Source: Puia dinghuensis (GTDB taxonomy: Bacteria; Bacteroidota; Bacteroidia; Chitinophagales; Chitinophagaceae). Taken from it: a DNA stretch of 40,095 nucleotides. A program made the position numbers and the translations under genes. Below the pieces are notes generated by a model, which was not told the DNA's origin, searched no databases, and saw only the letters and a program-made list of their open reading frames with translations. The stretch is from NCBI GenBank assembly GCA_026225275.1, contig JAMFSL010000332.1, positions 1 through 40,095 on the forward strand, in the 5' to 3' direction. Position 1 is the stretch's first letter. The number at the start of each line of letters is the position of its first letter. Positions 1 through 40,095 of this stretch are shown piece by piece.

Positions 1-1104
1 TCGCATAACGCCATCAAACTTGTCCTGGTGATACTCAACTTTTTTTCCTTTGACAATTTCTATATCGATACCCTGCTGTTAGCATTCCCGGTTTTTTTAG
101 GCAATACGGCCCTGTATCGGATGTTCCGCCGCCGGTTTCCCGCCGACCCCCTGACCGCCGCCACCGTCTTCATCCTCCCTTCCACCTTATTCTGGTCGTC
201 CTGCATTCACCGCGAAGCGCTGCTGTATATGTTACTGGGATTTCTTTTCTATTGGCTCGACCGCGCATTCACTCCATCCCGCGCGGCAAGGCTGGCGCTT
301 CTGAAATCGGCCGTTCCATCGAACGTCCTCTTCCCTTCCGCACCTCTCGCCCCGGCCGCCCCCCGTATCCGCTCACGCCTCTACGCGGTCTGCTGCTTTC
401 TTGTCATCATCTATTTCCGGACCACCGTCGCCGCCCTCCTCATCCCCTCTCTCCTCGCCTGGTGGCTGACCGAGCATCCGCTATCCCGCCGCCAGACCCT
501 GCTTTTTTCCGGCGCCTGCGTCGCCATGCTGGGGCTCATCGTGTCCGTTCCCGGCCTTTCGGCTTTGCTACCCCATATGCTGACCCATTCTCAGGCCGAA
601 TTCCAGGCGCTCCCGGGACACTCCAGGTTATACCTCCCGACACTCGACGGATCATGGAATAGCCTGCTGCATGTCCTCCCGGCTGCCGCCCTCAATGGGC
701 TGTTCGAACCGCTCCCTGGAACGGGTGGCCAACCGATATACCTGGCCTTCTCCATCGAGCTGTTGCTCATCTGGGCCGTAGTCCTGGCCGCCATAGCCCA
801 GCACTCTACCCAGCCCCTAAAACCCCGCATGTCTCCACCGCTACCTACGCCCATCCTGGCCTTCTCCCGCTGCTGCATCATTTTCTCTCTTTTGGGCATG
901 CTGATGGTCGGCACCATCGTCCCCTTCGCCGGCGCAATCGTCCGCTACCGCAGCCTATATCTCCCTTTCCTGCTGGCGCCCTTCCTCCACTCCCTCGCTT
1001 TCTGGCCCCCGCTCCGTCGGCTGAACCAGCACCTGGCTGCCTGGCTGCCGGATCCCAACCCACCTGGCAATACCGATCCCGATCTATATCAAAATATCGA
1101 ATAA
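1..1104 (+). CDS. Polytopic membrane protein, 5' end outside the window
   Basis: The reading frame is open from the first base, so the true start lies upstream; the GTG at 28 is only the first start-like codon visible. About 367 residues are seen. There are several hydrophobic segments (around residues 15-35, 55-85, 125-155, 160-185, 245-265 and 290-330) separated by Pro/Arg-rich loops. The motif LPSTLFWSSCIHREALLYML resembles the 'PS-x-FWSSG-x-x-KE' signature of uncharacterised Bacteroidota integral membrane proteins near exopolysaccharide or glycosyltransferase genes. That link is from memory of the family, not demonstrated here. It ends 169 bp before glnN and has no obvious terminator. The function is unknown; a role in envelope polysaccharide assembly is possible. 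Confidence 0.7.
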   Translation, partial: SHNAIKLVLVILNFFSFDNFYIDTLLLAFPVFLGNTALYRMFRRRFPADPLTAATVFILPSTLFWSSCIHREALLYMLLGFLFYWLDRAFTPSRAARLALLKSAVPSNVLFPSAPLAPAAPRIRSRLYAVCCFLVIIYFRTTVAALLIPSLLAWWLTEHPLSRRQTLLFSGACVAMLGLIVSVPGLSALLPHMLTHSQAEFQALPGHSRLYLPTLDGSWNSLLHVLPAAALNGLFEPLPGTGGQPIYLAFSIELLLIWAVVLAAIAQHSTQPLKPRMSPPLPTPILAFSRCCIIFSLLGMLMVGTIVPFAGAIVRYRSLYLPFLLAPFLHSLAFWPPLRRLNQHLAAWLPDPNPPGNTDPDLYQNIE

Positions 1105-1224
1105 ATTAAAATTTTTAATATCCTAAAAAACCTTACCAAAATCACCCCCAATTTCGAGGCGCAGGCAGCTTTTGTGGATAATTTATTGTCAATTCTCCAT
1201 TTTTGACCACTGGTACCCAAAAAA

Positions 1225-1255
1225 TTGTTTAATATCCGGCAATCCTTTAGTTTCG
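1225..1255 (+). promoter_or_regulatory. Probable Bacteroidota promoter of glnN
   Basis: TTG at 1225-1227 (-33 element) is separated by 20 nt from TAGTTTCG at 1248-1255, one mismatch from the TAnnTTTG -7 consensus. Transcription would start near 1262, about 12 nt before the glnN ATG, leaving a very short leader. Confidence 0.5.
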
Positions 1256-1273
1256 CTTTAAATTTTTACAGCA

Positions 1274-3466
1274 ATGTCATCATTACGATTTAAAGCTATT
1301 GACAATCTAACCACCACAACCGAGAGCATGATACCTGGTGCCGCTAAAATAACCGCCATTTTTGGCGAGAACGTTTTCACCCTGAAAACTGCTCGTGAAT
1401 TCCTCAGCGATGAAGCATACAAGAGCTTGCAGGCATCCATCCGGAACGGTAAGAAGATTGACCGCGCCGTCGCCAACCAGATCGCCTCCGGCATGCGCCA
1501 ATGGTCGGAAGCGAAAGGCGTTACACACTTCACTCACTGGTTCCAGCCGCTAACTGGCACTACTGCCGAAAAGCATGATTCCTTTTTTACGATAAAGAGC
1601 GATGGTACCGCCATTGAAGAATTCGACGGCGCTGCGCTGATCCAGCAGGAGCCCGATGCATCTTCCTTCCCCAGCGGCGGTCTGAGGGCTACTTTTGAGG
1701 CTCGTGGCTACACGGCCTGGGACCCATCCTCCCCTGCTTTTGTGATGGAGATCGGAGCCGGCAAAACGCTCTGTATCCCTACGATCTTTGTTTCCTATAC
1801 CGGTGAATCTCTGGATTATAAGGCGCCCCTGCTGAAGGCCGTGGCGGCTCTCGACAAAGCTGCCGTAGAGGTCTGCCATTATTTCGATAAGAACGTCACC
1901 AAGGTCACGCCTACCCTGGGCTGGGAACAGGAATATTTCGTCGTCGACGAAGGTCTGTTCAATGCCCGCCCTGACCTGGTCATGAGCGGCCGCACAGTTT
2001 TCGGTCACGCTCCCGCCAAAGGTCAGCAGCTCGAAGACCATTATTTCGGCAGCATCCCGGAAAGGGTCTATGCCTTTATGCGCGACTACGAACAGGAAGC
2101 GTATAAATTAGGCATTCCCCTCCGTACACGCCACAATGAAGTCGCTCCCGCCCAGTTCGAGTGCGCCCCCATCTTCGAAGAAGTCAGCGTAGCCGTCGAT
2201 CACAATATTCTCCTGATGGATATCATGGATCGCGTTGCCCGTCGCCACAAACTGCGGGTCCTGCTCCATGAAAAGCCTTTCGCCGGCATCAACGGAAGTG
2301 GTAAGCATAATAACTGGAGCATGGCTACCGACACCGGTGTCAACCTCCTGGCCCCCGGCAAAACGCCGAAGACCAACCTCATGTTCCTGACCTTCTTCGT
2401 CAACACGATCAAGGCAGTGCATGATTATGCTGATGTCCTGCGTGCAGCTATCGCCTCCGCCGGTAATGATTTCCGCCTGGGCGCCAACGAAGCCCCTCCT
2501 GCTATCATCTCCGTCTTTATCGGTGAATACCTCAGCAAGGTGCTGGCTGATGTCAAGGAGAGAGTCGGCGATAAATTCGACGAGCAGGACGAAGCCATCC
2601 TCAAACTGGATCTCCACCGCAGCATTCCCGAACTGCTGTTGGACAATACCGACCGTAACCGGACTTCTCCCTTTGCCTTCACCGGTAATAAATTTGAGTT
2701 CCGCGCCGTCGGCTCCAGCGCTAACTGCGCCAATGCAATGATCGCCCTCAACTCGATCGTGGCAGAAACCCTGAAGAAATTCAAGAAGGATGTCGACAGC
2801 CTGATCGAAAAAGGCGACAAGAAGGAAATTGCCATCATGCATGTGATCCGTGAATATATCGTCAGCAGCGAAAAAGTGCTGTTCGAAGGCGACGGTTACA
2901 GCGACGAATGGCATCATGAAGCAGAAAGACGCGGTCTGCCTAATGTCCGTACCACTCCGCTGGCACTGGATGCAATGATCACCGAAAAGGCCAAGCACCT
3001 GTTCGAGGTCAATGGTGTCTATACCCATATCGAGTTGGAAGCCCGGCACGAGATCGAGCTCGAAAAATATGTCAAACGAGTACAGATCGAAGCGCGCATT
3101 ATGGGCGAGTTGGCCACCAGCCATATCCTCCCCCCGGCCATCAAGTATCAGAACATCCTGATTCAGAATATCAAGGGACTGAAAGACCTCGGCCTCCCGG
3201 CAAGCGCCTATTCCAATCAGCAGCAGATCCTCGAGAAAATTTCCGAGCATATCGGTAAGGTCAGCGAACTGGTCGGCAAGATGATCGAGGCGCGCAAGAT
3301 CGCCAACAATGTCAGCGACCTCCGCACCAGGGCCATCGAATACAACAGCCAGGTGAAAGAGCCTTTCTTCGACGAGATCCGCTATCATGTCGACAAGCTG
3401 GAACTGCTGATCGATGATAAGGAATGGGTCCTGTCCAAGTATCGCGAATTACTGTTCCTCCGCTAG
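1274..3466 (+). CDS. glnN: Glutamine synthetase type III
   Basis: ATP-dependent ligation of ammonia to glutamate in the cytoplasm, the entry point of nitrogen assimilation. At 730 residues it has the length of GSIII enzymes, well above GSI/GSII. The N-terminal GSIII region (FGENVF, THWFQPLTG near residue 90, then KHDSFF) is followed by the catalytic half: GWEQEYFVVD near residue 216 (metal-binding Glu), EVAPAQFECAPIFEE near 290, and the ATP/ammonium-site signature NGSGKHNNWS near 340. A GSIII-type helical C-terminus follows. The ATG at 1274 sits just downstream of a recognisable promoter and the gene ends in a strong bidirectional hairpin, so it looks monocistronic. GSIII is the usual or only GS in many Bacteroidota. 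No amtB or glnB gene is next to it here. Confidence 0.97.
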   Translation: MSSLRFKAIDNLTTTTESMIPGAAKITAIFGENVFTLKTAREFLSDEAYKSLQASIRNGKKIDRAVANQIASGMRQWSEAKGVTHFTHWFQPLTGTTAEKHDSFFTIKSDGTAIEEFDGAALIQQEPDASSFPSGGLRATFEARGYTAWDPSSPAFVMEIGAGKTLCIPTIFVSYTGESLDYKAPLLKAVAALDKAAVEVCHYFDKNVTKVTPTLGWEQEYFVVDEGLFNARPDLVMSGRTVFGHAPAKGQQLEDHYFGSIPERVYAFMRDYEQEAYKLGIPLRTRHNEVAPAQFECAPIFEEVSVAVDHNILLMDIMDRVARRHKLRVLLHEKPFAGINGSGKHNNWSMATDTGVNLLAPGKTPKTNLMFLTFFVNTIKAVHDYADVLRAAIASAGNDFRLGANEAPPAIISVFIGEYLSKVLADVKERVGDKFDEQDEAILKLDLHRSIPELLLDNTDRNRTSPFAFTGNKFEFRAVGSSANCANAMIALNSIVAETLKKFKKDVDSLIEKGDKKEIAIMHVIREYIVSSEKVLFEGDGYSDEWHHEAERRGLPNVRTTPLALDAMITEKAKHLFEVNGVYTHIELEARHEIELEKYVKRVQIEARIMGELATSHILPPAIKYQNILIQNIKGLKDLGLPASAYSNQQQILEKISEHIGKVSELVGKMIEARKIANNVSDLRTRAIEYNSQVKEPFFDEIRYHVDKLELLIDDKEWVLSKYRELLFLR

Positions 3467-3487
3467 AAACATATTGTCCAACACAGG

Positions 3488-3509
3488 AAACCCGCCGTCA
3501 GGCGGGTTT
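3488..3509. terminator. Bidirectional intrinsic terminator between glnN and cmk
   Basis: A 9-bp perfect stem (AAACCCGCC / GGCGGGTTT) with the loop GTCA has A-tract and T-tract ends, so it can terminate both convergent genes. It starts 22 nt after the glnN stop and touches the cmk stop codon at 3511. Confidence 0.85.
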
Positions 3510-3510
3510 C

Positions 3511-4197
3511 TTATTTCATCCTGTCGGCAACCCACTTTTCCGCAATCACCAACTGCTGCTTCATCGTCAAATGCGAATTATCCAGCACAATCGCATCCTC
3601 TGCCTGTCTTAACGGGCTGATGGCCCGGTGCGAGTCGATATAATCGCGATGCGTCAGGTTCTGTTTCACCTCCGCCAGGGTAATATTGGGATTCTTCTCA
3701 TAAAGCTCTTTGAATCGTCGCTGGACCCGCACGGCCTCGTCCGCCGTCATGAAGATCTTCAACTCCGCATGGGGGAAAACGACAGTTCCGATATCCCGCC
3801 CGTCCATCACGATCCCCTTGGCCTTTCCCATGTCCTGCTGCCGGGCCACAGCAAAATCCCTGACCTCTTTCACCGCCGCAACCTCGCTCACCTTTTCGGC
3901 GATCACCAGGTCACGGATCACATATTCGACATTCTCCCCATTCAGCCACATCTCCGTCTGCCCGTTTTTGTGGTTGGCCACGAATTCCAGTTTGATGTGC
4001 CTTAACGCCTCATTCACTGCCGTTGAGATAGTCCAGTCGATATGATGCCGGAGAAAATACAGCGTGATAGCCCGGTACATGGCTCCGCTGTCGATATAGA
4101 CATAGTTGAGTTCCTTGGCCAGTTGTTTCGCAAGCGTACTTTTGCCACACGAACTCCACCCGTCAATAGTGATGATGATCTTTTTTGGTTGTTCCAT
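3511..4197 (-). CDS. cmk: Cytidylate kinase
   Basis: Transfers phosphate from ATP to CMP/dCMP in pyrimidine nucleotide salvage and supply. About 228 residues, the normal family length. The N-terminus carries the P-loop (GWSSCGKST) and then YIDSGAMYRAIT, the CMP-kinase 'DSGAMYRA' substrate motif. The middle has VMDGRDIGTVVFPHAELKIF (the GRDIGT nucleotide motif) and the lid region has RRFKEL. The C-terminus reads DYIDSHRAISPL. I chose the ATG at 4197 (MEQPKKIII) rather than the one at 4215, because the extra six residues (MHFCDG) are not family-like and the shorter start fits the 20 nt after the upstream clpC terminator. Cys replaces the commoner Gly inside the P-loop, which is seen in other Bacteroidota as far as I recall. 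Confidence 0.95.
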   Translation of the reverse strand: MEQPKKIIITIDGWSSCGKSTLAKQLAKELNYVYIDSGAMYRAITLYFLRHHIDWTISTAVNEALRHIKLEFVANHKNGQTEMWLNGENVEYVIRDLVIAEKVSEVAAVKEVRDFAVARQQDMGKAKGIVMDGRDIGTVVFPHAELKIFMTADEAVRVQRRFKELYEKNPNITLAEVKQNLTHRDYIDSHRAISPLRQAEDAIVLDNSHLTMKQQLVIAEKWVADRMK

Positions 4198-4215
4198 GCC
4201 GTCACAAAAATGCAT

Positions 4216-4244
4216 AAAAAAAAGGCCGCCTCAAAGAGACGACC
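4216..4244 (-). terminator. clpC terminator
   Basis: Read on the minus strand, GGUCGUCU and AGGCGGCC pair over 8 bp (three of them non-Watson-Crick or wobble when read as DNA) and are followed by eight T residues (A-tract 4216-4223 on the plus strand). It lies 27 nt after the clpC stop codon. Confidence 0.7.
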
Positions 4245-4270
4245 CATTTTTTGTATAATGAACATTTAAA

Positions 4271-6796
4271 TTACGCTTCAGACTTCTCTTTCGTCTTTTC
4301 CTTCAGGGAAAATTTGATCTTCGAAAGCTCCTTATCCAGGTCTGCAACCAGCACATCCCCATTCTTGATATTCATATTCAGGATCTCCTCCGCCAGGGGA
4401 TCTTCCAGGTATTTCTGGATGGCCCTGTGGAGCGGCCTGGCCCCGAACTGCGCGTCATAGCCCTTGTCTGCGATGAAGTTTTTGGCTTCTTCCGTCAGTT
4501 CCAGGGTGAATCCCAGGTTATTCAGCCTTTTTAGTACTCCCTTCATCAGGATATCGATGATCTGGAAGATATGTCCCTTATCCAGCGAGTTAAAGATGAC
4601 TACGTCGTCGATCCTATTTAGGAACTCGGGGCTGAAGGTCCTCTTTAAAGCCTTTTCGATCACGGCCTTGTTGTTTTCATCCGCATTCTGGGTACGGGCC
4701 GCGGTAGCAAAACCGACGCCATCACCAAAATCCTTCAACTGCCGTACACCGATATTGGAGGTCATGATGATCAGCGTGTTTTTGAAGTCCACCTTCCGGC
4801 CAAGACCGTCGGTCAATTGACCGTCGTCCAGCACCTGCAGCAGGATGTTATAGATATCCGGATGGGCTTTTTCGATTTCGTCCAGCAGGATCACCGAGTA
4901 AGGCTTGCGGCGGACTCGTTCCGTCAGTTGGCCTCCCTCTTCATATCCGACATACCCCGGAGGTGCGCCGATCAACCGGCTCACAGTGAATTTCTCCATG
5001 TATTCGCTCATATCGATCCGGATCAGGGATTCTTCTGAGTCGAACATATAGCGGGCAAGAGCCCTGGCCAGTTCCGTCTTTCCGACACCTGTAGGGCCGA
5101 GGAAGATGAAGGTACCTATCGGCTTCTTGGGATCCTTTAAGCCAACGCGGTTACGCTGAATGGCCTTTACAACCTTGAGGATAGCGTCATCCTGTCCAAC
5201 TACCATACCGCGCATGTCGACGGACATATTGCGAAGCTTCTCCGTTTCTGCCTGCACCATCCGTTTTACCGGGATGCCCGTCATCATACTGACCACTTCA
5301 GCGATATTTTCCTCATCGATGGGGTAGCGCTTGTGTTTGCTTTCTTCTTCCCATTCTGCCTTGGCCTTTTCCAGCTCTTCCTGCAATCTCTTTTCCGTGT
5401 CACGCAGGCTGGCAGCTTCTTCGAACTTCTGGCTCTTCACCACTTTGTTCTTCTCGTTCTTCACATCTTCGATCTTCTTTTCGAGATCGACGATATTCTG
5501 GGGAACGTTGATATTTTTAAGGTGTACCCGTGCTCCTACTTCATCCAGCACATCGATGGCTTTATCAGGCAGCAGGCGGTCCGTCATATAACGGTCGCTG
5601 AGCTTGACGCAGGCGTCGATAGCGTCGTCAGAATAGGTGACATTGTGGTAATCCTCATACTTCGACTTAATATTATTCAGGATCTGAATGGTCTCGTCCA
5701 CGCTGGGGGGATCAATCATTACTTTCTGGAAACGACGATCCAAAGCACCGTCCTTCTCGATATACATCCGGTATTCGTCCAGTGTCGAGGCTCCGATGCA
5801 CTGCAGTTCGCCACGGGCCAGTGCAGGTTTGAAAATGTTAGATGCATCGAGTGATCCGCTGGCACCGCCTGCTCCGACTATGGTATGGATCTCATCGATG
5901 AAGAGGATGACATCGCGGTTCTTCTCCAGTTCGTTCATGATCGCTTTCATGCGTTCTTCAAACTGGCCGCGGTATTTGGTACCGGCCACCAGGGCAGCCA
6001 GATCCAGGGAAATGACTCTTTTATCGAATAGTACCCGCGATACTTTCCGTTGTACGATCCGCAGCGCAAGGCCTTCGACGATAGCCGTCTTGCCTACACC
6101 GGGTTCGCCGATCAGAATAGGGTTGTTCTTTTTACGCCGCGACAGAATCTGCGAAACGCGCTCGATCTCCTCTTCCCTGCCTACGATCGGGTCCAGGGCG
6201 CCCATCTCCGCGAGACGGGTGATATCCCGGCCGAAATTATCCAATACAGGGGTTTTGCTCTTGGCATTACCGGCTGCACGGGCTTTCTGCTGGGAATATT
6301 TCTTTTCTTCATCAAAATCGTCGTCGTTTTCTTCCGCATATTCGCTGCGAACGTCATTGCTTTTCACAACGCCTAGTTCATTTCTGAATAAATCGTAGTC
6401 CACATCAAACTGATTTAGGATTTGCGTAGCTATATTTTCTTTGTTCTTCAGGATCGAGAGCATTAAATGTTCCGTCTCTACAGTAGGACTTTTCAAAGCT
6501 TTGGCCTCCAGAACCGTCACTCTTATCACTTTCTCCGCCTGTTTAGTCAGCGGCAGACTATTGATATTAGCGATGTTTTTACCGGTCTTATCCTTTACTG
6601 CCATTTCCACCTCTTTCCGTAATTCATACAGGTCAACATTGAAACTCTTCAAAATGCGGACAGCTGTATTATCACCCTCACGAATCAAACCCAGCAATAA
6701 GTGCTCCGTACCGATAAAATCGTTCCCCAGACGCAAAGCTTCCTCCCTGCTGAATGATATGATCTCCTTTACCTGGGCTGAAAAATTGTTATCCAT
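4271..6796 (-). CDS. clpC: ATP-dependent Clp protease ATPase subunit ClpC
   Basis: Hsp100 unfoldase that feeds substrates to the ClpP peptidase. 841 residues in the ClpC order: a double Clp-N repeat (about 1-145, with GTEHLLLGLIREG and TEHLMLSILK); an acidic linker (EENDDDFDEEKK); AAA+ module 1 with Walker A GEPGVGKT near residue 228 and Walker B DVILFIDEIHT; a UVR-like middle domain near 450-480 (QKFEEAASLRD); AAA+ module 2 with Walker A GPTGVGKTE near 566; and a C-terminal Clp small domain (YDAQFGARPL). The UVR-type middle region separates it from ClpA and ClpB. The ATG at 6796 gives the canonical MDNNFSAQVKEII start. It diverges from the STAS-like gene across a 95-bp region holding a 20-bp palindrome. 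Confidence 0.96.
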   Translation of the reverse strand: MDNNFSAQVKEIISFSREEALRLGNDFIGTEHLLLGLIREGDNTAVRILKSFNVDLYELRKEVEMAVKDKTGKNIANINSLPLTKQAEKVIRVTVLEAKALKSPTVETEHLMLSILKNKENIATQILNQFDVDYDLFRNELGVVKSNDVRSEYAEENDDDFDEEKKYSQQKARAAGNAKSKTPVLDNFGRDITRLAEMGALDPIVGREEEIERVSQILSRRKKNNPILIGEPGVGKTAIVEGLALRIVQRKVSRVLFDKRVISLDLAALVAGTKYRGQFEERMKAIMNELEKNRDVILFIDEIHTIVGAGGASGSLDASNIFKPALARGELQCIGASTLDEYRMYIEKDGALDRRFQKVMIDPPSVDETIQILNNIKSKYEDYHNVTYSDDAIDACVKLSDRYMTDRLLPDKAIDVLDEVGARVHLKNINVPQNIVDLEKKIEDVKNEKNKVVKSQKFEEAASLRDTEKRLQEELEKAKAEWEEESKHKRYPIDEENIAEVVSMMTGIPVKRMVQAETEKLRNMSVDMRGMVVGQDDAILKVVKAIQRNRVGLKDPKKPIGTFIFLGPTGVGKTELARALARYMFDSEESLIRIDMSEYMEKFTVSRLIGAPPGYVGYEEGGQLTERVRRKPYSVILLDEIEKAHPDIYNILLQVLDDGQLTDGLGRKVDFKNTLIIMTSNIGVRQLKDFGDGVGFATAARTQNADENNKAVIEKALKRTFSPEFLNRIDDVVIFNSLDKGHIFQIIDILMKGVLKRLNNLGFTLELTEEAKNFIADKGYDAQFGARPLHRAIQKYLEDPLAEEILNMNIKNGDVLVADLDKELSKIKFSLKEKTKEKSEA

Positions 6797-6856
6797 TTTT
6801 AAGTAATTGAGCTTTATACAATAATAACGAATATTTTTGACTTCTGTTTTCCCTCT

Positions 6857-6876
6857 TTATTAACGGCCGTTAATAA
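6857..6876. promoter_or_regulatory. 20-bp perfect palindrome between clpC and STAS gene
   Basis: TTATTAACGGCCGTTAATAA reads identically on both strands. It is centred between bases 6866 and 6867, lies 16 nt before the STAS-gene ATG and 61 bp before the clpC start. The position suits an operator for one or both divergent genes. The binding protein is unknown. Confidence 0.5.
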
Positions 6877-6891
6877 CCTTTAAGTGTATTT

Positions 6892-7272
6892 ATGCAAGTC
6901 AAAATTGATACCAGAGAAAAATTTCATGCCATTACCATCCTTGAACCTGTTCTTGCTGCTAATATGACAGAAGACCTGGAAAAGGTCCTCCTGCCGATAA
7001 TCGGCCTGGAAGTCAAGAACGTGGTCTTCATTTTAAAAGACATCCCGGAGGTGGAGGAAGCTGCTGCGGAATCCCTGGTAAAGATTCAGCAGGCATTTTA
7101 TGACAACAGCGCTTCCTTTGTTATCTGCGAACTCACCCCGGAGGTGGAGAAATATCTGGAAGATGAAGGTTTTCTCGAACTGATGAACGTTACCCCCACT
7201 GAAAGCGAAGCCTGGGATATCGTACAACTGGAAGAGGTGGAAAGGGAATTGCTGAATGGGCCTGACTTGTAG
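6892..7272 (+). CDS. STAS-like domain protein (anti-sigma-antagonist fold, degenerate)
   Basis: 126 residues with the alternating beta/alpha pattern of a STAS domain: MQVKIDTREKFHAITILEP (paired strands), VKNVVFILKDI (central strand), a helix ESLVKIQQAF, then SFVICELTP and a C-terminal helix EDEGFLELMN. STAS proteins act as anti-sigma-factor antagonists or as regulatory domains. The usual phosphorylated loop 'D-S/T-S-G' is absent; the equivalent stretch reads IPEVEEAAAESLV, so phospho-switching by a SpoIIAB-type kinase looks unlikely. A similar small protein precedes rnz in related Bacteroidota as far as I remember; here a 642-bp stretch separates them. The assignment is by fold pattern only. 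Confidence 0.75.
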   Translation: MQVKIDTREKFHAITILEPVLAANMTEDLEKVLLPIIGLEVKNVVFILKDIPEVEEAAAESLVKIQQAFYDNSASFVICELTPEVEKYLEDEGFLELMNVTPTESEAWDIVQLEEVERELLNGPDL

Positions 7273-7914
7273 CCCGCCGCACGCTGGCTTCAGTTCGCCT
7301 CCCAACCCGCCCGCGCCCCGTGACCCAGCGAAGGTCCGGATCGCCGTTCCCTCCTCTTTGGAGCCTGCTCCCACCTTTTCCGTCCGTCTCCGTCCTCTTT
7401 CGGTCTGCACCACCCCATCACTCATCCGTTCTACTATCCGTCCTTCCGCCCACTCTTCGCCGGACCTGTGGTCATAGCCCTGACCCGATGATTTCCTCGC
7501 TCCTGCCAGCCTTTCAGCCGAACTGAAATACTCCTGCACGGTTGACGCGCCTGAACAGGACAACAAGACAGAACGTCAGCCCCGTAAACTAAAAAAATCC
7601 TCAATGTCAGCGGATATCAGATACCTGCTTCAAAAAATGTTGCCGAATTTGCCCGCCAGGATAGCGATGCCGGAGACTTATACATACGAACTCTAACAAC
7701 CGGTGGTTTGGGAAGTTCGATAATGCCGAACAATTTCCGGGTTTATTTACTCTGACCCCAATCTGGTCGGCCGGGATCTTCGCGACCCGATTCCCTATAT
7801 TGGAAATATTTTACACACAATTCGGCGCTTTTAATGGACGTTACTCCTATATTCGCTGTTACCCTGCGACAACCGTACCGTCTCTACCCGGATATAATAA
7901 AATAAAATCGAGTA
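7273..7914. other. 642-bp stretch without a recognisable gene
   Basis: The left half (7273-7560) is C-rich and its long minus-strand frame (7033-7566) is low-complexity Arg/Gly/Glu sequence typical of an antisense shadow. Around 7580-7750 a plus-strand frame of roughly 50 codons (with NVAEFARQDSDAGDLYIRTL) looks mildly protein-like but has no start and no family I recognise. The segment just before rnz is AT-rich (near 7898-7913) and may hold its promoter, but I see no perfect TAnnTTTG. I see no RNA gene here. Confidence 0.5.
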
Positions 7915-8817
7915 ATGCTGGCTGTCACTATTTTAGGCAACAATTCCGCTCTCCCGGCTTTTGATCGTCATCCGACCGCCCAGGTGGTCACGATGGAGGA
8001 CCAGATCTTCCTGGTCGACTGCGGCGAGGGCACCCAGATGCAGATGGCCAAATACAAGATCCGCCGTAGTAAGATCAATTATATCTTCATTTCCCACCTT
8101 CACGGCGATCATTACTTCGGGCTGATCGGGCTGCTGACCAGCATGGGTCTGCTGGGGCGTACGCAGGATCTTCATCTCCATGCCCCTGCTCCGTTGGAAG
8201 AGATCATCGGAATGCAGCTCAAGGTAGCCGATATCCATCTTCCCTATCCTTTACATTTTCATGCGCTTGATGGCTCGAACGTCATTATCCGTGAAACCCG
8301 GTTCGAAGTCAGCTGTTTTCCCGTCTTTCACCGCATCGAATGCTGGGGCTTTATCTTCCGGGAGGTCCGGCCTTTCCGCCGGGTCAATCCCGAAAAAGCG
8401 CGGCAGAATGAAGTTCCTTCCTCCTTTTTCGACCGGCTCAAATGGGGGGAGAGTTACCTGAGAAAGGATGGAGTGCTGGTGGAAAACCAATCCGTCACCG
8501 AGCCGGCCAACAAAGCAAGATCTTATGCTTATACCGCCGACACGCTGTTTGATCCGCGCATCGCCGACAGCGTCCGGGGCGTCGATATCCTGTATCATGA
8601 GACCACTTACCTAAAAGACCTGGAAGTTCAGGCCGGCAAGCGCTTTCACAGTACGACCACCCAGGCCGCTACCATTGCCCGCGAGGCCGGAGTACAACGC
8701 TTGCTCATCGGTCATTTCAGCTCCAAATACGAGAAATTACATTCGTTCGAAACCGAGGCCCGGGAAATCTTCCTCAATACCGAATTGGCCCTCGAAGGGG
8801 TGACGTATAAGGTATGA
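7915..8817 (+). CDS. rnz: Ribonuclease Z (tRNA 3' endonuclease)
   Basis: Metallo-beta-lactamase-fold endonuclease that trims the 3' trailer of tRNA precursors. 300 residues. The zinc motif HxHxDH is intact (SHLHGDH, about residues 60-66), an early DCGEGTQMQM gives the conserved Asp-rich loop, HRIECWGF near 143 carries another conserved His, YTADTLFD supplies the bridging Asp near 203, and GHFSSKY near 266 the last His. Processing matters here because the tRNA in this window does not encode CCA. ATG at 7915 gives the typical MLAVTILGNNSALP start. It converges on the AsmA-like gene with 19 bp between the stops. Confidence 0.96.
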   Translation: MLAVTILGNNSALPAFDRHPTAQVVTMEDQIFLVDCGEGTQMQMAKYKIRRSKINYIFISHLHGDHYFGLIGLLTSMGLLGRTQDLHLHAPAPLEEIIGMQLKVADIHLPYPLHFHALDGSNVIIRETRFEVSCFPVFHRIECWGFIFREVRPFRRVNPEKARQNEVPSSFFDRLKWGESYLRKDGVLVENQSVTEPANKARSYAYTADTLFDPRIADSVRGVDILYHETTYLKDLEVQAGKRFHSTTTQAATIAREAGVQRLLIGHFSSKYEKLHSFETEAREIFLNTELALEGVTYKV

Positions 8818-8836
8818 ACGCATCCTGCGCCGCGTA

Positions 8837-10417
8837 CTATCCCGGCAACAGGAACCCGAGCGAAAAGCTCGACTTGACGCCCACCAGCAGCGAGTGTAGG
8901 AGATAGTAAGAAAATTCCCTTTCCTTATCCCTTTTATAATCCACCTTTCCCGTACGCTTCGACTCCGGCAGAGATTTATCCTTGTCTTTGGGGATGATAA
9001 ACTTTTTCAGCGCAAAGGACTTCGTTTTATCTATTTTGCTTCCGCCTGTTTCTTTCAGTTTGTCTACTACCAGATCATGATATTCGCCCAGGATATGGCC
9101 GGTAGCTTTTTCATCGTTCATCTCGAACCAAAACTGGAGGCTATTCAGCATGCCCGATTCCAGGTGCAGCCCGCCCAGGTTTTCCGCCGGGTCATTGAGC
9201 TTCGTCACATCCAGGTCATGAAATGCGCCTTCGACTTTGTAAGGATCGCCTTTATGCAGAGGTAGCATGGTTGTTGCCGTCACCGATCCCGAGTTCATCA
9301 GCGAGCCTTCCGTCGTCATCTTTATATAAGCCGGATCGCCCTCTACGGGTTTATTGATCAGCGGCGCGATCGTCCCGGTCAGGTGATAGATCTTCATAGC
9401 TCCCGTTTTATCACCTTTTTTAGGAAATTCCTCATACTCGAAAAATGTCGGCCCCAGCTTCATCGTTCTCACCCGGAGCGTGATAGACATGGTCCTCAGC
9501 CCATCCGCCGGCATGGCCTTCTCGCCGGATGGCAGCGGTAGCCGCCGGTCGCGGAACACATGCACGTCATTCCCGCCGATCTCGATCCGGTCGGCAGTCA
9601 GCCGATGTTGCATCAGCGCCATTACATCGAGCTTGTCGATAGAGATTCCGTGGCTCATAGAGGTGAAAACATCCACCTGGTGGCCTTTTGCGCGCCCTAT
9701 CGCCTCCCGGTCCATCGTCGGCCTGATCCGGAGTGTATCCAGCCGCAGGAGGCTCTTCCTGCTGTCGATCTCCAAATGCACCAGGTGTGCCACCTCATCC
9801 ACGTCCGGAATGACATAACTCGCCTTTTCGGCCACGAACCGCAGTCCTCCGATGCTAAGCCGGCCTTTCCCCGGCCCTGCCAGCGCCACCGAGTCCACCT
9901 CCAGGCTTCCTTCCATCGAGAAACTTTTCTTTTCATGTCCCTGTTCCGTCACGTTCAATCCCGTCACTTTTATCCGGCCGATCAGCGCCTCGTTGAAAGG
10001 CGGGGCCTGCATCTCCGGCATCGGTTGATTCTTTTTTAGCAGGTACCCGTCGAGGTGGGCCGTCACCCCGTCCATATCGATATTTCGTACGTGCAGCCGA
10101 TGGTCCTTCAGCAATTCCAGGAAGCGTATTCCGCCGATCGTGAGCGTTTTGACGGACAGATCGTGTGCATGCCCTTCTTCCGGGGCAAAGTGAACTTCCA
10201 GCCCGTCGATGACCAGCGCCCCCCGCAATAAACTGGGATGCAGGCTGGTGTAAGTGACCTTAAGGGACGGGGGTAAAGCCTGCAGGGCTTCGTCCACCTT
10301 TTTATGAATGATTGAATTGGCCACAAAATATCCTGCTACAAGTATGACCACCAGTATGCCTATAGCAATAAGGATCCTTTGTCCAGGTCTTTTTGGAATT
10401 GACGCCTGTTTGTTCAT
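8837..10417 (-). CDS. AsmA-like / DUF748-type envelope protein, one N-terminal membrane segment
   Basis: About 526 residues. A positively charged N-terminus (MNKQASIPKRPGQR) is followed by a single membrane segment (ILIAIGILVVILVAGYFVA) and then a long periplasmic domain rich in beta strands with repeats of the form 'L-x-I-x-G-L-x-V' (LVIDGLEVHF, LTIGGIRFLELL, IDMDGVTAHL, IKVTGLNVTE). This is the pattern of AsmA/TamB/DUF748-type proteins, which span the periplasm and are linked to lipid movement or outer-membrane homeostasis. I prefer the start at 10417 over 10462, because the latter adds 15 residues before the basic end of the membrane anchor. The C-terminus is hydrophobic (SLLVGVKSSFSLGFLLPG). 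The function is not known. Confidence 0.8.
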   Translation of the reverse strand: MNKQASIPKRPGQRILIAIGILVVILVAGYFVANSIIHKKVDEALQALPPSLKVTYTSLHPSLLRGALVIDGLEVHFAPEEGHAHDLSVKTLTIGGIRFLELLKDHRLHVRNIDMDGVTAHLDGYLLKKNQPMPEMQAPPFNEALIGRIKVTGLNVTEQGHEKKSFSMEGSLEVDSVALAGPGKGRLSIGGLRFVAEKASYVIPDVDEVAHLVHLEIDSRKSLLRLDTLRIRPTMDREAIGRAKGHQVDVFTSMSHGISIDKLDVMALMQHRLTADRIEIGGNDVHVFRDRRLPLPSGEKAMPADGLRTMSITLRVRTMKLGPTFFEYEEFPKKGDKTGAMKIYHLTGTIAPLINKPVEGDPAYIKMTTEGSLMNSGSVTATTMLPLHKGDPYKVEGAFHDLDVTKLNDPAENLGGLHLESGMLNSLQFWFEMNDEKATGHILGEYHDLVVDKLKETGGSKIDKTKSFALKKFIIPKDKDKSLPESKRTGKVDYKRDKEREFSYYLLHSLLVGVKSSFSLGFLLPG

Positions 10418-10426
10418 GAGCTGCCT

Positions 10427-10457
10427 GTTTGTATGTATGTGCTGATACCATACAAAC
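10427..10457 (-). promoter_or_regulatory. Leader inverted repeat of the AsmA-like gene
   Basis: GTTTGTATG (10427-10435) and CATACAAAC (10449-10457) form a perfect 9-bp inverted repeat with a 13-nt spacer. It ends 10 nt upstream of the chosen start codon at 10417, so it would be an mRNA leader hairpin or an operator. Confidence 0.4.
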
Positions 10458-10528
10458 GGCATGGTTACGGCACCCGGTTGCCACGATGGCTGTCACAATT
10501 ATCCCTGGCCTATTTCCCCAACATATCC

Positions 10529-11410
10529 TTATTTGCCGAGATACGCTTTCATCTTTGCATGTAATCCATCGCTCAGCGGGACGAGCGGCAAGCGAACATA
10601 ATTGCCGATCAAACCCTGTTCCACCATCGCAGCCTTGATCCCTGCGGGGTTATTTTCGGCAAACATAAGCTCATAGGCCGCTATCAGCCGGTCATTCAGC
10701 GTCTTGGCGCCTTTCAGGTCTCCTTTCAGGGCCAGCCTGACCATATCGCTGAACGGTTTAGGGAATCCGTTGGCCGCTACACTGATGACCCCTTCCATCC
10801 CGCAGGCAATCTGAGGGAAGGCCAGGGCATCGTCGCCGCTGACCACCAGGAAATCATCGGGTTTGTCGCGGAGGATCTCCATGCATTGGGCCATATCGCC
10901 GCTGGCTTCTTTGATGCCGGCAACGTTTTTGACTTCGCGGGCCAGGCGGATCGTGGTAGCGGCAGAGAGATTTCTGCCCGTCCGACCGGGAACGTTATAT
11001 AACAACAACGGTTTCGGCGATGCTTCCGCCAGGGCTTTGTAATGGAGGAACAGACCTTCTTGTGATGGTTTGCTGTAATAGGGACTGGCGCTCAGCACGG
11101 CAGTGGCCTTGTCCAGTGGAAAGGAGGCCAGTTCCTGCAGGAGTTCGGCCGTATTATTCCCACCGATACCTACTACGACAGGCACTCTCCCGGCGACTTT
11201 TTCATAGGTAAACAGGGCAATCTCTTTCTTTTCTTCTTTAGACAGGGTCGGCGTTTCCCCGGTAGTTCCCAGCGTGACGAGATATTCCACGCCGCCGGCA
11301 ATGACGAAATCGATGACTTTTCCCAGCGCGGTGTAATCGACGCTGGTATTCGACTGAAAAGGTGTAATCAAAGCGACTCCGGTTCCATGGAGTGTTTCCC
11401 TAAGTGACAT
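10529..11410 (-). CDS. dapA: 4-Hydroxy-tetrahydrodipicolinate synthase
   Basis: Condenses pyruvate with aspartate semialdehyde, the first committed step to diaminopimelate and lysine, in the cytoplasm. 293 residues, normal for the family. A TIM-barrel start (GTGVALITPFQ) is followed by LGTTGETPTL (the GTTGE substrate-loop motif near residues 48-52), YYSKPSQEGL, LYNVPGRTG (catalytic Tyr near 137) and GIKEASGD (Schiff-base Lys near 166). All active-site elements are present. It is 90 bp downstream of accA on the same strand and may be co-transcribed with it. A 12-bp palindrome CCTGACGTCAGG overlaps the accA stop. Confidence 0.97.
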   Translation of the reverse strand: MSLRETLHGTGVALITPFQSNTSVDYTALGKVIDFVIAGGVEYLVTLGTTGETPTLSKEEKKEIALFTYEKVAGRVPVVVGIGGNNTAELLQELASFPLDKATAVLSASPYYSKPSQEGLFLHYKALAEASPKPLLLYNVPGRTGRNLSAATTIRLAREVKNVAGIKEASGDMAQCMEILRDKPDDFLVVSGDDALAFPQIACGMEGVISVAANGFPKPFSDMVRLALKGDLKGAKTLNDRLIAAYELMFAENNPAGIKAAMVEQGLIGNYVRLPLVPLSDGLHAKMKAYLGK

Positions 11411-11500
11411 TTATTTGAAGTTGATGGATGAGATAAATAGGTTCTAATGGCCTGTCCATGCTTCGGGAACGGTTTTTTCAGTGCTTTACGTCTCCTGACG

Positions 11501-12478
11501 TCAGGCCGGCACCTCGTTCCAGAAGCCCATCTTGCCGAACTTCTCGATCCGCCTCTCGATACGTTCCTGGGGAGTATACTGGATGAGCTCCGTAATGGTC
11601 TCGACCAGCTTAGGTCTCAATAAATTGGCTGCTTCCGCATAATCCCAATGGGCTCCGCCGAGTGGTTCGGGGATGATGCTATCGATCAGACCGAATTTGT
11701 GCATGTGGTCAGGGGTCAGCCGCAGTTCTTCCGCGGCTTTCTCCTTTTGGTCCCAGCTCCGCCAGAGGATTGAGCTGCAGTTTTCGGGTGAGATGACCGT
11801 ATACCAGCTGTTTTCCAGCATATATACTCTATCGCCTACTCCGATACCAAGGGCTCCGCCCGAGGCGCCTTCGCCGATGATGACGCAGATAACAGGTACT
11901 TTCAGCCGCATCATTTCATAAATGTTACGGGCGATCGCTTCCCCCTGGCCGCGTTCCTCGGCTTCCATGCCGGGATAGGCTCCCGGAGTGTCGATCAGAG
12001 TGATGACCGGTTTATCAAATTTTTCGGCCAGCTTCATCAGTCTGAGGGCTTTCCGGTATCCTTCAGGGTTGGCCATGCCGAAATTCCGAAGTTGCCGCAG
12101 CTTGGTATTGGTGCCTTTTTGCTGGCCGATCATCATGACCGTACGGCCGTCCAGTTGGGCGAATCCGCCTACCATAGCCTTATCGTCTTTGACGTTCCGG
12201 TCGCCGTATAGTTCGACAAAGTTCGTACACATCTTGTCGATATACTTAAAAGTATAGGGACGGTCGGGGTGGCGGCTCAGCTGAACCTTTTGCCATGCCG
12301 TGAGGTTCTGGGTGATATCCCGGCGCTTTTGGATGACCTGATCTTCCAGTTTCCGGATGGAATCGCTGAGGTCCACCTTGGTCTTCTCGGCAGTCTGCTT
12401 GAGCTTTTCGATCTCATCAAATAACTCTTTGATAGGTTTCTCGAAATCCAGGAACTGACGATTTTTGGCTTGAGGCAT
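11501..12478 (-). CDS. accA: Acetyl-CoA carboxylase carboxyltransferase subunit alpha
   Basis: Alpha half of the carboxyltransferase that moves CO2 from carboxybiotin to acetyl-CoA, the first step of fatty-acid synthesis. It works with AccD, which is not in this window. 325 residues. The N-terminus is a coiled-coil ([20 protein letters not shown]) typical of AccA. It continues with [20 protein letters not shown], the crotonase-fold core [26 protein letters not shown], the oxyanion-hole region [14 protein letters not shown], and [13 protein letters not shown]. The ATG at 12478 gives the usual [16 protein letters not shown] start. A strong hairpin sits 12 nt upstream of the start, which suggests leader-level control. 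Confidence 0.97.
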
Positions 12479-12489
12479 AATTGATTTAT

Positions 12490-12530
12490 TACCGGGAATG
12501 GGTTGCTCCGAAAATAGCCCATTCCCGGTA
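12490..12530 (-). promoter_or_regulatory. 13-bp perfect inverted repeat in the accA leader
   Basis: TACCGGGAATGGG (12490-12502) and CCCATTCCCGGTA (12518-12530) pair perfectly over 13 bp with a 15-nt loop. The near edge is 12 nt before the accA start codon. A second weaker inverted repeat (TGGGCC / GGCCCA, roughly 12544-12574) lies further upstream. No gene ends here on either strand, so it is not an obvious terminator. Confidence 0.5.
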
Positions 12531-12633
12531 TTGGGCTAATGATGGGCCTTCGGCCAGTGTGCCTGCGGCCCACCGGTATGAGTGTGTAAAATTAAGGTTC
12601 TTAGCTTTTTATAAAAAGTTTTGTTACAATTCG

Positions 12634-12663
12634 TTGGAGAAAATCGAAAATCCCCTATCTTTG
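12634..12663 (+). promoter_or_regulatory. Promoter of tRNA-Asp
   Basis: TTG at 12634-12636, a 19-nt spacer and TATCTTTG at 12656-12663 give a perfect match to the Bacteroidota housekeeping promoter (TTG-N19-TAnnTTTG). Transcription would start near 12670, about 90 nt before the mature tRNA 5' end, leaving a leader for RNase P to remove. Confidence 0.75.
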
Positions 12664-12761
12664 CCATCCCGAAAATTTCGCATCTGTCGCGCCTCAAAAG
12701 CCCGGCAAGCCGCATGGGTCCTGATTTCAAGCCCCGTCGGTCCCCGCGAAATCCGGAGGTT

Positions 12762-12835
12762 GGATTGGTAGTTCAGTTGGTTAGAATGCCGCCCTGTCAC
12801 GGCGGAGGTCGCGGGTTCGAGTCCCGTCCAGTCCG
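12762..12835 (+). tRNA. tRNA-Asp (anticodon GTC)
   Basis: A 74-nt cloverleaf. The acceptor stem GGATTGG/CCAGTCC pairs fully with one G-T. The D arm has AGTTCAGTTGGTT, the anticodon stem is CCGCC/GGCGG around the loop CTGTCAC (anticodon GTC), and the T arm is CGGG-TTCGAGT-CCCG. The discriminator base is G12835 and no CCA is encoded, so CCA addition and 3' trimming by RNase Z are needed. It stands alone, between accA (minus strand) and a serine hydrolase. Confidence 0.96.
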
Positions 12836-12841
12836 CAAAGC

Positions 12842-12867
12842 AAAGGTTCACAGCAATGTGAGCCTTT
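12842..12867 (+). terminator. Terminator hairpin after tRNA-Asp
   Basis: AAAGGTTCACA (12842-12852) and TGTGAGCCTTT (12857-12867) form an 11-bp stem with one G-T pair and a GCAA tetraloop, followed by a T-rich run. It begins 6 nt after the tRNA and closes a one-gene transcription unit. Confidence 0.7.
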
Positions 12868-12953
12868 CTTATTTGTACACAGCCATACAGTCAGATCACC
12901 GAACAAAAGCATACTTTCAAAGCCTGACGAACCATAACGGTAAGCTTAAACTC

Positions 12954-13967
12954 ATGACGCAGCCGGATATAACACAAGACTACATAGTTGCCCTTAAAGA
13001 TTTCCCCGATCAAACCCAATTGTCCATATCCTTCAGCAAACAGGGCAAAACGGAGTATTTCGGACTACTGAAAGGCCAAGGCGGCATCCAAACCTTAGAC
13101 AACGCTGATTTCGCGTTCGAAATCGGATCGATAACCAAAGTCTTTACCGGCAATATTCTGGCGCAATTAGTGCTCGAAGGAAAAGTTGGCATAGATGACC
13201 CTATCCAACCATTTCTTCCTTTTCCGATGCTAGGTAGTCCTCCGATTATCTTAAAGCATTTGGCACAACATACTTCAGGCATCCAACGACTTCCGCACAA
13301 CTTCTACGAACAGCCGAACTATCAGGAGGAGAATCCCTATGCCTGCTGTCGGGAAGAACATTTTGCTCACTATTTTCCAACCCTCCTCAAATTGGACAAT
13401 GTTCCGGGAGAAAAGTTTCAATATTCCAACCTGGGCATGAGCCTCTTAAGCTATATCATCTCCCGAATTGAAGGAAAACCGTTTCCTGCCATTGTCTCGG
13501 AAAGAGTCTTCAAACAGGTGGGCATGAGCCAGTCCTCCTATGACCGCAACATCCTCAACACCCCCCTTGTTCGGGGCATCGATAAGGACGGGAAATTCTG
13601 CGCACATTGGGATGCGGGCATCTACGAGGGTGCGCTTGGCATCATCTCGACCGCTAAGGATCTTATGACATTTGCGCTCTGGCAACTCGACCGCTCTTCG
13701 GCTGCTTGCCAGTACCAGGCAAACGAAAACTTTGCATCGGATGCAAATGTCAAAAGTTTGTTGGGATGGATGGAGAACATATTTATCCCTAAGGACAAGC
13801 AGATTCGCATTAGAAGCCTTAACGGAGGTACCGGTGGCTTTGGCGCTTCCCTGATGATAAATCCGGACAGCGATTTCGCACTTGTTGTCCTGTCGAACTG
13901 CTATCCCTATCATTACCTGGAGAAAATAGTTCCGGTGAACAAGCAGGTTATGTTGGCGCATTCGTAA
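12954..13967 (+). CDS. Beta-lactamase/class C-type serine hydrolase
   Basis: About 337 residues in the penicillin-binding/class C beta-lactamase fold. The nucleophile motif SxxK is SITK (Ser59, Lys62, in FEIGSITKVFTG). The second motif YxN is YSN (Tyr157, in FQYSNLGMSLLSYII). The third, K/H-T-G-like, is probably GGTGGFGASL near the C-terminus. HLAQHTSGI and EGALGIISTAKDLM are typical of this family. No signal peptide is visible, so a cytoplasmic esterase or peptidase role is likelier than antibiotic resistance. The frame is open back through the tRNA, but the ATG at 12954 is the first plausible start downstream of that unit. The region upstream shows no clear promoter. Confidence 0.85.
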   Translation: MTQPDITQDYIVALKDFPDQTQLSISFSKQGKTEYFGLLKGQGGIQTLDNADFAFEIGSITKVFTGNILAQLVLEGKVGIDDPIQPFLPFPMLGSPPIILKHLAQHTSGIQRLPHNFYEQPNYQEENPYACCREEHFAHYFPTLLKLDNVPGEKFQYSNLGMSLLSYIISRIEGKPFPAIVSERVFKQVGMSQSSYDRNILNTPLVRGIDKDGKFCAHWDAGIYEGALGIISTAKDLMTFALWQLDRSSAACQYQANENFASDANVKSLLGWMENIFIPKDKQIRIRSLNGGTGGFGASLMINPDSDFALVVLSNCYPYHYLEKIVPVNKQVMLAHS

Positions 13968-13968
13968 G

Positions 13969-14079
13969 GTGAAGACCTTCCCATTCCTGGTTATTTATAG
14001 GATTGACAAGAAGACCAATTCGGTTCGGGTTGTATCGGTGTTTCATATGGCCAGAAATCCCAGGAAAAAATATAAGTAA
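13969..14079 (+). pseudogene. C-terminal relic of a RelE/ParE-family toxin
   Basis: Starting within a few bases of the serine hydrolase stop, a frame without a start codon encodes FPFLVIYRIDKKTNSVRVV followed by SVFHMARNPRKKYK and a stop at 14077-14079. This matches the last third of RelE/ParE-type toxins (FPF-hydrophobic-Y-x-I-D, V-x-VFH-x-x-RNP-K). About 37 codons remain. The front of the toxin and any antitoxin are missing, so it should be inactive. It is too short for ordinary gene calling. Confidence 0.65.
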
Positions 14080-14145
14080 TTCTTTTAAGCTACCTATTTC
14101 TTTTTACCGGGCCGACTTTCATCTCCATTGCAAATGATTCAAAAA

Positions 14146-14153
14146 TAATTTTG
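14146..14153 (+). promoter_or_regulatory. Probable -7 element of the ars operon
   Basis: TAATTTTG is a perfect TAnnTTTG match. A TTG exists upstream (14128-14130) but only 15 nt away, so the -33 element is poor. The expected start point near 14160 places the ArsR box at 14170-14185 just downstream, where bound repressor would block transcription. Confidence 0.5.
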
Positions 14154-14169
14154 CTGAATTCCAGCTTAA

Positions 14170-14185
14170 TTGTAATATTGCAATA
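14170..14185 (+). promoter_or_regulatory. Putative ArsR operator 1
   Basis: TTGTAATATTGCAATA contains the perfect 10-bp palindrome TATTGCAATA (14176-14185). It lies 15 nt before the arsR start and is 14/16 identical to the box before arsC at 14549. Confidence 0.6.
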
Positions 14186-14199
14186 ACAAGATCTAAACG

Positions 14200-14529
14200 A
14201 TGGGCGCTACAAAAACAGACCTTTTCACCAAACAGCAGAACGACATAGCCAATATGGCCAAAGCGATAGCTCACCCAGCCAGAGTTGCCATTCTGCAATA
14301 TTTGGTTAAAAAGAACGCTTGCGTCACCGGGGGATTGGTGGAAGAACTCGGCCTCGCCCAACCCACCACCTCTCAACACTTGAAAGAATTAAAGAATGTC
14401 GGGATTATACAAGGTACTATTGAAGGAACCAGCGTGTCCTATTGCATCAACCCTAAAGTCTGGAAGCAATATAAAGACCTGTTCAATACCTTTTTCAAGG
14501 ACGTAAACCCGGAAGACAACTGTTGCTGA
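14200..14529 (+). CDS. arsR: ArsR/SmtB-family transcriptional repressor
   Basis: 109-residue winged-helix repressor expected to leave its operators when arsenite binds. Helix-turn-helix core: [36 protein letters not shown] (recognition helix), then the wing [18 protein letters not shown]. The classical ArsR metal motif CVCDL is not present; the equivalent region has a single Cys (KNACVTGG). Two further Cys end the protein (EDNCC) and one lies in the wing (SYC), so the arsenite site probably uses these, as in ArsR variants with relocated cysteines. It leads the operon and has an operator-like box 15 nt before the ATG and another just after its stop. Confidence 0.92.
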
Positions 14530-14548
14530 TTTTTTTTGAACAGAATTA

Positions 14549-14564
14549 TCGTAATATAGCAATA
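14549..14564 (+). promoter_or_regulatory. Putative ArsR operator 2
   Basis: TCGTAATATAGCAATA differs from operator 1 at only two of 16 positions. It lies in the 50-bp gap between arsR and arsC, 15 nt before the arsC ATG, the same distance as operator 1 from arsR. This suggests a second internal control point. Confidence 0.55.
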
Positions 14565-14579
14565 TTAAAATACAACACT

Positions 14580-15035
14580 ATGCCGGACACCACACACAAA
14601 ATTTTGTTCGTCTGCATCCACAATTCCGCCCGCAGCCAGATGGCCGAAGCCTTCCTGAAAAAATACGGCGGCGATCTGTTTGAAGCCGAAAGCGCCGGCC
14701 TCGAACCCGGCACCCTAAATCCCAACGTCGTCGCCGTGATGCAGGAAGTCGGTATCGACCTGACCGGCAAGCCCACCCAGGCCGTCTTTGATCTTTTCCA
14801 GCAAGGCCGGCTGTACAATGCAGTGATCACCGTCTGCGACAAAGAAGCCGCCGAACGCTGTCCCCTCTTCCCCGGTAATGTCAAGCGCATCCCCTGGTCG
14901 TTCAAAGATCCCTCCTCTTTCACCGGCACCCGCGAAGAGGTTCTACAGCGTACCCGCGAAGTCCGGGACGAGATCGAACAACAGATAAAAACCTTTGTCC
15001 AGGATGCCAGCCCTATCGGCTATTGGCTACAATAA
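14580..15035 (+). CDS. arsC: Arsenate reductase, low-molecular-weight phosphatase fold
   Basis: Reduces arsenate to arsenite in the cytoplasm so that it can be methylated or exported. About 151 residues. The P-loop CX5R is CIHNSAR with Cys12 as the nucleophile, followed by [10 protein letters not shown]. The redox helix carries Cys86 and Cys94 ([15 protein letters not shown]), the arrangement of the thioredoxin-coupled pI258-type ArsC. The final PFKDPSSF-like segment ([10 protein letters not shown]) and VRDEIEQQI are family features. I chose the ATG at 14580; the longer frame would begin within the arsR stop and adds a non-family tail. The downstream arsM starts 31 bp later. Confidence 0.94.
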
Positions 15036-15066
15036 ATCCATCATTCACACCTAAAATATATACGTC

Positions 15067-15912
15067 ATGGAAACGACCGAACAAATCAAAGAAATGGTGC
15101 GCCAGAAATACAGCGAAATCGCCCTACACGACAAAGATGACAACCAGGCCTCCTGCTGCGGCGCCAGCTGCTGCTCCATCGAAACGGCCAATATAATGAC
15201 CGACGACTACAGCACCCTTGAAGGCTACAACCCCGACGCTGACCTGGGTCTGGGCTGTGGTCTACCCACCCAATTCGCACAGATCAAACCCGGCAACACC
15301 GTTATCGACCTCGGCTCCGGCGCCGGCAACGACTGTTTTATCGCCAGGAAGGAGGTCGGTGAGTCCGGTCGGGTTATTGGCATCGACTTTACCCCCGCCA
15401 TGATCGAGAAGGCCCGTGCCAACGTCGACAAATTAGGCTACAACAATGTCGAGTTCCGTCAGGGGGACATTGAAAAGATGCCCGTCACCGCAAACATCGC
15501 CGACGTCATCGTCTCCAACTGCGTCCTCAACCTCGTCCCCAACAAACAAGGCGTTTTCCAGGAGATACATCGCGTCCTGAAGCCCGGCGGTCATTTCAGT
15601 ATTTCCGATATCGTCCTGGTCGGGGAATTACCCGAAAAAATCCAACAGGCTGCCGAAATGTATGCCGGCTGTGTCGCCGGCGCCATCCAGAAGAGCGAAT
15701 ACCTGGACCTGATAGAGACTACCGGCTTTACCGGCATCACCCTCCAAAAAGAAAAACCCATCATCGTCCCCGACGACGTACTCGCCCAATACCTCAGCAC
15801 AGAAGAGATCACCCAATTCAAACAATCCGGCACCGGCATCTACAGCGTCACCGTTTTCGCTCAAAAGCCAGCGACGGCCAAGTCCTGCTGCGGTCCCGAC
15901 TGCTGCCAATAA
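15067..15912 (+). CDS. arsM: Arsenite S-adenosylmethionine methyltransferase
   Basis: Methylates arsenite to methylated, partly volatile species, using SAM. 281 residues. Motif I is VIDLGSGAGNDCFIA, followed by VIGIDFTPAMIEKAR and GDIEKMPV. The arsenite-binding cysteines of ArsM are present: Cys64 (GLGCGLPT), Cys152 (VSNCVLNL) and Cys202 (YAGCVAGA). Two extra Cys-rich patches stand out: an N-terminal CCGASCC near residues 30-36 and a C-terminal CCGPDCCQ at the end. These may add arsenic-binding capacity. It sits in the middle of the ars operon, 51 bp before acr3. Confidence 0.95.
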   Translation: METTEQIKEMVRQKYSEIALHDKDDNQASCCGASCCSIETANIMTDDYSTLEGYNPDADLGLGCGLPTQFAQIKPGNTVIDLGSGAGNDCFIARKEVGESGRVIGIDFTPAMIEKARANVDKLGYNNVEFRQGDIEKMPVTANIADVIVSNCVLNLVPNKQGVFQEIHRVLKPGGHFSISDIVLVGELPEKIQQAAEMYAGCVAGAIQKSEYLDLIETTGFTGITLQKEKPIIVPDDVLAQYLSTEEITQFKQSGTGIYSVTVFAQKPATAKSCCGPDCCQ

Positions 15913-15963
15913 CATCACGACAGGGGAGGCCCCGTGTCCCCCCTGCCATAAGATCAACACTAC

Positions 15964-17040
15964 ATGAGCGCAAACAACTGCAACCCCGCCGAACGCAAGA
16001 AACTCAGTTTCCTCGACCGTTACCTCACCCTTTGGATCTTCGTGGCGATGGCTATTGGCGTCGGCCTGGGATATTTCATCCCTGACACCTCCAACTTCGT
16101 CAACAGCTTCCAATCCGGTACCACCAATATCCCCATCGCCATCGGCCTGATCCTGATGATGTACCCGCCGCTGGCCAAAGTCAGATACGAACAATTGGGC
16201 AAGGTCTTCCAAAATACAAAAGTCCTCACCCTGTCCCTGGTCATGAATTGGATCATCGGGCCCATCCTCATGTTCATCCTCGCCATCGTCTTTCTGCGCG
16301 ACAAGCCCGAATACATGGTTGGCCTGATTATGATCGGGATTGCCCGGTGCATCGCCATGGTCATTGTCTGGAATGAATTGGCCGAAGGCAACCGGGAATA
16401 CGCTGCCGGCCTGGTCGCCCTCAACAGTATCTTCCAGGTCCTTTTCTACAGCGTTTTTGCGTGGCTCTTTATCACTATCCTGCCCCCTTACTTCGGGCTC
16501 AAAAGTCTCGCCATACATATCAGCATTGGCCAGATCGCCCGCAGCGTCCTGGTCTACCTGGGAATCCCCTTCGCCGCCGGCTTCCTGACTCGTTACGCGC
16601 TCCAGAAAGCCAAAGGCAGGGAATGGTACGAGACGAAATTTATCCCGGCCATCAGTCCCATTACCCTGATCGCCCTGCTCTTTACCATCGTCGTCATGTT
16701 CAGTCTGAAGGGACAACTGATCGTCACCATCCCTTTCGACGTCGTGCGCATCGCTATCCCGCTCGTGATCTATTTTACCCTTATGTTCCTGATCACCTTC
16801 TTCTTTGGAAAATCCCTGGGCGCGGACTATTCCCAGAATGCCGCCCTATCCTTCACCGCAGCCGGCAACAACTTCGAGCTGGCCATCGCCGTCGCCATCG
16901 GGGTCTTCGGGATTAATTCCGGCCAGGCATTCGCCGGTGTCATCGGTCCCCTGGTCGAAGTCCCTGCCTTGATTGCCCTGGTCAATGTCGCCTTCTGGCT
17001 CAGAAAGAAATATTATTCATCCACCGCCTTCACACAATAA
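15964..17040 (+). CDS. acr3: Arsenite efflux permease, ACR3 family
   Basis: Exports arsenite across the inner membrane using the proton motive force. 358 residues with about ten membrane segments. Family signatures include [14 protein letters not shown] at the N-terminus, [26 protein letters not shown], and [19 protein letters not shown] with the Cys that ACR3 proteins need for transport (near residue 122). The C-terminal half has [20 protein letters not shown], also diagnostic. The unrelated ArsB family lacks these motifs. Only one base separates its stop from the next ATG, so the metallophosphoesterase is translationally close-linked. Confidence 0.96.
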
Positions 17041-17041
17041 C

Positions 17042-17815
17042 ATGAAAATCGCCCTATTCTCCGACATCCACGCCAACCTACCAGCCCTGGAATCCTTTTT
17101 TGAGGACGTAGATACCCGACAAACTGATGCGATATACTGCCTCGGCGACCTCGTCGGCTACAATATCTGGCCCAACGAAGTCATTAACGAAATCCGCAAA
17201 CGTGGCATCCCCACCATCGCCGGCAACTACGACTTCGGCATCGGCCGCCACAGCGACGATTGCGGCTGCGCCTACAAGACGGACGATGAGAAAGCCAACG
17301 GTGCTGTCTCCATCTCCTTCACCAATGAGATCGTCAAAGACGAGGAACGCGCCTACCTCCGCACATTACCTGCCCATATCAAAGTCGAATTCCAGTTGAA
17401 CAACGATAAGCTCAACCTGCTGCTGGTCCATGGCAGTCCGAGAAGGATCAACGAATACCTGTTTGAAGACCGCGAAGAAAAATCCATGCTCCGCATCATG
17501 CACGATGCGGATGCCGATATTATGTGTTTCGGCCACACCCATAAACCCTACCACCGTGCCCTCAACGATGGCACCGATGGCCGGGATCACTTCCGCCACG
17601 CCATCAACATCGGCTCCGTCGGCAAGCCCAAAGACGGCGATCCGCGAGGCGGGTACGTGTTGCTGCACATCAACGACCACAGCAGCACCACCGACAACGG
17701 CAGTATCCAGGTTGAATTTATCCGCTTTGACTACGATATAGAAAAAGCCGCCAGGGCCGTAGAGGAAAGCCGCCTGCCCAATGCTTATGCCGAAGCCTTA
17801 CGCAAAGGCGTATGA
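17042..17815 (+). CDS. Calcineurin-like metallophosphoesterase in the ars operon
   Basis: 257-residue metallophosphoesterase of the YfcE/MJ0936-like type with the full metal-site set: DIHAN (SDIHANLPALE), GDLVGY, GNYD, LVHGSPR and CFGHTHKPY, then NIGSVGKP. A Cys-containing insert (SDDCGCAYKTDDEK, near residue 77) follows the GNYD motif. Start at 17042 gives MKIALFSDIHAN directly; the longer frame lies inside acr3. One base separates it from the acr3 stop. Its substrate is unknown. Its tight coupling suggests a part in arsenic metabolism, for example hydrolysing an arsenylated or phosphorylated metabolite, but that is inference. Confidence 0.88.
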   Translation: MKIALFSDIHANLPALESFFEDVDTRQTDAIYCLGDLVGYNIWPNEVINEIRKRGIPTIAGNYDFGIGRHSDDCGCAYKTDDEKANGAVSISFTNEIVKDEERAYLRTLPAHIKVEFQLNNDKLNLLLVHGSPRRINEYLFEDREEKSMLRIMHDADADIMCFGHTHKPYHRALNDGTDGRDHFRHAINIGSVGKPKDGDPRGGYVLLHINDHSSTTDNGSIQVEFIRFDYDIEKAARAVEESRLPNAYAEALRKGV

Positions 17816-17853
17816 CAAAAAAATTCTTACCTTAAAACCTCAAAAGAAAGAAC

Positions 17854-18342
17854 ATGGAAATCCTCCCCCTCCTGCCCGAACATTGGCCCGCCGTCAGGGC
17901 CATCTACGAGGACGGCCTGGCCACCGGCAACGCCTCCTTCCAGACCAGCGCCCCAAGCTGGGAAGAATGGGACGCCGCCCATCTCAAACACAGCCGCCTT
18001 GTCGCCACCGAAGGCAGCACCGTCCTGGGCTGGGCAGCCCTGACCCCCGTATCCGGTCGTTGCGTCTATGCCGGCGTCGCCGAGGTCAGCGTCTACATCC
18101 ACTCGGCCAGCCGGGGGCATGGCATCGGTAAAGCCTTGCTACAAGCACTCATAACCGAAAGCGAGAAAAACGGCCTCTGGACCCTTCAAGCAGGCATCTT
18201 CCCCGAAAACACCGCCAGCCTTAAGATCCACGAAAAATGCGGTTTCCGCCTGCTCGCCACCCGCGAAAAAATCGGCAAAATGGCCGGCATCTGGCGCGAC
18301 ACCGTCCTGCTCGAAAGAAGAAGTAAAATCATCGGAATCTGA
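17854..18342 (+). CDS. arsN: GNAT acetyltransferase, ArsN/phosphinothricin-type
   Basis: 162-residue GNAT enzyme expected to acetylate a small amino-group substrate using acetyl-CoA. It has the phosphinothricin/ArsN pattern: IYEDGLATGNASFQT, PSWEEWDAAHL, VLGWAALTPVS, VYAGVAEVSVYI, the acetyl-CoA loop RGHGIGKALL, WTLQAGIFPEN, and KMAGIWRDTVLLERRS at the end. ArsN1-type enzymes detoxify arsinothricin and phosphinothricin, both glutamate analogues that inhibit glutamine synthetase. It follows the metallophosphoesterase by 38 bp and is the last ars operon gene, then the convergent receptor begins. The exact substrate cannot be read from sequence. Confidence 0.86.
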   Translation: MEILPLLPEHWPAVRAIYEDGLATGNASFQTSAPSWEEWDAAHLKHSRLVATEGSTVLGWAALTPVSGRCVYAGVAEVSVYIHSASRGHGIGKALLQALITESEKNGLWTLQAGIFPENTASLKIHEKCGFRLLATREKIGKMAGIWRDTVLLERRSKIIGI

Positions 18343-18389
18343 AAAACCTATCAAGGCTTCGGTTTGCTCCTCCAAAATCATAGCCATAA

Positions 18390-20567
18390 TTACAATATCC
18401 GCACCTTCACCGCCATGTTCGCCATAAACCCTTCCAGCGGCGCATAGATCTCCGCAAAAGTCGGGTTCGTTAACGGTGGAATCACCACCGGCCCAAACCG
18501 CGTCTGCCGCGTATCCGTCAAGTCCTCGAAATTCAGCACCAGGCTGACTCGGCGAATCACCTTTTCCAACAGTAACCCCGTCACCCAATAGTCCCTTGTC
18601 TTCGATCCGTCATACAAGTATTGCGGACCCGTATAAAAAGCCTCCAGCGCCACCCGGTAGTCGCCGTCCTTCTCGTTGGCCAGGTCAAACACCACCTTGC
18701 TCCGGGGCGCCAGTGGGATATGGGGCAGTGCAGCCACACCTGTCCGGGCATCCACATATGTGTAGCCCGCGAACAACGACCAATCATCCTGCTTTAGCCG
18801 TATGCTCGTCTCAAAACCCCTCGTCGTATACGCATTAGCAGCATTGACGAAATAAGTGTACACCGCTCCCACCCCACTAGCAGGCAGCGAATCAAGCACC
18901 AAAGGATGATTCACCCGCGTATAGTAAAAGGCCTGATCCACCGTCGCATGCAGATCCTCCCCAATCGTTCCCGCATAGATCACATCCGCATTCACCCCCG
19001 CCGACCGTTCCGCATTCACCGAACCTCCGATGGGCAGCACATCCTTATAAGCCGTCTCTTCTGTCTGCGCATCAAAGATCGTCGGCGACTTATATCCCAG
19101 ACCTCCACCCATCCGCAGATTCCACTGCTGCGATAGCTTATATAATACCGACACCCTGGGCAACAAAAAATTCCCATATCGGTTCTGATAGTCATTCCGG
19201 ATACCCGTTTCCAGCACCCAGCGCCGACCCAGCGTCCAATCATCCTGTACAAAAACCCCCGTCGTCACAAAACTATAATCCCGGATCAGACTGTCCGTCC
19301 GCCGGTCCTCGCTAAACCGGTCGGTCAGGAAGTTCAACCCCGCCACCGTTTTATGCTGGTTCCAGGGCAGCAAATAACTGGCTTCGCTGAACGTAGACCA
19401 TTGACGCCCTGAAAACTCGTAATCCATGATCCCGATGCTACGGTTGAACAAGGACGTACTATTGCGGACCGTCAGCAGCCGGCCGCCATCCAGATGCCGC
19501 ACATATTCCAGTTGATAATAGTCCCGGTTACTCTGATTGTCCTCGGTATAAGGATGCACCGCCGTTGGACCATCCTCCACGGCCACCAGGTCCCCCCCGA
19601 TCCGGTGGTCCACCGTCGTATTCAAAGCCAGGCTTACCGTGGTGCTGTCTGTGGGATACCAAAACAGCTTAGGATTCACCGTAAAGGCCGCCAGCTTCGG
19701 CAATACAGTAAAGCCATTGTTGTCAATAGCCACCGGTACCTGATGCGTAAAGGTATTCAGCAATGTAAAACCCCAATGCTTATTTCGTCCCGCGTAAAAG
19801 CTCCCGATATCCGTCCCGCCCCGCATCGTTTGATTCGCCAGCACATTCCAATCGGGTCTCACCCCCGGATTCCTCGAAATGAAATTGATGATCCCGGCGA
19901 TCGCATCACCCCCATAGAGTGACGACGAACTGCCCTTGATTAATTCTACCTGTGACAGGTCCAGCGGCGGGATCTGCATAACGCTAAGCCCGTTGCTAAA
20001 ACCGCTGTACATAGGAAAACCGTCTTTCAAAAATTGCGTGTACTTCCCATCCAGCCCGAGGATTCGGATCTGGACATTACCGGAAGAGGCTGAGGTCTGT
20101 TGGGTCTGTATCCCCGACGCCTCGCTCAGCAACATTGCCACATTGCTGGGGTGCATCGAGGTCTCTTCCTCCATATCCTCCGTCCCCAGCACCTCCACCC
20201 GCGTCGGCAGGTCCTTGATCCGTCCGTTAATGCGTGATGAGCTCACCACCACGTCTCCCAACATTTCCACCTCCGGCTCCAGCGCTACCGCCAGGTCGTC
20301 CGCGCTCCGCAAGGGCACCACAACCCGGACCTCTTTACTACCATATCCCAGACAACTCACCTTTAACTCATAACTGCCGACGCTAATCCCCTCTAATCTC
20401 ACCAAGCCCAGGCTATCGGTCATGCCACCCTTATTCAATCCTTTGATCATCACCGAAGCCCCTGCGATGGCTTGCCGCGTATCCTCATTGGTGATGCGCA
20501 GCACCACCCGATATTGAGCCGCAACCGTTTCTCCCATCAACATTAAAAACCCTAAAAATATCCGCAT
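18390..20567 (-). CDS. TonB-dependent outer-membrane receptor
   Basis: Outer-membrane gated channel for a chelate or other large solute. About 725 residues. The signal peptide MRIFLGFLMLMGETVAAQ is followed by a carboxypeptidase-regulatory-like beta domain (IAGASVMIKGLNKGG, about 25-105), a plug (VVSSSRINGRIKDLPTRVEV, IRILGLDGKYTQFLKDG, SSSLYGGDAIAGIINFISR) and a long barrel ending in VKVRIL. I preferred the start at 20567 over 20603 because the longer frame buries the signal peptide behind a basic stretch. The plug resembles BtuB/CirA-type receptors for metal chelates. No riboswitch or Fur-like box was recognised. It converges on the ars operon with 47 bp between stops. Confidence 0.92.
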   Translation of the reverse strand: MRIFLGFLMLMGETVAAQYRVVLRITNEDTRQAIAGASVMIKGLNKGGMTDSLGLVRLEGISVGSYELKVSCLGYGSKEVRVVVPLRSADDLAVALEPEVEMLGDVVVSSSRINGRIKDLPTRVEVLGTEDMEEETSMHPSNVAMLLSEASGIQTQQTSASSGNVQIRILGLDGKYTQFLKDGFPMYSGFSNGLSVMQIPPLDLSQVELIKGSSSSLYGGDAIAGIINFISRNPGVRPDWNVLANQTMRGGTDIGSFYAGRNKHWGFTLLNTFTHQVPVAIDNNGFTVLPKLAAFTVNPKLFWYPTDSTTVSLALNTTVDHRIGGDLVAVEDGPTAVHPYTEDNQSNRDYYQLEYVRHLDGGRLLTVRNSTSLFNRSIGIMDYEFSGRQWSTFSEASYLLPWNQHKTVAGLNFLTDRFSEDRRTDSLIRDYSFVTTGVFVQDDWTLGRRWVLETGIRNDYQNRYGNFLLPRVSVLYKLSQQWNLRMGGGLGYKSPTIFDAQTEETAYKDVLPIGGSVNAERSAGVNADVIYAGTIGEDLHATVDQAFYYTRVNHPLVLDSLPASGVGAVYTYFVNAANAYTTRGFETSIRLKQDDWSLFAGYTYVDARTGVAALPHIPLAPRSKVVFDLANEKDGDYRVALEAFYTGPQYLYDGSKTRDYWVTGLLLEKVIRRVSLVLNFEDLTDTRQTRFGPVVIPPLTNPTFAEIYAPLEGFMANMAVKVRIL

Positions 20568-20655
20568 TGTAATAACTGATTTTTTATTCCGAAATACATG
20601 CACTATCGCCTATTCCCTTTAGCGGGAACAGTTCAATTCACGAATTCATCAGCTA

Positions 20656-21159
20656 TCAAATGCGAAAAACCCCAAACCGGAGCCATCTTCTACCCGTCGC
20701 GGAGGGAACTGTCAGGTCAATAGGCGAGATATAAGAATGGGATGCCTCCGAAGCGCCCTTTGAAACAAAAATAGAAAACCTAGCCTTCCGCAGCATTGCC
20801 TGCCGGGCCGCCCTTACCGGCGCACATGCAACCACTTCCGGCAACCCACTGGCCGTAGTATCAGTCGATGGCCCGAGGGTCCATTCAAAGGAAGACAAAA
20901 GAAAAAGAAAACCGACAACGATAATCAACCCCTGCTTCACATATTTATGCGTGAAAATCACCGGCCGCTCCAAAATGCTCTTCTCGAAGGAAACAATCCT
21001 TTCCAGCAATCCCACAAAAAATGTCAGCAAGCTGGACAGCACATTTCCCTTCCGGCTCCGGGTAGGCAGAAGCACCCGCCGGATTACCTGCCAGGTAAAC
21101 AACAAAATGTCCAACACCAGAACAAGGACCTTTTGCGCTATTTTCCGTACTTCCTTCAT
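20656..21159 (-). CDS. Hypothetical protein with one or two membrane segments
   Basis: 167 residues, family not recognised. The N-terminal third has a basic, leucine-rich helix (KVLVLVLDILLFTWQVIRRVLL), and another hydrophobic segment lies near 85-105 (QGLIIVVGFLFLLSSFEW). The remaining 60 residues are predicted soluble, Ser/Ala-rich and end WLRFGVFRI. It lies upstream of the TonB-dependent receptor on the same strand with 88 bp between them and may share its transcript. The coding call rests on an uninterrupted frame with sensible membrane segments only. Confidence 0.5.
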   Translation of the reverse strand: MKEVRKIAQKVLVLVLDILLFTWQVIRRVLLPTRSRKGNVLSSLLTFFVGLLERIVSFEKSILERPVIFTHKYVKQGLIIVVGFLFLLSSFEWTLGPSTDTTASGLPEVVACAPVRAARQAMLRKARFSIFVSKGASEASHSYISPIDLTVPSATGRRWLRFGVFRI

Positions 21160-21257
21160 CGTATTATCATCCCAAAATCACCCTAAAAGTACCATGCCAT
21201 TCTGAAGAAAATCTGTAGTACAAGGCAAGACCCAAGCCCACCAATGCGACGAGAAAA

Positions 21258-21602
21258 CTATTTCTGTTCTGTCATTTCTATCGCCATGGCAATAGCATTA
21301 TAGGCGTTTACAACACCACCGCTTACCGATAAACTGCTGAATGGAACCTTTACCGTGGAGCCAGGCCTGTTCACCATTATCTCCGGCCGAAAACTCGACC
21401 TCAGAAGAATATCTTTTACCTGAGCGGCGGAAAGAGCCGGGAAATAAGAAAACAATAGAGCGGCAATGCCCGATACAACAGGGGCAGACATACTGGACCC
21501 TGACTTATAATCATAGCCATTTCCCGGCACGGTTGAAAAAATATCACTGCCCGGCGCGAAAAGATCCACATTTCTTTTCCCATAGTCCGAATAGGGATGA
21601 GC
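21258..21602 (-). pseudogene. C-terminal relic of a subtilase (peptidase S8)
   Basis: Reads AHPYSDYGKRNVDLFAPG, a typical subtilase stretch (S-N/D-Y-G-x-x-VD-x-FAPG), then YDYKSGSSMSAPVVSGIAAL with the catalytic Ser motif (usual GTSMAAP; here GSSMSAP), then ALSAAQVKDILLRSS and a complete C-terminus. The catalytic Asp and His domains and any signal peptide are missing. The frame continues directly from the DUF3570 stop codon (21630-21632) with about 9 unrelated residues in between, so the front of the gene was removed up to that stop. Not expected to be active. Confidence 0.8.
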
Positions 21603-21629
21603 CAGCCGGTAGCAGGGACGGAGATAATC

Positions 21630-22910
21630 TCACCTAAACTTCAAATCCAGCGAAATCACATTCGACATCAGGTCCGTCGTCTCCGTATAATGCCCGTACC
21701 GGATCTCCAGCGAGTTAAAATGCTTGTCAAATATACCTTTGGGCGGCGCCAATCTCACCCCCACCCCGAAAAGGCTGGCCGAAAATGCCGACAACGCATA
21801 GTTGCTAGTATAATAAGTATCGCTCGTCTGATGCTTCTCAAAAGGAGCAAAGTAGTTGGCAGCAGTCTGCACATAATACCGGTAAAAAGGCGAGACCGAA
21901 AAGAACGGGGTGATCTTAACCGGCACCTCAAGGCTGGCTGTCTGGGAGCGGACACCCCAATTATCGATATAAAAACGGTAATACCCTTTCAGGATAACGT
22001 TATCGCCCAGGAAGTAGTTCAACCGAAATCCCAGCGGGAATTTAAACCGCTGAGACGGGAGTTTCTCGATGGTATCCTGACCATTCGAAAAATATACCCT
22101 GTGGAACGGCAGGCCCAGGTACCCGTGCTGTTCGACCAGGTCAAACTCTACACTGCCCTGCAAACGGGGGTTGAAAATTTGAGAATAGGAAAAGGACGCA
22201 GTATAGGTGTCCCTGGGGCTGGAGGGCACGTTCTTTTTGTCGCGTCGGCTGGTACCCCCCGGCGGTATAGCCTCGGTCTGCCCATTAAAGCCCGTGATAT
22301 AAATCGTCGAATCCGTATTGTTCGTGATCAGGCCTTTCACGAATTCAGAAGGATAGATCAGTTTCACCTCGTCAAAATAAGTTGCCAGCTTTGCGCTGAA
22401 TTCCCCATTCTTATCCCTGGTCTTTTTAGAAAAGCCCGCATCCAGGCCGATAGATCGATAATTGTATTCCGTAGAATAGATGGCCCCCAACTCATAGCCG
22501 GTGCCTTTGAAGGCATTTTCATGAGCCCAGTTAAGGGATGGGTAGATGCGGTTGCCAGTCTTTTTGGAAGCGCCGGTCTTGGAAACCCAGGCTTGGGAGG
22601 CAGCCGTGTGAGCATCGAAGCCTATGCCGGCCGTTAGGGTGTTCTTTCCCTGGTGCTTGTCCCAGCCCACGAACCTTATTTCTACGCCGTTAGCCAGGTC
22701 GGTGACATTAGCATCTCCCATAGGGCCTGTTTGTCCGCCGGACACGGCAGATTTGTTCGCGGTCTGGCTATAATAGCTGGAGACAATTTCGACTTCATCT
22801 AGCTTTAAAGCACGGGGTTTGTATACACCCGTATCTTTAGGTGTTCCTTGCGAAAATGCATGCAGAACAATCAAACACATCCCTGTTACTGTAAGACAAA
22901 CTCTTCTCAT
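21630..22910 (-). CDS. DUF3570 outer-membrane barrel protein, copy 1
   Basis: 426 residues. The signal peptide MRRVCLTVTGMCLIVLHAFSQG is followed by an amphipathic-strand-rich domain ending LDLKFR, consistent with an outer-membrane beta-barrel with an aromatic-rich end. DUF3570 proteins are found next to DUF4266 lipoproteins and often apbE or thioredoxin genes. It is the third gene of a minus-strand set: thioredoxin-like, DUF4266, DUF3570 (26 bp after DUF4266). The second copy at 28733-30043 shares long blocks, for example KITPFFSVSPFYRYY versus KITPFLSVSPFYRYY and the whole C-terminus SNVISLDLKFR. The function is unknown. Confidence 0.85.
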   Translation of the reverse strand: MRRVCLTVTGMCLIVLHAFSQGTPKDTGVYKPRALKLDEVEIVSSYYSQTANKSAVSGGQTGPMGDANVTDLANGVEIRFVGWDKHQGKNTLTAGIGFDAHTAASQAWVSKTGASKKTGNRIYPSLNWAHENAFKGTGYELGAIYSTEYNYRSIGLDAGFSKKTRDKNGEFSAKLATYFDEVKLIYPSEFVKGLITNNTDSTIYITGFNGQTEAIPPGGTSRRDKKNVPSSPRDTYTASFSYSQIFNPRLQGSVEFDLVEQHGYLGLPFHRVYFSNGQDTIEKLPSQRFKFPLGFRLNYFLGDNVILKGYYRFYIDNWGVRSQTASLEVPVKITPFFSVSPFYRYYVQTAANYFAPFEKHQTSDTYYTSNYALSAFSASLFGVGVRLAPPKGIFDKHFNSLEIRYGHYTETTDLMSNVISLDLKFR

Positions 22911-22936
22911 AAGTTAACTTCACTCTTTTAAACATT

Positions 22937-23161
22937 CTAATTACAACCACAGCCCCCACCAGTCTTGCCGCCGTTAGCGCCGGAAGAACCTTCGCGGTAG
23001 GACTCCATATTGATCTCTTCCTTTTCCACTTTCCGGTTACTAAGGGTCATTTCGGAATCATTTAACCGGTTTTTCTGATACTCCTTGACCGGCTGACAGG
23101 AAGTTAGCAAAACCGTAACCGTTACTGCCGATAGGCATACGCAAAGAACTTTTGAGTACAT
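22937..23161 (-). CDS. DUF4266 small lipoprotein, copy 1 (C-terminal GGGCGCN)
   Basis: 74 residues with a lipoprotein signal (lipobox LTSC, Cys22) and a 53-residue mature part: QPVKEYQKNRLNDSEMTLS, then KVEKEEINMESYREGS and the Gly-rich tail GGKTGGGCGCN ending at the C-terminus. I start at 23161, which gives exactly the length of copy 2; the longer frame to 23185 adds eight residues before the signal. Compared with copy 2, 52 of 53 mature residues are identical although about 24 codons differ silently. The two terminal Cys and Gly run suggest a metal- or thiol-active tail. It lies 26 bp before the DUF3570 gene. Confidence 0.88.
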   Translation of the reverse strand: MYSKVLCVCLSAVTVTVLLTSCQPVKEYQKNRLNDSEMTLSNRKVEKEEINMESYREGSSGANGGKTGGGCGCN

Positions 23162-23223
23162 TTTAAGATTTTTAATTGAATCCACTATTCAGTGCATTAT
23201 ATGTTTTTTCGAATTCACAACCT

Positions 23224-23664
23224 TTAATTATCCGCCGCGATCACCTGTTCCACCTCTGACACGAAGACTTCCGGTTTAACGCCCGGATTGCCATCCCACG
23301 TTTTCAGCACCTTCCCATCTGCATTAAGTAACAGCGTTCGTGGAAATTGACCTTCTTCGTTATATTGGTCCGCCATCGAGTTATTGATCTTCTGTTGTGA
23401 AGGAGACAACTGGTCCTTCTTCTTCCTGGGAAAATCGGCATTCACCAGGACCAGGGCTGTATCAGCCATTTTCAAAAAGATTGAGTCGTCCAGGATTTCC
23501 TTTCGCAGCATAATACAAGGACCACACCAATCCGATCCCGAAAAATTGAGCAGGATATGCCTGTGCTCCTGATGCGCGATGGTCTTGGCCTCATCCAGGC
23601 TGTAATGCCAGCCCGGCGAAGCAGTAAAAAACCATAAAACTGAATAAAAAAGAATTCTCTCCAT
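23224..23664 (-). CDS. Exported thioredoxin-like protein
   Basis: 146 residues with an N-terminal hydrophobic segment (ILFYSVLWFFTASPGW) and a thioredoxin fold carrying the intact redox motif WCGPC (residues about 46-50, in NFSGSDWCGPCIMLRKEI). The FPRTLLLNADGKVLKTWDG segment supplies the conserved cis-Pro region. It probably acts in the periplasm on thiols or disulfides. It is the first gene of the set with DUF4266 and DUF3570; the gap to the DUF4266 start is about 62 bp. In related genomes an apbE gene often belongs to this set, but none is here. Confidence 0.88.
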   Translation of the reverse strand: MERILFYSVLWFFTASPGWHYSLDEAKTIAHQEHRHILLNFSGSDWCGPCIMLRKEILDDSIFLKMADTALVLVNADFPRKKKDQLSPSQQKINNSMADQYNEEGQFPRTLLLNADGKVLKTWDGNPGVKPEVFVSEVEQVIAADN

Positions 23665-23765
23665 ATGTTATAAAAATTACGTTACCTCTTAAGGCTCCTT
23701 TTTGCGGCTTTATTGTTCATACATCAGTTATACATCTGTTAAACCTCTCCGGAGAACCACCCCGG

Positions 23766-24449
23766 TTAACTGACGGCCTTTGCCAACAGGTAGGCCGCTG
23801 CAGCGGCGATGATACCCGTCATGGCTACCTTAACTGTTCCTTTCACCAATGGCTGTCCGGTCACCCTGCTTTTGAAATAGCCAAAGAAAATCAGCGCAAT
23901 GATCGTTACCACACAAGAAGCATAAAACCCGTCCTTGCTGTTCTTGAAGATGATATAAGGAAACAAAGGAATAAAGCCGCCCACCAGATAAGATAGCGCA
24001 ATGGTCATAGCGCTCTTCGTAGCCCGATCTTTGGTCGGCTTCTCCAGGTTTAATTCGAGCTTCATCATAAAGTCCGCCCAACGCACTTTGTCCTTACTTA
24101 TCTGCAGCGCCACCTCTTTGCTGAGCGATGCATCCACTCCCAATTCCACCAAAATATCGTTTACTTCCTGCAATTCGGTGTCCGGCACTGTTTCGATTTC
24201 ACTGAATTCGCGTTTTAGTTCGTTCTCATAGTGCTCGACTTCCGATTCCCCGGCCAGGTAGCCCCCCAGACCCATCGAGATGCAGCCCGCCGCAATTTCG
24301 GACAAGCCGGACACAATAATGAGGTGATTGGTATTCAGTACGCCGCTTAGACCGGCCGTCAGCGCAAAAGGAACCGTCAAACCGTCCGACATTCCGATAA
24401 TAATATCTTTAACCAAATCGGAGTTGCTATTGTGCGGCTCATTTTTCAT
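23766..24449 (-). CDS. VIT/CCC1-family iron or manganese transporter
   Basis: About 227 residues. The N-terminal half has DIIIGMSDGLTVPFALTAGLSG, the first membrane helix and VIT1 signature, followed by IAAGCISMGLGGYLAGESE. An acidic, charged cytoplasmic region with several Glu (EHYENELKREFSEIETVPD) resembles the metal-binding domain of plant VIT1. The C-terminal half has AIALSYLVGGFIPLFPY-like helices (TIALSYLVGGFIPLFPY). Start taken at 24449; the in-frame ATG at 24488 overlaps the upstream gene by 17 bp and adds a non-family tail. It lies 22 bp after the BamA/D15-like gene and probably shares its transcript. Expected to move Fe2+ or Mn2+ out of the cytoplasm. Confidence 0.9.
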   Translation of the reverse strand: MKNEPHNSNSDLVKDIIIGMSDGLTVPFALTAGLSGVLNTNHLIIVSGLSEIAAGCISMGLGGYLAGESEVEHYENELKREFSEIETVPDTELQEVNDILVELGVDASLSKEVALQISKDKVRWADFMMKLELNLEKPTKDRATKSAMTIALSYLVGGFIPLFPYIIFKNSKDGFYASCVVTIIALIFFGYFKSRVTGQPLVKGTVKVAMTGIIAAAAAYLLAKAVS

Positions 24450-24471
24450 ACTGAATTTGCTTTTACTAAAA

Positions 24472-25692
24472 CTAAAATGCCTCTCCAAGGTTCAGGTAAA
24501 TGGCAGAATAGTTTCTACTGATCCCACAATCAAGGGCCAGGTTTGTCCCGGAAGCCTTATTGATCTTGATCCGTAAGCCACCGCCGGCTGCCGAATGCAG
24601 GTAGACATACCGGTGCGTTACAGGCTCCGATACGCTATTCACATTAGCAAACAATACGAAGCCAATCAACCCGTTACCGGTAATATCCCGCCGGTATTCA
24701 CCTTCTGCATAAGCAAGCCCCTTACCTCTGAATCGGGCCTGATCGAATCCTCTGCCCGACCGCTGCTGATAAGGGTCCCAGCCGATACTGGGCAGGTCAA
24801 GATATGGTGCATGGCTATTCAGGGCCACCCAGTAATATGTCCAAAAAGCCAGCATATTCTGCTGCACTTTGCTGAAAGCAATATATTTTCGGATGTCGAT
24901 ATATAAAGAATGCCAGTACGCATTGCTGCCCATAAATAAGGGGTTGAAGCGATATGCTATATTACCGTAAAATCCTGGAAAGGGGTTCAGGGAATTTTTC
25001 CGTGAATCATATAACAAATTCACCGAGATGCCAGAAGACAGCGAAGATCCGCCGGCAGTCCCGAAATGATAGGTCGTGAATCGTTGCAATTCCGTCGCAT
25101 GTAACTGTGTCTCGATATCGAAATGCCCATCGAAGAGATAGCCGAAGCCGGCAAACAAATAGGGCTTTATCCGACGCAGGAAGGTCTCGTAAAACCGCAC
25201 ATATTTGTCATAGACCATCAGGCTGTTCTTTTTATCCGGATTGCCGCCCAACCCCCAGGTATATTGCGGGTAGTATAAGAACCTGATGTCGCCCAGCACG
25301 GCCCATTTATTGTCTGTCAGCCAAAGGTTCGATCGTAAAGTGTAGCCAATGCGTCCTTTGAAGGTAATATAAGGAGAGAAAGTAACGGTTGACAGAAAAG
25401 TGCGAGCCCGATCGCCGAGATAAAATGCTGCCGTCGTAGAGGTGACAAAGGCATTGGAGGGAGAGGTTGTTTGATCCCCGCCAGGGACAAAAGAAAAATA
25501 TATACTTCTCCCCATGACCCTGACAGGTCGCTTAGTTGAATAATGAACGATAGTCTTGGCCATGTCATTCAGGTCGGGCTGCTGAAAAATAGATTTCCCC
25601 CCGGGATTGATTTGACCTTTCGCCACAATGGATAAAGAGAACATGCTAACAGCTAATATACTTATTCTAATATTTGAATGGGAATATTTCAA
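24472..25692 (-). CDS. BamA/D15-type outer-membrane barrel protein
   Basis: 406 residues. Signal peptide (ISILAVSMFSLSIVAKGQ) then a beta-barrel with the Omp85/D15 surface-antigen pattern: SGISVNLLYDSRKNSLNPFPG, GRGFDQARFRGKGLAYAEGEYR and GGGLRIKINKASGTNLALDCG. No POTRA repeats are visible, so it is a short barrel rather than BamA itself. The next gene on the same strand is the VIT-family transporter. The divergent region upstream contains the first ECF-type promoter (25764-25789, for the sigma gene). Confidence 0.8.
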   Translation of the reverse strand: MKYSHSNIRISILAVSMFSLSIVAKGQINPGGKSIFQQPDLNDMAKTIVHYSTKRPVRVMGRSIYFSFVPGGDQTTSPSNAFVTSTTAAFYLGDRARTFLSTVTFSPYITFKGRIGYTLRSNLWLTDNKWAVLGDIRFLYYPQYTWGLGGNPDKKNSLMVYDKYVRFYETFLRRIKPYLFAGFGYLFDGHFDIETQLHATELQRFTTYHFGTAGGSSLSSGISVNLLYDSRKNSLNPFPGFYGNIAYRFNPLFMGSNAYWHSLYIDIRKYIAFSKVQQNMLAFWTYYWVALNSHAPYLDLPSIGWDPYQQRSGRGFDQARFRGKGLAYAEGEYRRDITGNGLIGFVLFANVNSVSEPVTHRYVYLHSAAGGGLRIKINKASGTNLALDCGISRNYSAIYLNLGEAF

Positions 25693-25763
25693 GCCATTTG
25701 ATCAACCAATTTATAACAGGTTCGTCGATAATTATCCATTTATAAAATAAAGTTTGCGCACCC

Positions 25764-25789
25764 AACCATTTTGGAAAAAATGGCATCTA
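25764..25789 (+). promoter_or_regulatory. ECF-type promoter copy 1 (AACC-N16-CATCTA)
   Basis: AACC at 25764-25767 and CATCTA at 25784-25789 with a 16-bp spacer; the left part is preceded by CCC. It lies about 180 bp before the likely sigma ATG at 25966 and on its strand. Confidence 0.6.
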
Positions 25790-25940
25790 CTTTCATTTAT
25801 CGAAAGTTAATACGGGAGCTAGGCCTTGTCGCTGATACAGGCGCTCAAACGAATCCACATGCGTTGTGTCATAAAAATAAACGATATTTATTGCAGGGTG
25901 TCCAACGCGCATTTATTTATCAACTATATTTTTTTGGCCC

Positions 25941-25966
25941 AACCATTTCAATTTTTTTTGCATCTA
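25941..25966 (+). promoter_or_regulatory. ECF-type promoter copy 2 (AACC-N16-CATCTA)
   Basis: AACC at 25941-25944 and CATCTA at 25961-25966 with the same 16-bp spacer. The last base of the -10 box is the A of the sigma ATG, so a transcript starting here would begin inside the reading frame. It may be a duplicated promoter or support a later start. Confidence 0.55.
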
Positions 25967-26535
25967 TGTTTTCTAATAGGAGAAATATTCCGGAACCTGA
26001 ATTACATAAACTCATCAAAGGTTGCCTGGCGGGAGAAAGATCATGCCAAAAGGCGATGTACGAGAGGTATGCTCCTATAATGCTGGGACTTTGCTTACGG
26101 TACTGCAAGAGTCAGGAAGAAGCAGAAGAAGTGTTACAGGATGGTTTTTTACAGATGTACAAACACATAGGGCAATATAAACACACGGGCACATTCGACG
26201 GGTGGCTGCGAAAGATCATGATCAATTGCGCATTGATGAGATACCGGGGGAAAATAGACATCCACCGCGTGATTTCCCTGTCAGAAGATCAATTTGTTTT
26301 GACAGCTGAGGATGATTTCATCGGCCGTCTCGGCGAAAAAGAATTGATCCGGCTGATTCAACAGTTGTCTCCTGCCTATAGGATGGTATTTAACCTCTAT
26401 GTTTTTGAAGGGTTAAAGCATCGGGAAATTGCAGTATTGCTGAACATCACAGAAGGCACATCCAAATCTAATCTTTCAGACGCGAGAACCATTTTAAAGA
26501 AAGCCCTGACACCAAGTATGAAAGTTGCGAAATAG
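25966..26535 (+). CDS. ECF-type RNA polymerase sigma factor
   Basis: About 189 residues, the ordinary ECF length. Region 2 is ERYAPIMLGLCLRYCKSQEEAEEVLQDGFLQMY and then GTFDGWLRKIMINCALMRYR; region 4 is LSPAYRMVFNLYVFEGLKHREIAVLLNITEGTSKSNLSDARTILKK. I start at 25966 (MFSNRRNIPEPEL). The open frame upstream to 25771 is not sigma-like and runs across both promoter copies. It is followed 6 bp later by a trans-envelope protein that probably serves as its anti-sigma or sensor. Two AACC-N16-CATCTA promoter copies before it and one after the locus suggest autoregulation. Confidence 0.9.
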   Translation: MFSNRRNIPEPELHKLIKGCLAGERSCQKAMYERYAPIMLGLCLRYCKSQEEAEEVLQDGFLQMYKHIGQYKHTGTFDGWLRKIMINCALMRYRGKIDIHRVISLSEDQFVLTAEDDFIGRLGEKELIRLIQQLSPAYRMVFNLYVFEGLKHREIAVLLNITEGTSKSNLSDARTILKKALTPSMKVAK

Positions 26536-26541
26536 AAAAGC

Positions 26542-27984
26542 ATGGACAGAAATCAACAAGATAACGTAGATAAATTTTTCAAAGACTCTCTGCAATCTTT
26601 TAAGGATAAACCTGATAGAGAAGTGTGGGAAAATATTGAGCATCAGTTGGAGATGCAAAAGAAGAAATCTTATTTATTTAAATTGCGGACACCAGCTTTA
26701 GCAATGACCAGTCTGGTGTTGCTTTTTGCACTGGGCGTATGGATGTATTGGCTTAGTCCCGGGCCCCGGGTCCGACCCGATCGGGCAGGTCTAAAGGCGG
26801 ACCAAAGGGCTAATGGCATGAATGGTCAGGAGGAAGGCACGGTGACGGCGCCAAAAGCGGACGGAACGATCAGGCCTCGAGAAGTAGGTGGGGACACACG
26901 GCCAGCAGCTGCAAGTGCAGTGTTGAATGGCCTCGCCAAAAGGCAAATGGGTACACGACCGCCCGGGCAGGCAGAGGCGGCAGTGGGGGAACAAACTGAG
27001 AAACCAACGATAGAGCAAGTCCGGAAAGGGGCGATGGCGGAGATGGAAAAGCCTGCGGTCCTATCGCGCGGACAACAGGTTGATGCGGCGGATTTTCAGG
27101 CAGAGCAAGGAAAACAGTCTATAACAGGACGGGAAGGTTTGACAAAACGCTTCCCGGAGCCTGTTAGGCTCGCACCGATACCCGCGGCAGCTTCTACGGC
27201 AGGAACAGATACGTATTTACTCCTGGCTCATCAAATCAATAATTTCAGGAAATCGTCCGTGGTCCATCTGCCAGGACGGAAGAATCGCTGGTCGGTCACC
27301 GGCTATTTTGCGCAGGAATTGGCGGGCTATAATCTGGCCGATCATGATTCCACTGCACCCAATGGAAGGGAGGTCGACAAAAAAGAGACGGCTGTATTTT
27401 CCGCTTCGGTGGGCATGTTGGTAGGTTACCACCTGAAGAAAAGATGGCTCCTGCAGTCGGGTCTCATTTATTCCTGGTCCAACAGCATCAGCGACCCTAC
27501 AGTTGCCTATGCAGTGACGGGCAATAATGGCTCGACCAAATATCAGTTTAATACCCCCGCCGGCTATGGATTTCTCCCCTCCTCTGTAGCGACCGGCGAT
27601 AGCGTACAGACGGATAAATCCTCGAGCAGACTGCATTACCTCTCTATTCCGATCATCGCCTCCTATATTTTTAAAACCAAAGAATTCACCTTTCTGGCCG
27701 GGGCCGGCGTCATCGGCAATATCCTGACCAGTGCAAAAGTTGCTACCACCGTCGAGGGCAGCTCCGGTCAGCAGCCCGAATCGATTGTCAGGCTCTATGG
27801 CCTTCGAACAATCAATTACGGTCTGATCTTTAAGGCAGAAATGCAATATGCTTTTCAATCGAATTGGTCGCTGAATCTGATGGTCACTTCCAAAAATGCA
27901 CTGACGTCGATTAATACGAATGGAAGATATCTTACTTATCCGTATTATTTAGGCCTGGGGCTGGGTATAACCCATTCTTTTTAG
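26542..27984 (+). CDS. Trans-envelope putative anti-sigma protein with C-terminal barrel
   Basis: 480 residues in three parts. A short cytoplasmic N-terminus (KFFKDSLQSFKDKPDREVWENIEHQLE), a single inner-membrane segment near 53-70 (ALAMTSLVLLFALGVWMYWL), then a long Pro/Gly/Glu/Gln-rich linker (about 75-230, low in hydrophobic residues), and a PorT-like outer-membrane barrel at the C-terminus (VTGYFAQELAGYN, SASVGMLVGYHLKKRWLLQSGLIYSW, YLGLGLGITHSF). The layout suggests a protein bridging inner and outer membrane that senses the envelope and controls the sigma factor 6 bp upstream. The anti-sigma role is inferred from position and the short cytoplasmic part. Confidence 0.7.
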   Translation: MDRNQQDNVDKFFKDSLQSFKDKPDREVWENIEHQLEMQKKKSYLFKLRTPALAMTSLVLLFALGVWMYWLSPGPRVRPDRAGLKADQRANGMNGQEEGTVTAPKADGTIRPREVGGDTRPAAASAVLNGLAKRQMGTRPPGQAEAAVGEQTEKPTIEQVRKGAMAEMEKPAVLSRGQQVDAADFQAEQGKQSITGREGLTKRFPEPVRLAPIPAAASTAGTDTYLLLAHQINNFRKSSVVHLPGRKNRWSVTGYFAQELAGYNLADHDSTAPNGREVDKKETAVFSASVGMLVGYHLKKRWLLQSGLIYSWSNSISDPTVAYAVTGNNGSTKYQFNTPAGYGFLPSSVATGDSVQTDKSSSRLHYLSIPIIASYIFKTKEFTFLAGAGVIGNILTSAKVATTVEGSSGQQPESIVRLYGLRTINYGLIFKAEMQYAFQSNWSLNLMVTSKNALTSINTNGRYLTYPYYLGLGLGITHSF

Positions 27985-27990
27985 GCACCC

Positions 27991-28016
27991 AACCATTTCA
28001 TGGATTATTGCATCTA
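27991..28016 (+). promoter_or_regulatory. ECF-type promoter copy 3, before the degenerate response regulator
   Basis: AACC at 27991-27994 and CATCTA at 28011-28016 with a 16-bp spacer, preceded by CACCC as in copy 1. Transcription would start near 28024, about 12 nt before the regulator's ATG at 28036. Confidence 0.6.
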
Positions 28017-28035
28017 ATAAAGCAAACATCATTTC

Positions 28036-28710
28036 ATGAAATTATTGGTTATAGAAGATGAACACAGCCTGCTGGAAAGTATAGTTCAATATTTTAGCCT
28101 TGAATCATTCACCTGCGATACGGCAGATTCGTATGAAGAAGGTTTCTGGAAAATAAAAGTATTTCAATACAACTGCATTATCTTAAACCCCAATATCGCC
28201 CATAGCAATTGGCCGCTGATATTTAAGTTCCTTGGTCAGGAAAAAAGGCGTGATGGCGTAATAATCATTTCCAACCAAGACACTGTCGACGACAAAATCC
28301 ACGGATTAAAACTCGGAGCAGATGACTACCTGGCAAAACCATTTCAACTTACCGAACTCAATGCAAGGGTAAGAGCCCTGATCCGCAGAAAATATGCGCA
28401 GGGAGCCAACGTGTTGCAGGTAGGACCCCTTAAAGCCGATCTGCAATCGAGGACGCTGCAATGCGCAGAAAATCCTGTCCCATTGAGCGACCACGAATAC
28501 AATCTCCTCCTCCTTCTCATGACGAATAAAAATCGGATCGTACCTCTCCAGCACATCGCCGAGCACCTTCACAACGGACCCAGTGAACAGATCCTGTCTT
28601 TTGATTCAGTTTATACCCATGTCAAAAACCTGAAAAAGAAACTCAAACAAAAAGGATGTCAGGAAATAATTCATTCCGTCTATGCCCTAGGATATAAACT
28701 CACCTCATGA
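28036..28710 (+). CDS. OmpR-type response regulator with Asn at the phospho-site (orphan)
   Basis: 224 residues: receiver domain (1-120) plus OmpR/PhoB winged-helix (about 130-224). The receiver keeps the acidic pair (VIEDEH), the conserved Lys (YLAKPF) and the post-beta4 Ser (IIISNQD), but the phospho-acceptor Asp is Asn51: CIILNPNIAHSN stands where the paralog at 32349 reads CIILDINLPGGSG. It therefore cannot be phosphorylated in the usual way. The DNA-binding domain appears intact (SFDSVYTHVKNLKKKLKQKG). Its kinase gene is reduced to the first codons (28707-28732). Expression probably depends on the ECF promoter copy 3. Confidence 0.9.
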   Translation: MKLLVIEDEHSLLESIVQYFSLESFTCDTADSYEEGFWKIKVFQYNCIILNPNIAHSNWPLIFKFLGQEKRRDGVIIISNQDTVDDKIHGLKLGADDYLAKPFQLTELNARVRALIRRKYAQGANVLQVGPLKADLQSRTLQCAENPVPLSDHEYNLLLLLMTNKNRIVPLQHIAEHLHNGPSEQILSFDSVYTHVKNLKKKLKQKGCQEIIHSVYALGYKLTS

Positions 28711-28732
28711 ATAAAAAGCTTCGAACCGGCCT
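28707..28732 (+). pseudogene. Stub of a histidine-kinase gene
   Basis: The ATGA overlap with the response regulator is preserved exactly as in the intact pair at 33020, and the first codons read MNKKL (intact: MNKTL). After about 7-8 codons the frame enters the antisense 3' end of DUF3570 copy 2 (stop at 28733), so the rest of the kinase is gone. Confidence 0.6.
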
Positions 28733-30043
28733 CTATCTGAACTTCAGATCCAGTGAAATTACATTCGATACGAGGTCGGTGGTCTCGGTATAATGCGCAT
28801 ACCTCACTTCGATGGAACTGAAGTGTTTATCAAAGATTCCTTTCGGCGGGGCTAACCTGCCGCCCACGCCGATTAAATTGGCAGAAAAGGACGATAGGGC
28901 ATAGTTGCTGGTATAATATTCATCTGCGGCCGTATGCCGCTGGTACGGTGCAAAATAATTGACAGCCGTCTGGATGTAATACCTGTAAAATGGCGAGACA
29001 GAAAGGAATGGGGTGATCTTTACCGGCACCTCTATGCTGGCGGTATGGGATCTCAGCCCCCAGCTATCAATGTAAAAGCGGTAATAGGTCTTGATGATGA
29101 TATTGTCGCCGAAGAAATAATTGAGCCGGAATCCAACAGGCAATTTAAACCGCTGCGATGGCAGCTTTTCCACTACCGCCTTGGTACTATCAGCAAAATA
29201 TACGCGGTGGAAGGGCAGGCCGAGATAGCCGGATTGGTAGGCCAGGTCAAGCAATATTGCGCCCTGCATACGGGTATTGATTACCTGGGTGAAGGCAAAG
29301 GATGCAGAATAAGAGTCGCGGGACCGGGAGGGGATCGATGTGCTGCCGGCCTCCGTCACACTCGCCTGGCCGTTAACACTATAGGTCAGGGCCTCTGTGC
29401 GGCCGCTCGCTGTGGTGACATAGACGACACTATCCCGGCTGCCGGCTGGAACCTGGATGGAGTCCACAGGTATTAGTTCGGATGGATAGATCATTTTTAT
29501 CTGATCGAAGAATCCGCTGAATTTCGCGCTGAATTCGCCGTTACGACGAGTCTTTTTGGAAAAAGAAGTATTTAACCCGATAGAGTGATAGTAGTTGTGC
29601 TCTGCTGAATAATAGGCACCCAGGCCGAAACTGCTGCCTTTCACGCCATTTTCGATCGTCCAGTCGAGAGTGGGATACACCCGGTTGCCATAATTTCTGG
29701 CTGTTCCGTTGAGATCTACGTAGGCCTGAGAAGCCGCGGTATGATGGTCGAAACCAAGTCCGCCTGTCAACGTATTTTTACGTCCTTTCGGGTCGTAACC
29801 GACAAATTTGACCTCTATTCCATTGGAGAGGTCCGTCACGTTGGCGTTACCAACAGGACCCAACTGACCACCGGAGACAGCAGACTTGTCTGCTGTCTGA
29901 TCATAATAGCTCGAAACGAACTCCACTTCATCCAGCTTCAACGGCCTGGCCTTGTAAGAGCTCGTGTCTTTCGGAGATCCTTGCGAAAAAGCATGCAGGA
30001 TCGCTATACACATCCCGGTCACAGTCAGGCAGATTCTTCTCAT
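28733..30043 (-). CDS. DUF3570 outer-membrane barrel protein, copy 2
   Basis: 436 residues. Signal peptide MRRICLTVTGMCIAILHAFSQG, then the same barrel family as copy 1 at 21630 and an identical C-terminal segment SNVISLDLKFR. Blocks shared with copy 1 include LPFHRVYF, RFKLPVGFRLNYFFGDN (copy 1: RFKFPLGFRLNYFLGDN) and GIFDKHFSS(I/L)E. Loop regions differ more. It follows DUF4266 copy 2 by 31 bp. Its stop lies exactly where the kinase gene on the other strand is interrupted. Confidence 0.85.
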   Translation of the reverse strand: MRRICLTVTGMCIAILHAFSQGSPKDTSSYKARPLKLDEVEFVSSYYDQTADKSAVSGGQLGPVGNANVTDLSNGIEVKFVGYDPKGRKNTLTGGLGFDHHTAASQAYVDLNGTARNYGNRVYPTLDWTIENGVKGSSFGLGAYYSAEHNYYHSIGLNTSFSKKTRRNGEFSAKFSGFFDQIKMIYPSELIPVDSIQVPAGSRDSVVYVTTASGRTEALTYSVNGQASVTEAGSTSIPSRSRDSYSASFAFTQVINTRMQGAILLDLAYQSGYLGLPFHRVYFADSTKAVVEKLPSQRFKLPVGFRLNYFFGDNIIIKTYYRFYIDSWGLRSHTASIEVPVKITPFLSVSPFYRYYIQTAVNYFAPYQRHTAADEYYTSNYALSSFSANLIGVGGRLAPPKGIFDKHFSSIEVRYAHYTETTDLVSNVISLDLKFR

Positions 30044-30074
30044 GTGCTTATTTTATTGAGGCGACTCTATTCGG

Positions 30075-30299
30075 TTAATTACAACCGCACCCGCCACCCG
30101 TCTTCCCCCCGTTGGCGCCGGAAGACCCTTCCCGATAGGATTCCATATTGATTTCTTCCTTTTCAACCTTGCGGTTACTCAGCGTCATTTCGGAATCATT
30201 GATCCGGTTTTTCTGGTATTCTTTCACAGGTTGGCAGGATACCAGGCTGGCGGCGAACGCCACAGCCGAAAGGAGTACTCTACCGATGGGTAACTGCAT
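30075..30299 (-). CDS. DUF4266 small lipoprotein, copy 2 (C-terminal GGGCGCN)
   Basis: 74 residues, same length as copy 1. The signal peptide is unrelated in sequence (MQLPIGRVLLSAVAFAASLVSC), but after the lipobox Cys22 the mature part is the same except for Ile instead of Leu in NR(I/L)NDSEM. It keeps ESYREGSSGANGG and the terminal GGGCGCN. About 24 of 53 mature codons differ silently from copy 1. The upstream neighbour is an apbE relic instead of a thioredoxin gene. Confidence 0.88.
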   Translation of the reverse strand: MQLPIGRVLLSAVAFAASLVSCQPVKEYQKNRINDSEMTLSNRKVEKEEINMESYREGSSGANGGKTGGGCGCN

Positions 30300-30317
30300 A
30301 TGATTGATTTTAGATTC

Positions 30318-30627
30318 TCAGGTCAGACGAATGTTCTTTGATGTATAAATGCGGTCTTCGTCATCGATCAAAATGGCCTCGATATCCTTGATCTGGAATG
30401 ATATTCCGGTAATTGATCAGCCGCACCATTTGTTGGGCCGTCGCTGGATCCGGCAGGGATTTCATACCCGGATCAAAATTCCAAAGCCCCTTATCCACCG
30501 ATCCGTAACTAATGTCAAAAGCGCCTTGGGTCAGCCGGGAGATTCTCAAAGAACGGTCGATGATATCGAATGTTTCCTGCGACACCCGCACGGGAGCGAT
30601 ACCAGCCTGCAGGTTGACCTGATTCGT
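30318..30627 (-). pseudogene. apbE: Relic of apbE (FAD:protein FMN transferase)
   Basis: Directly in frame after the cytochrome b stop (30628-30630) the sequence reads TNQVNLQAGIAPVRVSQETF, then RSLRISRLTQGAFDISYGSV and KGLWNFDP: the ApbE middle region (V-x-VS-x-E, S-x-x-TxGAFD, W-x-F). A shift of frame near 30400 leads to IEAILIDDEDRIYTSKNI and a stop at 30318-30320, resembling an ApbE C-terminal end. The signal region and the metal/FAD motif (GGIGKGYA-D) are missing. So both the front and about half the interior have been deleted. Not functional. Confidence 0.65.
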
Positions 30628-31326
30628 TCAATCCTGCCTGTCGCCCTTTCCATGGATCATGCTGGACACCAGCCCTTTATCCGTTCCCAGATCGGCCCTG
30701 ATGACCCCTGCCAAATGGACGAGGATGAAGGCATAAATAAAATATTGCACAAACTGGTGCACATTCGTGATCCCACGATGCCAGTTCCTGAACACCGGTA
30801 CATCTTCAAAGGCAAGCCCCAGGCCGGTTAGTGCCATCGTGCCGATCAGCACATAAAAGAGCACATATGTCCATTTCACCCGAACGTAATGCCGGACGGA
30901 TCTTTTTGTCGCATCGTCTCCCTCACGAAGTTCGGAAGTTTTAAATCCCGCCGCCTTTCTGATCTTCGTCCTCAACTTTTCTTCGCCGGGTTGAGCCAAT
31001 TCTATGATGCCCCTGATCAATAACAACCCGACAAGTCCGTAACCAAGCCAGGTGTGTAACCCCCAAAGCTTATCGCTATAGGCGTGGGCCACTGACCTTG
31101 CCTGGTCTTTGGTAACAGTCACGCCTTTTTCCTGCAGATCCTGTTGTACACCGGCAATATTATCTCTCGTCCGGAATAACGTAGAACCGAAGAGTACGGT
31201 TGTCAAGGAGGCTGTTAAAATGACAAAAAAAGTCCAGTGCCATATCCGGATGGCAAGGGAATGGGGTTCGTTAAAGATAACCGGCGACGCCTGGTTAGTC
31301 AGGGGTATGTTGTGTATCGTGCTCAT
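30628..31326 (-). CDS. Membrane-bound cytochrome b (b561/b6-like)
   Basis: 232 residues with four membrane helices: near 25-50 (IWHWTFFVILTASLTTVLFG), near 90-112 (GLHTWLGYGLVGLLLIRGI), near 150-172 (VKWTYVLFYVLIGTMALTGLG), near 185-215 (VHQFVQYFIYAFILVHLAG). His residues positioned for heme b binding: His in RIWHW, in GLHTW, and in TNVHQF and ILVHLAG. It probably passes electrons between quinol and a periplasmic or extracytoplasmic partner. On the minus strand it lies downstream of an outer-membrane protein gene (16 bp) and just before the apbE relic. Confidence 0.85.
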   Translation of the reverse strand: MSTIHNIPLTNQASPVIFNEPHSLAIRIWHWTFFVILTASLTTVLFGSTLFRTRDNIAGVQQDLQEKGVTVTKDQARSVAHAYSDKLWGLHTWLGYGLVGLLLIRGIIELAQPGEEKLRTKIRKAAGFKTSELREGDDATKRSVRHYVRVKWTYVLFYVLIGTMALTGLGLAFEDVPVFRNWHRGITNVHQFVQYFIYAFILVHLAGVIRADLGTDKGLVSSMIHGKGDRQD

Positions 31327-31342
31327 TTAACGCAAATTATCC

Positions 31343-32158
31343 TTACCAATCCGTTCGCCGCACAACCGAAGCGTTATGCGTCACATGCTTGCCGCCCCCG
31401 AACCGCCTGCCAATGATGACCTTAAAAATGCTCCGGTCAATACTGGGTGTCAGCCCAAAGACATATCCGGCATTGAACTCCCAGCGCGGATCAAAGTCCG
31501 CATCCACCGCAATGACCAATTGGTGCTGCTGTACGCTGATCGGATCAAAATGCTGAATGGGTCCCCATGATCCGTAGTATTCTATGCCCGGCGCCCATAC
31601 CTTCCCAATTTGGTAACTGAACTTAAAGTCCGGCGCAAATATGGCTCCGCGGCCAGCATCAGCGCCTTTGAACGTCAGATCTACAACCGGATTGAGTGCC
31701 AGGTATACCGGTCCAATCTGCTTGTCGATAATCGGCCTGATCTCCAGCGTCCAAATATCCGGATCATATCCGTCTTTCACAAACCCACCCTCGAACGATA
31801 TACTGGCGCCTACCGGCCAATGCCATTCTAAAGGTGCCATGACGCGCGGTCGGATGTGGCTGCCTACATAATTCGTCCGGCCCATATCCCCGAAATCATT
31901 GAAAATATAAAAGCCAGTCTCGAACCATGGTGTCCAGCCATGCGTGATCTCGATGGTCTCCCTGTCCATATGATTGGTTGAGACGACTCCAGCGGAGGCT
32001 GTATTGCCGATAAAACTGTAATTACTGTGCAACTCCACCATCGTCGTATCCTTCCCTACTGTAGGAGAAGCATATACCTGTATTTCATAATTGTCCTGCG
32101 CCTCGCAAAAAAAGGGCACGATGCATCCCAGCAACATGCCGAAAAAAAATATTCTCAT
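31343..32158 (-). CDS. Predicted outer-membrane protein of unknown function
   Basis: 271 residues. Signal peptide MRIFFFGMLLGCIVPFFCEAQ, then strand-rich sequence with alternating aromatic residues (GWTPWFETGFYIFNDFG, GPVYLALNPVVDLTFKG, WEFNAGYVFGLTPSID) as in an 8-12 strand barrel. No domain was recognised. It forms a two-gene transcription unit with the cytochrome b (16 bp gap) and diverges from the two-component pair at 32349. A perfect -7 box lies 20 bp upstream. Confidence 0.75.
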   Translation of the reverse strand: MRIFFFGMLLGCIVPFFCEAQDNYEIQVYASPTVGKDTTMVELHSNYSFIGNTASAGVVSTNHMDRETIEITHGWTPWFETGFYIFNDFGDMGRTNYVGSHIRPRVMAPLEWHWPVGASISFEGGFVKDGYDPDIWTLEIRPIIDKQIGPVYLALNPVVDLTFKGADAGRGAIFAPDFKFSYQIGKVWAPGIEYYGSWGPIQHFDPISVQQHQLVIAVDADFDPRWEFNAGYVFGLTPSIDRSIFKVIIGRRFGGGKHVTHNASVVRRTDW

Positions 32159-32177
32159 AGCCTGTCTTTAGCGAGAT

Positions 32178-32185
32178 CAAAAATA
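32178..32185 (-). promoter_or_regulatory. -7 promoter element for the 31343-32158 gene
   Basis: On the minus strand TATTTTTG is a perfect TAnnTTTG. No good TTG was found at the expected -33 position. The expected start near 32170 leaves a leader of about a dozen bases before the ATG at 32158. Confidence 0.4.
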
Positions 32186-32348
32186 CATGCCAATTTTGGA
32201 GACATTTTGTACATCTGTAACTCATCTTTATATAAGTAACAATACATATCCCGCTATTCCACTCCCCATTACCGTTTTTCAATCTCGGGATCATCTTCGC
32301 CCAATACCCTGAAACGCTGAATAGCGTAACTTACCAAAAATCTCCTAC

Positions 32349-33023
32349 ATGAAATTACTGGTTATTGAAGATGAGCGCAGCCTGCTGACCAGTATCGTTC
32401 AATACTTCAATCAGGAAAAATTCTTATGCGAAACGGCCGGGTCCTACGAAGAAGGTGTCCGGAAAATAGAGGATTTCCGATACGACTGCATCATCCTGGA
32501 CATCAACCTGCCCGGGGGCAGCGGATTGCAGCTACTTAAACACCTGCGCCTAAACAAAAGCCGCGACGGCGTCATCATCATTTCCGCCCGTGACTCCCTG
32601 GACGACAAAATCGACGGGCTGGACCTCGGCGCCGACGACTACCTGACCAAACCCTTTCACCTCTCGGAACTTAACGCGCGGGTAAGAGCCCTGATCCGCA
32701 GAAAATATGCAGAAGGGGCCAGCGTTCTACAAGTTGGACCCCTGAAGGCCGACCTGCCATCCAGGACTATCATCTACGCAGATCAACCTATACCCTTAAG
32801 CAAGAACGAATACGACCTGCTGCTCTTCCTAATGACCAACAAGAACCGGGTCGTCAGCAGGCAAGCCATCGCAGAGCACATCCACGACGGCCCCTCCGAA
32901 CAAATCCCTTCCTCAGATTTCGTCTACTCCCATATCAAAAACCTGAAAAGGAAACTGAAAGAAAAAGGGTGCCAGGAAATTATTCATACCGTCTATGGCT
33001 TGGGCTATAAACTCTCCACATGA
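32349..33023 (+). CDS. OmpR-type response regulator (intact)
   Basis: 224 residues. The receiver domain has the acidic pair (VIEDER), phospho-acceptor Asp51 (CIILDINLPGGSGL), post-beta4 Ser (IIISARDS) and Lys (YLTKPF). The C-terminal winged helix ends KRKLKEKGCQEIIHTVYGLGYKLS. It is a close paralog of the degenerate copy at 28036 (LNARVRALIRRKYA is shared). Its stop overlaps the kinase start (ATGA), so the two are translationally coupled. The efflux genes 1.3 kb downstream are the likely target. Confidence 0.96.
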   Translation: MKLLVIEDERSLLTSIVQYFNQEKFLCETAGSYEEGVRKIEDFRYDCIILDINLPGGSGLQLLKHLRLNKSRDGVIIISARDSLDDKIDGLDLGADDYLTKPFHLSELNARVRALIRRKYAEGASVLQVGPLKADLPSRTIIYADQPIPLSKNEYDLLLFLMTNKNRVVSRQAIAEHIHDGPSEQIPSSDFVYSHIKNLKRKLKEKGCQEIIHTVYGLGYKLST

Positions 33024-34294
33024 ACAAAACGCTCCAACAAAAAAATACCCGCTACTTCCTGATCTGGCTACCGCTCGTTTTGCTGATCGGCACCACCTTG
33101 TTCTACTTCCTGATGAGCACTCATGCGCATCACATGGAGGAAGAACAACTCGAATTAACCCAGGAAAATATCTGGAATATGCTGGCGACTGGCCGCGAGA
33201 CGCTTCCCTTCCATATCACCGGCGAATACGACCTGGAAAAAGGGAACCCTGTCCAAGCGGATCTGCTGCATGCGCAGCGCGACACGAGCATCTATTACCC
33301 GGCCAGTAAAGAATGGGTGCCATTCAAGATCCTGACCGAACAGCGTCTGTTAAAGGGTCAGCATTACCAACTCACCACCTATATTTCTTCAAGAGAAATC
33401 ACCCACCTGGTCATTAAAGTCTTTATAGCCGACGTGTTCGTCTTTATTTTACTGCTGGCCGCCATTGTCATCATCAACCGGAAAAGTTCGGGGTTACTAT
33501 GGAAACCCTTCTACGCCACTATGAAAGAAGTAAACGAATACGATATTATCAAAAACGAATCCTTTCAACTGCCCACACAAACCGGCATCCGGGAATTCGA
33601 CCAATTAAACCAGGTCATCACCACCTTGATCGGAAATGTAACCCAGGCCTACCGAAATCAAAAACAATTTGTAGAGAATGCCGCCCATGAACTCCAAACG
33701 CCCCTGGCCATTATCCGGTCAAAATTAGACCTGCTGATCAATTCCCCTCATCTCACGGAAGAAACGGCCAGCCTGCTTGCTGATATTACAGCAGCCAATG
33801 ATCGCCTCAGCCAAATGAATAAAAACCTGCTGCTGCTCACCAAAATCGACAACCACCAATTTCCAGATCAATCTGAAATCAATGTATCCGTCGCCATCGA
33901 CAAATTACTCACCTACTACCAGGAATATTATGATGGGGCCTTGCCGCAGATCCGAAAGTCGATTCAACCCGACATTCACTTGTACGCCAATACTTCCCTA
34001 CTGGAAATCCTGATCAACAACCTCATCAATAACGCATTCGTACACAATCTTCCCAACGGCTACATCCATATCGAACTCGACAGCCGCAGCCTTACCATTG
34101 AAAACACCGGGCATACCATAGAAGGAGCCACAGACCGGCTATTCGAACGCTTCTCCAAGGGGAGGGAGCAATCCAACACCACCGGCCTGGGCCTTTCGCT
34201 CGTCAAACGAATTTGCCTCATCTATCATTTTGATGTAAGCTATACGTACGCGGAAAACATCCACCGGATCACCGTCACCTTCCCACAGTCCTAG
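33020..34294 (+). CDS. Sensor histidine kinase
   Basis: 424 residues. First membrane helix near 13-33 (YFLIWLPLVLLIGTTLFYFL), a periplasmic sensor region of about 100 residues, second helix near 132-155 (VFIADVFVFILLLAAIVII). The DHp domain carries the H-box FVENAAHELQTPLAII with His223. The ATPase domain has the N-box LEILINNLINNAFVHN and the G-box TTGLGLSLVKRI. No HAMP domain stands out. Partner of the upstream regulator; the signal is unknown. The location before a TolC-RND-MFP operon suggests control of export of a toxic compound. Confidence 0.95.
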   Translation: MNKTLQQKNTRYFLIWLPLVLLIGTTLFYFLMSTHAHHMEEEQLELTQENIWNMLATGRETLPFHITGEYDLEKGNPVQADLLHAQRDTSIYYPASKEWVPFKILTEQRLLKGQHYQLTTYISSREITHLVIKVFIADVFVFILLLAAIVIINRKSSGLLWKPFYATMKEVNEYDIIKNESFQLPTQTGIREFDQLNQVITTLIGNVTQAYRNQKQFVENAAHELQTPLAIIRSKLDLLINSPHLTEETASLLADITAANDRLSQMNKNLLLLTKIDNHQFPDQSEINVSVAIDKLLTYYQEYYDGALPQIRKSIQPDIHLYANTSLLEILINNLINNAFVHNLPNGYIHIELDSRSLTIENTGHTIEGATDRLFERFSKGREQSNTTGLGLSLVKRICLIYHFDVSYTYAENIHRITVTFPQS

Positions 34295-34323
34295 ACCTCC
34301 AAAATTCTTCCTAAATTGATTTT

Positions 34324-34331
34324 TAGCTTTG
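34324..34331 (+). promoter_or_regulatory. -7 element of the efflux operon
   Basis: TAGCTTTG matches TAnnTTTG perfectly. No clear TTG at the expected -33 distance, which would suit a regulator-activated promoter. It is 30 bp after the kinase stop and about 45 bp before the TolC-type ATG. Confidence 0.5.
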
Positions 34332-34376
34332 CCCACACTCCAAAGCCAACCTTTATTCCGAATTCCAACATGTTCT

Positions 34377-35768
34377 ATGCATATCCCTAAATGTATTGCG
34401 GCATTTTTGTCCATTGCGTTTCTCATCTCCTGCCTATGGCCAACCCCAGCCGCTGCCCAAAAAAGGACCGTCTCCATCAAAGACATCCTGACCTTGGTAC
34501 AATCCGGCCAGCCCCAGCTCCAGGCCTACCGGGCAGAAACCGCGGCGGCCGGCGAGAATGTCAGCCTGGCAAAGAACACCCTCGTCCCGGACCTCACCGC
34601 CGGCTACCAGGCCGGTTACGCCACGGACAACAATATCACCGGCATGGACTACCCGGGATTGCTGCTGCCCCTTTCCGGGCCTGTATTTGCCAGCAGTTCC
34701 AATAGCCTGATCCCTGGCACCGCCCTGGCGGGTTTGCTGCAATGGCAGCCCCTCACTTTCGGTCAGCGGGCCGCCGCCGTCGGAAAAGCCAGCGCACAGT
34801 TCAAACTCGCAGGCAGCTATTACGATAACGCCCTTTTCCAACAGCGCTACGCAGGCGTTCTCATTTACCTCGACGTCATCTACCTGCAAAAACTACTCGC
34901 CAGCCAGCAGGCCAATATCGACCGCACCCAGATCAGCTTGCAGCAGTCCCTCGTCCTCACCCGGCAGGGACTGCGGCCCGGCCTCGACAGCGTGCAATTC
35001 CAATCTTTATATGCCCAGGCAGTGATGGAACGCCTTAACACCCAGCGCCTCTTCCAGGCCCAGGTGCTGGAACTCTGCCGCCTCACCGGCCTGCCCAACA
35101 GCCCGGACGATCTGGTGTTCTCCGACACCCTGGTGGCCATGCAATTGCCCCTGCTGCCCGATACCACCGGCATCTATACCCGGAACCCCGGCTACCAATA
35201 CCAGCAGGCCCAGGTCGCCCTCAGCGCCGCGAACCTCAAACAAGTGGAACGCGCCTGGCGGCCCAGACTTGACGTCTGGGCTAATGCCTATTCCCGAGGC
35301 TCCGGTATAGCCGCCGATGGAATCATCAACAAGTCCGACGGTTGGGACCTGTCCCGCAGCAACTATGGAGCCGGTATCCAGCTCAGCTTCCCCGTCCTTT
35401 CCTTCGCCAAAGTCAATATCCAAAAGCGACAATACCGCTCCCTGCTACAAGCCGACCAGGCGCAGCTTGCCCAGGTATCCCTCAATCTGCAAAAACAGGT
35501 AGAGACCGCCGAATCCAACTACCGCCAAAACCTGCTGATCGCCGCCGAAGCTCCCGTACAATCCAATGCCGCCCGCCTTTCCTACGAAGGGCTGCGGCTC
35601 AGCTACCAAAGCGGGCTGGTCGATTTCACCCGCCTGACCCAGGGACAATACCAACTATTGAATGCCGAAATGATGGAAGCCAGCGCCTATCTGCAAGTAT
35701 GGCGATCCCTGCTCGACATAGGCGTATCGAAAGGCAACCTTGACCTGTTCATCAATCAATTGAAATAA
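34377..35768 (+). CDS. TolC-type outer-membrane efflux channel
   Basis: About 463 residues. Signal peptide (IAAFLSIAFLISCLWPTPAAAQ), then the OEP pattern of two repeats: Q-rich coiled-coil helices and short strands (LQAYRAETAAAGENVSLAKN, VSLNLQKQVETAESNYRQNL, YQSGLVDFTRLTQGQYQLL). Start at 34377 gives a clean signal peptide; the longer frame to 34329 runs across the promoter. It is the first gene of the efflux operon and precedes the RND pump by 15 bp. Partner channel of the pump and fusion protein below. Confidence 0.93.
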   Translation: MHIPKCIAAFLSIAFLISCLWPTPAAAQKRTVSIKDILTLVQSGQPQLQAYRAETAAAGENVSLAKNTLVPDLTAGYQAGYATDNNITGMDYPGLLLPLSGPVFASSSNSLIPGTALAGLLQWQPLTFGQRAAAVGKASAQFKLAGSYYDNALFQQRYAGVLIYLDVIYLQKLLASQQANIDRTQISLQQSLVLTRQGLRPGLDSVQFQSLYAQAVMERLNTQRLFQAQVLELCRLTGLPNSPDDLVFSDTLVAMQLPLLPDTTGIYTRNPGYQYQQAQVALSAANLKQVERAWRPRLDVWANAYSRGSGIAADGIINKSDGWDLSRSNYGAGIQLSFPVLSFAKVNIQKRQYRSLLQADQAQLAQVSLNLQKQVETAESNYRQNLLIAAEAPVQSNAARLSYEGLRLSYQSGLVDFTRLTQGQYQLLNAEMMEASAYLQVWRSLLDIGVSKGNLDLFINQLK

Positions 35769-35783
35769 CTATAGCCCACTATC

Positions 35784-38700
35784 ATGAAGCTAATCGTTTC
35801 AGCATTACGGCACCCCGTCACGATCCTGGTCACAGTGATTGCCATCGTCTTTTTCTCTTACCTGGCGATCCGCAACGCCAAGATCGATATCTTCCCCCGC
35901 CTCGGCCTGCCCACCGTCTACGTGGCCCAGCCCTATGGCGGCCTGTCTCCCGATCAGATGGAAGGTTTCGTCACATCGTACTATGAATATCACTTCCTCT
36001 ACATCACCGGTGTGAAATACGTAGACTCCAAAAGCATCCAGGGCGCCGCCCTGATCAAAATTGAATTCAATGAGGGCACCGATATGAGCCAGGCCATGGC
36101 CGAAGTGGTGGGTTACGTCAACCGGTCCAGGGCCTTCATGCCCCCCGGCACCGTCCCGCCCTTCATTACCCGCTTTGACGCCGGCAGCGTCCCCGTCGGT
36201 CAGCTCGTCTTCAGCTCCGACAGCCGTTCTCTGGGAGAAATATCCGACCTCGCCCTTTTCCGGGTGCGGCCCATGTTCTCTACCCTGCCCGGTGTCTCCG
36301 CCCCACCACCGTTCGGCGGCAACCAAAAGACCGTTGTCGTCACCGTCGATCCTGAAAAATTGCGCGGCTATAACCTGTCCCCCGACCAGGTCGTTCAATC
36401 CCTCGTCAAGTTCAACAGCATCACCCCCGCAGGCGACGTGAGCATCGGCGATACCACCTACCTGACCCCGCAGAACAGTGTCATCGAGAACGTGCAGGAC
36501 CTCCAAAGCGTACCTCTGCAACTCGGCAACGGCCCGGCCGTGTATATCCGCGACATCGCCACCGTCAGCCTGGGGGCCGACATCACCACCAGTTATGCAC
36601 TGATCAACGGAAAACGGTCCGTCTATATCCCCGTTACCAAACGCGCCGACGCATCCACATGGGACGTGGTGCAGCGGGTAAAAGCCGCCTTGCCCGATAT
36701 GCAGGCCGCCATCCCATCGGATATTAAAGTTACCTATGAATTCGACCAATCCGGCTATGTCATCAATTCCCTGAAAAGCCTGCTCTTCGAGGGCGGCCTG
36801 GGAGCCATCCTAACCGGCCTCGTTGTGCTGCTGTTCCTGCGTGACCGGCGCAGCGCCCTCATCGTCATCATGACCATCCCGCTAGCCCTACTATCCGCCG
36901 CCACCTTTCTATACCTGTTCGGGCAGACTATTAATATCATGACCCTCGGCGGCCTGGCCCTGTCCGTCGGTATCCTCGTCGATGAAGCGACCGTGACCAT
37001 CGAAAACATCCACCGGCACCAGGAAATGGGAAAAGAAAAAGGCCGTGCCATTGCCGACGCCTGCATGGAAATCGCCGGACCGAAACTGCTCATCCTGCTG
37101 AGTATCCTGGCCGTATTCGTGCCTGCCATCTTCATGAACGGAGTGCCGAAAGCCATGTTCCTTCCTCTGTCCATGGCCGTAGGCTTTGCCATGATCGCCT
37201 CCTTCCTCCTGTCGCAGACCTTTGTGCCTGTCGTATCAAACTGGATATTAAAACACCACCTCGGCGCTGCAGATGGCCCCGCGCGGCCCACCCCCTTCGA
37301 CCGGCTGAAAGCCCGTTACGTCCGCGCAGGCGAGCGCGGGCAGGCCAGCTATGCCCTGTTCACCACCGTATTCGTCGTCGCCGCCGTTGGCCTCGTCTGG
37401 CTCTTCTTTAACCTCACCGGAACCGAACTCTTCCCCGGCACCGATAGCGGCCAGGCCCAGGTGCGCTTGCGCCTGCCCGTAGGCTCTCGCTTCGAACGCA
37501 CCGAAGACGACACCCGCAAAATACTCGCCCTGACCGACAGCATTGCCGGGAAAGGAAACGTAGACATCACCTCCACCTTTATCGGCACCCAGCCCGCCAG
37601 CTATCCCGTCAATTATATTTACCTGTGGACAGGCGGCCCTAACGAATCCGTCACCAAGATCAAGCTGAAACCCGGCGCCCTACCCATCGGCGACTTCCGC
37701 GAACGGCTTCGCGCCGCCGTCGCCAGGGACATGCCCACCGTAAAAATCTCCTTCGAGCCGGGGGACATCGTCGAACAGGTCCTCAACCTCGGCAGCAATA
37801 ACCCCGTGGAAATCGCCGTCGTCAACCGTAACCTCGACGACGGAAAAAAAACCGCGCAAAAATTATTACAAAAGCTATCCGGCATCACCGAGCTTCGGGA
37901 CCTGCAAATCGCTACGCCCCTCGACTACCCTGCCATCAAACTCGACGTGGACCGTATTCGCGCAGGTCAATTGGGCATCTCCGGCGACGAAGTCGCCCGG
38001 TCCACCGTGGCCGCCACGTCTTCCAGCCGCTTCACCTCACCCAGCTATTGGCTCGACCGCACCACCGGCACCGCCTACCAGGTACAAGTGCAGTATCCCT
38101 CCTACCGCATGAACAGCACCACCCAACTGGAAGCAATTCCCGTATCCTCCGGGGAAGGCGGACGCACCCATTACCTAAACGAACTCGCCACCTGGAAACA
38201 TATTACCGTACCCGGCGAATACGACCGGCTCAACCAACAACGCTATATCACCATCACCGCCAATATCCAGCCCGAGGACAAAGGAGCCGTTTTCAAAAAA
38301 GTCCGCAAGGCCATTGCCGACATGGGTAAATTGCCCAGCGGCGCGAAAATCCTGTTGCGAGGACAATCCGAACTTTTACAGCAGACCCTTGAAAGCCTGC
38401 AATTCGGTCTCATCGTCGCCATCGTCGTCATCTTCCTGGCTATGGCCATCTACTTCCAATCGTTCCGGGTTGCCCTCGTCACGCTGTCTGTCATCCCCGC
38501 CGTCATCGCCGGGGCCTTGTGTCTGCTCTTTCTGACCCGCAACACCCTCAACATCCAGTCCTATATGGGTACCATCATGGCCGTGGGCGTCGCCATCGCC
38601 AACGCCGTCCTTTTCATCACCAATGCCGAACAATTGCGTAAGTCCGGGGCGTCCCGGTTCCAAATGACCGCCGCCGGCAACCGTCTCCGGCCCATCCTGA

Positions 38701-38936
38701 TGACCAGCACCGCCATGATTGCCGGCATGATTCCTATGGCCCTCGGCCTCACCGAAGGCGGCGACCAGACTGCGCCTCTCGGCATTGCTGTGATTGGCGG
38801 CCTCGCGTTCTCCGCGGTCAGCGTCCTGTTCTTACTTCCCCATGTCTATCAATGGCTGATTGGCCGAAAAACATATGCTTCAGTCTCTTTATTCCCGGAC
38901 GACAAAACCCCCAACCATAACCATGACACTTTATAA
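35784..38936 (+). CDS. RND-family efflux pump (inner-membrane permease)
   Basis: 1050 residues, normal for the family, with twelve predicted membrane helices and two large periplasmic loops. N-terminal KLIVSALRHPVTILVTVIAIVFFSYLAI; helix 4 reads GILVDEATVTIENIH, with one Asp followed by Glu where AcrB-type pumps have an Asp pair; GTELFPGTDSGQAQV and GDIVEQVLNLGSNNPVEIAV mark the periplasmic part; the C-terminal half has RPILMTSTAMIAGMIPMALG. The helix-4 change differs from the usual AcrB-type relay and sets it apart from CusA-type pumps as well. Substrate unknown: drug-like (HAE) rather than heavy metal is my guess. Middle gene of a TolC-RND-MFP operon. Confidence 0.94.
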   Translation: MKLIVSALRHPVTILVTVIAIVFFSYLAIRNAKIDIFPRLGLPTVYVAQPYGGLSPDQMEGFVTSYYEYHFLYITGVKYVDSKSIQGAALIKIEFNEGTDMSQAMAEVVGYVNRSRAFMPPGTVPPFITRFDAGSVPVGQLVFSSDSRSLGEISDLALFRVRPMFSTLPGVSAPPPFGGNQKTVVVTVDPEKLRGYNLSPDQVVQSLVKFNSITPAGDVSIGDTTYLTPQNSVIENVQDLQSVPLQLGNGPAVYIRDIATVSLGADITTSYALINGKRSVYIPVTKRADASTWDVVQRVKAALPDMQAAIPSDIKVTYEFDQSGYVINSLKSLLFEGGLGAILTGLVVLLFLRDRRSALIVIMTIPLALLSAATFLYLFGQTINIMTLGGLALSVGILVDEATVTIENIHRHQEMGKEKGRAIADACMEIAGPKLLILLSILAVFVPAIFMNGVPKAMFLPLSMAVGFAMIASFLLSQTFVPVVSNWILKHHLGAADGPARPTPFDRLKARYVRAGERGQASYALFTTVFVVAAVGLVWLFFNLTGTELFPGTDSGQAQVRLRLPVGSRFERTEDDTRKILALTDSIAGKGNVDITSTFIGTQPASYPVNYIYLWTGGPNESVTKIKLKPGALPIGDFRERLRAAVARDMPTVKISFEPGDIVEQVLNLGSNNPVEIAVVNRNLDDGKKTAQKLLQKLSGITELRDLQIATPLDYPAIKLDVDRIRAGQLGISGDEVARSTVAATSSSRFTSPSYWLDRTTGTAYQVQVQYPSYRMNSTTQLEAIPVSSGEGGRTHYLNELATWKHITVPGEYDRLNQQRYITITANIQPEDKGAVFKKVRKAIADMGKLPSGAKILLRGQSELLQQTLESLQFGLIVAIVVIFLAMAIYFQSFRVALVTLSVIPAVIAGALCLLFLTRNTLNIQSYMGTIMAVGVAIANAVLFITNAEQLRKSGASRFQMTAAGNRLRPILMTSTAMIAGMIPMALGLTEGGDQTAPLGIAVIGGLAFSAVSVLFLLPHVYQWLIGRKTYASVSLFPDDKTPNHNHDTL

Positions 38937-38937
38937 T

Positions 38938-40062
38938 ATGTATCATACCATCAGCCTCCGTTCACTCGCATTCGCCGCAGCGCTTGTTTTCTTCACCGCC
39001 TGCGGCAACAGCAAAAAGGACGACCCTTCCGCCGGATCAGGCGCGACTGGCAGCGCCGGCGCAGCAGCATCGGTCGATACTGTCCAGACCTTCCTTCTCA
39101 AAACGGACACCCTTAAAAAAACGGTCGAGTTGCCGGGTGAACTTATCCCCTACCTGCAAACTGATCTCTACGCCAAAGTCCAGGGCTACGTCCAAACTAT
39201 GAAAGTAGACATCGGCGACCGTGTCCGCAAAGGGCAGACCCTCGCCGTCATCGAAGCCCCGGAAGTCAATACCCAGGTCACCCAATCCTTGGCCGCCCTA
39301 CAGGCCGCCAAGGCCAAACTCACCGCCAGCTCGGATAATTACAACCGCCTCTACCAAGCATCCCAAAGCCCTTCCCCCGGCATTGTCGCCCCCGTGGACC
39401 TGGTCAACAGCCACAACCAGATGCTAGCCGACAGCGCCTCCTACGAGGCTCTGCGCCAACAGACCCAGGCCTATAAAGAAGTATCCGGGTACCTCTATAT
39501 TGTCGCTCCGTTCGACGGTGTCATCACTGCCCGCAAAGCCGACCCCGGCGCCCTCGTCAATGCCAGTTCCATGCTGCTCACTGTACAGGACAACCATACC
39601 CTCCGCCTGCGTGTAGCCGTCCCCGAGATATATGTCTCAGCCGCCAACGGAAACAAAAACCTATCCTTCGCTGTCGACGCCTACCCCGAGCAACGCTTCA
39701 CCGGTGTTCTCACCCGCAAAACCGAAACCATCGACCCCGTTACCCGCACCGAACTTTGGGAATTCGACGTAGACAACGCCAAACACATGCTGAAAGCCGG
39801 AACCTTTGTCTATGCCAGGATCGCCCTCGGCCGAAGTACCCCTTCCTTCCTATTACCGCCCTCCGCCATCGCCACCACGCTGGAACGGAAATTTGTCATC
39901 CGCGTAAAGAACGGCAAAGCCGAATACGTGGACGTCCGCCAAGGCATGACCACCGACGCCGGCGTAGAAGTCTTCGGCAACCTGACCGCCGGCGATACCC
40001 TTGTTGCCAAAGCCACCGACGAACGCAAACCCGGCACCGGCGCTTACTGGAACCTTCGTTAA
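38938..40062 (+). CDS. Periplasmic membrane-fusion protein, lipoprotein
   Basis: About 374 residues, HlyD/AcrA-type adaptor. Lipoprotein signal with Cys22 (ALVFFTAC) then the first strand set TVELPGELIPYLQTDLYAKV, biotinyl-lipoyl halves QGYVQTMKVDIGDRVRKGQTL and YIVAPFDGVITARKADPGALV, and beta-barrel segments (YPEQRFTGVLTRK, VDVRQGMTTDAGVEV). Start taken at 38938, one base after the RND stop; ATG at 38923 would overlap it by 14 bp. It completes the pump with the preceding two genes. Confidence 0.92.
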   Translation: MYHTISLRSLAFAAALVFFTACGNSKKDDPSAGSGATGSAGAAASVDTVQTFLLKTDTLKKTVELPGELIPYLQTDLYAKVQGYVQTMKVDIGDRVRKGQTLAVIEAPEVNTQVTQSLAALQAAKAKLTASSDNYNRLYQASQSPSPGIVAPVDLVNSHNQMLADSASYEALRQQTQAYKEVSGYLYIVAPFDGVITARKADPGALVNASSMLLTVQDNHTLRLRVAVPEIYVSAANGNKNLSFAVDAYPEQRFTGVLTRKTETIDPVTRTELWEFDVDNAKHMLKAGTFVYARIALGRSTPSFLLPPSAIATTLERKFVIRVKNGKAEYVDVRQGMTTDAGVEVFGNLTAGDTLVAKATDERKPGTGAYWNLR

Positions 40063-40073
40063 ATGCAAATCTC

Positions 40074-40095
40074 ATGAATCGTCGTACATTCTTAA
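40074..40095 (+). CDS. First codons of a probable Tat-exported protein (partial)
   Basis: ATG at 40074 opens MNRRTFL, then the window ends. RRxFL is the core of a twin-arginine signal, so this is probably the start of an exported cofactor-containing protein. It follows the membrane-fusion protein by 11 bp, so it may be part of the efflux operon. The rest cannot be judged. Confidence 0.5.

Follow-up and report, generated by a model that had tools for sequence, protein, structure and literature searches.

Two DUF4266 lipoprotein genes in a 40,095-nucleotide stretch of DNA from Puia dinghuensis (the window) are, judged from their codons, old copies under purifying selection, and the near-frozen sequence that they share probably reflects a C-terminal tail whose Cys-Gly-Cys (CGC) passes electrons to a flavin-carrying outer-membrane protein. 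With a probability of roughly 0.55, DUF4266 is a lipid-anchored disordered arm that uses this CGC to shuttle electrons from a periplasmic thioredoxin to the flavin of DUF3570. The gene set is already known, and a redox role has been proposed for the DUF3570/DUF4266 pair since 2021; what is new and testable is the picture of its working, i.e. a thioredoxin-fed disordered CGC arm acting with a flavin barrel; this picture singles out Cys71, Cys73 and Glu57 in DUF4266 and, in the D1 copy of DUF3570, Ser105 and Ser115. The pair bears on how electrons could pass across the outer membrane without haem proteins, and DUF4266 is also a clean case of a short, predicted-disordered protein that is near frozen with a signal peptide that drifts almost neutrally.

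Divergence of the copies and conservation of the family

Copy A (22,937..23,161, minus strand) and copy B (30,075..30,299, minus strand) each encode 74 residues with a lipobox Cys22 and CGC at 71-73, and score 64.0 and 62.6 bits with the PF14086 (DUF4266) profile against a cut-off of 27. The first-pass annotation had described one Leu/Ile difference among 53 mature residues and about 24 silent changes, and codon-by-codon alignment of mature codons 22-74 agrees, giving 24 silent differences and a single replacement, L33 to I33. By the Nei-Gojobori method the mature part has dN 0.012, dS 2.03 and pS 0.70, which is near saturation, and signal codons 2-21 have dN 0.86 and dS 0.90; the annotation was thus right that the signal peptides differ freely and, given the high mature dS and silent differences throughout, that the copies are old. 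Their DUF3570 partners, D1 and D2, are identical at 278 of 425 residues with dN 0.26 and dS 2.6, so that the lipoprotein copies are of approximately the same age as the partners, and had their residues changed as fast as those of DUF3570, one or no replacement in 53 would have a probability of about 5e-9. Recent gene conversion was considered and rejected, since silent differences are spread, near saturation, over the full mature region. Sequencing error is not needed as an explanation either, because a close ortholog from another genome (L035) matches copy B in 53 of 53 mature residues at pS 0.60.

Near-identity across all 53 mature residues is, on these sequence comparisons, unusual for DUF4266 pairs. 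Among the 126 of 163 unique sequences that have a 53-residue mature part, at least 52 mature residues are shared in only 7 of 4091 pairs at pS 0.6-0.8 (the pairs not being independent), and a third copy in the window's own genome (contig C247, 27,380-27,613) differs from the window copies in its mature part with pN 0.10-0.12. The earlier view that nearly every mature residue is fixed therefore stands for the window pair and L035 only; family-wide, 85 aligned members (84 proteins non-redundant at 90% plus copy B) have six invariant positions, namely the lipid Cys, Glu57, Gly69 and Cys71-Gly72-Cys73, and most other mature positions vary. The proposed comparison of mature part with signal peptide revealed strong purifying selection on the former and almost none visible on the latter: pN/pS is 0.09 in the tail (residues 56-74), 0.22 and 0.29 in the remaining mature part and 0.90 in the last 15 signal codons. 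These values come from 31 sequences of mature length 53, taken by locus number from the search for relatives, of which 29 are from the genus and two (L016, L024) from other genera of the family. The CGC is present in all 163 unique DUF4266 sequences, a set collected by profile in which tails lacking it would be under-sampled. Structure prediction for the mature protein gives pLDDT block means of 73 falling to 45, with no strand and no helix of four or more residues, and DUF4266 is accordingly predicted to be disordered, which we report as new.

The cassettes and their gene neighbourhoods

DUF3570 adjoins DUF4266 in both window cassettes, in which all of the genes described lie on the minus strand. 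In cassette A, D1 (21,630..22,910) lies 3' of the lipoprotein gene, and 5' of it are a thioredoxin-like protein (Thioredoxin_7, 23,224..23,664) with a CGPC site and a hydrophobic N-terminus resembling a signal peptide and, further 5', a VIT1-family transporter (23,766..24,488); no ApbE is found within 6 kb of copy A. In cassette B, D2 (28,733..30,043) lies 3' of the lipoprotein gene, and 5' of it an ApbE remnant (30,388..30,630) covers model positions 36-115 of 266 with one internal TGA, no thioredoxin-like gene being found within 6 kb on the same strand. Still further 5' are a membrane protein of the cytochrome b561 / Ni_hydr_CYTB family (30,628..31,326) and a predicted exported protein (31,343..32,158) with a weak outer-membrane barrel match (E 0.019, below cut-off), whose family occurs in 10 of 125 DUF4266 neighbourhoods, the window among them. 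Elsewhere in the window's genome contig C247 has three intact ApbE genes, and a DsbD_TM protein is encoded; the missing ApbE and thioredoxin partners may act in trans.

These cassettes belong to the ApbE/DUF3570/thioredoxin-like/DUF4266 clusters described by Meheust et al. 2021 (eLife, PMC8238504), in which the same four families stand side by side, DUF4266 carries a C-terminal CXC, and some clusters include VIT1. Redox cycling of the CXC is suggested there, so that the statement that DUF4266 has no assigned function is outdated. Within the literature searched DUF4266 is named by that paper only, whose account of these clusters holds no DUF4266 experiment, and no test of the DUF3570/DUF4266 redox role was found. 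Unlike the published clusters, the window cassettes are split and incomplete, A being without ApbE and B without thioredoxin and with a broken ApbE.

Sequence shows the linkage of DUF4266 to DUF3570, thioredoxin and ApbE, as it does the lipobox, the invariant CGC and the selection. Across 395 genomes searched, DUF4266 is confined to those with DUF3570 (113 of 113), and 113 of the 118 genomes with DUF3570 also have DUF4266. DUF3570 is near 160 of the 163 DUF4266 copies, the three misses sitting near contig ends. For the 125 of 163 loci on contigs of at least 8 kb, profile searches (same strand, within 6 kb) found DUF3570 in 125, ApbE in 116 and thioredoxin-like genes in 110; counts by clustering, which omits genes overlapping DUF4266 by more than 60 bases, were 123, 104 and 99. 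DUF3570 is 3' of DUF4266 in at least 123 of the 125, with a median gap of 27 bases, and the commonest order, Trx > ApbE > DUF4266 > DUF3570, occurs in at least 56, a lower bound owing to the omitted overlapping genes. The neighbouring thioredoxin has a C-x-P-C site in 100 of 101 cases, CGPC in 79. Of 105 neighbourhoods covered for 5 kb on each side, 14 are without ApbE, thioredoxin or both and retain the CGC (the window's broken ApbE being counted as present), and both window copies are among these 14.

The predicted DUF3570 barrel and its flavin motifs

The structure of D1, folded with an alignment of the window copy and 103 of 131 other non-redundant proteins (26 from more distant lineages, L155 and L078 being left out), is predicted with pLDDT 90.2 and pTM 0.82. 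By our count it has 16 strands, the final one ending at residue 425 of 426, and its signal peptide was judged by eye. The best PDB matches of the model are porins, e.g. OprD/Occ, OmpG and AlgE, at low Foldseek TM-scores of about 0.3-0.4 by query, and a search by sequence yielded no solved relative at E up to 1. DUF3570 is thus predicted to be a porin-like barrel, mostly cysteine-free, which we count as new; neither "barrel" nor "porin" occurs in the main text of Meheust et al. 2021 (PMC8238504). No Cys is found beyond residue 30 in 131 of 143 DUF3570 proteins, leaving the CGC of DUF4266 as the natural thiol beside the flavin. Pfam finds no domain besides DUF4266 in the lipoprotein and none besides DUF3570 in its partner, and no ERV/ALR FAD domain.

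Meheust et al. 2021 (PMC8238504) showed that the ApbE of Chlorobium luteolum attaches flavin to a DUF3570 of that species, the experimentally shown motif being [ST]GA[ST]. All 104 aligned rows share the flavin Ser of motif 1, the motif reading [ST][SA]AS in 101 and ASAS in three; this departs from the published form, as does the TAAS of the window copies, so that flavinylation there is by analogy. Neither window copy has two exact [ST]GA[ST] motifs: at the positions given by alignment D1 has T-A-A-S105 and T-G-A-S115, and D2 keeps motif 1 as D-H-H-T-A-A-S and reads N-G-T-A at motif 2, which on this alignment it has lost. A test for association of the exact motif with a nearby ApbE found none (ApbE near 41 of 51 that carry the motif and 49 of 54 that lack it, Fisher P 0.17) but is void, having under-counted ApbE and defined the motif too narrowly; an ApbE recount of 101 of 105 leaves almost no variation for such a test. 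In a DUF3570 tree of 71 rows, including one cut duplicate of D2, D1 falls beside a genus clade without motif 2 and the genome's third copy falls elsewhere than D1, positions which indicate that the two window copies parted long ago within the genus. L102, from outside the genus, also scored as a motif-2 loss, which may only be a shift caused by its length.

A proposed electron route and its alternatives

In the proposed route the signal peptide would be cleaved and Cys22 lipidated, holding DUF4266 at a membrane (probably the outer one, on its periplasmic side), with the other 52 residues as a flexible arm ending in Gly-Cys-Gly-Cys-Asn. The periplasmic thioredoxin-like protein, itself reduced via DsbD or another inner-membrane donor, would reduce the CGC disulfide; ApbE would load covalent FMN onto the DUF3570 barrel; and the arm would reach into the barrel and give electrons to its flavin, from which they would pass to a surface acceptor that may be ferric iron. 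We infer the direction of electron flow, the contact of arm and barrel, the location and the final acceptor. Strict conservation of the tail would follow from two partners, with thioredoxin binding at the cysteines and the barrel over the stretch from Glu57 to the Gly. Strand order suggests the topology of the modeled barrel and hence the side of the flavin; only tentatively do we place the FMN loop (after strand 3, Ser105) at the outward end, with the CGC tip threading in from the periplasm to give a haem-free route in which two or more barrels could share one arm. Porin-cytochrome conduits such as MtrCAB likewise pass electrons via an outer-membrane barrel, but with a multihaem cytochrome inside it and with neither a barrel flavin nor a dithiol arm.

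Transfer of electrons between thiol proteins and flavin by a CXC or CPC pair is known from Erv2 and Mia40/Erv1 (PMC4019985), and in Erv2 the CXC shuttle is C-terminal, as is the CGC of DUF4266. These systems share no domain with DUF4266 and, as described there, are eukaryotic, operate in the direction of thiol oxidation, and have the shuttle within the flavoenzyme or feeding a flavin-side CXXC. Against the shuttle, most DUF3570 proteins are without the Cys pair of the flavoprotein through which electrons go in such known relays (PMC4019985). CsgC of curli export is, like DUF4266, a periplasmic CxC redox protein with a proposed outer-membrane protein target, although it is a folded Ig-like domain with an internal CxC and no flavin (PMC3173608), whereas DUF4266 is a predicted disordered lipoprotein. 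A CGC peptide has a potential near -167 mV (PMC3173608, PMC4316792).

Of the readings offered by the first-pass annotation, a thiol relay with a partner is the best supported for the tail, and recognition by a modifying enzyme has fared poorly. Were the tail a substrate of ApbE or some other enzyme, its conservation would reflect enzyme recognition; ApbE is a frequent neighbour, and the tail sequence E-x-x-S-G-[AG]-x, which both window copies carry as E57-G-S-S-G-A-N63, is similar to D-x-x-[ST]-G-A-[ST], the motif for ApbE. The acceptor position is nevertheless Asn in 105, Gly in 20 and Ser in one of 126 sequences, so that DUF4266 as an ApbE substrate was rejected, the acceptor motif lying instead in DUF3570, and no modifying enzyme other than ApbE was recognised in the 30 most frequent neighbour clusters (five checked with Pfam); modification of the tail is thus very improbable. 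It also seems improbable that the CGC and Glu57 form a metal site by which DUF4266 would serve as a periplasmic ligand of iron or another metal, presenting it to the flavin or passing it on. The invariance of Glu57, Cys71 and Cys73 is in keeping with this, as is the upstream VIT1 transporter of cassette A, which recurs in 25 clusters of Meheust et al. 2021 (PMC8238504); but two cysteines one residue apart and a lone, distant Glu are by themselves a poor metal site, and VIT1 is uncommon nearby (found in 9 of 125 neighbourhoods, two of them the window's) where thioredoxin is common.

DUF4266 might instead be a lipoprotein that plugs the DUF3570 barrel or helps to assemble it, with conservation due to packing inside and the CGC being a switch or structural disulfide, isomerised by thioredoxin and carrying no electrons. 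Such a role, for which LptE-LptD is a precedent, accords with the near-perfect linkage to DUF3570 and with strict conservation of a tail that is predicted to be disordered alone, as expected if it folds on its partner. We consider it unlikely, since invariant cysteines one residue apart beside C-x-P-C thioredoxins suggest redox chemistry. Gene numbers are also uneven at five loci, a poorer fit to a plug in fixed 1:1 ratio unless the genes differ in expression: one DUF4266 gene accompanies two DUF3570 genes at L083, L137, L147 and L173, an arrangement reported here as new, and two accompany four at L118.

A conserved pair of lipoproteins and its cassettes

The minus strand of the window carries two cassettes, each ending with a DUF4266 lipoprotein gene followed by a DUF3570 gene. 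Cassette A consists, in order, of a gene whose Omp85 match falls below threshold, a VIT1 transporter, a thioredoxin-like protein (CGPC), DUF4266 copy A (22937-23161) and the DUF3570 gene D1 (21630..22910); cassette B is made up of an outer-membrane-like protein, cytochrome b561, an ApbE remnant, DUF4266 copy B (30075-30299) and the DUF3570 gene D2 (28733..30043). The ApbE remnant (30388-30630) adjoins copy B and covers 80 of 266 model positions with one TGA, whereas L083, a genome of the same genus, has an intact ApbE beside its DUF4266; the two kinds of DUF3570 also share one gene run in L083, which includes just one DUF4266. A third DUF4266 of the window's own genome lies on contig C247 near a DUF3570, a complete ApbE, a PepSY protein and two ApbE-DUF2271 fusions. 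These fusions (L008, 4649-6157 and 11575-13086) join a flavin transferase to DUF2271, a family that includes flavinylated members (PMC8238504).

Compared codon by codon, the 53 mature codons of copies A and B show 24 silent differences and one replacement (dN 0.012, dS 2.03), as against dN 0.86 and dS 0.90 for the signal; for the D1/D2 pair dN is 0.26 and dS 2.6. The first-pass annotation's old pair, nearly identical in its mature part and silently diverged in its codons, is thus borne out, and on these codon counts the pair is old and under purifying selection. An ortholog, L035, is identical to copy B at 53/53 residues at pS 0.60. The further claim of strictness over the whole mature part holds for the window pair and L035 but not for the family at large: 38 shared residues is the median for pairs drawn from the 126 sequences whose mature part has 53 residues, and only 7 of 4091 pairs at pS 0.6-0.8 (pairs that are not independent) share at least 52. 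What the window pair shows beyond the constraint on the family is, judged from these sequences, a trait of its sub-lineage. Since L083 has one DUF4266 with two different DUF3570 genes, one idea is that a DUF4266 fitting two partners may evolve more slowly.

In a comparison of 31 sequences (29 belonging to the window's genus), pN/pS reaches 0.90 over the last 15 codons of the signal, against 0.22 at residues 23-37, 0.29 at 38-55 and 0.09 at 56-74. Residues C22, E57, G69, C71, G72 and C73 are invariant in 85 aligned members. CGC is present in 163/163 unique sequences, a profile-found set in which sequences lacking CGC are under-sampled, and the residues after it are N (159 sequences), G (3) or AK (1).

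Genomic company of DUF4266

Phylum-wide, DUF4266 occurs in 113 of 395 genomes and DUF3570 in 118, which include all 113; the five with DUF3570 but without DUF4266 all belong to one family, f37. Profile searches on the same strand within 6 kb of DUF4266 find DUF3570 in 125/125 cases, ApbE in 116/125 and a thioredoxin-like protein in 110/125, with DsbD (10/125) and VIT1 (9/125, the window counted twice) as occasional neighbours. Among 105 neighbourhoods with 5 kb on both sides, ApbE and thioredoxin are both present in 91 and both absent in 1; the 14 incomplete ones include both window copies. One DUF4266 accompanies two DUF3570 genes at four loci (L083, L137, L147, L173), and two accompany four at L118. 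Two contigs (L155, L156) from a Bacillota MAG with the title Hungatella also carry the cassette. Of the two, L155 is included in the DUF3570 tree; its DUF3570 is almost the same as that of L153, from a Bacteroidota MAG, and the Hungatella-titled MAG is likely contaminated.

Predicted structures and a possible electron path

The AlphaFold2 model of DUF3570 (104 aligned proteins; pLDDT 90.2, pTM 0.82) has 16 strands by our count. Within the PDB, Foldseek matches it best to OprD/Occ-, OmpG- and AlgE-type porins (E about 1e-8 to 1e-6), with TM-scores of about 0.3-0.4 by query length. Inter-strand segments are mostly long on one side of the model (18, 14, 2, 46, 23, 4, 27 and 4 residues) and short on the other (4, 4, 5, 2, 3, 8 and 10). 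In outer-membrane barrels the long loops face outside; if those of the model are taken as outward, the flavin motifs would then sit in the second outward loop of the predicted barrel. The Ser of motif 1 (TAAS in D1) is invariant in 104/104 aligned proteins, and motif 2 (TGAS in D1) is retained in D1 but has been lost in one genus clade that includes D2. Meheust et al. (2021) showed flavinylation of a C. luteolum DUF3570, which needed guanidine for extraction from the pellet (PMC8238504), behaviour that would be consistent with a barrel protein expressed in the cytosol. The mature part of DUF4266, its strictly kept tail included, is predicted to be disordered alone, with AlphaFold2 pLDDT block means from 73 down to 45 and neither a strand nor a helix of at least 4 residues (85 proteins), which suggests that the tail folds or threads on a partner.

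The simplest chain through these parts, of which we infer direction, contact and acceptor, would pass electrons from the thioredoxin-like CxPC protein to the CGC of DUF4266, thence to the covalent FMN of DUF3570 and on to an external acceptor. For the tripeptide CGC a potential near -167 mV has been reported (PMC3173608, PMC4316792). In Erv2 a CXC shuttle sits at the C-terminus, and the CPC motif of Mia40 passes electrons to a flavoprotein; these relays, however, use a Cys pair on the flavin side (PMC4019985), which most DUF3570 proteins lack (no Cys beyond residue 30 in 131/143), so that CGC would have to act directly on the flavin.

A 2021 paper (PMC8238504), whose main text contains neither "barrel" nor "porin", already described this gene set, demonstrated that a DUF3570 is flavinylated and proposed that the CXC acts in redox; elsewhere in the literature searched, which leaves out most subscription journals, no mention of DUF4266 or DUF3570 was found. 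New here are the predicted DUF3570 barrel, the modelled disordered arm of DUF4266, the invariant residue set from the alignment, the four loci with two DUF3570 genes to one DUF4266, and the split and partly decayed state of the window cassettes.

Other features of the window

Two paralogous OmpR-type response regulators (28036-28710 and 32349-33023) differ at the presumed phosphate-accepting position, CIILN in the former versus CIILD in the latter, so the former, which has no kinase gene directly adjoining, may be a receiver unable to be phosphorylated. A short ORF (21258-21569) that matches nothing but the last part of a subtilase domain (positions 204-273 of the 288 in the model) is probably a gene remnant. 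The long ORF 12621-13967 has a tRNA-Asp (gtc) gene (12762-12836) within its N-terminal extension, so its true start is probably further in.
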